DNA from: Burkholderiaceae bacterium
Lineage (GTDB): Bacteria > Pseudomonadota > Gammaproteobacteria > Burkholderiales > Burkholderiaceae_C
Reading direction: 5' to 3'
Assembly: GCA_030654805.1 (NCBI GenBank)
Contig: JAURWR010000013.1
Location: 1-64,000, forward strand
DNA length: 64,000 nucleotides
Part shown: positions 1-64,000 of the stretch, piece by piece
How positions within the stretch are numbered: position 1 is the stretch's first letter
How the letters are laid out: every line of letters starts with the position of its first letter
Translations under genes and position numbers: made by a program
The notes under the pieces: model-generated
What the model saw: the letters and a program-made list of their open reading frames with translations, nothing else
Databases searched by the model: none
Told to the model about the DNA's origin: nothing

Positions 1-139
1 ACGATTCAACGCAAGAAAGGGGCGAACCCAGAACCCAAAACCGAAGAGATATCCACAGACCAAGGCACCCTCGGGTAGCCTTCAGGGGTGGGTCAGTATT
101 GAATGATCGCCGTGGGTCAGTTCTGCTCGATCGTCAACA
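1..139. mobile_element. Terminal part of an IS21-family-like insertion sequence (element continues before position 1)
   Basis: Direct repeats of TGGGTCAGT at 90-98 and 113-121 near the end; read on the minus strand the end starts TGTTGACGATCGAGCAGAACTGACCCAC...TACTGACCCACCCC, the multiple-terminal-repeat style of IS21-type ends; hsdR coding homology stops exactly here. Transposase genes are outside the window. Confidence 0.6.
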
Positions 140-316
140 GACGAGCACGCAGTCGGCGATCTCGGCCTGGGCCCGACGCGACTGGCCGCCACTGCCCTGC
201 AACCGGCCCAGCGTGATGCCGTGCTCGCGCAGGATGCGGCTGCCCTCGACCACGCCCCAGCCGGCGGCTTTCAGCGCGGGGTCGATGGGTTCGGCGCGGG
301 TTTCGGCTTCGTTCAT
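134..316 (-). pseudogene. hsdR: Type I restriction enzyme R subunit (HsdR), N-terminal remnant truncated by the IS end
   Basis: MNEAETRAEPIDPALKAAGWGVVEGSRILREHGITLGRLQGSGGQSRRAQAEIADCVLVC* resembles the HsdR N-terminus (…ALKAAGWG…RI..…ADYVL.); the stop is created inside the IS end. Confidence 0.75.
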
Positions 317-326
317 GGCGGTGGGT

Positions 327-1178
327 TCAGCGCGTTTTGCGCGGCAGCTTGGGCGCCTTCTTGACGGGTGGGGCCAGGTAGTTCTCGCCCGACACCACGC
401 GCCGGCCAGTTTGCGCTTCCAGTTGCAGCCGGGCGCGCTTGGCAATGCCGCCACCAGCCTTGGCAGCGGTCTGGTTCTCGGGCAGGCCTGTGGCCTCGGT
501 GTTCTCGGCGATCTGCCGGGTGGACAGTTCGGCCAGCGCGGTGAAGATCAATTCAGCCTCGCTCATGTGGTCGCGCAGGTTGTGGCTCTTCAGGCCCTTC
601 ATGTCCTTGTGCGCCTTCACGCTGACGCCCGACCACTCCTGGTGAATGATGTTGGTCAGGATGGCGAACTCCTGGCCCTCCTGGATGTCGTGGCCACGCC
701 AGTAGTCGGTCAGCTTGTTGCGGGTTTCCTGGCCCGTCATTCGCTGCTGGATCCACTTGTCGCTGCGGCCGTGCTGCTGCCATGTCAGGCGTGCGCGGTC
801 CAGCGACAAGGCCGGGTCGGACATCTCCTGCATGCGTTCGTAGCCCACCTTGGCCAGCCACAGCTTGATCGGCTCGGCTTTCGGGCTGGGCACCGACTGC
901 ACCAGACGCAGCAAGGTCTGCGCGGTGGCCACGTCGGACAGATAGTTCTTGCCGTCTGCGGCGGGCAACTTCAGTCGGTGACAAGCTGTCACCGACTGAC
1001 TTCCTTCCTTCTCGAGCCGGCGCTTGAGTTGATTCCAGTACTTGCGCGCGGTCTGAAAGTCGGCTTGCTGCGTCAGCACCTGCACCACGTCCACCACTGA
1101 AAACCACCACGTCTCGGTGGCCTCGTCGTACACACGGCGGATGTCATGGCCTTCAAACTGAGTCGGCAGAATCTTCAT
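327..1178 (-). CDS. BRO-N domain / DNA damage-inducible protein D (DinD)-like protein
   Basis: 283 aa; FEGHDIRRVYDEATETWWFSVVDVVQVLT…RKYWNQLKRRL…SVPSPKAEPIKLWLAKVGYERMQE…FAILTNII…HKDMKGLKSHNLRDHMSEAELIFTALAE is typical of DinD/BRO proteins. Confidence 0.85.
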   Translation of the reverse strand: MKILPTQFEGHDIRRVYDEATETWWFSVVDVVQVLTQQADFQTARKYWNQLKRRLEKEGSQSVTACHRLKLPAADGKNYLSDVATAQTLLRLVQSVPSPKAEPIKLWLAKVGYERMQEMSDPALSLDRARLTWQQHGRSDKWIQQRMTGQETRNKLTDYWRGHDIQEGQEFAILTNIIHQEWSGVSVKAHKDMKGLKSHNLRDHMSEAELIFTALAELSTRQIAENTEATGLPENQTAAKAGGGIAKRARLQLEAQTGRRVVSGENYLAPPVKKAPKLPRKTR

Positions 1179-1220
1179 CTGATGGCTTCCGGTCTGGCTC
1201 GGTGCGGAGATGATGCGGCA

Positions 1221-1295
1221 CTACAGCGCGCCGCTGAAGGCTTGGTGGAGAAGGGACTTTTTCAGTTCGTCGAGGGTGGCGAGCTTGGTCAGCAT
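1221..1295 (-). pseudogene. Duplicate 3'-end fragment of hsdS
   Basis: Translates MLTKLATLDELKKSLLHQAFSGAL*, nearly the same as the C-terminus of the full HsdS (LTALDELKKSLLHQAFSGQL*) at 2984; strong nucleotide similarity as well. Confidence 0.85.
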
Positions 1296-1509
1296 CGGCT
1301 CTCGCCAGTGTGAGGTTGCAGCTTCGTTTATGGGCCTGTTCTGCCAGAAGCGACTGGCTTGACGGGATTCAGCGCTGCCGCAGCCCGCTCAATCAGATCC
1401 GCATCAAGAAATCGGCACATCATCGGCATCCGTAAGTCATTGATTTATAAAGAAATTAACTTAGAACCATCCCGCCAGGTGCTCGTTGGATCAAAACCCG
1501 ATCAAGAAA

Positions 1510-2970
1510 TCAGGCCCAGTGCGGCACATAGCCCGCCCGGGGGTGTTCCGGGTCAGCCACGCGGATCAAGCCGGCGTCCAACGCCTTGTTGATCACCGTC
1601 GTGGCCTGGGCCGCGTTTTTGGGCGAAATGCCCAGCCGGGTGCACAACGAAGCATTCTTCATCTTGTCGCCGCTCAGGAACTTGAGCACCGCATGGAAAT
1701 AGCAAGCGCGCATGCGCTCCTCAGGCGTCATCTCGGCAAAACTGCGCGGCCCGTACAGCACCGCCTGGAACGACTGTTCCTCTGCCCTGAACAGGGGCGG
1801 TGGCAACTGGAACACCTCACAAGCCTCCACCACCTTGTCCAGCCCGCTGCCCTGTTCCTCACACAGTCGCATGCGGCGCATCCGGTCGGCCAGGGCTTCG
1901 TTGCGCGAGCGTGGGGGCAGGTCGATCATCCGTTCCGTTTTGACCAAAGGTGCGCCAGGATTGCTGATCTCCAGCCGGTCCTCGAACAGCTCAATCTGCG
2001 GGCCGGCACCGGTGATCGTCATGTCTTGGTGGATGAGCGCATTGGCCACCAGTTCGCGAATGGCCAGCTCGGGGAACAACGGATGTGCTTCACGGAGCGC
2101 CGCGCCGATGTGTTCATTCTTCGGTAGCAGATCGTGCAGGTAGCCCACCAAGCCCTCAAAGCCAACTGCGTAGCCCTTCTTGCCATCGCGCCGATGCGTC
2201 ACCTGGGCAGCACGATTCTTCCCGCCGTAGGCCACGAATCGGATCGCCTTGCGTGCCAGCCCCGCGTCAAAGTCACCCAGGTTGTTGGCCAGCAAGATGG
2301 CGCCCAGGTTGGTGATGTTCCAGCGCTCGCCCACATCACGCACGATCAGCCGGTCGGCTTCCAGCTTGTCGAAGATGCCGGCGCGGTTGTCGGGCAGCGA
2401 CTGCTGGGTCAGCCTGAAATACTGGCTGTAGTCGAGCAGGGCCAGCACGTCGTCGCCGCTGGCGAACTGGCGGGCCACACCCTGTTCCCAGCGATAGGGC
2501 TGCAGGCGCTCGATCAACTGCTGGTAGCGGTCCGGGTACTCGGTCAGCTTGGGTGTGGCGCTGCCGATGCGCACGTATTGCACGCCATTGAAAGCCACCG
2601 GTGCGCCCGTGGCGGCCGGGATCTCAAGCAGAACCACCCGGCCCTGCGGGTGTTGCACCGTGCGGAAGCTGAAAGCGATGCTGGGCTGCAGGCTGTTGGC
2701 CAACCACAGCGGCAACACCTGGTTGCCCACCTTCTTGGCATCCGGGATGAAGTCGGTTCCCACCACGTCATGGGTTTCGTCTGCGATCCCCCACAGCATG
2801 TAGGCCAGGTCATGCCCGTCGATTCGCGCCGCGTTGGCCAGGGCCGAGCAGCGCTTGCCGATCATGTCCGGGTCGCTGTTGTTGGACTTGAACTCCACCC
2901 AGCTCGTTTCCGCGGGCAAAGCCCGCAGGTCGTCGATCAATGCGATGTCGCGTTCCAGGGGTTGGGTCAT
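1510..2970 (-). CDS. AlbA_2 (Schlafen-type) domain ATP-binding protein, RecG-related / AAA_4-like
   Basis: ETSWVEFKSNNSDPDMIGKRCSALANAARIDGHDLAYMLWGI N-terminal AlbA_2-like signature; …IRELVANALIHQDMTITGAGPQIELFEDRLEISNPG… HATPase_c_4-like signature; start chosen at MTQPLERD, just after hsdS. Confidence 0.8.
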   Translation of the reverse strand: MTQPLERDIALIDDLRALPAETSWVEFKSNNSDPDMIGKRCSALANAARIDGHDLAYMLWGIADETHDVVGTDFIPDAKKVGNQVLPLWLANSLQPSIAFSFRTVQHPQGRVVLLEIPAATGAPVAFNGVQYVRIGSATPKLTEYPDRYQQLIERLQPYRWEQGVARQFASGDDVLALLDYSQYFRLTQQSLPDNRAGIFDKLEADRLIVRDVGERWNITNLGAILLANNLGDFDAGLARKAIRFVAYGGKNRAAQVTHRRDGKKGYAVGFEGLVGYLHDLLPKNEHIGAALREAHPLFPELAIRELVANALIHQDMTITGAGPQIELFEDRLEISNPGAPLVKTERMIDLPPRSRNEALADRMRRMRLCEEQGSGLDKVVEACEVFQLPPPLFRAEEQSFQAVLYGPRSFAEMTPEERMRACYFHAVLKFLSGDKMKNASLCTRLGISPKNAAQATTVINKALDAGLIRVADPEHPRAGYVPHWA

Positions 2971-2983
2971 GTGCAGCGCTCTT

Positions 2984-4204
2984 TCACAGCTGGCCGCTGA
3001 AGGCCTGGTGCAGCAGGGATTTTTTGAGTTCGTCGAGGGCGGTGAGCTTGCGTTCGTAGGTCGCCACAAGACGATCACATTCTTCGGACAGGTCAACCAG
3101 TTGGGCGGCGATGCGGCGCTGTTCGTCCACCGACTCGGGATATGGGACGCGCACCAAACCTATCTTTCCGGGTGAGGTGTGCCGCACCTTGGCGCCCGAT
3201 GCACCGGCGTGAATCTCCTGGCGCACGCGCATCAGGTTGAACGCATGAAAGAAGAACTCGTTCGACCATGGCACACCGGCCTGCCCCACCACCAGGCCAA
3301 GTCGCTGGTTGTGCAGAAACCGGTGGGACTCCGGCACCAGCAGCGGGCTGCCCAACAAGCCAGCGGCCTGTTCGGTCATCGCGACCAGCAAGTCGCCCTC
3401 TGACAGCATGTAGTCCTTCGGAATGGAGCCAACAAAGAACTTTGTCTTCTCACCGCGCTCGCGGTAGCCACCGGCCTCGAAGAAGCTGCCCGGCGTCAGC
3501 AGGACGTACTCACCCGCAGCCGAGAAAAACTCACCCTCGAACGCATAGCCATGCTTGATCGAGCACAACTCAGCCAGTGGTGCTTCACGCCAACCTGGTT
3601 GGGCAGCGAGCATGACCTCACGGTGGTGCGTGAACAACTCCCGAGCGTTCTGCAGGTTCTTCTCGGCGTTGGCCTTGGCGGTGGCGATGCCCTCGAAGGC
3701 TTCGTCGAGGATGGCGACGATGCGCTCTTGTGCCTTGAGATCAACTGGAAATCTGATCCGGTAGGTCTCTGCGAGCTTGGACCGTGAAAGTTCCGTCTGA
3801 CCTCCGCACCCCTCGCCGCCCTGTTGAATTTTCTCTTCAATGGCGACCAGCGCGTAGCCGAAGAACTCAGGGCGAAACAAGCCATTGGCTGGCCGGACGA
3901 TGGTCACATGGGAATCGATGGTTGTCGGTTCTGGCGGCTCCTCGCGGAGCTGAGCAACCCGCCCGAGCGTCCCAGTCCCAGTCGAATTGACCAGCACGTC
4001 CCCGGCGCGCACGAAACGATCGAGCGTCACCTTCTTGGCTGCCGCATCATGACGGCGGCCAAGATCAAAATTGACTACGTGGTCGCGGACACACTTTTGG
4101 TTCAGAACCGCCACTCCACCATGCTCAAGGTACGCTGGTGAAATGCCACGGTTGATGAACTGGCAAACCGCGCCCAGCGGCTCCTCCCGCCAAGCGGCAG
4201 TCAC
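2984..4204 (-). CDS. hsdS: Type I restriction-modification specificity subunit (HsdS)
   Basis: Two TRD-like halves (…LAAWREEPLGAVC… and …WREAPLAELCSIKHGYAF…), conserved …QERIVAILDEAFEGI… and …LTALDELKKSLLHQAFSGQL. Likely GTG start (VTAAWREEPLG) overlapping the previous mini-ORF stop. Confidence 0.85.
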   Translation of the reverse strand: MTAAWREEPLGAVCQFINRGISPAYLEHGGVAVLNQKCVRDHVVNFDLGRRHDAAAKKVTLDRFVRAGDVLVNSTGTGTLGRVAQLREEPPEPTTIDSHVTIVRPANGLFRPEFFGYALVAIEEKIQQGGEGCGGQTELSRSKLAETYRIRFPVDLKAQERIVAILDEAFEGIATAKANAEKNLQNARELFTHHREVMLAAQPGWREAPLAELCSIKHGYAFEGEFFSAAGEYVLLTPGSFFEAGGYRERGEKTKFFVGSIPKDYMLSEGDLLVAMTEQAAGLLGSPLLVPESHRFLHNQRLGLVVGQAGVPWSNEFFFHAFNLMRVRQEIHAGASGAKVRHTSPGKIGLVRVPYPESVDEQRRIAAQLVDLSEECDRLVATYERKLTALDELKKSLLHQAFSGQL

Positions 4205-4284
4205 ACAAGCTCCCTGATCGTCGCCAGCACTTCCGCGCTCTCGGCATCCATCGCCTCGATCTCGTACTGCTCGTGCTGCCTCAT
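4201..4284 (-). other. Mini-ORF: duplicate hsdM C-terminal tail between the DUF1016 gene and hsdS
   Basis: MRQHEQYEIEAMDAESAEVLATIRELV* matches the HsdM C-terminus …EIAVLDAESVEVLATIRSLM*; starts in an ATGA overlap with the DUF1016 stop and ends in a GTGTGA overlap with the hsdS GTG. Confidence 0.75.
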
Positions 4285-5432
4285 GCGCCTGTCTCCCCCG
4301 CCCACTCCTGCAACTTCCGCTGCAACTCCTCCTTGCTCGGCAAGTACAGCTGGTACTCCCGCGCATGGATGTTGGCGTCGGCCGGCAGCGTGATCTCCAC
4401 CAGCGCGCCGTTCTTTTTCTTGCACAGCACGATGCCGACCGTGGCGTTCTCGCCTTCGGCTTTGACATGGCGGTCGAAGTAGTTGACGTACATCTGCATC
4501 TGGCCCAGGTCCTGGTGCGTGAGCTTGCCGAGCTTCAGGTCGATGAGCACATAGCAGCGCAGCAGCCGGTTGTAGAACACCAGGTCGACAAAGAAATGGT
4601 CGCCGTCGAAGGTGAAACGCTTCTGTCGCGCCTCGAACAGGAAGCCTTTGCCGAGTTCGAGCAGGAACTGCCCGATCTGGTTGATGACGGCGGCTTCGAG
4701 GTCGGACTCGGAGTAGCGCTCGCGCTCGTCCAGCCCCAGGAATTCAAGCACCAGCGGCTCTTTCAGCAGGTCTTCGGGCCGGACGACGGTGTGGCCCTGG
4801 CGCGCGAGCTGTCGGATGCCGTCTTTGTCGCGGCTCAGAGCCAGGCGTTCGTACAGACCGCTGTCGAACTGGCGACGCAATTCGCGCAGCGTCCAGTTCT
4901 GGCCGGTCGCTTCGATTTCGTAGAAGCTGCGTTCGTCGGCGTTTCGGATGCCGAGCAAGAACACATGGTGCGACCAACTCAGGGCGAAGGGCGGCGTCGA
5001 TTTCCCAGAGCCGATATGGCCGACCCAGGCTGCATGGTCTTGTGCAGGCGGGTGAGTCAATAAGCCAGACGCTGTCTGACCTTTTGCTGTCAGTGGCACC
5101 CGGTCAGAAAGGTCAGGCAGCGTCTGGCCTATTCGATCGGCGTTCTGCACATAGAACTGGCGCATCAACTTCAAATTGGTGAGCGAAAACCCCCTGCCGA
5201 ACTCGGCGGTCAGCCGATCGGCCAATGCGGTCAGCAGCGCTTTGCCGTAGTCGGCACGGACCTGCCCTCGCTGCTCGTGCTCGACGATGTGTCGCCCGAT
5301 CTGGAACGCGGTGTGAACCTGCACCAGATCGACCCCGCGCGCCACCGTTTGGCGCGCCGTGGTGACGAGGTCGCGGATGCGCTCGAACAGCAAGGCGTCG
5401 GCCGCCATCGGTGTTTTTCGCTGGGCGTTCAC
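4281..5432 (-). CDS. DUF1016 / PDDEXK-nuclease-domain (YhcG-like) protein embedded in the type I RM operon
   Basis: 383 aa; LSWSHHVFLLGIRNADERSFYEIEATGQNWTLRELRRQFDSGLYERLALS…GKGFLFEARQKRFTFDGDHFFVDLVFYNRLLRCYVLIDLKLGKLTHQDLGQMQMYVNYFD; GTG start overlapping the hsdM stop. Confidence 0.9.
   Translation of the reverse strand: MNAQRKTPMAADALLFERIRDLVTTARQTVARGVDLVQVHTAFQIGRHIVEHEQRGQVRADYGKALLTALADRLTAEFGRGFSLTNLKLMRQFYVQNADRIGQTLPDLSDRVPLTAKGQTASGLLTHPPAQDHAAWVGHIGSGKSTPPFALSWSHHVFLLGIRNADERSFYEIEATGQNWTLRELRRQFDSGLYERLALSRDKDGIRQLARQGHTVVRPEDLLKEPLVLEFLGLDERERYSESDLEAAVINQIGQFLLELGKGFLFEARQKRFTFDGDHFFVDLVFYNRLLRCYVLIDLKLGKLTHQDLGQMQMYVNYFDRHVKAEGENATVGIVLCKKKNGALVEITLPADANIHAREYQLYLPSKEELQRKLQEWAGETGA
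5059..5133. repeat. Inverted repeat inside the DUF1016 coding sequence
   Basis: Arms AATAAGCCAGACGCTGTCTGACCTTT (5059-5084) and AAAGGTCAGGCAGCGTCTGGCCTATT (5108-5133): 24 of 26 complementary, 23-nt loop. Confidence 0.85.
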
Positions 5433-6880
5433 ATCAAACTCCGAATCGTCGCCAGAACTTCCACGCTCTCCGCATCCAGCACCGCGATCTCATCCAGGAT
5501 GTCCTGCGGCGTGCGCAGCGCGACCTCATCGCCACCGTTCGGGTTCTTGACCGACAGGTCGAACGTCGCTGCGTCGATGTGGTCCACGTCCACCGACCAG
5601 CTCTGCGCCGAATCGGCGAAGGTCTTCTGCTGCTCGATGAAGTCGGCCAGGTCGTCGTCGTTCAGCGGGTTGGTCTTCCCCATGTTGCGGCCTGGGTTCA
5701 GTTGGTAGAACCAGACCCCGTGGGTGGGCGAACCCTTCTCGAAGAACAGCACCACGGTCTTCACGCCGGCGCCTTGGAAGGTGCCGCCAGGCATGTCGAG
5801 CACGGTGTGCAGGTTGCAGCTTTCGAGCAGCAGCTTGCGCAGGCTGGTGCTGGCGTTGTCGGTGTTGCTGAGGAAGGTGTTCTTGATGACGATGGCCGCG
5901 CGGCCGCCGGCTTTCAGGCTCTTGATGAAGTGCTGCAGGAACAGGAAGGCCGTCTCGCCGGTCTTGATCGGGAAGTTCTGCTGAACCTCTTTCCGCTCCT
6001 TGCCGCCGAACGGCGGGTTGGCCAGGATCACGTCGTAGCGGTCGCGCTCCTGGATGTCGTTGATGTTCTCGCCCAGCGTGTTGGTGTGCACGACGTTGGG
6101 CGCCTCGATGCCGTGCAGGATCATGTTCATGATCGCGATGACGTAGGCCAGGCTCTTCTTTTCCTTGCCGTAGAAGGTGCGCGTCTGCAGCGTCTTCAGG
6201 TCATCGGCCTTGGTGGCCTGCGGCAGCAGGTGGTCGAAGGCTTCGCACAGAAAACCGGCCGAGCCGCAGGCGCCGTCGTAGATGCGTTCGCCGATCTGCG
6301 GATCGAGCACCTTGATCATGGCGCGGATCAGCGGGCGTGGCGTGTAGTACTCGCCGCCGTTGCGACCGGCGTTGCCCATGTTCTTGATCTTGGCTTCGTA
6401 CAGGTGCGACAGCTCGTGCTTCTCGGTCTGCGAGCCGAAGCGCAGTTCGTCGACCCGCTCGATCACGTCGCGCAGGTTGTAGCCGCTCTGTATCTTGTTG
6501 GTGATCTCGCCGAACACCTCGCCGATCTTGTATTCGATGGTGTTGGGGCCGCTGGCGCGTTGCTTGAAGCCAGCCAGGTACGGGAACAACCGAAGGTTGA
6601 CGAAGTCGCGCAGGTCGTCGCCGGTCATCGCGGCGTTGTGGTCGAACGAACCGTCGGCCGTCTTCGGTGCCGCCCACGCTTCCCAGCCATAGGCCGTGTC
6701 GATGATGCGGCTGTAGGTCTTGCCTTCGAGCGCGGCTTCCATGGCCTTGTCGCCTTCGAGCGCGTCGAGGTATTTCAGGAACAGCAGCCAGGACGACTGC
6801 TCGGTGTAGTCCAGCTCGCTGGTGCAGCCCGCGTCCTTGTGCAGGATGTCGTCGATGTTCTTGAAGGTCTGTTCAAACAT
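5429..6880 (-). CDS. hsdM: Type I restriction-modification DNA methyltransferase subunit (HsdM)
   Basis: MFEQTFKNIDDILHKDAGCTSELDYTEQSSWLLFLKYLD…GGEYYTPRPLIRAMIKVLDP…YDGACGSAGFL…DVILANPPFGGKE…; N6-Mtase NPPF motif. Confidence 0.95.
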   Translation of the reverse strand: MFEQTFKNIDDILHKDAGCTSELDYTEQSSWLLFLKYLDALEGDKAMEAALEGKTYSRIIDTAYGWEAWAAPKTADGSFDHNAAMTGDDLRDFVNLRLFPYLAGFKQRASGPNTIEYKIGEVFGEITNKIQSGYNLRDVIERVDELRFGSQTEKHELSHLYEAKIKNMGNAGRNGGEYYTPRPLIRAMIKVLDPQIGERIYDGACGSAGFLCEAFDHLLPQATKADDLKTLQTRTFYGKEKKSLAYVIAIMNMILHGIEAPNVVHTNTLGENINDIQERDRYDVILANPPFGGKERKEVQQNFPIKTGETAFLFLQHFIKSLKAGGRAAIVIKNTFLSNTDNASTSLRKLLLESCNLHTVLDMPGGTFQGAGVKTVVLFFEKGSPTHGVWFYQLNPGRNMGKTNPLNDDDLADFIEQQKTFADSAQSWSVDVDHIDAATFDLSVKNPNGGDEVALRTPQDILDEIAVLDAESVEVLATIRSLM

Positions 6881-6940
6881 TTTATTTTTCGGTTGGGCTG
6901 CGGCCTGCGCATCACGCAGCGCTCGCTTGCGCGGGTGACG

Positions 6941-8302
6941 TCAGCGGGCAGGGGCCGGGTCGCCAGCGGCAACCTGCAGGCGCGAGCGCACCAGGGCGAT
7001 GTGGCTGCGCAGCGCATACAGCTCGTCGGTGTAGGCCAGCGGCACGGTGATGCGCTCGACGCGCGACTCCAGTGCGGCGATCTCTTCGAGCCACTGCGAC
7101 GCGGGTTTCGCGTCGATCGTGTCTTCGAGTTCGCGCAGCTGCTCGTACCAGCGGAACACCCGCGAGCGGATGCGGAATTCGTACAGCGGCGGCAGCATCC
7201 GCGACAGCGGCAGCAGCACGGCGACGATGGTGACCAGCACCGGCCACATGCGGTCGATCAGGTTGGCGAACCAGAACGGCAGGTAGCGCTGGAGCAGCGG
7301 CACGCCGCTTTGATAGAAGCGCTGGGCTTCCTTGGCGAGCGGCCGTTCGGTGTTCAGCGCGGTCGGGAACTCACCCTTGCGCTGGAACCAGCCGGCGCCG
7401 CCGTGCACCTGCTGCGCCGCCTGCACGAACAGCTGGATCAGCGCCGGGTGGGTGCCCTCGCGCGCGACCAGCGTGGCGGTGGGTGCGACCAGGTGCACGT
7501 CCTGCGGCGGCATGTCGCCGGCCAGATCGACCACGCCGCGCGGCAGCACCACCGGGCTCATGAACGCGAAGCGGCGCGAATAGGCCTCGGCCTGCGCGAA
7601 GTCGAACAGCTTGATGCCCGGTGTCTGGAGAAGCATCTGCACCATCAGCGATTCGGGCGCCGAGGCGAACACCAGCGCGTCCGATTCGGCGCCGAGCAGC
7701 GCCATCACGGCGGGCGTCTGCGATTGTTCGAGCAGCGTGATCTGCTTCGCGTCGATGCGGTTGGCATCGAGCAGTTTTTTCATCAGGTTCGGCACGCCGC
7801 TGCCGGGGGCACCGATGTTGAATTTCCAGCCCGCCAGCTGGGGCAGGCCCGACAGCGTGTCGGATTTCAGCAGTCGCTGTGCGGAGTCTTCGCGGTAGAA
7901 GAGCCACACCGGCTCGAAGAACAGGCTGCCCAGCGAAACCAGATGCGAAGGCTCTTCGTCGGCCCCGGATGCCGCCGCGGCGTCGTCGGCGCCCCCTTGC
8001 ACGAAGGCGAGATCGACGCCCGAATCTGGATCGCGCAGCAGGGCCAGGTTCTCGGCTGCGCCTTGCGTGCTGCGCAGTTCGACGTCGATGCCAGACGCCT
8101 TCAGCAGCGCCTTGTAGCGCTGGCCGAACTCGGCGTAGGCGCCTTGATCGACCCCGGTGGCGAGCACCACCTTCTTCGGCGGTGTCGGATCGAGCAGGTA
8201 ATAGGCGGGCACGAGCAGCGCCAGTGCAAGGAGCAGGAACGGCCCGATGGTGGCGAGCAGGTCCCGCATGGACAGCAGGGTGTGGCGCAGGGAAGAGGGC
8301 AT
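6941..8302 (-). CDS. TAXI-family TRAP transporter solute-binding protein
   Basis: N-terminal TM; KKVVLATGVDQGAYAEFGQRYKALLKASGIDVELRSTQGAAENLALLRDPDSGVDLAFVQGG; C-terminal membrane segment. Confidence 0.85.
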   Translation of the reverse strand: MPSSLRHTLLSMRDLLATIGPFLLLALALLVPAYYLLDPTPPKKVVLATGVDQGAYAEFGQRYKALLKASGIDVELRSTQGAAENLALLRDPDSGVDLAFVQGGADDAAAASGADEEPSHLVSLGSLFFEPVWLFYREDSAQRLLKSDTLSGLPQLAGWKFNIGAPGSGVPNLMKKLLDANRIDAKQITLLEQSQTPAVMALLGAESDALVFASAPESLMVQMLLQTPGIKLFDFAQAEAYSRRFAFMSPVVLPRGVVDLAGDMPPQDVHLVAPTATLVAREGTHPALIQLFVQAAQQVHGGAGWFQRKGEFPTALNTERPLAKEAQRFYQSGVPLLQRYLPFWFANLIDRMWPVLVTIVAVLLPLSRMLPPLYEFRIRSRVFRWYEQLRELEDTIDAKPASQWLEEIAALESRVERITVPLAYTDELYALRSHIALVRSRLQVAAGDPAPAR

Positions 8303-8340
8303 GGATTCAGCCGGCGTGTTGCCGGGTGGAGGCTGTTATT

Positions 8341-9084
8341 TCAGGTGCCGCGCATCAGCCGTTCGGCCAGGTTTGCCGGCAGCCCCGCAGCGATGATTTT
8401 TGCGGCGGCTTTCTCGTGGTCATAGGGCACGCGAAAGGCGGTCAGCGTGGCGCTGTCGGTGTCGAAGGTGGCATAGCAGGCGGCCGGGTTGCCGTCGCGC
8501 GGCTGGCCGGCCGAGCCGACGATGGCGAGCCATCGGCATTGCTGAGACAGCGACATCGCCATCCCGGGGATCGGCTGGAGGTCGCCGGCCTCGCCACCAT
8601 CGGTCAGGTGGTAGAGCCGAGGTTCATGCACATGGCCGCAGAAGATGTGACGGCGGTCGGTGGCCCGCAGGCTGTCGACGGCGTCGATGCGGCATTGCAC
8701 ATAGCGCCACTGGTCCGGCTCATCGGCGCTGGCGTGCACGAAGTGCCGGTCGGCGTCGGTCACGCTCATCGGCAACGCGCCCAGGAAATCCAGCTGATCG
8801 CTGGACAGGTGCTGGCGGGTCCACACGACGGCCTCGCGGGCCTGGGGCGCCATGCTGTCGCCCAGGCTGCCGAGGACCGCCGCATCGTGGTTGCCCAGGA
8901 CGGCAATGGCCCCTGCGCTGACCAGTCGGCGCAGCTGCCCGACCACCCAGCCGGGGTCGGCTCCATAGCCGACGAAGTCACCGAGCAGCGCGTACTGATC
9001 GACCCCTTGTTCCAGCGCGTGCGCGAACACGGCCTCGACGGCCTCGCGGTTCGCATGCAGGTCGGAGATCAGGGCGAGCTTCAC
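8341..9084 (-). CDS. Metallophosphoesterase (calcineurin-like / YfcE-ApaH type)
   Basis: MKLALISDLHANREAVEAV…LLGDFVGYGADP…VLGNHDAAV…FCGHVHEPRLY metal-binding motifs. Confidence 0.9.
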   Translation of the reverse strand: MKLALISDLHANREAVEAVFAHALEQGVDQYALLGDFVGYGADPGWVVGQLRRLVSAGAIAVLGNHDAAVLGSLGDSMAPQAREAVVWTRQHLSSDQLDFLGALPMSVTDADRHFVHASADEPDQWRYVQCRIDAVDSLRATDRRHIFCGHVHEPRLYHLTDGGEAGDLQPIPGMAMSLSQQCRWLAIVGSAGQPRDGNPAACYATFDTDSATLTAFRVPYDHEKAAAKIIAAGLPANLAERLMRGT

Positions 9085-9102
9085 GGCACTCGCTCCGGTG
9101 GG

Positions 9103-10065
9103 TCAGCCGATGCGGCCGAGCAGCAGGTACTCCATGAGCGCCTTCTGCACATGCATCCTGTTTTCGGCCTCGTCCCAGACGACGCTCTGCGGGCCGTCGA
9201 TCACGTCGGCGTCGACCTCTTCGCCGCGGTGTGCCGGCAGGCAGTGCATGAACAGCGCATCGGGCTGGGCGGCGGCCATCATCTCGCGGTCGACCCGCCA
9301 GTCGGCAAAGGCCTTCTTGCGCGCTTCGTTCTCGGCTTCGTAGCCCATGCTGGTCCACACGTCGGTGGTGACCAGATGTGCGCCTCGGCAGGCGTCCAAC
9401 GGGTTGTCGAACACCTTCAGGCACGCCTGGTTGGTCACCCCGGCCACCTTCGCATCGATCTCGTAGCCGCTGGGTGTGCTGACGTGCAGCGTGAAGCCGA
9501 GGATGTCGGCCGCCTGCAACCAGGTGTTGGCCATGTTGTTGCCGTCGCCGACCCAGGCGACGACCTTGCCCTTCAGGCAAGCGAGAGCGCCGCCTGTCGT
9601 CGCCGCATCGCCACGGTGCTCGATGTAGGTGTACACGTCGGCCAGGATCTGGCACGGGTGGTACTCGTTCGTCAGCCCGTTGATGACCGGCACGCGCGAA
9701 TGCGCCGCGAAGGCCTCGATCTTGGTCTGCTCGTAGGTGCGGATCATCACCAGGTCGACCATGCGGCTGATGACGCGTGCGCTGTCCTCGATCGGCTCGG
9801 CGCGGCCGAGCTGGCTGTCGCCGGTGGTCAGGTTCACCACCGAGCCGCCCATCTGGTACATGCCGGCCTCGAAGCTCACGCGGGTGCGGGTGCTCGCCTT
9901 CTCGAAGATCATGGCCAATGTGCGGTCGACCAGCGGCGTGTACTTCTCGTAATTCTTGAAGCGCTGCTTGATGACCGTCGTGCGGGCGAGCAGGTAGGCG
10001 TACTCCTCCGCGCGCAGATCCTTGAACTGGAGGTAGTGCCGGATCAGCGCCTTGCCGGGTTTCAT
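9103..10065 (-). CDS. argF: Ornithine carbamoyltransferase
   Basis: IFEKASTRTRVSFEAGMYQMGG (STRTR), …NEYHPCQILAD…, …FMHCLPAHRGEEV…. Confidence 0.96.
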   Translation of the reverse strand: MKPGKALIRHYLQFKDLRAEEYAYLLARTTVIKQRFKNYEKYTPLVDRTLAMIFEKASTRTRVSFEAGMYQMGGSVVNLTTGDSQLGRAEPIEDSARVISRMVDLVMIRTYEQTKIEAFAAHSRVPVINGLTNEYHPCQILADVYTYIEHRGDAATTGGALACLKGKVVAWVGDGNNMANTWLQAADILGFTLHVSTPSGYEIDAKVAGVTNQACLKVFDNPLDACRGAHLVTTDVWTSMGYEAENEARKKAFADWRVDREMMAAAQPDALFMHCLPAHRGEEVDADVIDGPQSVVWDEAENRMHVQKALMEYLLLGRIG

Positions 10066-10076
10066 GGGAGGTGTTT

Positions 10077-11294
10077 TCACGTCGACTCGGGCAGCCGCAG
10101 GAAGTCCTTGATCAACGGACACAGCGTCATCGCGATCTGCTCGGCCTCGGCCAGGCTCAGGATCAGCGGTGGCACCAGCCGCACGACGCGGTCGGCGGTC
10201 ACGCTCAGCAGCAACCCGGCTTGCGCGGCCAGCAGCAGCAGGTCGCCGCACGGACGGTCCAGCTCGATGCCCAGCATCAGGCCCTGGCCGCGTATCTCCA
10301 CCACGCCAGCGACGCCGGCCAGCTCGCGCGTCAGGCTGGCGCGCAGCGCGGCACCCACGGTGGCGGCGTTCTCGAGCAGGTGCTCCTCTTGAATGATGCG
10401 CAGCGTCTCGATGCCCGCGCGCATCGCCAGCGGGTTGCCGCCGAAGGTGGTGCCGTGGTTGCCCGGCTTCAGCACCTCGGCGGCGCGGGGGCCGCAGACC
10501 ACCGCGCCGACCGGCACGCCCGATCCCAGGCCCTTGGCCAGCGGCATCACGTCGGGCACGATGCCGGCCCACTGGTGCGCAAACCACTTGCCGGTGCGTC
10601 CGATGCCGCACTGCACCTCGTCGAGCATCAGCAGCCAGTCGTTCTCGTCGCACAGGCGCCGCACGGCGCGCAGGTAGTCGAGGGTGGCGGGCCGCACGCC
10701 GCCTTCGCCCTGGATCACTTCGAGGAACACCGCGACGACGTTCGGCCGCGTGTTGGCGACTTCTTCGATGGCCGCCACGTCGTTGAGCGGCACGCGCACG
10801 AAGCCTTCGACGAGCGGGCCGAATCCTTCCTGCACCTTGGGGTTGCCGGTGGCCGACAGCGTGGCGATCGAGCGGCCGTGAAAGGCTTTCTCGTAGACGA
10901 TGACCTCGGGGAGATCGATCCCCTTGTCGTGTCCGAACTTGCGCGCGATCTTCAGTGCTGCCTCGTTGGCTTCGAGGCCGCTGTTGCAGAAGAACACGCG
11001 GTCGAGCCCCGACAGCTCGCACAGCGTTGCAGCCAGGCTTTCCTGCAACGGCGAGGCGTAGTAGTTCGAGGTGTGGATCAGCCGGCCGATCTGCTCCTGC
11101 AGCGCGGGCACCAGTTTCGGATGCGCATGACCCAGCGTGTTGACCGCGATGCCGCCGAGCCCGTCGAGGTACTTCTTGCCGTCGGTGTCCCACACCCAGC
11201 AGCCGCGCCCGTACGACATCGCCATCGGCAAGCGACCGTAGGTGTGCATCACATGGGGCTCGGGGTCGAGGGCAGTTTTTTCCGGGGCATTCAT
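10077..11294 (-). CDS. argD: Acetylornithine aminotransferase
   Basis: YGRLPMAMSYGRGCWVWDTDGKKYLDGLGGIAVNTLGHAHP…LLMLDEVQCGIGRTGKWFAHQ…; next to argF. Confidence 0.95.
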   Translation of the reverse strand: MNAPEKTALDPEPHVMHTYGRLPMAMSYGRGCWVWDTDGKKYLDGLGGIAVNTLGHAHPKLVPALQEQIGRLIHTSNYYASPLQESLAATLCELSGLDRVFFCNSGLEANEAALKIARKFGHDKGIDLPEVIVYEKAFHGRSIATLSATGNPKVQEGFGPLVEGFVRVPLNDVAAIEEVANTRPNVVAVFLEVIQGEGGVRPATLDYLRAVRRLCDENDWLLMLDEVQCGIGRTGKWFAHQWAGIVPDVMPLAKGLGSGVPVGAVVCGPRAAEVLKPGNHGTTFGGNPLAMRAGIETLRIIQEEHLLENAATVGAALRASLTRELAGVAGVVEIRGQGLMLGIELDRPCGDLLLLAAQAGLLLSVTADRVVRLVPPLILSLAEAEQIAMTLCPLIKDFLRLPEST

Positions 11295-11551
11295 GGCGGG
11301 ACTCCGCTGTGACGAAGAGCGCAATGCAGGCTTGCGTTGCGCCGGTCGAAGCGTTGAATTCTACGGTGGAGGCCTGCGGAGATGACCTGTCCGGAAGCCC
11401 TCGCGCGCAGCAGATCGACGAGACTCGGCATTCAATTTGCTGCCCCGCAGCAAGCAGACGGCACAATCCACGCGCGCACTTTGTTCGATGACCGAGACGG
11501 GCTGTGTGGCCTTGCCTCGGTTACAGAAATCTCATCCTTACTCTCGCAGCA

Positions 11552-11884
11552 ATGAGTTCATCCCCTCCTCGCGAAGTGTTCATTCAAGGCGTCACGCTCG
11601 GTGGGCAGACGTTTCGACCCAGCGACTGGGCTGAGCGGCTGGCCGGTGCGATGTCGTGTTTTCGTCCCGAAGGGTCCTCTGGGGACCGCTCTTCGTTCAT
11701 TGGCTATTCGCCGTACTGCGTACCGCGTGTCATCAACGGCATCAAGTGCGTCATCGTCGACGAGCGGCTGCGTGACGCCGAGCCGATGGCCTGGGATTTC
11801 GTCATGGCGTTCGCACGTGACAACGAGTTGCAGGTGGCCGACGCCTGCCTGCTCAAGACTCCGAAATCGCCGCCCGAGCGATGA
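11552..11884 (+). CDS. DUF3579 domain-containing protein
   Basis: FIQGVTLGGQTFRPSDWAERLAGAMSCF…YSPYCVPRVINGIKCVIVDERLRDAEPMAWDFVMAFARDNELQ. Confidence 0.8.
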   Translation: MSSSPPREVFIQGVTLGGQTFRPSDWAERLAGAMSCFRPEGSSGDRSSFIGYSPYCVPRVINGIKCVIVDERLRDAEPMAWDFVMAFARDNELQVADACLLKTPKSPPER

Positions 11885-11912
11885 CACGTCGCGTGTGTTT
11901 GGCCACCCATGC

Positions 11913-11938
11913 AAAAGGCCCGCAGTGCGGGCCTTTTT
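11913..11938. terminator. Bidirectional rho-independent terminator between the DUF3579 gene and rpsT
   Basis: AAAAGGCCCGCAGTGCGGGCCTTTTT hairpin with A/T flanks between convergent genes. Confidence 0.85.
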
Positions 11939-11958
11939 CTGCGTCCAACGAGGAAAAA

Positions 11959-12261
11959 TCAGGCGGCGACGGGCAGCGCCTTGATCTTGGCCGACAGGCG
12001 GCTCTTGTGGCGAGCGGCCTTGTTCTTGTGGAACAGGCCCTTGTCGGCCACGGAGTCGATCACCTGCTCGGCGGTCTTGAACAGGTCGGCGGCCTTGGCC
12101 TTGTCGCCAGCGATCACGGCCTTCTGCACGTTCTTGATGACGGTGCGGAACTTCGACCGAAGCGCGGTGTTGGCCGCATTCAGCTTCACGTCCTGGCGCA
12201 CGCGCTTCAGGCCCGAGGCGATGCGGACGGTTTTCTTCTTGGCTTTGGATGAAGTGGCCAT
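11959..12261 (-). CDS. rpsT: 30S ribosomal protein S20
   Basis: [45 protein letters not shown]…. Confidence 0.96.
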
Positions 12262-12433
12262 GCTTTTTTGAGTGTGCAGTTAGAGCAGAGCCCGCGAGTA
12301 TAGCAGCCTGTCGGCCGCTGTGGTGAAGCCGCGTTGACGGCCAGGCGATGCTGGGTCCTGCTGCCTATACTTCGGCGGCTTCCGCGCAGCCCCTGCGTCG
12401 ACCGGCGGGCTGCTCCCGCCCACTTCCTGCCCC

Positions 12434-13990
12434 ATGAACCTGCTGCGTGCCGCTTCCACCGTTTCGCTTCTGACGCTGGCGTCTCGCATCACCGGACTGG
12501 GGCGGGAGTTGCTGGTCGCCGCGAGTTTCGGCGCCAGCGCCTCCACCGACGCGTTCAACGTCGCGTTTCGCATCCCCAACCTGCTGCGCCGCCTGTTTGC
12601 CGAAGGGGCGTTTTCACAGGCGTTTGTTCCGATCCTGGCGGCCACCCGCGCCAGCGAGGGCGACGAGGTTACCCATCAGCTCGTCAATGCGGTGGCCACG
12701 GTGCTTTTGTGGGCACTTGCGCTTACCAGCGTGGTCGGCATCGCCGCAGCGCCCTTGCTGGTGTGGCTGATGGCGTCCGGCCTGCAGGAATTCGATCACG
12801 CGGTGGTCATGACCCGCGTGATGTTTCCTTACATCGCGTTCATGTCGCTGGTGGCCCTTGCTGCCGGCGTCCTGCAAACCTGGAAGCGGTTTGCCGTGCC
12901 TGCGGTCACGCCGGTCCTTCTGAATCTCTCGGTGATGCTGGCCGCCTGGCTGCTGTCGCCCTGGTTCCGACGCCAGGGCATCGAGCCCATCTATGCCCTG
13001 GCCGTTGGCGTCATGCTGGGCGGCGTCCTGCAATTGGCGGTCCAGTGGCCCGCGTTGCGCGCCATAGGCAGCCTGCCTCGAATCGGTCTCACTTGGGGCG
13101 ATCTGCGCAGATCACTGAGGCACCCGGGCGTCGGCCGCATCCTGCGCCAGATGGCGCCCGCGCTCCTCGGTGTGTCGGTGGCGCAACTGTCGCTGCTGAT
13201 CAACACGCAGATCGCCTCGCACGTCGGTGTCGGTGCGGTGTCGTGGCTGACGTATGCCGACCGGTTGATGGAGTTTCCGACGGCCCTGCTCGGGGTGGCA
13301 CTCGGGGTCGTGCTGCTGCCGCAGCTGTCGTCGGCTCAGGCCAGCGGCGACGAAGCGGCCTACTCCAGCCACCTGGACTGGGGGCTGCGCCTGGTGCTGT
13401 TGCTCGCCTTGCCGTGTGCGGTCGCGCTGCTCGTGTTTCCCAAGCCGATGGTGTCGGTGCTGTATCACTATGGGCAATTCAGCGAGCTCGACGTGCAGCA
13501 GACCGTGCGCGCGCTGATGGGTTACGGCGTCGGGCTGATGGGGCTGATCGGCGTCAAGGTGCTGGCGCCCGGGTTCTACGCTCGGCAGGACATCCGCACG
13601 CCGGTCAAGATCGCCATCGCGGTGCTGATCCTGACGCAGCTGATGAACCTGCTGTTCGTGCCGCAGCTCGGCCACGCCGGCCTGGCGCTGTCGATCGGTC
13701 TGGGTGCGCTGATCAACGCGACGTGGCTGTTCATCGGGCTGCGCAGGCGGGGTACATACGTTCCGGAGGCAGGCTGGCTGGGGTTCAGCCTGCGCGTCGT
13801 GTGTGCCAGCGGGTTGCTCGGAGTGGCCCTCGGTGCGGCGGCGCTCGGGATCGACTGGGTCGGACTGGCTTCGCAACGGGCATTGCGGGTCGGGCTGCTG
13901 GCCGCCTGTCTGCTGAGTGTGGCGCTGCTCTACTTCGTGACGTTGAAGCTGATGGGCATTCGTCTGAAAGACTTCGCGCGCCGCGCATGA
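12434..13990 (+). CDS. murJ: Lipid II flippase MurJ
   Basis: MNLLRAASTVSLLTLASRITGLGRELLVAASFGASASTDAFNVAFRIPNLLRRLFAEGAFSQAFVPIL; multi-TM, opposite rpsT. Confidence 0.95.
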   Translation: MNLLRAASTVSLLTLASRITGLGRELLVAASFGASASTDAFNVAFRIPNLLRRLFAEGAFSQAFVPILAATRASEGDEVTHQLVNAVATVLLWALALTSVVGIAAAPLLVWLMASGLQEFDHAVVMTRVMFPYIAFMSLVALAAGVLQTWKRFAVPAVTPVLLNLSVMLAAWLLSPWFRRQGIEPIYALAVGVMLGGVLQLAVQWPALRAIGSLPRIGLTWGDLRRSLRHPGVGRILRQMAPALLGVSVAQLSLLINTQIASHVGVGAVSWLTYADRLMEFPTALLGVALGVVLLPQLSSAQASGDEAAYSSHLDWGLRLVLLLALPCAVALLVFPKPMVSVLYHYGQFSELDVQQTVRALMGYGVGLMGLIGVKVLAPGFYARQDIRTPVKIAIAVLILTQLMNLLFVPQLGHAGLALSIGLGALINATWLFIGLRRRGTYVPEAGWLGFSLRVVCASGLLGVALGAAALGIDWVGLASQRALRVGLLAACLLSVALLYFVTLKLMGIRLKDFARRA

Positions 13991-14031
13991 GGCCGCCTCG
14001 ACGGCTCACGGCACCACCTTACACTTGACAA

Positions 14032-14913
14032 ATGCCCGGACCGTATCAGTACGCGACGCCCACTGCGCTCGAATACTTCTCCTCGTTGGTGGCCGACGAC
14101 GCCAGTCTGTCGTTGCTCGAAGCGGCCACCTCGATCGCCCAGGACGAGCATCCGAAGCTCGACGTCCAGGCGGTGCTCACCGAGGTGGACCAAATGGCCG
14201 AAAAGCTCAAGCGGCGCATCCCGGTCGATGTCGTGCCGCTGCAGCGCCTGCGCTGGCTGAACCGCTATTTCTTCCACGAACTGGGCTTCGGCGGCAACGT
14301 CAACAACTACTACGACCCGAGCAACAGCTACCTGCACGAGGTGTTGCGAACCCGCCGGGGTATCCCGATCTCGCTGGCGCTCATCTACCTGGAGGTCGCC
14401 ACCCAGCTCGGGTTGCGCGCCCAGGGCATCTCGTTCCCGGGGCACTTCCTGGTCAAGCTCAGCCTGCTCAATGGGCCTCACAACGGCGAGGTCATCATCG
14501 ACCCGTTCACCGGGAAGTCGTTGTCCCGCGAAGAACTCGATGACATGCTGGGGCCATACAAGCGCGGCCAGGGGCTGGTCGGCGACTTCGACGCGCCGCT
14601 GGGTCTGTTTCTGCAGGCGGCTCCGCCGCGCGAAATCCTGGCCCGAATGCTGCGCAACCTGAAGGAGATTCACCGTACCGCAGAAGACTGGCCGCGGCTG
14701 CTGCGCGTGCTGAACCGGCTCGTGGTGTTGCTGCCGCACGCGCACGAAGAGCGACGTGATCGCGGTCTCGCGTGGGCCGAACTCGGGCAGACCGATCGGG
14801 CGGCCGAGGACTTCGAAGCCTACCTGCGCCACCATCCCGATGCCGACGACAGCACCGCGATGGCCGAGCAGCTCGCCCGCATGCGTCGGGGCGAGCAGCC
14901 CCGGTTGCACTGA
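14032..14913 (+). CDS. SirB1-family transglutaminase-like/TPR protein
   Basis: LNRYFFHELGFGGNVNNYYDPSNSYLHEVLRTRRGIPISLALIYLEVATQLGLRAQGISFPGHFLVK. Confidence 0.88.
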   Translation: MPGPYQYATPTALEYFSSLVADDASLSLLEAATSIAQDEHPKLDVQAVLTEVDQMAEKLKRRIPVDVVPLQRLRWLNRYFFHELGFGGNVNNYYDPSNSYLHEVLRTRRGIPISLALIYLEVATQLGLRAQGISFPGHFLVKLSLLNGPHNGEVIIDPFTGKSLSREELDDMLGPYKRGQGLVGDFDAPLGLFLQAAPPREILARMLRNLKEIHRTAEDWPRLLRVLNRLVVLLPHAHEERRDRGLAWAELGQTDRAAEDFEAYLRHHPDADDSTAMAEQLARMRRGEQPRLH

Positions 14914-14970
14914 TCGCGTGTGGGTGTCTCGGTGCAAGCGGGCGCGAACGATCACGCAGGGCTCCGCGCC

Positions 14971-15663
14971 ATGAAGCAGATGCCGTTGCCCATTGCGTCT
15001 GGCAGCTCGCCAACTTTCGACTCTTTCATCACCGGCGGCAACGCGATGGTGCTGGCCCAACTGCGCGACGCGGGCACCCGTGCCGCGCCTCTGTATCTGT
15101 GGGGACCGCAGGGCAGCGGCAAGACGCACCTGCTGCGCGCGCTGGCACACGAGACCCAGGCGCAGGGCGGCCGGGTCGGCTGGTTCGGCCCCTCGGAACC
15201 CGCCCCGTGGGTGCACGACGAAAGCTGGAGCCTGATCGTGCTCGACGGCTGCGATGCGTTCGACTCACAGCAGCAGCATGCGGCGTTTGCGCTGTTCGTC
15301 GAAGCGGCCACGCACGCGACGCCGCTGGTCGCGGCAGGGAGGTTGCCGCCTGTCGACCTGCCGTTGCGCGATGATCTTCGCTCCCGACTCGGCTGGGGCC
15401 ACGTCATGGCGGTGCAGCCCTTGTCCGAGGCCGAGTCACGTGGAGCGCTGCGGCGCGAGGCCGACGGACGGGGCCTGTTGCTGTCCGATGAGGTGATTGA
15501 TCATCTGCTGCACCGTCACGCCCGCGACATGAAGCACCTGATGACCCAGCTCGACCGGCTCGATGAATTCGCGATGGTCCACAAACGCGCGATCACCGTG
15601 CCCCTGTTGCGGCAGATGCTCGCTGAAGCGTCTGACGAAGGCCTCACCGGAACCCTGCTGTGA
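14971..15663 (+). CDS. hda: DnaA regulatory inactivator Hda
   Basis: MKQMPLPI…PTFDSFITGGN…LYLWGPQGSGKTHLLRALAHE… DnaA-like AAA+ protein. Confidence 0.9.
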   Translation: MKQMPLPIASGSSPTFDSFITGGNAMVLAQLRDAGTRAAPLYLWGPQGSGKTHLLRALAHETQAQGGRVGWFGPSEPAPWVHDESWSLIVLDGCDAFDSQQQHAAFALFVEAATHATPLVAAGRLPPVDLPLRDDLRSRLGWGHVMAVQPLSEAESRGALRREADGRGLLLSDEVIDHLLHRHARDMKHLMTQLDRLDEFAMVHKRAITVPLLRQMLAEASDEGLTGTLL

Positions 15664-16328
15664 ACCTGTGCCTGTTTGATCTCGACGACACCCTGCTGCC
15701 GCTGGACTCGGACCACGCCTGGGGCGAGTTCGTGATTTCGCTGGGCTGGGTCGACGAGCCCAGCTTTCGCCGCACCAACGACTCCTTCTTCGCCCAGTAC
15801 CAGGCTGGACAGCTCGATGTGCACGGCTACATCGAGTTCGCCACCCGACCGCTGCGAGAACGCTCGGCCGATGAGCTGGCTGCCGCCCATCGCCTGTTCA
15901 TGCAGCGGGTCATCGAGCCCCAGTTGCGCGACAGTGCCCGCGATCTGGTGCGAGGCCATCAGGCGTTGGGGGATCGGGTGGTGCTGGTCACCGCGACCAA
16001 CGAATTCGTCACCGCTCCCATCGCTGCGGCGTTCGGCATCGAGTCGCTGATCGCTGTTCGGCTCGAACGGGATGCTCGCGGTAGCATCAGCGGCCGCATC
16101 AAGGGTACGCCGAGCTACCGGGAGGGCAAGGTCCGACGCGTCGAGGAGTGGCTGGGCGAGCAAGCCCTGTCGTGGGCCGATTGCGAGCGCATCACCGTCT
16201 ACAGCGACTCGCTCAACGATCTTCCCCTGCTCGAAAAAGCCACCGACCCGGTGGCGACCAACCCGTCTCCTGCGCTGCTTTCGGTTGCCACCGAACGCGG
16301 CTGGCGCACTCTGAACCTGTTCACATGA
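15660..16328 (+). CDS. HAD-IB family hydrolase (SerB-like phosphatase)
   Basis: NLCLFDLDDTLLPLDSDHAWGEF…VLVTATNEFVTAPIA…YSDSLNDLPLLEKATDPVATNP. Confidence 0.9.
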   Translation: MNLCLFDLDDTLLPLDSDHAWGEFVISLGWVDEPSFRRTNDSFFAQYQAGQLDVHGYIEFATRPLRERSADELAAAHRLFMQRVIEPQLRDSARDLVRGHQALGDRVVLVTATNEFVTAPIAAAFGIESLIAVRLERDARGSISGRIKGTPSYREGKVRRVEEWLGEQALSWADCERITVYSDSLNDLPLLEKATDPVATNPSPALLSVATERGWRTLNLFT

Positions 16329-17866
16329 TCAAGAAGTTTCTCGACAAGCTGCTGGGCAAGCCCGCGAAGAAGACTGCTGGAACCTCATCGCTCGGCAAAC
16401 GGGTCGAGGTTCCCAAGAACGAGCACCAGATCGACCCGGGACTGGTCGACGAGCGCGCATCCAAGGTGGTGCAGACGCTGGTCGAAGGCGGCTACGAGGC
16501 CTACATTGTCGGTGGCGCGGTGCGCGACCTGCTGCTTGGCCTGCGCCCGAAGGACTTCGACGTAGCGACCAACGCAACCCCGGAGCAGGTCAAGGCGCTG
16601 TTCCGGCGCGCCTTCATCATCGGCCGACGTTTCCGCATCGTTCATGTGGTGTTCGGTCGCGGTCGGCAGGACCGGGGCCTGAGCGAGGTGATCGAAGTCT
16701 CGACCTTCCGCGCGTTGATGGATCCGGCGGCGGCCGAGCAGACCACCGGCAACGAGAAGACGCTGAAGGCCGAAGGCGGTGGCCGCAACGCCAGTGCCAC
16801 CCACGTCGTCGATGCCGAAGGCCGCGTGCTGCGCGACAACGTCTGGGGTCCGCAGATCGAAGATGCCGCGCGGCGCGATTTCACCGTCAATGCGATGTAC
16901 TACGACCCGGTTCGCGAGGTCGTGGTCGATTACCACGGTGGCATCAAGGATGCAAAGAAGAAGCTGCTGCGCATGATCGGCGACCCGGAAACCCGCTACC
17001 GCGAAGACCCGGTGCGCATCATCCGCGCGGTGCGCTTCGCAGCCAAGCTGGGATTCGAGATCGAACCGAAGACGCGCGCGCCCATCCAGGCCATGTCGAC
17101 GCTGCTGGAGAACGTCCCGCCGTCGCGCCTGTTCGACGAGATGATCAAGCTGTTGCAGACCGGTCATTCGCTGGCCAGCATCGACGAGCTGCGCAAACAG
17201 GGCCTGCACCAAGGCACTTTCCCCGTGCTCGACACCCTGCTTGACGAGAGTCGAGGAAGCTCAGCGCACCGCAAGTTCGTCGGATTGGCGTTGGCCGACA
17301 CCGATCGCCGCGTCTCCGAAGGCAAGCCGGTGGCGCCCAGTTTCATGCTGGCTTGCATGTTCTGGCACGATGTCCAGACTCGGTGGCACCAGTTGAAGCA
17401 CGGTGGCGAACCCGCGTTCCCTGCGCTGCAGCAGGCGGTCGAGGCGATCTTCGACGCACGCATCGGTGACATCTCCGGTCGCGGCAAGCTTGGCGGCGAC
17501 ATGCGCGAGATCTGGCTGATGCAGCCGCGTTTCGAACGCCGGGTCGGCAATGCGCCGTTCAGTCTGGTCGAGCAGCCACGCTTTCGCGCCGGCTTCGATT
17601 TCCTGCGCCTGCGTGCCGACGCGGGCGAGGCGCCGGACGAACTGGCTCGCTGGTGGGAGGATTTCTCCTTGGCCGACGAGGACGAGCGCCGACGCCTGAT
17701 GGACGGTGCCAAGCTGCAGGACGGCAAAAGGCGTCAACCCGCAACCACTGGCGCTGGCGAGGAGCCGCCGGCTGCCGATCCGGCCAAGAAACGTCGCCGT
17801 CGTCGCCGCAAGCCGACCGAAGCGGGCGGCGCGGCACCTGCCGATGGCGAGACCGATACGGTGTGA
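16325..17866 (+). CDS. pcnB: Poly(A) polymerase
   Basis: EAYIVGGAVRDLLLGLRPKDFDVATNATPEQVKALFRRAFIIGRRFRIVHV… class II nucleotidyltransferase; ATGA overlap with the HAD gene. Confidence 0.93.
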   Translation: MIKKFLDKLLGKPAKKTAGTSSLGKRVEVPKNEHQIDPGLVDERASKVVQTLVEGGYEAYIVGGAVRDLLLGLRPKDFDVATNATPEQVKALFRRAFIIGRRFRIVHVVFGRGRQDRGLSEVIEVSTFRALMDPAAAEQTTGNEKTLKAEGGGRNASATHVVDAEGRVLRDNVWGPQIEDAARRDFTVNAMYYDPVREVVVDYHGGIKDAKKKLLRMIGDPETRYREDPVRIIRAVRFAAKLGFEIEPKTRAPIQAMSTLLENVPPSRLFDEMIKLLQTGHSLASIDELRKQGLHQGTFPVLDTLLDESRGSSAHRKFVGLALADTDRRVSEGKPVAPSFMLACMFWHDVQTRWHQLKHGGEPAFPALQQAVEAIFDARIGDISGRGKLGGDMREIWLMQPRFERRVGNAPFSLVEQPRFRAGFDFLRLRADAGEAPDELARWWEDFSLADEDERRRLMDGAKLQDGKRRQPATTGAGEEPPAADPAKKRRRRRRKPTEAGGAAPADGETDTV

Positions 17867-18345
17867 CCGAAACGCTGGTCTACGTCGGCCTTGGCGCCAA
17901 TCTGGGCGACGCACGGTCGGTGCTGGCTGCGGCCTATGCCGAATTGCAGCGACTGCCACAGACCCGTGGGCATCGCTGTTCCCCCTGGTTCCGCACGGCG
18001 CCCATCGATTCAAGCGGCCCCGATTACCTCAACGCGGTCGCCTGTTTCGACACCACGCTGTCGCCGCAGGCGCTGCTCGATGCGCTGCAGCGCATCGAGA
18101 GCGCCCATGGCCGCGAGCGGCCGTATCGCAACGCGCCACGCACCCTCGACCTCGATGTCTTGTTGTACGGTGATCAATCGATAGCGACACCGACACTTTC
18201 CGTTCCGCACCCGCGCATGCACTTGCGGGCCTTTGTCCTGCAGCCACTGGAGGCGCTGGCGCCCGAGGCGGTGATTCCCGGTCGCGGTCCGGTCAGTACG
18301 CTGCTACCGTCGGTGGCGGGGCAAGCGATCGAGCGGGTTGACTGA
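17863..18345 (+). CDS. folK: 2-amino-4-hydroxy-6-hydroxymethyldihydropteridine pyrophosphokinase
   Basis: VYVGLGANLGDARSVL…WFRTAPID…GPDYLNAVACFDT…RTLDLDVLLYGD…PHPRMHLRAFVLQPL; GTG start overlapping the pcnB stop. Confidence 0.93.
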   Translation: MTETLVYVGLGANLGDARSVLAAAYAELQRLPQTRGHRCSPWFRTAPIDSSGPDYLNAVACFDTTLSPQALLDALQRIESAHGRERPYRNAPRTLDLDVLLYGDQSIATPTLSVPHPRMHLRAFVLQPLEALAPEAVIPGRGPVSTLLPSVAGQAIERVD

Positions 18346-18808
18346 CAGCGGCTGCCTCGGATTCGACCTGGTACTCGAAATAGCGCTGACCCGCGAACGC
18401 GATGGTGGCCATCAGCACGGCGCCGCCGACCAGCAGCGCCAGCATCGCACCGAGGACCGCTCCCCAACCGCTGTTCGGACCGGGGCGCGAGCCGTTGAAG
18501 CGGGCGTGCCAGCGCTCATCGCTGGTCAGGCCGTAGACAATCGCAGAGAGCATCCCGGCGACGATCGTGCAACCCAGCAGCGGCATCAACACCCACGCGA
18601 GGTGATCGTCCTGGCCAAGCAATCGGGCCCGCTGAACACCGTACAGGCCCACCAGTGCAGGCAGCGGATGCAGCCAGCCCGGCAGGTCACGCAGACCGTG
18701 CAGGTAGAAGCGGTGAAGGCCGAGGCTGCCACCGACGATGGCGATCCAGGTGGCGAGCGTCTTCGATTTGTAGGACGTTGAACGCGGCAGTGATTCGGGT
18801 GAGGTCAT
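18293..18808 (-). CDS. TM2-like small membrane protein
   Basis: YKSKTLATWIAIVGGSLGLHRFYLHGL… plus further hydrophobic segments; 3' end overlaps folK by 53 bp on the opposite strand. Confidence 0.75.
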   Translation of the reverse strand: MTSPESLPRSTSYKSKTLATWIAIVGGSLGLHRFYLHGLRDLPGWLHPLPALVGLYGVQRARLLGQDDHLAWVLMPLLGCTIVAGMLSAIVYGLTSDERWHARFNGSRPGPNSGWGAVLGAMLALLVGGAVLMATIAFAGQRYFEYQVESEAAAVSQPARSLAPPPTVAAY

Positions 18809-19076
18809 TCGTTCTTTCTTGTGAGCGACGGGTGTCCTGGACCCAGTGGTCGTTGCATCAGCACCACGTCCAGCCAGAGGTCGAATTTCCAGCCGACCTC
18901 CTTCAGCACGCCCCCGCCAGCGCAAAGTCCAGCGTGCGGTGCCGTCCGATCGAGCCGGCGCTCACGGTTTCACCGATCACTGCCAGCATCTTCGTGACGT
19001 CGCGCGCCTCGCATTGATCGATCAGTTCGGCCAGATCCGAGGGCGCGCAGGGGCGGATCGGCATGGGAGACGTCAT
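18805..19076 (-). pseudogene. GNAT N-acetyltransferase (phosphinothricin acetyltransferase-like) remnant: internally deleted and frameshifted
   Basis: MTSPMPIRPCAPSDLAEL… start, then …EARDVTKMLAVIGETVSAGSIGRHRTLDFALAG, then in another frame VLKEVGWKFDLWLDVVLMQRPLGPGHPSLTRKNE*; these are the two ends of a GNAT fold without the middle. Confidence 0.75.
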
Positions 19077-19289
19077 GTTGTTGTGAATCAAGGGGCCTCA
19101 CAGTTTACAATCGAGGGTTCACGTGACGGCTGACTCGCCTTTGCTGCCTCCAGTCTTGCTGGAGGCCGGAGGCAGGTCGGCGTATCTACGGCACTGATCT
19201 TGTTGCGGCCCGGTGGCCGCAGATTTCTGTTCTGCTCGACCGGAGTGTCTCCCGGATGCAGCGGGCAACCCATCATTCAAGGAAACATC

Positions 19290-19541
19290 GTGGTTGTGAT
19301 TCGACTGTCTCGTGGCGGCGCCAAAAAGCGTCCTTTCTTCAACATCGTCGTTGCCGATTCGCGCGTTCGCCGTGACGGCCGCTTCATTGAGCGCGTCGGG
19401 TTCTACAACCCGGTCGCTTCGGGTGCCGAGCAGCCGCTGCGCGTCGCCTTCGACCGCATCGCCTACTGGACCGGCACCGGCGCCCAGCTGTCGCCGACGG
19501 TCGCGCGCCTCGTCGAACAGGCCAAGGCCGTCACGGTCTGA
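19290..19541 (+). CDS. rpsP: 30S ribosomal protein S16
   Basis: [44 protein letters not shown] start. Confidence 0.95.
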
Positions 19542-19593
19542 TTGATTGCCGACTCGGCGGTCGCCTGCTCTCGCGACGGCACCGCCGAGGTCG

Positions 19594-20208
19594 ATGATGG
19601 ACTCCCCACCCGGCATGGCGGTCCAGCCTGATTCCGGTGTCGATGTGCCGGTGTGGCCCGATGACGCCATCGAGGTCGGTCTGATCGTCGATGCCTGGGG
19701 CGTCAAAGGCTGGTTCAAGGTCAAGGCCTATGCGTCGGATCCGCAGGCGCTGTTTTCCTCGCGCCGCTGGCTGCTGAAGCCACCCGAGGTTCCCGGGCCG
19801 CGCGCAGTGGTCCGCACCGCGCCACTGCCTTCGCTGTTGAAGATCACGGCGTCCAAGGAGCATGGCGACGTGGTGGTCGCCCAGGCGCAGGGCGTGACCG
19901 ATCGGGTCGGCGCCGAGGCGCTGCGCGGTGCACGCGTCTTCGTGTCGCGCGGCAGCTTTCCGACGGCTGGCCCGGACGAGTACTACTGGGTCGACTTGGT
20001 CGGGCTGTCGGTGTTCAACCGCGAGGGCGAACACCTGGGTGACGTGGCCGGCCTGATCGACACCGGACCGCACAGCGTCTTGCGCATTGCGCCGCCCGGC
20101 GTGACCGATGAAGCCGCCCAGCGGCTGATTCCGTTCGTTGCGGCCTTCGTCGATGCGGTCAGCTTGCCCGAGCGACGCATCACCGTCGACTGGGGCCTCG
20201 ATTACTGA
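19594..20208 (+). CDS. rimM: Ribosome maturation factor RimM
   Basis: [34 protein letters not shown]…[35 protein letters not shown]…; between rpsP and trmD. Confidence 0.94.
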
Positions 20209-20227
20209 CCCTCGCGCGGACGCTGCC

Positions 20228-21001
20228 ATGCGATTCGACGTCATCACGCTGTTTCCCGAGTTGTTCGAACCGCACCTGATTCATGGGATCACACGGCGTG
20301 CCTACGAGTCGGGGCAGGTCGACGTGCGGCTGTGGCCGTTGCGCGACTTCGCTGATGGTCAGTACCGCCGCGTCGACGACCGACCGTACGGGGGCGGGCC
20401 CGGCATGGTGCTGCTGGCCGAGCCGCTGGAGCGCGCGCTCGCTGCGGTGCGTGCGGCCCGCGCTTGCGACACGGCGGAGGCGACACCGGCGCCGGTCGTC
20501 CATTTCACGCCCACGGGCCGCCGACTCGACCAGCAGGTGGTGAGCGAGATCGCCGCCAGTCCGGGTGCCGTGCTGCTGTGCGGCCGCTACGAAGGCATCG
20601 ACCAGCGCTTCCTCGATCGCCACGTCGACATCGAACTGAGCCTGGGCGACTTCGTGCTGTCCGGCGGTGAACTGCCGGCGCTGGCGCTGCTCGACGCGGT
20701 GGCGCGGTTGCAGGACGGCGTGCTGGGCGACGCGCAATCGCACCAGCAGGACAGTTTTTCCGACGGGCTGCTCGAGGGGCCGCACTACAGCCGCCCCGAG
20801 GTGTTGTCCACCGACGACGGCGTGACAACGATTCCGCCGGTGCTGTTGTCCGGGCACCACGGCCAGATCGCCCGCTGGCGCCGCGAGCAGTCGCTGGCGC
20901 TGACGGCGCGCCGGCGACCCGATCTGATCGAGGCAGCGCGGGCGGCCAGGCGACTCAGCAGGGAAGACGAGCGCTTTCTGACTGCACTCGACGTATACTA
21001 G
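20228..21001 (+). CDS. trmD: tRNA (guanine-N1-)-methyltransferase
   Basis: [15 protein letters not shown]…[22 protein letters not shown]…[46 protein letters not shown]. Confidence 0.96.
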
Positions 21002-21111
21002 AAGGCTTTTCTGATCCTCTGCCACGCCCGGCCGCGAGTCGTCGATGTTCTGACGCTGCAGGTTCGGACCCATTCCTCCACCAAGCGTGGGCAAGATCAC
21101 ACGGAGAAACC

Positions 21112-21465
21112 ATGGACCTGATCCAAACCCTCGAGCAAGAAGAAATCGTTCGCCTGAACAAGACCATCCCCGCCTTCGCGCCGGGTGACACGGTCATCGT
21201 CAATGTGAACGTCGTCGAAGGCACCCGCAAGCGCGTGCAGGCCTACGAAGGTGTCGTGATCGCCAAGCGCAATCGTGGCCTGAACTCGAGCTTCATCGCT
21301 CGCAAGATTTCCAGCGGCGAAGGCGTCGAGCGCACGTTCCAGCTGTACAGCCCGCTGATCGCTTCGATCGAAGTCAAGCGTCGTGGTGATGTGCGCCGTG
21401 CCAAGCTGTACTACCTGCGTCAGCGTTCGGGCAAGTCGGCTCGAATCAAGGAGAAGCTCGCTTAA
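21112..21465 (+). CDS. rplS: 50S ribosomal protein L19
   Basis: [76 protein letters not shown]. Confidence 0.96.
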
Positions 21466-21497
21466 GCGAGCTTCCGGCGAACCAGCCCGTTCGATCA

Positions 21498-21522
21498 AGC
21501 CGCCTCTCGAGGCGGCTTTTTC
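21498..21522 (+). terminator. Rho-independent terminator after rplS
   Basis: AAGCCGCCTCTCGAGGCGGCTTTTTC. Confidence 0.85.
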
Positions 21523-21538
21523 AATTCCGAGGACTCTC

Positions 21539-22225
21539 ATGCCGCTCCGCTTCGACCCGCAGCTGCTGCCGGTGCTAGCGATCGACGATCACCTGCCGGC
21601 CGTGCCGACCGATCGGCTGTCTGCGCCCGCCTTGCGCGAGCGCTTCGAGCGCGCGCCCGTCTGGCAGCCGGAACTCGTGGTTGAGCGGATGCAGGGTCTG
21701 CGAGCGCCGGTGCATGCCTCGGTGCTGCTGCCACTGGTCGTGCGCGACGGCGAGATCACCGTGCTGTTCACCCAGCGCGCCGAGCACCTCAGTGATCATC
21801 CCGGGCAGATCAGTTTTCCCGGCGGCCGCGCCGAAGCGGACGATGCGACGGTCGTCGCCACCGCGCTGCGTGAAGCGCAGGAAGAAATCGGCCTCGCACC
21901 CGATTTCGTCCAGGTGCTCGGCACGCTGCCGACCTACACCACCGTCACCAGCTACATCGTCACGCCCGTCGTCGCCCTGGTGCAGCCCGGCTTCACGTTG
22001 TGCATCGATCCGCTCGAGGTCTCCGAGGTGTTCGAGGTGCCGCTGGCTTTCCTGATGTCACCGGCCCACCATCGGCGTCATGCGGTGGGCGATGGCGACG
22101 AAGCGCGCGAGTTCCTGTCGATGCCTTGGCCGACGCAGGCCGCCGACGGGTCGCCGAAGTGCCATTTCATCTGGGGCGCCACCGCCGCGATGCTGCGCAA
22201 TTTCTACCGTTTCCTGTCCGCCTGA
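21539..22225 (+). CDS. NUDIX CoA pyrophosphatase (NudL-like)
   Basis: HASVLLPLVVRDGEITVLFTQRAEHLSDHPGQISFPGGRAEADDATVVATALREAQEEIGL Nudix box with UPF0035 signature. Confidence 0.92.
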   Translation: MPLRFDPQLLPVLAIDDHLPAVPTDRLSAPALRERFERAPVWQPELVVERMQGLRAPVHASVLLPLVVRDGEITVLFTQRAEHLSDHPGQISFPGGRAEADDATVVATALREAQEEIGLAPDFVQVLGTLPTYTTVTSYIVTPVVALVQPGFTLCIDPLEVSEVFEVPLAFLMSPAHHRRHAVGDGDEAREFLSMPWPTQAADGSPKCHFIWGATAAMLRNFYRFLSA

Positions 22226-22259
22226 GCGACTCGGAAACCGGCCGGTATCATCGAACGCG

Positions 22260-23249
22260 ATGAGTCTCTTCTCGGTCCTGTTGGCACTGCTGCTCGAACA
22301 ACTCAAGCCGATGCAGCGCGGCACCGCGATCCATGCGGCGCTGACCGCGTGGATGCGCTGGGCCGGCCGAAATTTCGATGCGGGTCGTGATCGCCATGCG
22401 TGGGTCGTCTGGAGCATCACCGTCGTGCTGCCCGCCCTGCTGGCGTTCGCCGTGCACGCCGGCGTGGTGCACTACAGCCTGCTGCTCGGGCTGGTGTTGA
22501 ACGTCGCGGTGCTGTACTTGACTCTGGGATTCCGGCAGTTCAGCCATTACTTCACCGACATCCGCGACGCGCTCGAGCGCGAGGACGAACCCGAGGCGCG
22601 TCGCCTGCTGACCGAATGGCGCCACCTCGATGTCAGTGAACTCCCCCGCACCGAACTGCTGCGCCACGTGATCGAGCATTCGCTGCTCGCCGCGCACCGG
22701 CATGTGTTCGGTGTCTTCTTCTGGTTCGTCCTGCTGTCGGCGATCGGTCTCGGTCCGGCGGGCGCCGTGCTGTACCGCACCGCCGAGTTCGCGAGCCGCT
22801 ACTGGGCCTACCGCAGCCCCACGGTCGGCGAGCCGACGAACGAGCGGCTGATGGCGCTGTCGCAAAAGATGTTCGGCCTGATGGACCACTTCCCGGCACG
22901 CCTCACGGCGTTCGGCTTCGCGGTGGTCGGCAACTTCGAGGAAGCGATCAACTGCTGGCGCCGCGACGCCGAGCTGTGGCGGCATCCGAACGAAGGGATC
23001 ATCCTGGCCGCCGCTGCCGGCGCGGTCGGTGTGCAGCTGGGCGGCACTGCGGCGCCGGGGGTCACGCCCGACCGATCGAAGACCTTTGATCGCGGCGTCG
23101 GTGTCGACGATCTGGCAGCCGATGGTTCGACCACCGGCATGGCGCCGGTGCTCGGTCACCTGCGCAGCATCGTCGGCCTGGTGTGGCGCTCGGTGGTGCT
23201 GTGGATGATGCTGCTGGCGCTGCTGACGCTGGCCAATCTGGTTGGCTGA
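22260..23249 (+). CDS. CobD/CbiB-family membrane protein
   Basis: MSLFSVLLALLLEQLKPMQ…; multi-TM, …NFEEAINCWRRDAELW…EGIILAAAAGAVGVQLGG; usual CobD/CbiB-like gene next to nudL/rsgA in Burkholderiales. Confidence 0.8.
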   Translation: MSLFSVLLALLLEQLKPMQRGTAIHAALTAWMRWAGRNFDAGRDRHAWVVWSITVVLPALLAFAVHAGVVHYSLLLGLVLNVAVLYLTLGFRQFSHYFTDIRDALEREDEPEARRLLTEWRHLDVSELPRTELLRHVIEHSLLAAHRHVFGVFFWFVLLSAIGLGPAGAVLYRTAEFASRYWAYRSPTVGEPTNERLMALSQKMFGLMDHFPARLTAFGFAVVGNFEEAINCWRRDAELWRHPNEGIILAAAAGAVGVQLGGTAAPGVTPDRSKTFDRGVGVDDLAADGSTTGMAPVLGHLRSIVGLVWRSVVLWMMLLALLTLANLVG

Positions 23250-23264
23250 TCTGCCACGCCGCGC

Positions 23265-24218
23265 CTACCAGCGCGTGCCTTCCAGCTCCTGGCGGATCTC
23301 GCCGTAGATGCGGTAGCGCGATTCGCTGATCGCCCCTTGCGCCAGCGCCTCGCGCACGCCGCAGCCCGGCTCCTGGCGGTGTGTGCAGTTGTAGAAGCGG
23401 CAGCGGGTCGAGGCGTCGCGCAGATCGGGCATCAGCGCCGGCAGCTTCTGTGCGTCGACCTGCTTCAGCCCGAATTCCTGGAAGCCCGGCGAATCGATTA
23501 GCCCGGTGCGGCGCTCGGCATCCAGCCAGTACCACTGCGTCGACGTCGTCGTGTGCCGGCCGGAATTGAGCGCCTGCGACACCTCGCCGACCTGCGCCCG
23601 CGCATCGGGCGCCAGCAGGTTGATCAGCGTGCTCTTGCCGGTGCCGCTGGGCCCCAGCACCAGCGAGGCGCGTCCGGCCATCAGCGGGTTCAGCACGGCG
23701 CGCGACGCCTCCGGCTGCGCCTTCAGCGCGATCTCGAGCACGCTGTAGCCCATCTCGACGTAAGGCTTCAATCGATCGCGCGCGGCCGCGATCTGCGGCA
23801 GGTCGGCCTTGTTGAGCAGGATGCTGGCGGCGATGCCGGCGCTCTCGGCGGCGATCAACGCACGCGCGAGCTGCGACTCGCTGAACACCGGCTCGCTGGC
23901 CACCATCACCAGCACCTGGTCGAGGTTGGCGGCGAACGCCTTGGTCTTCCATTCGTCCTGCCGGAACAGCAGGTTGCGGCGCGGTTCGAGTTCCTCGATG
24001 ACGCCTTCGTCGCCGGTGATCTGCCAGCGCACGCGGTCGCCGACCACGCACAGGCTCTTCTTGCCGCGCGGATGGCAGATGGTCCGCACCCCCTCATCGG
24101 ATTCGACGACGTAGTGGCGGCCGAAACCCGACACCACCAGCCCCGAGGTGGTCGGGGCCTCGCCGCCCTTGGCCTTGCTCAAGGCGCCGATCCGGTCATG
24201 CGGCGAGTGCCAGAGCAC
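23265..24218 (-). CDS. rsgA: Ribosome small subunit-dependent GTPase A
   Basis: LNKADL, GPSGTGKSTLINLL, TQWYWLDAERRTGLIDSPGFQEFGL, CRFYNCTHRQEPGCGV (circularly permuted GTPase with Zn site). Confidence 0.94.
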   Translation of the reverse strand: MLWHSPHDRIGALSKAKGGEAPTTSGLVVSGFGRHYVVESDEGVRTICHPRGKKSLCVVGDRVRWQITGDEGVIEELEPRRNLLFRQDEWKTKAFAANLDQVLVMVASEPVFSESQLARALIAAESAGIAASILLNKADLPQIAAARDRLKPYVEMGYSVLEIALKAQPEASRAVLNPLMAGRASLVLGPSGTGKSTLINLLAPDARAQVGEVSQALNSGRHTTTSTQWYWLDAERRTGLIDSPGFQEFGLKQVDAQKLPALMPDLRDASTRCRFYNCTHRQEPGCGVREALAQGAISESRYRIYGEIRQELEGTRW

Positions 24219-25500
24219 GCATCGCCGCGAGGCGCTCGCCGGCCGGTGGGTGCGAGTAATAGAAGCGGGCGTACAGCGGATCTGGGGTCAGCGTCGCGGC
24301 GTTGTCCTTGTAGAGCTTGAGCAGCGCCGACGACAGATCACCGCCGCTGGAATGGGCACAGGCATAGGCATCGGCCTGGAATTCATGACGTCGCGACAGC
24401 CCGGCGAACAGCGGCGACACGAAGAAGCCGAACACCGGAACGATCAGCAGGAACAGCAGCAGCGCCAGCGCGTCGTTCGGCGCCGACATCGATGGCTGCA
24501 CGCCGAACGCGGTGTAGAACCAGATTCGGCTCGACAGCCAGCCCAGCACCGCAAAGCCGACCAGGCTGATCGCGAACATCGACACGATGCGCTTGAGCAC
24601 ATGCCGGTGCTTGAAGTGACCCAATTCGTGCGCCAGCACCGCCTCGACCTCGGTCGGCGACAGCTTGTCGAGCAGCGTGTCGAAGAACACCACCCGCTTG
24701 GCCGCGCCGAAGCCTGTGAAGTAGGCGTTGGCATGCGCCGAGCGACGGCTGCCGTCCATCACGAAGAAGCCCTTGGCGTAGAAACCGCATTTCGCCATCA
24801 GTGCCTGCACGCGGGCTTCGAGCGATGCGTCGGCGAGCGGCTTGAAGGTGTTGAACAGCGGCGCAATCAGCGTCGGGTACAGCACCAGTGCCAGCAGGTT
24901 GAACGTCATCCACGCGCCCCACGCCCACAACCACCACAGGCGGCCGGTGCTGCCCATGATCCACAGCATGCCTGCCGCCAGCGGCAGGCCGATCAGCACC
25001 CCGAGCAGCAGGCCCTTGACCGCATCGAGGAGGTACAGCTTCCAGGTCATCCGGTTGAAGCCGAAGGCCTGCTCGATCCGGAACGTGCTGTACAGATCGA
25101 ACGGCAGGTCGAGCAGCGATCCGATGAGCACAAATGCGGCCAGCAAGGCCACCTGGTACGCCATGTTGCCGAACAGCGGCTGCACCGCGTCACGAACGCT
25201 GGCGTTGAGCGCTCCGAGGCCACCGAGCAGCGTCCAGCCGACCAGCACCACCGCGCTGAAGGCCATCGTCCAGAGGCCGAAGCTGCCTTTGGTCAGCGTG
25301 TAGCGGGCGGCCTTGCGGTGTGCTTCCAGTGTGACCGTGCCGGCGAACGCTGCGGGCACCGCATCACTGTGACTGGCGACATGTCGCATCTGCCGGGTGG
25401 CGAGCCAGAACCGGATGAGCAGCGAGAGGACGAGTGCCGTCGCGAACAGCAGGACGAGCACGAGGGAGGGGCTGGTGGGGGTGTCGGACGGAATGGGCAT
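24196..25500 (-). CDS. M48 family metalloprotease (Ste24/CAAX protease-like)
   Basis: VEAVLAHELGHFKHRHVLKRI HExxH motif, …HEFQADAYA…, multi-TM. Confidence 0.93.
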   Translation of the reverse strand: MPIPSDTPTSPSLVLVLLFATALVLSLLIRFWLATRQMRHVASHSDAVPAAFAGTVTLEAHRKAARYTLTKGSFGLWTMAFSAVVLVGWTLLGGLGALNASVRDAVQPLFGNMAYQVALLAAFVLIGSLLDLPFDLYSTFRIEQAFGFNRMTWKLYLLDAVKGLLLGVLIGLPLAAGMLWIMGSTGRLWWLWAWGAWMTFNLLALVLYPTLIAPLFNTFKPLADASLEARVQALMAKCGFYAKGFFVMDGSRRSAHANAYFTGFGAAKRVVFFDTLLDKLSPTEVEAVLAHELGHFKHRHVLKRIVSMFAISLVGFAVLGWLSSRIWFYTAFGVQPSMSAPNDALALLLFLLIVPVFGFFVSPLFAGLSRRHEFQADAYACAHSSGGDLSSALLKLYKDNAATLTPDPLYARFYYSHPPAGERLAAMRALALAA

Positions 25501-25572
25501 CGGGACACAGTGTAGGTCGGCCGGGGTGTTGCGAGAGAGGTCGTAAGACAATCCCCGCAAGGAGTTCATGCC

Positions 25573-26130
25573 ATGACCGAAACGCTAGCCAGGAACGACC
25601 AGAACCTGATCTGGATCGATCTCGAAATGACCGGGTTGTTCCCGGAGACCGACCGCATCATCGAGATCGCGGTGATCGTCACCGATTCACAGCTGAATGT
25701 GCGCGTCGAGGGGCCGACCCTGGCGGTGCACCAGAGCGACGCCGCGCTCGACGCGATGGACGCGTGGAACAAGGGCACGCACGGCCGCAGCGGGCTGATA
25801 GATCGTGTCAAAGCGTCGACGATCGACGAAGCGCAGGCCGAGGCACAGATCATCGCCTTCCTGCAGCAGTACGTGGCCAAGGGCAAGTCGCCGATGTGTG
25901 GCAACAGCATCTGCCAGGACCGGCGATTTCTCGCCAAGACGATGCCGACGCTGGAAGCGTTCTTCCACTACCGGAATCTCGACGTCAGCACGTTGAAGGA
26001 ACTGGCCAAGCGCTGGAAGCCCGGCATCCTGGACAGCTTCAAGAAGGCGCAGGCACACACCGCGCTGGCTGACATCCGCGAGTCGATCGAGGAACTCGCC
26101 CACTACCGCGAGCACTTTCTTTCGGTGTGA
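25573..26130 (+). CDS. orn: Oligoribonuclease
   Basis: [33 protein letters not shown]…[16 protein letters not shown]…[14 protein letters not shown]. Confidence 0.96.
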
Positions 26131-26199
26131 GTCGAGGCCCTGCCGGCAGCGTCTCACACCCAAGGGCTTAGAACAGATCTGCCGAAGAGGTCAGCGCGT

Positions 26200-26302
26200 G
26201 AGCGCTGCGCCGGGCCGCTGTGTTGCGCTCATGTCCCCCGGGCCTGAAAAGACAGGCCCTCCTCCTTGACTTCGCTCCACACAGCGACCCGTCACAGCGC
26301 TC
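26200..26302 (-). repeat. Long hairpin A (minus-strand sense) of a duplicated intergenic structured element
   Basis: Arms 26200-26223 GAGCGCTGCGCCGGGCCGCTGTGT and 26279-26302 ACACAGCGACCCGTCACAGCGCTC (21/24 complementary); minus-sense loop GGAGCGAAGTCAAGGAGGAGGGCCTGTCTTTTCAGGCCCGGGGGACATGAGCGCA with inner hairpin GGGCCTG-TCTTTT-CAGGCCC. Confidence 0.85.
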
Positions 26303-26357
26303 CAACAACCACCGAAGCGGTCTGGGGTTTGATTGCCTTCGTCGCAACCACAGTGCT

Positions 26358-26465
26358 TGCTGCCGAGGGCGTTGGGTGACTGGCGAAGCGAAGTAAAGGG
26401 GGAGGGTCGGTCTTTTCGGCCCGGAGGACATGAGCGGAGCCGGTCACCCTGCGCCCTCGGCAGCA
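26358..26465 (+). repeat. Long hairpin B (plus-strand sense) of the same element
   Basis: Arms 26358-26383 TGCTGCCGAGGGCGTTGGGTGACTGG and 26440-26465 CCGGTCACCCTGCGCCCTCGGCAGCA (23/26 complementary); loop CGAAGCGAAGTAAAGGGGGAGGGTCGGTCTTTTCGGCCCGGAGGACATGAGCGGAG, nearly the same as loop A. Confidence 0.85.
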
Positions 26466-26504
26466 CCGCGCACCAGCCCGCATGGGGTCAGCGGTTGAGC
26501 ACGA

Positions 26505-27701
26505 TCAGTAGTTGATCCCCATCGCATCCCGCACTTCGCGCATCGTCTGCCGAGCCACCGTGCGGGCCCGCTCGGTGCCGACCTCGACGATCCACTGCAC
26601 CTGTTTCGGGTTGGTCAGGTAGGCCTCGGCCCGCTCGCGCCAGGGTTGCTGCTCGCGCAGGATCGCGTCGATCACCGGTTGCTTGCATTCCAGGCAGCCG
26701 ATGCCGGCGCTCTTGCAGCCGGTCACGACCCAGTCCTTCGTCTCGGCATCTGAATAGACCTGGTGGAACTGCCACACCGGGCAGCGCTCCGGGTCGCCCG
26801 CGTCGGTGCGACGCACGCGCTGTGGATCGGTCGGCATGCGCCGGATCTTGCGCTCGACCTCGGCCGGCTCCTCGCGCATCGCGATGGCGTTGCCATAGCT
26901 CTTGCTCATCTTCGCGCCGTCGAGGCCCGGCAGCTTGCTGACCTCGGTCAGCAGCACCGCCGGCTCGTGCAGGATGGTCTTGCCGGTGCCGCGCAGGAAG
27001 GCGTCGAGGCGTTCGCGGTCGGCTTCGCTCAGTGCGCCGCTGGCGGCGATCAGCGCGCGCGCTTGCGCAAGCGAGTCGTCGCTGCCAGTTTCCTGGAACG
27101 CCTTGCGCGCGGCGGCAAAGGCCTTGCCGTCGGCCTTGCTCATCTTCTTGACGACCGCCAGCGCCAGCGCTTCGGCATTCGCTTCACGGCCGTACAGGTG
27201 ATTGAAGCGGCGCGCGACCTCGCGGGTGATCTCGACATGCGGCGCCTGGTCTTCACCGACCGGCACGAACGCCGCCTTGTAGATCAGGATGTCGGCCGCC
27301 TGCAGCAGCGGGTAGCCGAGGAAGCCGTAGGTCGCGAGATCGCGGTCCTTCAGCTTCTCCATCTGGTCCTTGTAGGTCGGCATGCGTTCCAGCCACGCCA
27401 GCGGCGTGCCCATCGCGAGCAGCGTGAACAGCTCGGCGTGCTCGGGCAGGCGGCTCTGGATGAAGATCGTGCATTGCTCGGGGTCGAGCCCGGCGGCGAT
27501 CCAGTCGATCACCATGTCGTACACGTTCTTCTCGATGACCTCGCGGTCCTCGTAGTGCGTGGTCAGCGCATGCCAGTCGGCGACGAAATAGAAGCAGTCG
27601 AAATCGGCCTGCAGGCGCACCCAGTTCTTCAGGGCGCCGTGGTAGTGGCCGAGGTGCAGGGCCCCCGTAGGACGCATGCCGGACAAGACTCTCTGTTTCA
27701 T
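26505..27701 (-). CDS. trpS: Tryptophanyl-tRNA synthetase
   Basis: MKQRVLSGMRPTGALHLGHYHGALKNW…GAKMSKSYGNAI…. Confidence 0.95.
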   Translation of the reverse strand: MKQRVLSGMRPTGALHLGHYHGALKNWVRLQADFDCFYFVADWHALTTHYEDREVIEKNVYDMVIDWIAAGLDPEQCTIFIQSRLPEHAELFTLLAMGTPLAWLERMPTYKDQMEKLKDRDLATYGFLGYPLLQAADILIYKAAFVPVGEDQAPHVEITREVARRFNHLYGREANAEALALAVVKKMSKADGKAFAAARKAFQETGSDDSLAQARALIAASGALSEADRERLDAFLRGTGKTILHEPAVLLTEVSKLPGLDGAKMSKSYGNAIAMREEPAEVERKIRRMPTDPQRVRRTDAGDPERCPVWQFHQVYSDAETKDWVVTGCKSAGIGCLECKQPVIDAILREQQPWRERAEAYLTNPKQVQWIVEVGTERARTVARQTMREVRDAMGINY

Positions 27702-27801
27702 GGAAGCGCTCGGTGGTGAGGGTGGCGATTGTAGGTTTCGGTCCTGTGGGAGGCCGATACACTGCGGCGCGCCGTATGGTCGTCACGTCACACTCAACGC
27801 C

Positions 27802-28464
27802 ATGAAGAACCTCGTCATCCTCATTTCCGGTCGCGGCTCGAACATGGTGGCGATCGCCGACGCCTGTGCCGCCGAGGGCTGGGACGCGCGCATCGCGGCG
27901 GTCATCAGCAACCGCCCCGACGCGGCCGGCCTCGACCACGCGCGGGCGCAGGGCATCGCGACGGCGGTCGTGAACCACCGTGATTTCGACGGGCGCGAGG
28001 CGTTCGACACAGCGCTGGCGCAGGTCATCGACGGGTTTTCGCCCGACCTGGTCTTGCTGGCGGGCTTCATGCGCATCCTGACGCCGGGCTTCGTGCAGCG
28101 CTACGCCGGCCGCATGCTGAACATCCACCCGTCGCTGCTGCCGGCGTTCCCCGGTCTGCACACGCACCGCCGTGCGATCGAGGCGGGCTGCAAGCTGGCC
28201 GGGACCACGGTGCATGTGGTGACGCCCGAACTCGACCACGGCCCGATCGTCGCGCAGGCGGTGGTCGCGGTGCGCCCTGACGACACCGAAGACACGCTGG
28301 CGACCCGCGTGTTGGCGATGGAACATCGGATGTACCCGCAGGCGGTGCGCTGGTGGGTCGACGGGCTGCTCGACCACACCGATGATGGCCGCATCGTGCT
28401 GCGCACCGGCGAATCACAACTGTTGATGGATGGCGCCCCGGATAATCCGGGGGATGCACCCTAA
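27802..28464 (+). CDS. purN: Phosphoribosylglycinamide formyltransferase
   Basis: MKNLVILISGRGSNMVAIADAC…LLAGFMRILTPGFVQRYAGRMLNIHPSLLPAFPGLHTHRRAIEAGCKLAGTTVHVVTPELDHGPI. Confidence 0.95.
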   Translation: MKNLVILISGRGSNMVAIADACAAEGWDARIAAVISNRPDAAGLDHARAQGIATAVVNHRDFDGREAFDTALAQVIDGFSPDLVLLAGFMRILTPGFVQRYAGRMLNIHPSLLPAFPGLHTHRRAIEAGCKLAGTTVHVVTPELDHGPIVAQAVVAVRPDDTEDTLATRVLAMEHRMYPQAVRWWVDGLLDHTDDGRIVLRTGESQLLMDGAPDNPGDAP

Positions 28465-29713
28465 CGCCCTCCTCGAACTCGCCACCGAACTGCTGCACAG
28501 GGTGATGCAGTTCGACTCCCCGGCCGACAACGTCGTCTCTGATTTCTTCCGCCAGAACCGCGGGCTCGGCATGCGCGAGCGCCACACGCTGGCGGAGACC
28601 ACCTACACCGTATTGCGGCAGCGCCCGCTTCTCCAGCACCTGGCCCAGTCGGGCAAGGGCGAAATGGAGCGCCGACTCGCGCTGCTGGGCTGGCAGGGCA
28701 ACGCGGCCTTCCTGCGCGCTGCGTTGCAGGACCACGAGGTTCAATGGCTGGAAAAAGTCGGCGTCGTCGATCGATCTTCGTTGCCGGAAAAGCTGCGTCA
28801 CAACCTACCCGAGTGGCTGGCCGATCGACTGCAGGTCGAAGTCGGCGACGAGTTCTGGCCCCTGGTCGAGGCGCTGAACGGCAGTGCGCCGCTCGATTTG
28901 CGTGTCAACACCTTCAAGGCCAAACGCGAGCTGGTGCAGGCCGAGTTTGCCGCCGCCAACATCGAGGCCGTGCCGACGCCGTTTTCGCCGTGGGGCCTGC
29001 GCATCGAGGGCAAGCCGGCGCTGCACAAGCTCGAGGTCTTCCTGCGCGGCGATGTCGAGGTGCAGGACGAAGGCAGCCAGTTGCTGGCGCTGATGACCGA
29101 TGCCAAGCGCGGCGAGATGGTCGTCGACTTCTGCGCCGGCGCTGGTGGCAAGACGCTGGCGCTGGGTGCGGCCATGCGCAACACCGGTCGTCTGTATGCG
29201 TTCGACACCTCCGGGCACCGGCTGGCGTCGTTGAAGCCCAGGCTGGCGCGCAGCGGGCTGTCGAACGTGCACCCGGTGCAGATCGCTCACGAACGCGACG
29301 ATCGGATCAAGCGGCTGGCCGGCAAGATCGACCGGGTGCTGGTTGATTCGCCGTGTTCGGGCCTCGGCACATTGCGTCGCAACCCCGACCTGAAGTGGCG
29401 CCAGTCGCCGCAGGCGGTCGCGGAACTGAAGGTCAAGCAGGCCGCGATCCTGGCCAGCGCGTCCCGCCTGGTCAAGCCAGGAGGTCGGCTGGTCTATGCC
29501 ACCTGCAGCCTGCTACAGGGCGAGAACGAGGAGATCGCCGAGGCGTTCTCGGCGGAACGCGGCCGCGACTTCAAGCCACTTGCTGCAGAAGAGGTCCTGG
29601 ATGCCGCCCATGTTGACCAGGCGGGCACGCTGGTTCGAGGACCGTACCTGCGTCTGTGGCCGCATCGCCATGGGACCGATGGCTTTTTCGCCGCCGTGTG
29701 GCAGCGCGCTTGA
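28454..29713 (+). CDS. RsmB/NOP-family RNA (cytosine-C5) methyltransferase
   Basis: VQDEGSQLLALMTDAKRGEMVVDFCAGAGGKTLALGAAM…RVLVDSPCSGLGTLRRNPDLKWR…LVYATCSLLQGENEE. Confidence 0.92.
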   Translation: MHPNALLELATELLHRVMQFDSPADNVVSDFFRQNRGLGMRERHTLAETTYTVLRQRPLLQHLAQSGKGEMERRLALLGWQGNAAFLRAALQDHEVQWLEKVGVVDRSSLPEKLRHNLPEWLADRLQVEVGDEFWPLVEALNGSAPLDLRVNTFKAKRELVQAEFAAANIEAVPTPFSPWGLRIEGKPALHKLEVFLRGDVEVQDEGSQLLALMTDAKRGEMVVDFCAGAGGKTLALGAAMRNTGRLYAFDTSGHRLASLKPRLARSGLSNVHPVQIAHERDDRIKRLAGKIDRVLVDSPCSGLGTLRRNPDLKWRQSPQAVAELKVKQAAILASASRLVKPGGRLVYATCSLLQGENEEIAEAFSAERGRDFKPLAAEEVLDAAHVDQAGTLVRGPYLRLWPHRHGTDGFFAAVWQRA

Positions 29714-29834
29714 TTCGAGCGCGACTGGCCTCAGTTGAGAATGAGCTGTGGTCGCCCTGTTAATCACCTGATTCCGGTGACTGGTCGACGCCTACAATCT
29801 GTGGGTTTATTTGCCACTGCGTGGATTTGATTTC

Positions 29835-31058
29835 ATGAATATGTTGATGACGGTGTCGGACAGTTTGTTGAATTGGTTGGCAAATGGATTGATTGAAACC
29901 ACTTGGTGGCAGATTGTTCTGTATGCGTTGCTCACGACGCACATCACGATCGCGGCGGTCACCATCTTCCTGCACCGCTCGCAGGCCCATCGCGCGCTCG
30001 ATCTGCACGCGATTCCCTCGCATTTCTTCCGACTGTGGCTGTGGCTCGGGACGGGGCAGGTCACAAAGGAATGGGTGGCCGTTCACCGCAAGCACCACGC
30101 GAAGTGTGAAACCCCCGAGGATCCGCACAGCCCGCAGACCCGTGGTATCAAAACCGTGCTGCTGACCGGCGCCGAGCTGTATCGCACCGAGACGAAGAAC
30201 CAGGAAACTCTGGCCAAGTACGGTCACGGAACGCCCGACGACTGGCTGGAGCGCAATCTGTACACCCGTTACAGCTGGCAGGGCGTGGGCGTGATGCTGC
30301 TGATCAATCTGGCGTTGTTCGGTGCTGCGGGATTGTCCGTCTGGGCCGTGCAGATGATCTGGATTCCGGTGACTGCCGCCGGCATCATCAACGGGCTGGG
30401 GCACTGGTGGGGTTATCGAAATTTCGAGGCGCCGGACGCCTCTACCAACATTTCGCCCTGGGGCATCATCATCGGCGGCGAAGAGCTGCACAACAACCAC
30501 CACACCTATCCGACCTCGGCCAAGCTGTCGGTCAAGCCGTACGAGTTCGACATCGGTTGGGCTTATATCCGCGGGCTGGAAATGCTGGGTCTCGCCAAGG
30601 TTCGCAAGACGGCGCCTCAGTTGAAGCTCGGCGCGATCAAGCCGGTGGCCGACTCCAAGACGCTTGAGGCGATCATCGCCAACCGCTACGAGGTGATGGC
30701 CAAGTACGCGAATCACCTGCGCGACGAATGCCGCAATGAGCTGGCCCGCCTCAAGGCCGAAGGTGGTCAAGGTAGCGCTCGCTGGCAGGACATGCACTTG
30801 GCGCAACGCTGGCTTCACCGTGACAACGACAAGATTCCGCTCGGGGTGAAAGAGCAGGTCGCGACGGTGTGTGCAGAGAGTGCCGTGCTGTCGAAGCTGG
30901 TCTCCATGCGCGAGGAGTTGCGTCAGCTGTGGACTCGCACCAATGTGTCGGCCGACCAGTTGGTCGTCGATCTGCAGGCTTGGTGCAAGAAGGCCGAAGA
31001 CAGCGGCATTGCTGCGCTTCAGGACTTCGCCCTGAAGCTGCGCGCCGCGCACGCCTGA
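29835..31058 (+). CDS. Fatty acid / acyl-CoA delta-9-type desaturase
   Basis: Histidine boxes FLHRSQAHRAL, WVAVHRKHHAKCETPEDPHSP, EELHNNHHTYPTSA. Confidence 0.92.
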   Translation: MNMLMTVSDSLLNWLANGLIETTWWQIVLYALLTTHITIAAVTIFLHRSQAHRALDLHAIPSHFFRLWLWLGTGQVTKEWVAVHRKHHAKCETPEDPHSPQTRGIKTVLLTGAELYRTETKNQETLAKYGHGTPDDWLERNLYTRYSWQGVGVMLLINLALFGAAGLSVWAVQMIWIPVTAAGIINGLGHWWGYRNFEAPDASTNISPWGIIIGGEELHNNHHTYPTSAKLSVKPYEFDIGWAYIRGLEMLGLAKVRKTAPQLKLGAIKPVADSKTLEAIIANRYEVMAKYANHLRDECRNELARLKAEGGQGSARWQDMHLAQRWLHRDNDKIPLGVKEQVATVCAESAVLSKLVSMREELRQLWTRTNVSADQLVVDLQAWCKKAEDSGIAALQDFALKLRAAHA

Positions 31059-31098
31059 TCTCCATTGCATGGCACCCGGTTCCATGCGGAACCGGCAA

Positions 31099-31131
31099 CA
31101 AAAAACCCGCTGGATTCCAGCGGGTTTTTTG
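31099..31131. terminator. Bidirectional rho-independent terminator between the desaturase gene and rpmG
   Basis: AAAAAACCCGCTGGATTCCAGCGGGTTTTTT. Confidence 0.88.
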
Positions 31132-31147
31132 TTGAGTCCGGAAGCCG

Positions 31148-31315
31148 TTATCTCAGCTTCGTTTCCTTGTACATCACATGCTTTCGAGCCTTCGGGTCGA
31201 ACTTCATGATCTCGATCTTCTCGGGCTTCGTCTTCTTGTTCTTGTCGGTCGTGTAGAAATGACCGGTGCCAGCCGACGATTCCAGCTTGATTTTCTCGCG
31301 TCCACCTTTTGCCAT
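31148..31315 (-). CDS. rpmG: 50S ribosomal protein L33
   Basis: [55 protein letters not shown] read from the minus strand (too short for the ORF track). Confidence 0.93.
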
Positions 31316-31329
31316 GATCCGCTCCTGAA

Positions 31330-31563
31330 TTAGATTTCGCCGCGGGCGCGCAGGTCGGCAACGACCTTCTCGATGCCCACCTTGTCGATCAAGCGCAGTG
31401 CTGCGTTAGAAATGCGCAGGCGTACCCAACGGTTTTCGGTCTCGAGCCAAAACCGGCGGTATTGCAGGTTCGGCAGAAAACGACGCTTGGTCTTGTTGTT
31501 CGCATGGGAAACATTGTTTCCCGACATCGGGCGCTTCCCCGTGACTTGACAGACGCGTGCCAT
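31330..31563 (-). CDS. rpmB: 50S ribosomal protein L28
   Basis: [52 protein letters not shown]. Confidence 0.96.
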
Positions 31564-31745
31564 GCCGCTGCTCCAATAAGTTCGTGTTTGAGATCGCTGA
31601 TGCAGAGCGCCATGGGCGTGGGCTGCATCGAGGCTTGCGCCTGCGTGACCGCTGCACGACGACCCTCAGATGACAGAGGCCCCAAGCGCAGCGAAGCCCG
31701 CAAGTATAACCGGCTTCCGGCCTGTGTGGCAGGAGGTCGTTCCGA

Positions 31746-32807
<1,062 letters not shown>

Positions 32808-32856
32808 TCACGCGCCCTGCCGATAACGCCGATAACGATTTCAAAGGAGATACACG

Positions 32857-33519
32857 ATGGCCATGCTTTCGAACCTTGACCTGATCCGGCGCGTGCCGAT
32901 CTTTTCGCTGCTCACCAATGACCAGGCCCAGGGCATCGCAGACAGCGTCGTCAAGCGCCGCTACCGCCGTGGCGAAATCATCGTCGAGCACGGCCGCAAG
33001 TCGAACGCGCTGTTCATCCTGCTGACCGGTCGGGCGCGCGTGCTGACCGCCGATTCGCGCGGCCGGGAGGTGATCCTCGCGGTGCTGCAGTCGGGTGACT
33101 ACGTCGGCGAGATGAGCCTGATCGACAACGAACCGCATTCCGCCACGGTGCGTGCCGAGATCCAGACTGACATGCTGATCCTGGGTCGTCCGGAGTTCGC
33201 CCGCTGCCTGCCGGAGAATTCGAGCCTGTCCTACGCGATCATGCGCGGCCTGGTGGCGCGCCTGCGCAGCGCCGACCGGCAGATCGAATCGCTGGCGCTG
33301 CTCGATGTCTACGGCCGCGTCGCGCGCTCGCTGCTCGACATGGCCGAAGTCATCGGCGACGCCAGGATCATCCGCAACAAGGTGTCGCGTCAGGACCTGG
33401 CCAAGGTCGTCGGCGCGTCGCGCGAGATGGTCAGCCGCGTGATGAAAGACCTCGAAGAGCGCGGCATGATCGAGACGCAGGAAAACGGCTCCGTGGTACT
33501 GAAGGAACGTCTGACCTGA
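32857..33519 (+). CDS. Crp/Fnr family transcriptional regulator
   Basis: cNMP-binding domain plus HTH_Crp: …[31 protein letters not shown]…. Confidence 0.9.
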
Positions 33520-33577
33520 GTCTTGCTGCGCACCGGCTTCGTCCGGGTCGTCAGCCACATTCCGCCACAATGAGCGG

Positions 33578-35977
33578 ATGACATTTCCGCTCGGATCGCT
33601 CCGTTCTGCCGCAGCAGATTCCCCCGCCGGTCTCCGGGCCTCGGCCACCGCCGAGGCCCGGGGTCGCGAAACAGGCGCCAACGCTTCCGGCCCTTCGTTG
33701 CACCTGTCGAACTGGCCGCGTCAGGCCCGCCTGCTGCTCGGTGGCGTGGCCTGGCTGCTGATGCTGATCGCGCTCGTCACGCACAGTGCGCAGGATGCCG
33801 CGTTCTCGACCTCCGGCGCTGGCGAGCTGGCGCAGAACAAGGCCGGCGCGCTCGGCGCCTGGCTGTCCGACGGGTCCTTCTTCCTGTTCGGTTTCTCTGT
33901 CTGGTGGCTGATGGCTGTGGCCCTGCACCGCTGGCTGGGTGCGCTCGCCGGCCTGCTGCGAGGCGCCGGCAGCGAGACTTCCCACCCGACACCGACCCGT
34001 CCTGTCTGGCCGTTGTGGGCCTTCTGGCTCGGAATCGTTCTGCTCTTGTCGGCGAGCACCGCGCTCGAATGGACACGCGTCTACCACTGGGAGTCGCACC
34101 TGCCGGGCGGTCATGCCGGCGGCGTGCTGGGCTACCTGCTCGGGCCGCTGAGCCTCAAGTGGCTGGGCTTCGCCGGTTCGGGTGTGCTCTGGATCGCCGC
34201 GATGGTGGTCGGCCTGTCGCTGGCGTTCCGGTTCTCGTGGCTACAGGTGGCCGACGCGATCGGTGAGCGGCTCGATGCCTGGCGCGATCGCCGCGTCGAG
34301 CGCATCGAGATGGCCGAAGACCTCCGCCTCGGCGAGCAGGCGCTGCGCGAACGCGAGGACGTGGTCGAGGTCGAGCACGCGCTGCACGAAGACCACGCGC
34401 CGATCGTCATCGAGTCCCCGGTGGTCGAGGTGCCGAAGAGCGAGCGCGTCGTCAAGGAGCGGCAGAAGCCGCTGTTCGTCGAACTGGCCGACACCAAGCT
34501 GCCTCAAGTCGATCTGCTCGACGCCGCTCCGGGCCGCACCGAGACCGTGTCGCCCGAGACGCTGGAGATGACCTCGCGGCTGATCGAGAAGAAGTTGAAG
34601 GATTTCGGCGTCGAGGTGCGCGTCGTGGCCGCATCGCCCGGCCCGGTGATTACCCGCTACGAGATCGAGCCGGCCACCGGCGTCAAGGGCGCGCAGGTGC
34701 TCAACCTCGCGAAGGACCTGGCGCGCAGCCTGAGCCTGGTCAGCATCCGCGTCGTCGAAACGATCCCGGGCAAGACGACGATGGCGCTCGAACTGCCCAA
34801 CGCGCGCCGGCAGACGATTCATCTGTCGGAAATCCTCGGTTCGCAGGTCTACAACAGCGCGTCGTCGCTGCTGACGATGGGTCTGGGCAAGGACATCGTC
34901 GGCGCACCGGTGGTGGCCGACCTCGCGAAGATGCCGCACTGTCTGGTGGCCGGCACCACCGGCGCCGGCAAGTCGGTGGGCATCAACGCGATGATCCTGA
35001 GCCTGCTCTACAAGGCCGAGGCGCGCGACGTGCGACTGATCCTGATCGATCCGAAGATGCTCGAGATGAGCGTCTACGAAGGCATTCCGCACCTGCTGTG
35101 TCCGGTCGTCACCGACATGAAGCAGGCCGCCAACGCGCTCAACTGGGGTGTCGGCGAGATGGAGCGCCGCTACAAGCTGATGAGCAAGCTGGGCGTTCGC
35201 AATCTGGCCGGCTACAACAAGAAGATCGACGACGCCGTCGAACGCGGCGAGACGCTGCCCAACCCGTTCAGCCTGACACCCGAAGCACCCGAGCCGCTGC
35301 AGCGCCTGCCGCACGTCGTGATCGTGATCGACGAACTCGCCGACCTGATGATGGTCGTCGGCAAGAAGATCGAGGAGTTGATTGCCCGCCTCGCGCAGAA
35401 GGCCCGCGCCGCCGGCATCCACCTGATCCTGGCCACGCAGCGCCCCAGCGTCGACGTGATCACCGGCCTGATCAAGGCCAACATCCCGACGCGGCTGAGC
35501 TTCCAGGTCGGCAGCAAGATCGACAGCCGCACCATCCTCGACCAGCAGGGCGCCGAAGCGCTGCTCGGCATGGGCGACATGCTCTACATGGCGTCGGGCT
35601 CGGGCCAACCGGTGCGGGTCCACGGCGCCTTCGTCAGCGACGACGAGGTGCACCGCGTCGTCGCCTACCTGAAGAGCCAGGGCGAGCCGAACTACATCGA
35701 AGGCATCCTCGAAGGCGGCACGCTCGATGGCGATACCGGCGAGATCGCGGTCAACGACGGCGGCGGCCCCGGCAACGAGAGCGACGCGATGTACGACCAG
35801 GCGGTGGCGATCGTGCTGCAGCACAAGCGGGCGTCGATCTCGCTGGTGCAGCGCCACCTGCGCATTGGTTACAACCGCGCGGCACGGCTGCTGGAACAAA
35901 TGGAGAAATCCGGGCTCGTATCGAGCATGGGCACCAACGGCAACCGCGACATCATCGTTCCGGCTCGCAGCGAATGA
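33578..35977 (+). CDS. ftsK: DNA translocase FtsK
   Basis: N-terminal TMs, [56 protein letters not shown]-terminal gamma winged helix. Confidence 0.95.
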
Positions 35978-36606
35978 AGCGGCGTGACGGATTGCGGTGG
36001 GCCGCCTGGCTGGCCGGGGCCTGGATCGTCGCCGCGCCGCTGGCTGCTCGCGCCGACGCGGTCGATGCGCTGAAATCCTTCGTTCAGGAAGTCAAGACCG
36101 GCCGTGCGACCTTCACGCAGACCGTCACCTCGCCCGATGGCGGCAAGACCAAGACGTCGAGCGGCAGCTTCGAGTTCGCCCGGCCCGATCGCTTCCGCTT
36201 CGCATACACCAAGCCATTCGAGCAGCTGATCGTCGCGGACGGCCAGAAGGTCTGGATCTACGACGCCGACCTCAACCAGGTCAGCACCCGCAAGTTCTCG
36301 CAGGCGCTGGGTACGACGCCTGCGGCCTTGCTGGCGGGCGGTGATCTGGCTCGTGACTTCGATCTGGCGGCATTGCCGACAAAAGACGGGCTCGAATGGG
36401 CGCAGGCCACGCCCAAGGCGAAGGACGGCACCTTCGAATCGATGCGTGTCGGATTTCGCGGCAAGCAACTCGCGGCGGTCGAAATAGTCGACAACTTCGC
36501 GCAGCGTTCGCGGCTGACCTTTGGGCAGTTCACTGCCAATGTCGAGCTGTCGCCGCAGACATTCAAGTTCACTGTTCCCCAGGGCGCTGACGTTCTGGAG
36601 CAGTGA
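35974..36606 (+). CDS. lolA: Outer membrane lipoprotein carrier protein LolA
   Basis: Signal peptide; [27 protein letters not shown]…[43 protein letters not shown]. Confidence 0.93.
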
Positions 36607-36642
36607 CCGGGCGCCCGCGCAGCGACTGCGACAATCCGTCGC

Positions 36643-37998
36643 ATGACGTCGCTGCCCCTGCCGCTGGAAGACCCGGAGCCTGCCTCGGCGCCTGCAGCGG
36701 ATTCCGCGCAACCGCTGGCTGAACGGCTGCGGCCCCGGACGCTGGCCGAAGTGATCGGCCAGAAGCACCTGCTCGGCCCCGGCAAGCCGCTGCGCTCGGC
36801 CTTCGATTCCGGGCGTCTGCATTCGATGATCCTGTGGGGCCCGCCCGGCGTCGGCAAGACGACGCTGGCGCGGCTGATGACGGACTCATTCGACGCCCAG
36901 TTCATCGCGATCTCGGCGGTGCTCGGCGGCGTCAAGGACATCCGCGAGGCGGTCGAGCGTGCGCAGGCCGTGCAGCCTTCGGGCCGACGCACCGTGGTCT
37001 TCGTCGACGAGGTGCACCGCTTCAACAAGGCGCAGCAGGACGCCTTCCTGCCGCACGTCGAGTCGGGGCTGTTCACCTTCATCGGCGCGACCACCGAGAA
37101 CCCGTCGTTCGAGGTCAACTCGGCGTTGCTGTCGCGCGCCACGGTGCATGTGCTGAAAAGCCTGGATGCGGCTGACCTGATCGAGCTGCTGTCACGCGCC
37201 CGTGAGCTGCTCGCGGCGCCACCGTTGTCCGAGGCCGCCCGCGACCGCCTTGTCGCCTACGCCGACGGCGATGCGCGCCGCCTGCTGAACGCCTACGAGA
37301 ACCTGATCGAAATGGCGGCCGACGCCGCGAAAGATCAACCCGGTCTGCTGGAGATCGACGAGGCGCAGCTCGAGCGCTCGCTCGGTGAGCAGCTGCGCCG
37401 CTACGACAAGGGCGGCGAGCAGTTCTACGACACCATCTCGGCGCTGCACAAGGCGGTGCGAGGCAGCGACCCCGATGCCTCGCTGTACTGGTTCGTGCGC
37501 ATGCTCGACGGCGGTGTCGATCCCCGTTACGCGGCGCGACGGCTCGTGCGCATGGCGAGCGAAGACATCGGTCTGGCCGACCCGCGCGCGCTGCGGATGA
37601 CGCTCGACGCCGCCGAAACCTATGAGCGGCTCGGCTCGCCCGAAGGCGAACTGGCGCTGGCGCAGGCGGTGGTCTATCTGGCAGTCGCGCCGAAGTCGAA
37701 TGCCGTCTACCGCGCCTACAAGAGCGCCAAGGCCTTCATTGCGCAGGACGGCACCCGTGCGGTGCCGCTGCGGCTGCGCAACGCGCCGACCCGCTTGATG
37801 AAAGACCTCGACTACGGCCGCGGCTACCGCTATGCGCACGACGAGGAAGACGCTTTCGCGGCCGGCGAGCGCTACTGGCCCGACGACGTCGACGGACCGC
37901 GCTTCTACGAGCCGGTGCCGCGCGGGCTCGAAATTCGCATAGGGGAAAAGCTCGATGAGTTGCGTCGAATGAACGAAGCGGCGAAGAAAAAACCGTAA
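36643..37998 (+). CDS. rarA: Replication-associated recombination protein A (RarA/MgsA)
   Basis: LAERLRPRTLAEVIGQKHLLGPGKPLRSAFDSGRLHSMILWGPPGVGKTTLARLM…. Confidence 0.94.
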   Translation: MTSLPLPLEDPEPASAPAADSAQPLAERLRPRTLAEVIGQKHLLGPGKPLRSAFDSGRLHSMILWGPPGVGKTTLARLMTDSFDAQFIAISAVLGGVKDIREAVERAQAVQPSGRRTVVFVDEVHRFNKAQQDAFLPHVESGLFTFIGATTENPSFEVNSALLSRATVHVLKSLDAADLIELLSRARELLAAPPLSEAARDRLVAYADGDARRLLNAYENLIEMAADAAKDQPGLLEIDEAQLERSLGEQLRRYDKGGEQFYDTISALHKAVRGSDPDASLYWFVRMLDGGVDPRYAARRLVRMASEDIGLADPRALRMTLDAAETYERLGSPEGELALAQAVVYLAVAPKSNAVYRAYKSAKAFIAQDGTRAVPLRLRNAPTRLMKDLDYGRGYRYAHDEEDAFAAGERYWPDDVDGPRFYEPVPRGLEIRIGEKLDELRRMNEAAKKKP

Positions 37999-38083
37999 CG
38001 TCAGATCACGCTGCCGTCCGCCAGCGCGCGCTGGCTGACGTTCGCGCTTCGCCACCGAATCGACCGAAGAGGACTTCCCCACG

Positions 38084-39007
38084 ATGGACACCTTCATCCA
38101 GCAGATCATCAATGGTCTGGTGCTCGGCAGCGTCTACGCGCTGGTGGCGCTCGGCTACACGATGGTCTACGGCATCATCAACCTGATCAACTTCGCCCAC
38201 GGCGAGGTGCTGATGGTGGGCGCGCTGACCAGCTGGACCGTCGTCTCCGTCCTGGCCGACAGCGGGTTGCCGGGCTGGTTGCTGCTGCTGCTCTCTCTGA
38301 TCGCCGCCATCGTGGTGTGCGCGGTGCTCAACTTCGGCATCGAGAAGATCGCCTACCGGCCGCTGCGCACCGCCCCGCGTCTCGCCCCGCTGATCACCGC
38401 GATGGGCGTGAGCCTGCTGTTGCAGACGCTGGCGATGATCATCTGGAAGCCGAACCCGAAGCCGTTCCCGATCCTGCTGCCGAGCGAGCCATTCAACATC
38501 GGCGGGGCGGTCATCAACACCACGCAGATCCTGATCCTGGTGACCACTGCGGTCACGCTTGCCGGGCTGATGTTTCTCGTCAACCGAACGAAACTCGGGC
38601 GCGCCATGCGGGCCACCGCCGAGAACCCGCGCGTCGCCGCACTGATGGGCGTCAAACCCGACACGGTCATCTCAGCCACCTTCGTGATCGGCGCGGCGCT
38701 GGCGGCGTTGGCCGGCGTGATGTACGCGGCGAACTACGGTTCGGTGCAGCACAGCATGGGATTCCTGCCGGGCCTGAAGGCGTTCACCGCGGCAGTGTTC
38801 GGCGGCATCGGCAACCTGGCCGGAGCGATGCTCGGCGGCGTGCTGCTGGGGCTGATCGAGGCCTTGGGTGCCGGCTACATCGGCGCCTTGACCAACAACG
38901 TTCTGGGCAGTCAGTACCAGGACATCTTCGCCTTCATCGTGCTGATCCTGGTGCTGACGCTGCGGCCGCAGGGCCTGCTCGGCGAGCGGGTGGCCGACCG
39001 TGCGTGA
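38084..39007 (+). CDS. livH: Branched-chain amino acid ABC transporter permease LivH
   Basis: MDTFIQQIINGLVLGSVYALVALGYTMVYGIINLINFAHGEVLMVGA. Confidence 0.93.
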   Translation: MDTFIQQIINGLVLGSVYALVALGYTMVYGIINLINFAHGEVLMVGALTSWTVVSVLADSGLPGWLLLLLSLIAAIVVCAVLNFGIEKIAYRPLRTAPRLAPLITAMGVSLLLQTLAMIIWKPNPKPFPILLPSEPFNIGGAVINTTQILILVTTAVTLAGLMFLVNRTKLGRAMRATAENPRVAALMGVKPDTVISATFVIGAALAALAGVMYAANYGSVQHSMGFLPGLKAFTAAVFGGIGNLAGAMLGGVLLGLIEALGAGYIGALTNNVLGSQYQDIFAFIVLILVLTLRPQGLLGERVADRA

Positions 39008-39037
39008 CGCCGTGCAGCCCTTCCCGAGGACTCCCGC

Positions 39038-40138
39038 ATGAACTCGACGCCCCCACGCAAGCGCCAGCTCGGTGTGATGCTGCTGGCCGCCATCGGGCTG
39101 CTGATCCTGCCGCTGATCGCGCAGCAGTTCGGCAACGCCTGGGTTCGCATCGTCGACACCGCGCTGCTCTATGTGCTGCTGGCGCTCGGGCTCAACATCG
39201 TCGTCGGCTACGCCGGCCTGCTGGACCTGGGCTACGTCGCGTTCTACGCGGTCGGCGCCTACATGTTCGCGTTGCTCGCCAGCCCGCACCTGACCGAGAC
39301 CTTCCCGGCGATCGCGGCGATGTTTCCGAACGGATTGCACCTGCCGATCTGGGTCGTGCTGCCACTCGGTGCAGCGCTGGCGGGTCTGGCCGGCGTGCTG
39401 CTGGGCTCGCCGACACTGAAGCTGCGCGGTGACTACCTCGCCATCGTGACGCTGGGCTTCGGAGAAATCGTCCGCGTCTTCTTGGCCAATCTCGAACAGC
39501 CGGTCAACATCACCAACGGTCCGCGCGGCATCGGGCAGATCGATTCGCTGTCGCTGTTCGGCTGGGACCTGGGCAAGAAGTGGAGCCTGTTCGGATTCGA
39601 CATTCCGTCGGTCACCAACTACTACTACCTGTTTCTCGCACTGGTCATCTTCGGCATCCTGATCTGCTATCGCCTGGAGCGCAGCCGCATCGGCCGCGCC
39701 TGGATGGCGATCCGCGAGGACGAGATCGCCGCCAAGGCGATGGGCATCAACACCCGCAACCTGAAGCTGCTGGCCTTCGGCATGGGCGCCACCTTCGGCG
39801 GCGTGGCCGGCGTGCTGTTCGCGACCTTCCAGGGCTTCGTGTCGCCCGAGTCGTTCTCGCTTCAGGAGTCGGTGATGATCGTCGCGATGGTGGTGCTCGG
39901 TGGCATCGGCCACATCCCGGGCGTGGTCGTCGGCGCGCTGCTGCTGGCGGCGCTGCCCGAGGTGCTGCGCTACGTGGCGGGCCCGCTGCAATCGATGACC
40001 GACGGCCGACTCGATGCATCGATCCTGCGGCAGCTGCTGATCGCGCTGGCGATGATCGGCATCATGCTGGCGCGCCCACGCGGCCTGTGGCCGGCGCCCG
40101 AGCACGGTCGCGTCGTTGTGGCCGAGTCCACCAAGTAG
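39038..40138 (+). CDS. livM: Branched-chain amino acid ABC transporter permease LivM
   Basis: ALGLNIVVGYAGLLDLGYVAFYAVGAYMFALL…; downstream of livH. Confidence 0.92.
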   Translation: MNSTPPRKRQLGVMLLAAIGLLILPLIAQQFGNAWVRIVDTALLYVLLALGLNIVVGYAGLLDLGYVAFYAVGAYMFALLASPHLTETFPAIAAMFPNGLHLPIWVVLPLGAALAGLAGVLLGSPTLKLRGDYLAIVTLGFGEIVRVFLANLEQPVNITNGPRGIGQIDSLSLFGWDLGKKWSLFGFDIPSVTNYYYLFLALVIFGILICYRLERSRIGRAWMAIREDEIAAKAMGINTRNLKLLAFGMGATFGGVAGVLFATFQGFVSPESFSLQESVMIVAMVVLGGIGHIPGVVVGALLLAALPEVLRYVAGPLQSMTDGRLDASILRQLLIALAMIGIMLARPRGLWPAPEHGRVVVAESTK

Positions 40139-40151
40139 GCGGGGAGACGAC

Positions 40152-40928
40152 ATGGCTGAAACCGTATTGAAGGTCGCCGGCGTCTCGAAGCGTTTCGGCG
40201 GCTTGCAAGCGCTGTCCGATGTCGGCATCACGATCGAACGCGGCATGGTCTACGGGCTGATCGGGCCCAATGGCGCCGGCAAGACAACGTTCTTCAACGT
40301 CATCACCGGGCTCTACACGCCGGACTCGGGCAGCTTCGAGCTCGGCGGGCAGCCCTACCAGCCGAGCGCTGTGCACGAGGTCGCCAAGGCCGGCATCGCG
40401 CGCACGTTCCAGAACATCCGCCTGTTCTCCGACATGACGGCACTCGAGAACGTGATGGTCGGCCGCCACGTCCGGACGCACTCCGGGCTCATCGGCGCGG
40501 TCTTTCGCACCACGTCGTTCAAGGCCGAGGAGCAGGCGATTACGCAACGCGCCAAGGAACTGCTCGACTACGTCGGCATCGGCAAGTACGCCGAGTTCAA
40601 GGCGCGCACGCTGAGCTACGGAGACCAGCGGCGCCTGGAGATCGCGCGTGCGCTGGCCACCGATCCGAAGCTGATCGCGCTGGATGAGCCGGCCGCCGGC
40701 ATGAACGCGACCGAGAAGGTCGTGCTGCGCGAGCTGATCGACCGCATCCGCCGCGACAACCGCACCATCCTGCTGATCGAACACGATGTGAAGCTCGTGA
40801 TGGGCCTGTGCGATCGCGTCACCGTGCTCGATTACGGCAAGCAGATCGCCGAAGGCACGCCGGCCGAGGTGCAGCGCAGCGAGAAGGTCATCGAGGCCTA
40901 CCTTGGTGCGGCTCACACCGCGCATTGA
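40152..40928 (+). CDS. livG: Branched-chain amino acid ABC transporter ATP-binding protein LivG
   Basis: LKVAGVSKRFGGLQALSDVGITIERGMVYGLIGPNGAGKTTFFNVITGLY. Confidence 0.93.
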   Translation: MAETVLKVAGVSKRFGGLQALSDVGITIERGMVYGLIGPNGAGKTTFFNVITGLYTPDSGSFELGGQPYQPSAVHEVAKAGIARTFQNIRLFSDMTALENVMVGRHVRTHSGLIGAVFRTTSFKAEEQAITQRAKELLDYVGIGKYAEFKARTLSYGDQRRLEIARALATDPKLIALDEPAAGMNATEKVVLRELIDRIRRDNRTILLIEHDVKLVMGLCDRVTVLDYGKQIAEGTPAEVQRSEKVIEAYLGAAHTAH

Positions 40929-40954
40929 CCCGCCGGGCTTGACAGGACAAGAAC

Positions 40955-41668
40955 ATGAAGAAGACGCTCCTCAAGGTCAGTGGACTCAAGGTGGCTTACG
41001 GAGGCATCCAGGCCGTCAAGGGCGTCAGTTTCGAGGTGAAGGATGGCGAACTCGTCAGCCTGATCGGCGCCAACGGCGCTGGCAAGACGACCACGCTGAA
41101 GGCCATCACCGGACTGCAGCCGGTGGCCGGCGGCGACATCGAATACCTCGGCCACTCCATCAAGGGCCAGGGCCCCTGGGATCTGGTCCGCCAGGGGCTG
41201 GTGATGGTGCCGGAGGGCCGGGGCACCTTCGCCCGGATGACGATCACCGAGAACCTGCAGATGGGCGCCTTCATCCGCGACGACAAGGACATCGACGCGG
41301 ACATCGACAAGGTCTTCGCCATCTTCCCGCGCCTGAAGGAGCGCCGCAGCCAGCTTGCCGGCACGATGTCGGGCGGCGAGCAGCAGATGTTGGCGATGGG
41401 CCGCGCGCTGATGGCCAAGCCGAAGGTGCTGCTGCTCGACGAGCCGTCGATGGGTCTGTCGCCGATGATGGTCGACAAGATCTTCGAGGTCGTCAACGAC
41501 ATCCACAGCCAGGGCGTGACGGTGCTGCTGGTTGAGCAGAACGCCAGCCGCGCGCTGCAACTCGCCGGCCGTGGCTACGTGATGGAGTCGGGCGAAGTCA
41601 CGATGAACGGCGACGCCAAGGTGCTGCTGAAGGATCCGAAGGTGAGGGCGGCTTATCTGGGGGAGTGA
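40955..41668 (+). CDS. livF: Branched-chain amino acid ABC transporter ATP-binding protein LivF
   Basis: LLKVSGLKVAYGGIQAVKGVSFEVKDGELVSLIGANGAGKTTTLKAITGL. Confidence 0.93.
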   Translation: MKKTLLKVSGLKVAYGGIQAVKGVSFEVKDGELVSLIGANGAGKTTTLKAITGLQPVAGGDIEYLGHSIKGQGPWDLVRQGLVMVPEGRGTFARMTITENLQMGAFIRDDKDIDADIDKVFAIFPRLKERRSQLAGTMSGGEQQMLAMGRALMAKPKVLLLDEPSMGLSPMMVDKIFEVVNDIHSQGVTVLLVEQNASRALQLAGRGYVMESGEVTMNGDAKVLLKDPKVRAAYLGE

Positions 41669-41717
41669 ACTCGGATCTGGAGCTTGAATCCAATTTAAGC
41701 TTGGGCAGGGATTGGCT

Positions 41718-42032
41718 TCAAAGCACGCGAGGAACTGGAACCTTCGATAGCTTTTCGGCCATGCGTGTTTGCCACCCTGGCCCAGTTGCTCGCCAGAGGG
41801 CAATTACTTCAGGTGGCAACCGCAGGCTGATCAGTTGGCGTGGGTTCGCAGACCGAGGGCGGCCCCCCTTCTTGACCACAGCTCGGGCCAGCATGTCGTC
41901 GGTGATTTCAGGAAGATCCTCGTACTCGGCAGGCTTGATGACATGCGCGTCGACGCGTTTCAGATCAGAGCCCAAAGTACGATGCGAGACGGTTCTGTTC
42001 ACGATCGTTGGCCTTTCGCATGCTGAAGACAT
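41718..42032 (-). CDS. brnA: BrnA/DUF4415-type antitoxin
   Basis: SDLKRVDAHVIKPAEYEDLPEITDDMLARAVVKKGGRPRSANPRQLISLRLPPEVIALWRATGPGWQTRMAEKL; RHH C-terminus typical of BrnA. Start uncertain. Confidence 0.75.
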   Translation of the reverse strand: MSSACERPTIVNRTVSHRTLGSDLKRVDAHVIKPAEYEDLPEITDDMLARAVVKKGGRPRSANPRQLISLRLPPEVIALWRATGPGWQTRMAEKLSKVPVPRVL

Positions 42033-42241
42033 GGCGCACTGCGCCGCGAGTGGTGTAACCGACCGCCACAAGTCGCCCTTGCAGGAGACCGTAGCAAATG
42101 ATTCGGCGTTCACCGTAATCCTTGCGCGTATCTTCCACTTCAACCGTCACGCCTGTAAAGACGTGACTTGGCGTCCTCGAAGTCAAGGCCCCGCTCCGCC
42201 AAAGCCAGATCTCGCTTGACGGGATCGTAGGTGATACGCAC
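41965..42241 (-). pseudogene. brnT: BrnT toxin, frameshifted
   Basis: VRITYDPVKRDLALAERGLDFEDAK | frameshift | HVFTGVTVEVEDTRKDYGERRIICYGLLQGRLVAVGYTTRGAVRHVFSMRKANDREQNR; both halves match BrnT in order but in different frames. Confidence 0.78.
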
Positions 42242-42359
42242 TTGGTTATTGTAAATACGAAAACAATCCGATTCAACCGACTGAACACGAGGTTTTCCAT
42301 GGTTCCGCCATGGTGTCAGGCGACACACTGCGAGCTACGAGACCGACAGGCCAATAGCC

Positions 42360-42392
42360 CGGCCGTCAAGGTGCTGCACACCTTGACGGCCG
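42360..42392. repeat. Perfect 14-bp inverted repeat (hairpin) upstream of brnT
   Basis: CGGCCGTCAAGGTG-CTGCA-CACCTTGACGGCCG; no U-tract on either side. Confidence 0.8.
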
Positions 42393-42521
42393 CTGTCCAG
42401 AGCTTCGCTTGTCTGTCGTTTCTGATATGGCGGGCAATCAGGCTGACGACAATCTCGCTGTCATCTAGGCTGAGTAAACCTCGCTATCGGGGATGATGCC
42501 GACTGCAGCTCAAACGACGGT

Positions 42522-42826
42522 TTACACAGTCCTGATTGCCATGCCCTGTGATGCGTAAGTGAAGAACTGTCCGCGATAGGCGAGGAGCCGAAATACGTAC
42601 TCGCGCACAAGATCCTGGATCTGTTCATACATTGCCCATTGCTGCGCGTGTGGCTCCCGAGATAACCCTGAATGAATGATCTCATTGCGCAGCTTTACGA
42701 CCGGCTTCAGGTCCGAGCTCATGCTGATCGAACACAGCATCTGAATGAGGAGTTCTTCGAACGAGAATTTTTCGCCGTTGGCATATGCGTGCCGGAAGGT
42801 CGATACAGGTACGCCGAGATGGCGGG
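42522..42826 (-). pseudogene. C-terminal fragment of a HEPN-like protein
   Basis: …RHLGVPVSTFRHAYANGEKFSFEELLIQMLCSISMSSDLKPVVKLRNEIIHSGLSREPHAQQWAMYEQIQDLVREYVFRLLAYRGQFFTYASQGM; R-N-x3-H (RNEIIH) HEPN-type motif; no N-terminal part before the neighbouring gene. Confidence 0.5.
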
Positions 42827-43873
42827 CTAAACAGCAGTGACTGAAACCCGATCAGCCGCGCTGTAGAACGCATCGGCATAGAACTCATCCGCAGGCAAAC
42901 CGCAGCGCGCGGTGAAGTCCCGCTGCGCAGATTCCACCATCACCGGCGCGCCGCAGGCGTAGACCTGATGGCCGGACAGGTCGGGCAGGTCGGCCATCAC
43001 CGCGTGGTGCACGAAGCCGGTCCGGCCTGTCCACTCGTCTGACGCCAGAGGCTCAGACAGCACCGGCACATAGCGCAGCGATGGAAGCTTCGATGTCAGC
43101 TCCAGCACCGCGTCGTGCAGGTACAGATCAGCGCGCGCACGGCAACCCCAGTACAGCGCCACGGGCCGATCGCTGCCCTTGAAGCGCAACTGCTCGATCA
43201 GGGCCTTGATCGGCGCGAAACCGGTGCCCGAGGCCAGCAGCACGATCGGCTTGGGCGACTCCTCGCGCAGGAAGAACGTGCCGAACGGGCCTTCCAGGCG
43301 CAGGATGTCTTTCTCTTTCATCGCACCGAACACCTGGTCGCTGAACAGCCCGCCGGGCAGATGGCGGATGTGCAATTCGATCCACGGCTTGTCGCCTTGC
43401 GTGTGCGGGGCATTGCCCATCGAGTAGCTGCGGCGCGAGCCGTCGCGCAACAACACATCGATGTACTGTCCGGCGTGGTAACGCAAAGCCTCGCTGGCCG
43501 GCAGTTGCAGCGTGACGATCGCGACGTCGGCTGTCGGTTTTGTGATGCGGGACACGCGCGCGGGCATGCGCCGCACCGGCATCTCGCCGATGCCGGCGAC
43601 GGTGCGCGCTTCCAGCACCACATCGGTCTGCGGCGTCGCGCAGCAGGTGAGGGCGTAGCCGCTTTCCTCGTCGGCAACGCTTAAGGCGCTGAGCTGATGC
43701 GCGCCGTGGATCACGCGGCCTTCGAGCACCCGGCACTTGCACGAGCCACAGGCGCCGTCCCTGCAGCCGTAGGGCAAGCCGATGCCGGAGCGGAGGGCGG
43801 CCGCGAGGATCGGCTCGTCGCGTTGAACGGTGAAGCTGCGACCGCTGGGTTGCAGCGTGACGGTGATGCTCAT
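42827..43873 (-). CDS. 2Fe-2S ferredoxin/FAD-NAD reductase (CDP-6-deoxy-delta-3,4-glucoseen reductase-like)
   Basis: GCRDGACGSCKCRVLEG (plant-type 2Fe-2S), YHAGQYIDVLLRDGSRRSYSMGNAP (FAD), VLLASGTGFAPIKALIEQL (NAD). Confidence 0.9.
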   Translation of the reverse strand: MSITVTLQPSGRSFTVQRDEPILAAALRSGIGLPYGCRDGACGSCKCRVLEGRVIHGAHQLSALSVADEESGYALTCCATPQTDVVLEARTVAGIGEMPVRRMPARVSRITKPTADVAIVTLQLPASEALRYHAGQYIDVLLRDGSRRSYSMGNAPHTQGDKPWIELHIRHLPGGLFSDQVFGAMKEKDILRLEGPFGTFFLREESPKPIVLLASGTGFAPIKALIEQLRFKGSDRPVALYWGCRARADLYLHDAVLELTSKLPSLRYVPVLSEPLASDEWTGRTGFVHHAVMADLPDLSGHQVYACGAPVMVESAQRDFTARCGLPADEFYADAFYSAADRVSVTAV

Positions 43874-43935
43874 GGGCTGGGCTTGAAACGTAAACTGAGC
43901 CGCGATTCTGCCCGTCCTCTCCGCCGCCTCTTGTC

Positions 43936-44823
43936 ATGATCGATCGGCCTTCCGTCTTCAAGCGTCCCGTCCTGTTGATCGTCGGTTGCGGCGACGTCGG
44001 CATGCGGGTGCTGCGATTGTTGAAAGGCCGCTACCGCCTGCTGGCGCTCACGTCCAGTCCGTTGCGTGCCGATGCCCTGCGCACCGCCGGCGCGGTGCCC
44101 TTGCTTGGCAATCTGGACGACCCGGCCACCCTCGCGCGTCTCGCCGGCTTGGCCGATGCGGTGCTGCATCTGGCGCCTCCGCCCTTGCAAGGCCGCACCG
44201 ACCCACGCACTCGGAATCTGCTGAACGCCCTGGCGCGCCAGGGCCGCGTGCGCTGCATCGTCTACGGCAGCACCAGCGGTGTGTACGGCGACTGTGGTGG
44301 TGCGCGCTTCGATGAAACTCGCGCGGTGAATCCGAGAACCGATCGGGCTCGCCGCCGTGTCGATGCCGAGTCGCGGCTGCGCTGGTACGGTAGGGCGCAC
44401 GGTGCACGCATCGCGATCCTGCGCATCCCGGGCATCTACGCGCCCGATCGCGACGGAGGTCACCCGCGTGAGCGCCTGCTGCGTGGCACCGCGGTGCTGC
44501 GCGCCGAAGACGACGTCTACACCAACCACATCCATGCCGATGACCTGGCGCGGGCCTGCGTTGCTGCGCTGACGCGGGCCTTGCCACAGCGTGTTGTTCA
44601 TGCCTGCGACGACACCGACCTGACGATGGGCGACTACTTCGATCTGGCCGCCGACCTGTGCGGTCTGCCACGCCCGCCTCGCATCACGCGGGCCGAAGCG
44701 CACGAGCGCCTGTCGCCGATGCTGCTGAGCTTCATGAGCGAATCACGCCGGCTCGACAACCAGCGCCTGAAACGCGAACTGCGCCTGAAGCTGCGCTACC
44801 CGACGGTGCGCGACGGCCTCTGA
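43936..44823 (+). CDS. NAD-dependent epimerase/dehydratase family protein
   Basis: LLIVGCGDVGMRVLRLL…VYGSTSGVYGDCGGARFDET…ILRIPGIYAP. Confidence 0.88.
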   Translation: MIDRPSVFKRPVLLIVGCGDVGMRVLRLLKGRYRLLALTSSPLRADALRTAGAVPLLGNLDDPATLARLAGLADAVLHLAPPPLQGRTDPRTRNLLNALARQGRVRCIVYGSTSGVYGDCGGARFDETRAVNPRTDRARRRVDAESRLRWYGRAHGARIAILRIPGIYAPDRDGGHPRERLLRGTAVLRAEDDVYTNHIHADDLARACVAALTRALPQRVVHACDDTDLTMGDYFDLAADLCGLPRPPRITRAEAHERLSPMLLSFMSESRRLDNQRLKRELRLKLRYPTVRDGL

Positions 44824-44836
44824 AGCTGCGGGCTGC

Positions 44837-45430
44837 TCAGTGCCGGCGCCCGAACGGCGATTGCCCGCGCCAGTAGCGGAACATCAGGAACCCGCCGAGC
44901 ATGCCGCCGAGGTGCGCAAAATGCGCCACGCCAGAGCTGCTGCCGAACACGCCCAGCAGCAGTTCCAGCCCGCCGTACAGCGCGACGAACACCTTGGCCT
45001 TCATCGGGATCGGCGGGAACAGCGGCATGATGGTTCGGTTCGGAAACATCATGCCGAATGCGAGCAGCAGTCCGAACAGGCCGCCCGACGCGCCGACCGT
45101 CGGATAGGTCGATCCCAGCAAGGCCGTGACCAGCAATTGCGCTGCGGCCGCCGCCAGCACGCTGGCCGCGTAGAACTGGATGAAGCGCTTCGGGCCCCAG
45201 ACGCGTTCGAGCTCGGAGCCGAACATCCACAGGCCCAGCATGTTGAAGAACAGGTGGCCGAGGCCGCCGTGCAGGAACGCGTAGGTGACGACCTGCCACG
45301 GCAGGAAGCCGTGCCCCACCGGCCACAGCGCCAACAAGCGCGTGAACCAGGGCCCTAAGAACCCGTCGATGCAGAACGCCGCGATGTTGATCAGCAGCAG
45401 GGCTTGGGTGATGGGTGGCATCGTGGGCAT
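44837..45430 (-). CDS. Rhomboid family intramembrane serine protease
   Basis: QVVTYAFLHGGLGHLFFNMLGLWMFG…VGASGGLFGLLLAFG…HLGGMLGGFL (GASG, H). Confidence 0.92.
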   Translation of the reverse strand: MPTMPPITQALLLINIAAFCIDGFLGPWFTRLLALWPVGHGFLPWQVVTYAFLHGGLGHLFFNMLGLWMFGSELERVWGPKRFIQFYAASVLAAAAAQLLVTALLGSTYPTVGASGGLFGLLLAFGMMFPNRTIMPLFPPIPMKAKVFVALYGGLELLLGVFGSSSGVAHFAHLGGMLGGFLMFRYWRGQSPFGRRH

Positions 45431-45568
45431 GCGCGAGATCCTGTGTTCGATGTGTTCTTCTAGCGAGCCGCGAGCGTAACCGGACTTGATTCGGACTCGA
45501 TTCCACAACCTGGCCGAGGGCCACTGCGCGGTGATGGGGGGCTGTGGAATAATCGAGGTCTGCGCTGG

Positions 45569-45653
45569 GCCTCTGTGGCGGAATTGGTAGACGCGCCGGA
45601 CTCAAAATCCGGTTCTTAACGGAGTGTCGGTTCGATTCCGACCGGAGGCACCA
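45569..45653 (+). tRNA. tRNA-Leu (CAA)
   Basis: GCCTCTGTGGCGGAATTGGTAGACGCGCCGGACTCAAAATCCGGTTCTTAACGGAGTGTCGGTTCGATTCCGACCGGAGGCACCA; class II tRNA with encoded CCA, anticodon loop CTCAAAA. Confidence 0.95.
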
Positions 45654-45732
45654 TCCAGATTTTCGTGTTTGTCTTTGCGGTGCAATGCCGCATCCATGAC
45701 AGCAGACCGACCGCTTATCCATCCCTTGTCGC

Positions 45733-46650
45733 ATGGCCAAGAAGCAGCCGATCTATCCCTCGCTCGAAGACTTGATCGGCAACACGCCGCTGGTGCGGCT
45801 GGCTCGATTGCCGGGTGCCGATGCCGCACGCCGTGGCAACGTGATCCTGGGCAAGCTCGAAGGCAACAACCCGGCAGGGTCGGTCAAGGACCGGCCGGCC
45901 ATCAGCATGATCCGTCGCGCCGAAGAGCGCGGCGACATCAAGCCTGGCGACACGCTGATCGAAGCCACCTCGGGCAACACCGGCATCGCGCTGGAGATGG
46001 CCGCGGCGATCCGCGGCTACCGCATGCTGCTCATCATGCCGGAGGACCTGTCGATCGAACGCGCGCAGACCATGCGCGCCTTCGGCGCCGAGCTGATGCT
46101 GACGCCGCGTTCCGGCGGCATGGAGCACGCGCGCGATCTGGCGGACCAGTTGCAGCGCGACGGCAAGGGTGTCGTGCTCGACCAGTTCGCCAACGCCGAC
46201 AACCCGCGCGTGCACTACGAAACCACCGGCCCCGAGATCTGGCGCGACACCGCCGGCCAGATCACGCACTTCGTCAGCGCGATGGGCACCACCGGCACCA
46301 TCACCGGCACTTCTCGCTATCTCAAGGAAAAGAACCCGGCGGTGCGCGTCATCGGCGCACAACCCAGCGAAGGCTCGCGCATTCCGGGCATACGCAAGTG
46401 GCCCGAGGCCTACCTGCCGAAGATCTACGACCCGACGCACATCGACGAGACCGCATCGGTCAGTCAGACCGATGCCGAAGAGATGGCCCGGCGCATGGCG
46501 CGCGAGGAAGGGATCTTCGCCGGCATTTCTGCGGCAGGTGCCTGCTGGGTCGCACTGGAGCTGTCAAAGACGGTCGAGAACGCGACCATCGTCTTCATCG
46601 TCTGCGATCGCGGAGACCGCTACCTGTCGACCGGCGTGTTCCCGGTCTGA
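45733..46650 (+). CDS. cysM: Cysteine synthase B
   Basis: YPSLEDLIGNTPLVRLARLPG…GKLEGNNPAGSVKDRPAISMI…EATSGNTGIALEMAAAIRGYRMLLIMPE. Confidence 0.94.
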   Translation: MAKKQPIYPSLEDLIGNTPLVRLARLPGADAARRGNVILGKLEGNNPAGSVKDRPAISMIRRAEERGDIKPGDTLIEATSGNTGIALEMAAAIRGYRMLLIMPEDLSIERAQTMRAFGAELMLTPRSGGMEHARDLADQLQRDGKGVVLDQFANADNPRVHYETTGPEIWRDTAGQITHFVSAMGTTGTITGTSRYLKEKNPAVRVIGAQPSEGSRIPGIRKWPEAYLPKIYDPTHIDETASVSQTDAEEMARRMAREEGIFAGISAAGACWVALELSKTVENATIVFIVCDRGDRYLSTGVFPV

Positions 46651-46685
46651 TCCCTAGAATTCGAACGGCACAGCGGAGCCCACCG

Positions 46686-46916
46686 ATGATCCTGATCCAG
46701 AAAGAACTCGACACCCGCGGTCTCAATTGCCCGCTGCCGATCCTGAAAGCCAAGAAGGCGCTGGCGGACATGGCGAGCGGCGAGGTGCTGAAGGTGGTGT
46801 CGACCGATCCCGGATCGATGCGCGACTTCCAGGCCTTTGCCAAGCAGACCGGCAATGAACTGGTCGAACAGTCGAGCGGTGCTGACGAGTTCGTGCACCT
46901 GCTGCGCAGGCGCTGA
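46686..46916 (+). CDS. TusA-family sulfurtransferase
   Basis: KELDTRGLNCPLPILKAKKALADMASGEVLKVVSTDPGSMRDFQAFAKQTGNEL. Confidence 0.92.
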   Translation: MILIQKELDTRGLNCPLPILKAKKALADMASGEVLKVVSTDPGSMRDFQAFAKQTGNELVEQSSGADEFVHLLRRR

Positions 46917-46926
46917 ACGCGGCGTT

Positions 46927-47793
<867 letters not shown>

Positions 47794-47914
47794 CTACGCA
47801 CTCCTGTCGTCAAGGCGGGCCACTTGTTTGATTTTTCATTCTCACACGCACAAATGACGCCGGCTTGTCAGACAGGACCGCAACGTAACGGTTTGATTCG
47901 GTCCGAAGCGGGAG

Positions 47915-50761
<2,847 letters not shown>

Positions 50762-50852
50762 GGGGACACCGGGTTGGGCGCCGCAGAATCGGGCGCCGGA
50801 GAGCAGAAAAACGGAGGCCGAATTGTAGGAGGGCGGCTTCTAGAATCCGTCG

Positions 50853-53393
50853 ATGCCCACCTCTTTCGAAAGCCCCGGCGTCGCCCCGCACGACGACCCG
50901 TCGATCCCGCTGTTCGAAGAAGACGAGCCGTCGGGTGCCATCAGTGCGGCAACCGGCGAGATCGATGGCGCACCCGGCCTCGCGGTGCCGTCGTCCGACA
51001 ACCTGCTGCGCGGGCTCAATCCGGAGCAACTGGCCGCCGTCACCTTGCCGGCGCGGCCGTCGCTGATCCTCGCCGGTGCGGGTTCGGGCAAGACGCGGGT
51101 GCTGACCACGCGCATCGCCTGGCTGATCCAGACCGGCCAGCTGTCGCCCGGCGGCGTGCTGGCGGTGACCTTCACCAACAAGGCCGCAAAGGAAATGCTG
51201 ACGCGGCTGTCCGCGATGCTGCCGGTGCCGGTGCGTGGCATGTGGGTCGGCACCTTCCACGGGCTGTGCAACCGCTTCCTGCGCGCGCACTGGAAGCTCG
51301 CCGGGCTGCCGCAGGGCTTTCAGATCCTCGATTCATCCGACCAGCTGTCGGCCGTCAAGCGCGTCATCAAGGGAATGAAGCTCGACGAAGAGCGCTTCGT
51401 GCCGAAGAACACCACCTGGTTCATCGCGGCGCAGAAGGAGGAAGGCCTGCGCCCGAAGGACGTCGAGGTGCGGGACGAACAGAGCCGCGTGCTGGTGCAG
51501 GTCTACCAGGCCTACGAGGAGCAATGCCAGCGCGAAGGTGTCGTCGATTTCGCCGAGCTGATGCTGCGCACCTACGAGCTGATGCGCGACAACGCGCCGC
51601 TGCGCGAGCATTACCAGCTTCGTTTCCGCCACATTCTGGTCGACGAGTTCCAGGACACCAACCGGCTGCAGTACGCCTGGCTCAAGATGTTCGCCGGCCC
51701 GCCGGGACCGAACGGAACGGCGGTGCTGGCGGTGGGCGACGACGACCAGAGCATCTATGCCTTTCGCGGTGCCCAGGTCGGCAACATGGCCGACTTCGAG
51801 CGCGAGTTCCGGGTGCAGCAGGTCATCAAGCTGGAGCGCAACTACCGCAGCTACGGCCACATCCTCGATGCGGCCAACGAGCTGATCTCGCGCAACTCGC
51901 GCCGTCTGGGCAAGAACCTGCGCACCGAGGCCGGTCCGGGTGAACAGATTCGTGTCTTCGAAGCCACCAGCGACTTCGCCGAAGCGCAGTGGTTCATCGA
52001 GGAAGCGCAGCAGCTGCACCGCGACGGCGTGGCGCGTCGCGACATCGCGCTGCTGTACCGCAGCAACGCGCAGAGCCGGGTGCTGGAGAGCGCGCTGTTC
52101 AACGCCAGCATTCCGTACAAGGTGTACGGCGGCTTGCGCTTCTTCGAGCGCGCCGAGGTCAAGCATGCGCTGTCCTACCTGCGGCTGATCGAGAACCCGA
52201 ACGACGACACCAGCTTCCTGCGTGTCGTCAATTTCCCGACGCGCGGCATCGGGGCACGCACCATCGAGTTGTTGCAGGACGCTGCACGCGCCAGCGGGCG
52301 CAGCCTCTATCAAAGCGTCGGTGCGGTGACAGGCAAGGGCGGCGGCAACGTGCAGGCCTTCGTCGCCAAGGTCGACGCGATGCGCGAGGCCACGCGCGGG
52401 CTGACGCTGCGCGAGATCATCGAGCACATGCTGAAGGCGTCGGGCCTGGTCGATTTCTACCGCAGCGACAAGGAAGGCCAGGACCGGCTCGAGAACCTGG
52501 ACGAACTGGTCAACGCGGCTGAGGCGTTCGTCACGCAGGAAGGGTTTGGCAAGGACGCGGTGGCGCTGCCGGTCGATGAGTTCGGGGCGCCGATGCCGAT
52601 GGGTGCCGATGCGGAGCTGACGAAGGTGCTGTCGGGGCTCGGTGTCGATGCAGCTTCGACAACGCCTGAATCGCCGGAAGTGCTCGGCGGCATCGCGTCG
52701 CTGATCACCACCCCGGATGCAGAAACCGGCGAGATCATGTCGCCGCTGGCCGCTTTCCTGACGCATGCGTCGCTCGAAGCCGGCGACAACCAGGCGCAGG
52801 CCGGGCAGGACGCGATCCAGCTGATGACGGTGCACGCGGCCAAGGGCCTGGAGTTCGACGCGGTGTTCATCACCGGTCTGGAGGAGGGCCTGTTTCCGCA
52901 CGAGAACAGCGTGTCCGACCTCGACGGGCTGGAAGAGGAACGGCGGCTGATGTACGTCGCGATCACGCGGGCGCGCAAGCGGCTGTACCTGAGTTGCAGC
53001 CAGACCCGCATGCTGCACGGCCAGACCCGCTACAACATCAAGAGCCGCTTCTTCGATGAGCTGCCCGAGGCCGCGCTGAAGTGGATCACGCCGCGCAACC
53101 AGGCCTTCGGCTCGGGCTTCGCCCGCGACTACCAGGCAGCCTGGGCGCGCGGATCGGGCCTGGGGTCGATCGTCGGCGCCGGGCGCGTGGCCACGGCGAC
53201 GCCGTCGGTCATTCCGAAGGCCCCATCGCACGGCCTGAAGTCAGGCCAGAGCGTGTTCCACACCAAGTTCGGCGAGGGCGTGATCGTCACGCTGGAGGGC
53301 AGTGGCGACGACGCGCGGGCCCAGGTCAACTTCGGCCGCCACGGCATGAAGTGGCTGGCGCTGTCGGTCGCCAAGCTGACGGTGATTGCTTGA
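50853..53393 (+). CDS. UvrD/Rep/PcrA-type DNA helicase
   Basis: LNPEQLAAVTLPARPSLILAGAGSGKTRVLTTRIAWLI…ILVDEFQDTNRLQYAWLKM…VGDDDQSIYAFRGA…LMTVHAAKGLEFDAVFITGLEEGLFPHE. Confidence 0.94.
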   Translation: MPTSFESPGVAPHDDPSIPLFEEDEPSGAISAATGEIDGAPGLAVPSSDNLLRGLNPEQLAAVTLPARPSLILAGAGSGKTRVLTTRIAWLIQTGQLSPGGVLAVTFTNKAAKEMLTRLSAMLPVPVRGMWVGTFHGLCNRFLRAHWKLAGLPQGFQILDSSDQLSAVKRVIKGMKLDEERFVPKNTTWFIAAQKEEGLRPKDVEVRDEQSRVLVQVYQAYEEQCQREGVVDFAELMLRTYELMRDNAPLREHYQLRFRHILVDEFQDTNRLQYAWLKMFAGPPGPNGTAVLAVGDDDQSIYAFRGAQVGNMADFEREFRVQQVIKLERNYRSYGHILDAANELISRNSRRLGKNLRTEAGPGEQIRVFEATSDFAEAQWFIEEAQQLHRDGVARRDIALLYRSNAQSRVLESALFNASIPYKVYGGLRFFERAEVKHALSYLRLIENPNDDTSFLRVVNFPTRGIGARTIELLQDAARASGRSLYQSVGAVTGKGGGNVQAFVAKVDAMREATRGLTLREIIEHMLKASGLVDFYRSDKEGQDRLENLDELVNAAEAFVTQEGFGKDAVALPVDEFGAPMPMGADAELTKVLSGLGVDAASTTPESPEVLGGIASLITTPDAETGEIMSPLAAFLTHASLEAGDNQAQAGQDAIQLMTVHAAKGLEFDAVFITGLEEGLFPHENSVSDLDGLEEERRLMYVAITRARKRLYLSCSQTRMLHGQTRYNIKSRFFDELPEAALKWITPRNQAFGSGFARDYQAAWARGSGLGSIVGAGRVATATPSVIPKAPSHGLKSGQSVFHTKFGEGVIVTLEGSGDDARAQVNFGRHGMKWLALSVAKLTVIA

Positions 53394-53593
53394 CGTACGC
53401 CCCTCAGGTTCCCGGAGCAGGCGCACCGCCTGCTTCTTGTCGACCTGGCCAGGACCGACTGGAGCAAGTCCGAGTACTCTTTTTGTTAGTGATTTCTCAC
53501 CGATCTGTTGGTGACCACGCACTGAAAAGTCACTGCAAACTTCGATGAGCAACTGAACGTTTCGTTGACGTTCTGCACACAAGATTGCTTGCT

Positions 53594-54814
53594 TCAGACG
53601 ACCTGGCCGATTTTGAAGATGGGCAGGTACATCGACACGACGATGCCGCCGATCAGCGTGCCGAGGATCACGATGATGAACGGTTCCATCAGGCTCGACA
53701 GGCCCTTGACCGCTTCGTCCACCTCGTCCTCATAGAACTCGGCAGCCTTGCCGAGCATCTGGTCGAGCGAGCCGGACTCTTCGCCGATGGCGCACATCTG
53801 AAGCACCATGTTCGGGAACACGCCCGTGGTCTGCATCGATGTGGTGAGTGAGGCTCCGGTGGACACGTCCTTCTGGATTGCTTCGGTGGCTTCGGCGAAC
53901 ACAGCATTGCCAGAAGCGCCACCCACCGAGTCAAGAGCCTCGACCAGCGGCACCCCGGCGGCAAACATCGTCGACAGCGTGCGCGTCCAGCGCGCCACCG
54001 CCGATTTGTTGACCAGGTCGCCGAACACCGGGACGCGCAGCAGCAGGCGGTCCATGGCTTTTTGCATCTTCTCGGACCGTTTCCACGATTCGAGGAAGAA
54101 GTACGTGCCACCGCCCAGGAAGCCGAAGATCGCCCACCAGTACTTGACGAAGAACTCGGACATGGCGATCACGACCAGCGTGGGCGCTGGCAGGTCCGCT
54201 CCGAACGACGAGAACACGTCCTTGAAAGCCGGGATCACGAAAATCATGATCACCGCCAGCACCACGAAGGCGACAACCAGCACGGCGATCGGGTAGATCA
54301 AGGCGGACTTGATCTTGTTCTTGATCGCCATCGTCTTTTCCTGGTAGATGGCCAGGCGGTCGAGCAGGGCATCCAGGATGCCGCCAGCTTCGCCGGCTTC
54401 GACGAGGTTGCAATACAGCGCGTCGAAGTACAGCGGGTACTTGCGGAAAGCCGACGACAGGCTGGTGCCGGTCTCCACATCGGAGCGGATATCAGTCAGC
54501 AGCTTGGTGAGACGAGGATTCGGACTTCCCCGCGCGACGATGTCGAATGATTGAATCAGCGGCACACCCGCCCGCATCATCGTGGACAGCTGCCGCGTGA
54601 AGATCGCAATGTCCTTCTGCTTGATGGAGCGCCCACCGCTCATGCGGCGCTTCTTGATCTTGGTGGTCAGTATTCCCTGGCGACGCAGACTGGCGCTGAC
54701 CATCGCTTCGCCACCGGCACGCATCTCACCGCGAACGATCTTGCCGTTCTTGTCCTTGCCTTCGTACTCGAAAACGATGTCTTTGATGCTTTTCGCGGCC
54801 GCTGCAGTCGCCAT
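53594..54814 (-). CDS. pilC: Type IV pilus assembly inner-membrane protein PilC
   Basis: FTRQLSTMMRAGVPLIQSFDIVARG…FYEDEVDEAVKGLSSLMEPFIIVILGTLIGGIVVSMYLPIFKIGQVV. Confidence 0.94.
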   Translation of the reverse strand: MATAAAAKSIKDIVFEYEGKDKNGKIVRGEMRAGGEAMVSASLRRQGILTTKIKKRRMSGGRSIKQKDIAIFTRQLSTMMRAGVPLIQSFDIVARGSPNPRLTKLLTDIRSDVETGTSLSSAFRKYPLYFDALYCNLVEAGEAGGILDALLDRLAIYQEKTMAIKNKIKSALIYPIAVLVVAFVVLAVIMIFVIPAFKDVFSSFGADLPAPTLVVIAMSEFFVKYWWAIFGFLGGGTYFFLESWKRSEKMQKAMDRLLLRVPVFGDLVNKSAVARWTRTLSTMFAAGVPLVEALDSVGGASGNAVFAEATEAIQKDVSTGASLTTSMQTTGVFPNMVLQMCAIGEESGSLDQMLGKAAEFYEDEVDEAVKGLSSLMEPFIIVILGTLIGGIVVSMYLPIFKIGQVV

Positions 54815-54881
54815 GAAACCTCCGGAGCTCTTGATCCACCCACGTCGTTATCGACCTGGCGGTCGATTTATTCAGCGCCAA

Positions 54882-56600
54882 TCACTCGTTCGTGACCGAA
54901 ATCACTTCTTCGAGTGTCGTGAGGCCGTTGCGAACCTTCACCAGCCCCGATTGACGGAGGTTCCGCACGCCTTCGCGCTCGGCTTGATGAGCGATGTCGA
55001 CGGCAGTTCCTTCCGTCAGGATGATGCGCTGGATCTCTTCGGTGATCGGCATCACCTGGTAGATGCCGACCCGTCCCCGATAACCATTGGAGCATGCTGA
55101 GCATCCCACCGCGCGGTAGGGCGTCCAACTTCCGTTGATCTCGCTTTCGGTGTAGCCGGCCTTCAGCATGGCCTCTTGTGGGTAAGTGGCAGGTGCCTTG
55201 CAGCTCTCGCACAGCTTGCGCGCCAGCCGCTGGGCTGTGATCAGCAGCACGCTGGATGCGATGTTGAACGGCGCGACACCCATGTTCAATAAGCGTGTCA
55301 AGGTGGTCGGGGCATCGTTGGTGTGCAGGGTCGACATCACCATGTGACCCGTCTGCGCCGCCTTGATCGCGATGTCAGCCGTTTCCAGGTCGCGAATCTC
55401 GCCCACCATGATGATGTCCGGGTCTTGACGCAGGAACGATTTCAGGGCCGCCGCGAAATTGAGCCCCGCCTTGTCATTGACGTTGACCTGGTTGATACCT
55501 GGCAAATTGATTTCAGCCGGATCTTCTACTGTCGAAATGTTGACGCCCGGCTGATTGAGTATGTTCAGGCAGGTGTACAGCGAGACCGTCTTCCCCGAGC
55601 CCGTCGGACCCGTGACCAACACCATGCCGTACGGTCGGTGGATGCAGTGGATCAAGCGGTCCCGCTCTATTTTTTCGTATCCGAGGGCCTCGATGCCGAG
55701 CTTGGCGCTGGACGAATCCAGAATCCGGATCACGATCTTCTCGCCGAACAGGGTTGGCAGCGTGCTCACACGGAAGTCGATGGACTTGCTGCCGAACTTC
55801 AGCTTCATTCGTCCATCTTGCGGGACGCGCTTTTCTGCGATGTCCAGGCGCGAAATCACCTTGATGCGGGAGGACAACTTGTCCTTGATGGCGATCGGCG
55901 GCTGCGTGATTTCGCGCAACTCGCCATCGATGCGGAATCGCACGCGGTAGTGGTACTCATAGGGCTCGAAGTGCAGGTCGGATGCGCGCGCGTTGATGGC
56001 GTCGATCAGCATCTTCTGCAGGAAACGCACAACCGGGGCATCTTCGACGTCTGGCGCCGCTTCGGCGGTTTCCTGGGTGGCGGTCTCGTCGGTGACATCG
56101 AACTCGAAGTCACCGGAAGACATGGACTCCAGTGTTTCTGCGGCACTCGTGCCATTGGCTTCAACGATCTTCGAAAGCTTGTCGTGCTCGACGATGACCC
56201 ATTCCGGCGTCAGCTGCGTTGCGAACTTGATGCGCTCGACCGCTTCTTGGTCCGTCGGATCGGCGCCTCCGATGAATACGCGACCGCCGCGCTTTCCGAG
56301 GACCACCAACTGATATTCGGACGCCAGCTTGACGTCGACGATGTTGCGGGGAAGTTTCTGGGCGTCGACCGCATTCAGGTCGAGCAACGGCAGGGCAAGC
56401 GCTGTCGACAAGGTGTGCGCGAGATCTGCGGGAGAAACGGTACCTGCCGCGATCACCGCAGCAACGAAACTGACTTTCTTTTCGCGTGCCGACTTGACCA
56501 GCGCTTCGGCAGTCTTTTCGTTCAGTTTTCCCGCATGGACGAGAACCCTGGCCACGCCTGAAAGCGCAGATTGCGGGGCTTCAGCGAGAGTGTCTGCCAT
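54882..56600 (-). CDS. pilB: Type IV pilus assembly ATPase PilB
   Basis: GMVLVTGPTGSGKTVSLYTCLNILNQPGVNISTVEDPAEINLPGINQVNVNDKAGLNFAAALKSFLRQDPDIIMVGEIRDLETADIAIKAAQTGH. Confidence 0.95.
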   Translation of the reverse strand: MADTLAEAPQSALSGVARVLVHAGKLNEKTAEALVKSAREKKVSFVAAVIAAGTVSPADLAHTLSTALALPLLDLNAVDAQKLPRNIVDVKLASEYQLVVLGKRGGRVFIGGADPTDQEAVERIKFATQLTPEWVIVEHDKLSKIVEANGTSAAETLESMSSGDFEFDVTDETATQETAEAAPDVEDAPVVRFLQKMLIDAINARASDLHFEPYEYHYRVRFRIDGELREITQPPIAIKDKLSSRIKVISRLDIAEKRVPQDGRMKLKFGSKSIDFRVSTLPTLFGEKIVIRILDSSSAKLGIEALGYEKIERDRLIHCIHRPYGMVLVTGPTGSGKTVSLYTCLNILNQPGVNISTVEDPAEINLPGINQVNVNDKAGLNFAAALKSFLRQDPDIIMVGEIRDLETADIAIKAAQTGHMVMSTLHTNDAPTTLTRLLNMGVAPFNIASSVLLITAQRLARKLCESCKAPATYPQEAMLKAGYTESEINGSWTPYRAVGCSACSNGYRGRVGIYQVMPITEEIQRIILTEGTAVDIAHQAEREGVRNLRQSGLVKVRNGLTTLEEVISVTNE

Positions 56601-56662
56601 TCAATGCCGATCTCGAATATTCAAGTGCCGAATGGATTGCCGCCTGATCGGACCCCCTGGAT

Positions 56663-56739
56663 TGGTCGGGGTGAGAGGATTCGAACCTCCGGCCTCTACG
56701 TCCCGAACGTAGCGCTCTACCAGGCTAAGCTACACCCCG
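56663..56739 (-). tRNA. tRNA-Pro (CGG)
   Basis: Minus strand CGGGGTGTAGCTTAGCCTGGTAGAGCGCTACGTTCGGGACGTAGAGGCCGGAGGTTCGAATCCTCTCACCCCGACCA; anticodon loop TTCGGGA. Confidence 0.95.
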
Positions 56740-56776
56740 AAGCTCAATTTCGAATCGCGGGCCACTGACAGTGACA

Positions 56777-57775
56777 TCATGACGACCGTTCCACCGAGTT
56801 CGTGCATAACTTTATCAGAGCATCTCGGTGAATTGACGGCGGCAATGCTGCCAAGCGGCCTTTCGCATGTTCAACCTGTTCACGCGCTGCGTCCCTAGTG
56901 GCTTGAAGCGCTCCGGTTCGCCCCACTATTTCGATTACTTCCGCGAGCCGCTCAACTTCACCATGCTGAATCGCACCGCGAATCAGTTCACGCTCGTCCG
57001 GTGTTCCCCGTTGCATCGCCAGCAGCAAGGGCAGCGTGGGCTTGCCCTCGCGCAGGTCGTCGCCAACGTTCTTGCCCAAGTCTTGGGTTGAGCCTTCGTA
57101 GTCGAGCAGGTCGTCGATGAGCTGAAAGGCCGTACCGAGCGAGCGACCGAAATCGGCGCAGGCATCCTCAACGTAGTCGGGGGCGTCGGCCAGCACGGCG
57201 CCCAGTCGGGCGCTCGCTTCAAACAATTTGGCTGTCTTGAAGCGGATCACTTTCAGGTAATCGTCGACTTGCAGGTCAGGGTCGTGCATGTTCATCAACT
57301 GCAGCACTTCGCCTTCGGCGATGACGTTGGTGGCGTCCGAAAGCACTTGCAGCACCCTCATGCGGTTCACAGATACCATCATCTGGAAGGCTCGGGAGTA
57401 GACGAAGTCTCCGACCAGGATGCTCGCCGCATTCCCGAAAATCGCGTTGGCCGATTTGCGGCCACGGCGCAGATCAGACTCGTCGACGACGTCGTCATGC
57501 AGCAACGTGGCGGTATGGATGAATTCGACCGTTGCGGCCAACTCAAACCGCTCAGCTCCCTGAAACCCGAGCGCCCTCGAGAACAGTAGAACCAGCAGCG
57601 GCCTGATTCGCTTGCCTCCGGCGCCGATGATGTACTTGGAGATCTGGTTGATCAGCGCGACCTCAGATGCCAAGCGTCTCCGGATGACGGCGTCAACCTC
57701 TTTCATCTCTGCGTCCATGTCACCGTCGGCGCTGGCATGGTGTTCTTCAGAGCAGGCTGTGAGTTCGGCGCGCAC
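56777..57775 (-). CDS. ispB: Polyprenyl diphosphate synthase (octaprenyl type)
   Basis: GAGGKRIRPLLVLLFSRALGF…TATLLHDDVVDESDLRRGRKSANAIFGN…LIDDLLDYEGSTQDLGKNVGDDLREGKPTLPLL; start (GTG at 57775 or a later ATG) uncertain. Confidence 0.92.
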   Translation of the reverse strand: MRAELTACSEEHHASADGDMDAEMKEVDAVIRRRLASEVALINQISKYIIGAGGKRIRPLLVLLFSRALGFQGAERFELAATVEFIHTATLLHDDVVDESDLRRGRKSANAIFGNAASILVGDFVYSRAFQMMVSVNRMRVLQVLSDATNVIAEGEVLQLMNMHDPDLQVDDYLKVIRFKTAKLFEASARLGAVLADAPDYVEDACADFGRSLGTAFQLIDDLLDYEGSTQDLGKNVGDDLREGKPTLPLLLAMQRGTPDERELIRGAIQHGEVERLAEVIEIVGRTGALQATRDAAREQVEHAKGRLAALPPSIHRDALIKLCTNSVERSS

Positions 57776-57954
57776 GCTGTCCTTTTGGCATAAAAAGCGA
57801 ATTATAGAAATGCAGCACCTGCACTGCCTTCGATGGCAAGTACTTCGGCAGAGTGCTAGCGCCAATGCAAATTTTCCGGATACAATGCGCGGTTGTGCAA
57901 TGTGTCGCCTGTCCATCCGGCGGTGCACGCGAAAATTCAATTGAAAGGGCTGAA

Positions 57955-58266
57955 ATGTACGCAGTCATCAAGACCGGCGGTAAGCAGTATCGGGTTGCCG
58001 CTGGCGAAAAACTCAAAATCGAGCAGATCACTGCGGACGTGGGCCAAGAAATCACGCTGGATCACGTGCTGGCGATCGGCAGTGGCGCCGACCTGCAGAT
58101 CGGAAGTCCGCTCGTGTCGGGTGCGACAGTCACCGCCACAGTGACGGCGCAGGGTCGGCACGACAAGGTGCGCATTTTCAAGATGCGTCGCCGCAAGCAC
58201 TACCAGAAGCGTCAGGGCCACCGCCAGGCGTTCACGGAAATTGAAATCCGCGCCGTCAACGGCTGA
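57955..58266 (+). CDS. rplU: 50S ribosomal protein L21
   Basis: [25 protein letters not shown]…[24 protein letters not shown]. Confidence 0.96.
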
Positions 58267-58293
58267 AGCTCTCAAAAATTCAAGGGTTAAACC

Positions 58294-58551
58294 ATGGCAC
58301 AGAAAAAAGGCGGCGGTTCCACGCGGAACGGCCGGGACTCACAGCCGAAAATGCTCGGCGTCAAGACATTCGGCGGCGAATCGATTCCTGCTGGTTCGAT
58401 CATCGTTCGCCAGCGTGGAACCCAATTCCACCCTGGAACCAATGTTGGTGTCGGCAAGGATCACACTTTGTTCGCGTTGGTCGATGGTGAAGTCGTTTTT
58501 GCCGTCAAGGGTCCGCGAAATCGCCGCACCGTGAGCATCAAGGCAGTCTGA
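58294..58551 (+). CDS. rpmA: 50S ribosomal protein L27
   Basis: [52 protein letters not shown]. Confidence 0.96.
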
Positions 58552-58569
58552 TAAAGCTGTGATGCATCG

Positions 58570-58598
58570 AAGAGCCCCGGCTTGCCGGGGCTTTCTTA
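58570..58598 (+). terminator. Rho-independent terminator after rpmA
   Basis: AGAGCCCCGGCTTGCCGGGGCTTTCTTATT. Confidence 0.75.
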
Positions 58599-58689
58599 TT
58601 TGGGAGCGGGCGATTGCATGTCGCTACTCGGTGGACGAACGGTCCAAACTCATGTTTTCGCTCGCCATTGATTTCAAGTGCTGGCTTAA

Positions 58690-60920
<2,231 letters not shown>

Positions 60921-60999
60921 TGCACGTCCCTGGTTGGACCGGCGTCATGTGGACGCGTCGCGCCGGAGACGAGATTTGTTCAGATCGGTGCAGATCGGA

Positions 61000-61629
61000 T
61001 CAGGCTGCCGGCTTGATCTCCGGTGGCGGCTCCTTCGCATCCAAGGGCAGCACATCGTTCTCGATGCCGAGTTCCGGTACGAGTGGAGTCATCGCCGGAT
61101 CGGCGGAATCGCCTTCGACCCTCGAACTGCCCCGCATGAACCGACCATGTTGGCCAAGTTTTGGTATGAACTTCGAGAGTTCGGTCAGCGCCATCTGATA
61201 GACATCGCGCTTGAACTCGATGACCACCTCGAGCGGTATCCAGTACTCATTCCAGCGCCAGGCGTCGAATTCGGGATGGCTGGTGGCGCGCAGATTCATG
61301 TCGCTGTCCCTGCCGGTCAGTTGCAGCAAGAACCAGATCTGCTTTTGCCCACGGTAATGTCCGCGGGCGTCGCGGCGAATGAAGCGATCTGGAACTTCAT
61401 AGCGAAGCCAGTCGCGGGTGCGAGCGAGGATGCGGACATGATCGGACGTCAACCCCACCTCTTCGTGGAGTTCGCGATACATCGCCTGCTCCGGCGTTTC
61501 GCCGTACTGGATTCCTCCCTGCGGGAACTGCCAAGAGTGCGTCCGGAGCCGTTTGCCCCAGAACACCTGGTTCCTCTGGTTGAGCTGGACGATGCCGACG
61601 TTGGGTCTGAACCCCTCACGGTCGAGCAT
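61000..61629 (-). CDS. rppH: RNA pyrophosphohydrolase
   Basis: [60 protein letters not shown]. Confidence 0.95.
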
Positions 61630-61769
61630 AATCGACTCCAAAATTCTCGTTATTTTCATTATTGCACCGCGCTGGCCTAACGCAAACCCTCCACTTGCGT
61701 GCCAGTACTTGCTTGGCCTTTGAGCCCGCTTGCCACTCCATTTTTCCGAAGCCCAATGCGGCCGTCTCG

Positions 61770-63515
61770 ATGAAAGTCTCCCAGTTCTTCATTTCCACGC
61801 TCAAGGAAGCGCCCGCCGACGCCGAAGTCATCAGTCACAAGCTCATGCTGCGAGCCGGGTTCATCAAGCGGCTGAGCGCTGGGATTTACACCTACATGCC
61901 AATCGGGCTCAGAGTGATTCGCAAGGTCGAAGGCATCATTCGCGAGGAGATGGCCCGTGCGGGTGCCGTCGAGCTGCTGATGCCGCTGGTTCAGCCGGCC
62001 GAGTTGTGGCAGGAGACGGGTCGATTCGACAAGATGGGCGCCGAACTTCTGCGCGTCAAAGACCGCCACGACCGCGATTTCGTGATCCAGCCGACCAGCG
62101 AGGAGGTCATCACGGACATCGCGCGCCAGGAATTGCGCAGCTACCGGGCGCTGCCGAAGTGCTTTTTCCACATTCAGACCAAGTTCCGGGACGAGCGCCG
62201 TCCACGCTTCGGCGTGATGCGTGGGCGCGAGTTCACGATGAAGGACGCGTACTCTTTCGACCGGGACGTCGAGTCGGCTGCGAAGAGTTACGACGCGATG
62301 TACGCGGCCTATGTGCGTGTCTTCGAGCGCATGGGCTTGACCTTCCGCGCGGTGGCCGCAGACACCGGCGCCATCGGCGGCGACCGCTCGCACGAGTTCC
62401 AGGTCATCGCCGACACGGGTGAAGACGCGATCGCGTATTGCGCCACCTCGAGCTACGCCGCCAATGTCGAACTGGCCGAAGCGGTGCTGTTGAACGATCA
62501 GCGCCCTGCGGCGTCGCAACCGCTGGTCAAGACGCCGACGCCTCGCAAATCGACCTGCGAGGACGTGGCCGCCTTTCTGGGCGTGCCCCTGCAGTCAACC
62601 GTCAAGTCGCTCGTGCTGGCCACCGATGAAGCGTTGCCGGGCGACACAGGCACGAAAACGACGGTCTGGCTGCTGCTGATTCGCGGCGATCACGCCCTCA
62701 ACGAGGTCAAGGTGGGCAAGCTGCCTGGATTGAAGGCGGGGCACCGTTTCGCCACGGCCGCCGAGATCGCCGAGCATTTCGGTTGCAAGCCTGGCTACCT
62801 CGGCCCGGTCGGGCTGTCTAGCCAGGTGAAGGTGATCGTGGACCGCACGGTCGCGGCGATGAGCGATTTCATCTGTGGCGCGAACGAGGAGGATTGCCAC
62901 CTGACCGGGGTGAACTGGGGGCGCGATCTGCCCGAGCCGCATCAGGTCGCCGACATCCGCAACGTGGTGGTTGGCGACCCTTCGCCGGACGGGCAGGGCG
63001 AGTTGTCGATCCAGCGTGGCATCGAGGTCGGGCATGTCTTTTATCTTGGCACCAAGTACAGCGCCGCGATGAAGGCGACGTTTCTCGACGAGAGCGGCAA
63101 ACCCAAGCTGATGGAGATGGGCTGCTACGGAATCGGTGTCACCCGCATCCTCGGGGCTGCGGTCGAGCAGTGCCACGACGGGCGCGGCATGATCTGGCCG
63201 GTGGCCATCGCACCGTTTGCCGTGGTGATCTGCCCTGTCGGATACGACCGGTTCCCCCAGGTGAAAGCGGCGGCCGACGAGTTGCACCGATCGCTGCTGG
63301 AAGCCGGTGTCGACGTGGCCCTCGACGATCGCGGAGAACGTCCCGGTGCGATGTTTGCCGATTGGGAACTCATCGGCGTGCCGCATCGGGTCGCGATCGG
63401 CGAGCGCAGCCTCAAGGACAACCTGGTCGAGTACCAGGGGCGGCAGGACCAGCAATCTACACCGGTACCGATCGACCAGATCCGGGGCTGGCTGATGGAG
63501 AAGTTGACGCCATGA
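61770..63515 (+). CDS. proS: Prolyl-tRNA synthetase
   Basis: [61 protein letters not shown]…. Confidence 0.96.
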
Positions 63516-64000
63516 CGCTGGGTCGACGCGCTGTCTTGATGTCGGGTCTCGCGGTGGCACTCCACTGGCCGGATGCACGGGCGGCCGGCCAGGCCGAAGA
63601 GCCGCTGGCCGACGCCGTGCGCACGGCGCTCTCGGCGGCGGTGGGTGACTTCGCACCGCCCAGACCATCGTTTGACACGATGGAGCAGCGGCTGGCTTAC
63701 CTGCGCTGGCTGAGCGCGGCCAGCGATCGCCTCAAGAAACGCAAGGCGGAGTACGAGGCGCGGGTCGAGTTTCTGGAAACGGTCTGGTACGAGAGCAAGC
63801 GCAAGGGCCTGGACCCGACGCTGGTGCTGGGTTTGATCCAGGTCGAAAGCGGGTTCCGGAAGTACGCGATCAGCAGCGTCGGCGCTCGCGGCTATATGCA
63901 GGTGATGCCGTTCTGGGCGCGCTTGATCGGCGATGGCAAGGTGGACAAACTGTTCCACATGCAGACGAACCTGCGTTTCGGCTGTGTGATCCTGCGCCAC
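63512..64000 (+). CDS. Lytic transglycosylase (SLT domain), truncated by the window end
   Basis: [24 protein letters not shown] signal; [54 protein letters not shown] overlap with proS; no stop before 64000. Confidence 0.9.

Follow-up and report, generated by a model that had tools for sequence, protein, structure and literature searches.

A dispersed unit of about 300 bp, made of two long hairpins that diverge on opposite DNA strands, stands between orn and trpS in the window, the stretch of 64,000 nucleotides of a Burkholderiaceae bacterium that was analysed. It belongs to an apparently undescribed family of hairpin dyads, as no earlier description was found in the open-access literature, and comparison of its copies indicates that the dyad is dispersed and very probably mobile. 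The explanation we favour, at somewhat better than even confidence, is that the unit represents a single copy of a REPIN-like mobile element, consisting of two long divergent hairpins and moved in trans by a protein that is not a RAYT or other Y1 transposase. The two conserved cores would then be the inverted ends of a non-autonomous element, each recognised as a folded single strand (the loop-sense strand, with one hairpin per DNA strand) by this putative trans-acting protein, and the element would settle in intergenic DNA, with its fold still maintained after insertion.

The locus itself agrees closely with a sequence-only reading of the same DNA, which had placed two divergent hairpins between convergent orn and trpS, A on the minus and B on the plus strand (Table 1). 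The loop consensus that the hairpins were said to share matches the 5' halves of both without a mismatch (two hits at two or fewer mismatches, with 0.35 expected by shuffling), and each hairpin carries the separate inner stem quoted for it, GGGCCTG/CAGGCCC in A and GGGTCG/CGGCCC in B. The 24-bp outer stems each contain three imperfect positions, of which two are G-T pairs when read in the loop sense, as that reading had noted, and one is a mismatch. Both strands are able to fold, the loop-sense strand doing so better under RNA and under DNA parameters: RNA folding energies are -74.0 (A) and -78.5 kcal/mol (B) in the loop sense against -58.9 and -62.0 kcal/mol on the other strand, and folding with DNA parameters gives z = -6.0 (A) and -6.3 (B). 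A plain terminator had been thought unfitting, and is ruled out by a scan of the window that detected no intrinsic terminator of the type with a short GC-rich stem and a T run.

Table 1. Features of the hairpin dyad and its neighbours, in window coordinates.
Feature	Position	Strand	Basis or remark
Whole dispersed dyad unit	26180..26490	.	approximate limits, set by loss of similarity to other genomic copies
Hairpin A	26200..26302	- (loop sense)	covariance model R1 match 26201-26301, 93.4 bits, E 2.7e-18
Outer stem of A, 5' arm	26279..26302	-	
Outer stem of A, 3' arm	26200..26223	-	
Conserved core of A, 5' half, GAAGTCAAGGAGGAGG	26258..26273	-	pattern match and family alignment A2
Conserved core of A, 3' half, GGGGGACATGAGCG	26226..26239	-	pattern match and family alignment
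Inner stem-loop of A	26240..26257	-	terminal bases of the core halves close it; folding energies
Spacer separating hairpins A and B	26303..26357	.	55 bp
Hairpin B	26358..26465	+ (loop sense)	covariance model R1 match 26362-26461, 90.8 bits, E 1.2e-17
Outer stem of B, 5' arm	26358..26384	+	
Outer stem of B, 3' arm	26439..26465	+	
Conserved core of B, 5' half, GAAGTAAAGGGGGAGG	26390..26405	+	pattern match and family alignment
Conserved core of B, 3' half, GGAGGACATGAGCG	26423..26436	+	pattern match and family alignment
Inner stem-loop of B	26406..26422	+	folding energies
orn, left neighbour, 185-aa ORF	25573..26130	+	ORF list; name from the sequence-only reading, fits the ORF
trpS, right neighbour, 398-aa ORF, convergent with orn	26505..27701	-	ORF list; name from the sequence-only reading, fits the ORF

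Alignment of genomic copies reveals that A and B travel jointly, and the limits of the unit were drawn by comparison with copies L003, L004, L014, L001, L023 and L026, together with filled and empty orthologous sites. Close pairs of hairpins are divergent in 61 of 65 cases, with a gap between cores that is mostly 98-119 bp, and across the 143 divergent dyads the spacer has a median length of 53 bp and, at 65%, a GC content similar to that of the flanks. The stems had been described as unrelated between copies, which is correct for A compared with B, but not for other genomic copies, where A-type stems recur at the A place and B-type stems at the B place. Hence, as judged from these alignments, what repeats is the dyad of two hairpins, and copies do not each have stems of their own.

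Several copies vary in their architecture. Locus L029 (contig C131 of the host genome, G000) and the orn-trpS site of genome G009 (L187) carry collapsed dyads with a fusion of the two 3' halves, that of A and that of B, as expected from deletion between the inverted loops. Elsewhere, in genome G233, a dyad and a second copy of the spacer plus B enclose a Fic-domain gene (L245, 979-2199), and an A and a B hairpin, about 1.5 kb apart, flank the gene of a CopG-type antitoxin together with an ORF of 230 aa that has no Pfam match (L278, 1508-3082). In several species a palindromic module, CACAAACAGTCC NNN GGACTGTTTGTG with its flanks, sits inside family hairpins at a single site, between GGGGGA and CATGA; it is carried by loci L342-L347, L023, L181, L057 and L127, is also found elsewhere (L345, L348), and may be either an additional arm that marks a long subtype or an element nested in the hairpins. 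The B hairpins of the genus often have a longer alternative inner domain, GGATCGGTTTGACC...GGTGACCCGG, in place of the short inner stem (L035, L040, L048, L182-L184).

The first copies came from a pattern search of the host genome, and a covariance model was then built from 86 diverse hairpins. With this model, the host genome contains 26 hairpins, 20 of them in 10 divergent dyads. A genome-wide search of the kind that the sequence-only reading had proposed led to further copies there and to relatives in other genomes. The model found 112 hairpins in the 3.6 Mb of G233, 25 in G289 and 21 in G035, and identified at least 13 of 299 genomes of the order, and at least 5 of 370 of the class, as positive; since these large searches scored few candidates per genome, the numbers of positives are lower bounds. 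The strict pattern was present in 15 of 101 genomes (the host and its relatives) and, among named genomes, in at least 120 stretches. The latter are mostly Burkholderiales, including Rubrivivax, Hydrogenophaga, Rhizobacter, Variovorax, Paucibacter, Aquabacterium and others, with Sulfurisoma, Luteimonas and Pseudoxanthomonas also among the matches listed. The family is patchy, comprising Burkholderiales and a few Xanthomonadaceae. A blastn search with a hairpin from the window matched no plasmid, and its one phage match was spurious. A hairpin that scores 95 bits sits between meta-cleavage operon genes on a Burkholderia anthina plasmid; this plasmid, which was typed as conjugative, is a possible route of spread. 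Just upstream of this plasmid hairpin is a further interspersed repeat (L365, 1855-1964), which is common to other plasmids, where it lies beside catechol 2,3-dioxygenase genes.

The fold is strongly conserved across this family. The hairpins combine an outer stem of about 24 bp, free in sequence, with a purine-rich core that is conserved and an inner stem that varies, and in an alignment of 86 of them the 34 proposed pairs are formed in 93% of cells, a somewhat flattering figure, as the members were picked for differing outer stems and the structure was drawn from the same set. Nevertheless, the contrast with shuffled alignments is very large: 31 pairs changed on both sides, and the covariation score was 0.79, compared with 0.19 after shuffling and no more than 0.15 with the partner slid, which bears out the earlier description of covarying stems around a conserved loop. 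Covariation extends into the core, where C-G/T-A and A-T/G-C change jointly around a tandem G.A that has the context 5'-Py-GA-Pu-3' on both strands. Non-canonical core pairs also covary, according to the states tallied over 382 hairpins: position 10/-12 is A.G in 291 and G.A in 45, with G.G once, while position 9/-11 is G.G in 336 and A-T in 42, with other states in four, and its G.G/A-T change is found in four separate stem clusters. A two-tetrad G-quadruplex formed from GGRGG/GGRGG was considered and is disfavoured, because several lineages change G9 and G-11 jointly to A-T.

The strand on which this fold is relevant can be addressed through its wobble pairs. Outer stems of 207 copies contain 409 G-T against 55 A-C pairs in the loop sense, such that the strand-consistent wobbles first seen at the window's two hairpins are a property of the family. 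Taking a single copy per stem cluster gave 225 G-T against 16 A-C, with a script that weighted GT slightly above AC when placing stems, which the 207-copy count did not; a mutational strand bias could add to the excess. These wobbles had been read as favouring a loop-sense RNA, and this part of the reading is not supported: in tandem-gene contexts the GT share is 0.95 for operon-sense and 0.96 for antisense hairpins (gene directions followed a simple composition rule, by which single assignments may be wrong), and single-stranded DNA fits this equality better. One transcript cannot hold both loop senses, the spacer is GC-rich, and scanning of the window and spacer found no sigma-70-like promoter. 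We take these points to favour folding of each hairpin in its own DNA strand, in the manner of REPINs, over a host-transcribed RNA.

The rival reading, which we consider rather unlikely, is of a structured RNA, in which the hairpins, located in a 3' UTR or between genes of an operon, act within a transcript, for example in its processing or stability or in antitermination, and have spread by copying. Covariation and G-U wobbles are features of RNA families, but only one hairpin per dyad can be in the sense of a transcript, and yet both have the same wobble bias; the GC-rich spacer and the lack of a promoter-like site in the window count against it too. There is likewise no downstream gene in common, and a search of Rfam with the hairpins returned nothing at gathering score, a loose threshold adding only matches far below gathering scores, none of them credible.

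Genomic context provides further arguments for an RNA. Dyads occupy 14 divergent compared with 40 convergent contexts, consistent with their avoiding divergent promoter regions, and their frequency in 3' regions and inside operons suits a role in transcripts. In G233 and G289, dyads lie between codirectional genes, at a very regular place inside operons. In many of these copies the upstream stop is followed by a restart ATG, and the downstream gene is preceded by a GGAG ... TGANATG junction. Their operon-sense strand is low in stop codons, with open frames in 76 of 102 cases against 19 of 102 antisense in G233, and in 16 of 30 against 5 of 30 in G289, a bias that an RNA-level role would also accommodate. 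Such copies look like dyads adapted so as not to break translation. The regular placement counts against our preferred explanation of a REPIN-like element moved in trans, as it also suits an RNA-level role. A bolder version of that explanation, offered tentatively, is that the dyad represents a new class of mobile element, in which the hairpin pair, with its folded purine-rich core, would be the substrate on which a non-Y1 enzyme acts to move the dyad in the form of single-stranded DNA, and in which some lineages would have adapted to the stop/start junctions of operons without disrupting translation.

The history of the orn-trpS site bears on mobility and on later constraint. Six congeners in the tree, including the host genome, carry the dyad at this site and a seventh carries a relic, whereas sister species have an intergenic region of 32-46 bp, or an unrelated one of 101 bp. 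Mapped on the tree, where presence requires two changes in all, this shows a single insertion of the dyad between orn and trpS that was later retained. The dyads of G233 are alike inside and have unrelated flanks, which also points to movement. The earlier proposal of a structured RNA or a single-stranded DNA mobile unit is upheld in its structure, covariation and strand-consistent wobbles, the element being dispersed and very probably mobile, and is not supported in its loop-sense RNA. Over the six orthologues of hairpin A, the only one of the two hairpins for which pair-change totals were used, there are 10 GT and 2 AC, which, from few events, suggests that the fold was kept under constraint after insertion. 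Such maintenance at a vertically inherited site would be needless for a purely selfish element, and so host function or gene conversion may be involved.

Retention of the dyad at this site also suits the RNA reading, and it is among the points that favour a third possibility, that of a DNA site of the host chromosome, where folded or cruciform hairpins would bind a resident protein of the nucleoid, replication or recombination and be kept for the host, dispersal being secondary. A strand-specific fold and a purine-rich core, whose tandem G.A context is preserved on both strands by covariation, would serve such binding. We nonetheless regard it as improbable, given the very patchy presence among close relatives and the empty orthologous sites of sister species.

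Movement by an IS transposase of an internally deleted DDE transposon, that is, a MITE, would explain a short, non-autonomous, dispersed element with inverted cores. However, 17 G233 copies of one lineage gave no signal of target-site duplication (mean shared run 4.06, against 4.08 when shuffled), the unit ends lack evident inverted repeats in the alignment within the host genome, and a covarying fold would not be expected, so that this origin is very improbable. The sequence CATNTCAG, present at both ends of G233 copies, was considered as a target duplication; within a single copy the sequence is not the same at one end as at the other, and it was taken to be borne by the element.

No mobiliser was located by searches of the host genomes. 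The RAYT domain (Y1_Tnp, PF01797) had no match in G000, G233, G035, G012, G014 and G003, such that the RAYT or TnpA_REP partner suggested earlier is missing from both the host genome and the genome with 112 copies; 11 of 16 other element-positive genomes have Y1_Tnp matches. The absence from these six hosts speaks against RAYT as the mobiliser. No Y1 transposase was found between or beside the hairpins in the IS200/IS605 layout, and no neighbouring gene recurs near copies, where the ORFs seen either run through the element itself or are common genes. Reverse transcriptase (PF00078), expected of a group II intron or a retron-type retroelement, was rejected as a partner, being present in G012, G014 and G233 and absent from seven of the ten hosts (G000, G289, G035, G072, G120, G367 and G003).

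A further candidate is the integron integrase IntI, an enzyme whose substrates are likewise hairpins folded from single strands. It exceeds the curated cut-off in five of ten hosts tested (G000, G233, G289, G367 and G072), is split in G120 and fragmentary in G012 and G003, and exceeds the cut-off in none of 14 control genomes. However, G035, with its 21 hairpins, has no IntI above the cut-off, the family consensus has no attC R boxes, and the classical attC-like sites near IntI look different from family hairpins. Integrons are moreover common in some host groups, PMC12444791 giving 93% of Xanthomonas genomes. Because no family hairpin was found near an integron or IntI, the enzyme is only a lead, present in many hosts and not linked to the hairpins, and mobilisation by it seems a slim prospect. 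In many hosts the integrase genes are often at contig ends, for instance at G000:C23:44091-45032 and its homologues.

Among known systems, the family resembles REPINs in its working. REP doublets are inverted in 93% of cases (Bertels and Rainey 2011, PMC3116915), and here too the dispersed unit is an intergenic doublet of inverted hairpins with a short, near-constant spacer. However, REPs are 20-50 nt long with a GTAG-type tag outside the stem (PMC8266576), whereas these hairpins are about 100 nt long, with variable outer stems of about 24 bp and an internal conserved core. No GTAG/CGTC-type tag was found at the hairpin foot, either in the 86-hairpin alignment or in position counts, conservation lying inside, and the RAYT gene is missing from the host genome and from the genome of highest copy number. 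Because two defining features of the REP-RAYT system fail, the family is not filed as a member of it.

TnpA_REP binds and cleaves REP and not its complement (PMC8266576), and the strand-specific fold of its substrates and of IS200/IS605 ends is matched here by a pairing constraint on the loop-sense strand only. Target duplication was also not detected, in likeness to IS200/IS605, but several hosts have no Y1 HUH transposase, the sequence outside the hairpin lacks a conserved tetranucleotide, and here each DNA strand carries one of the two hairpins. Integron attC sites share imperfect hairpins, structure conserved above sequence, and a strand preference. Conservation in attC resides in the outer R boxes, whereas here it is internal, the outer stem is free, and copies are not clustered beside an integrase; in the family alignment, the outer ends contain no R boxes (RYYYAAC ... 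GTTRRRY), and outer stem positions are low in information. Rickettsia palindromic elements are palindromic repeats that lie inside genes and, on insertion into translated DNA, leave the reading frame open. Copies in G233 and G289 similarly seem to keep the frame open, but these are longer, paired, and placed where the stop of one operon gene meets the start of the next.

REP-type repeats are among the commonest repeats in bacteria, and the accepted account links them to RAYT transposases. A widespread and recently amplified family of hairpin dyads in hosts that lack RAYT would therefore imply another mobiliser, or another reason to keep such hairpins. Its very strong covariation gives a ready covariance model for the family, and the question is testable in Ca. 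Nitricoxidireducens bremensis, a host that has about 112 hairpins, or in cultured hosts (Sulfurisoma sediminicola, Hydrogenophaga, Variovorax).
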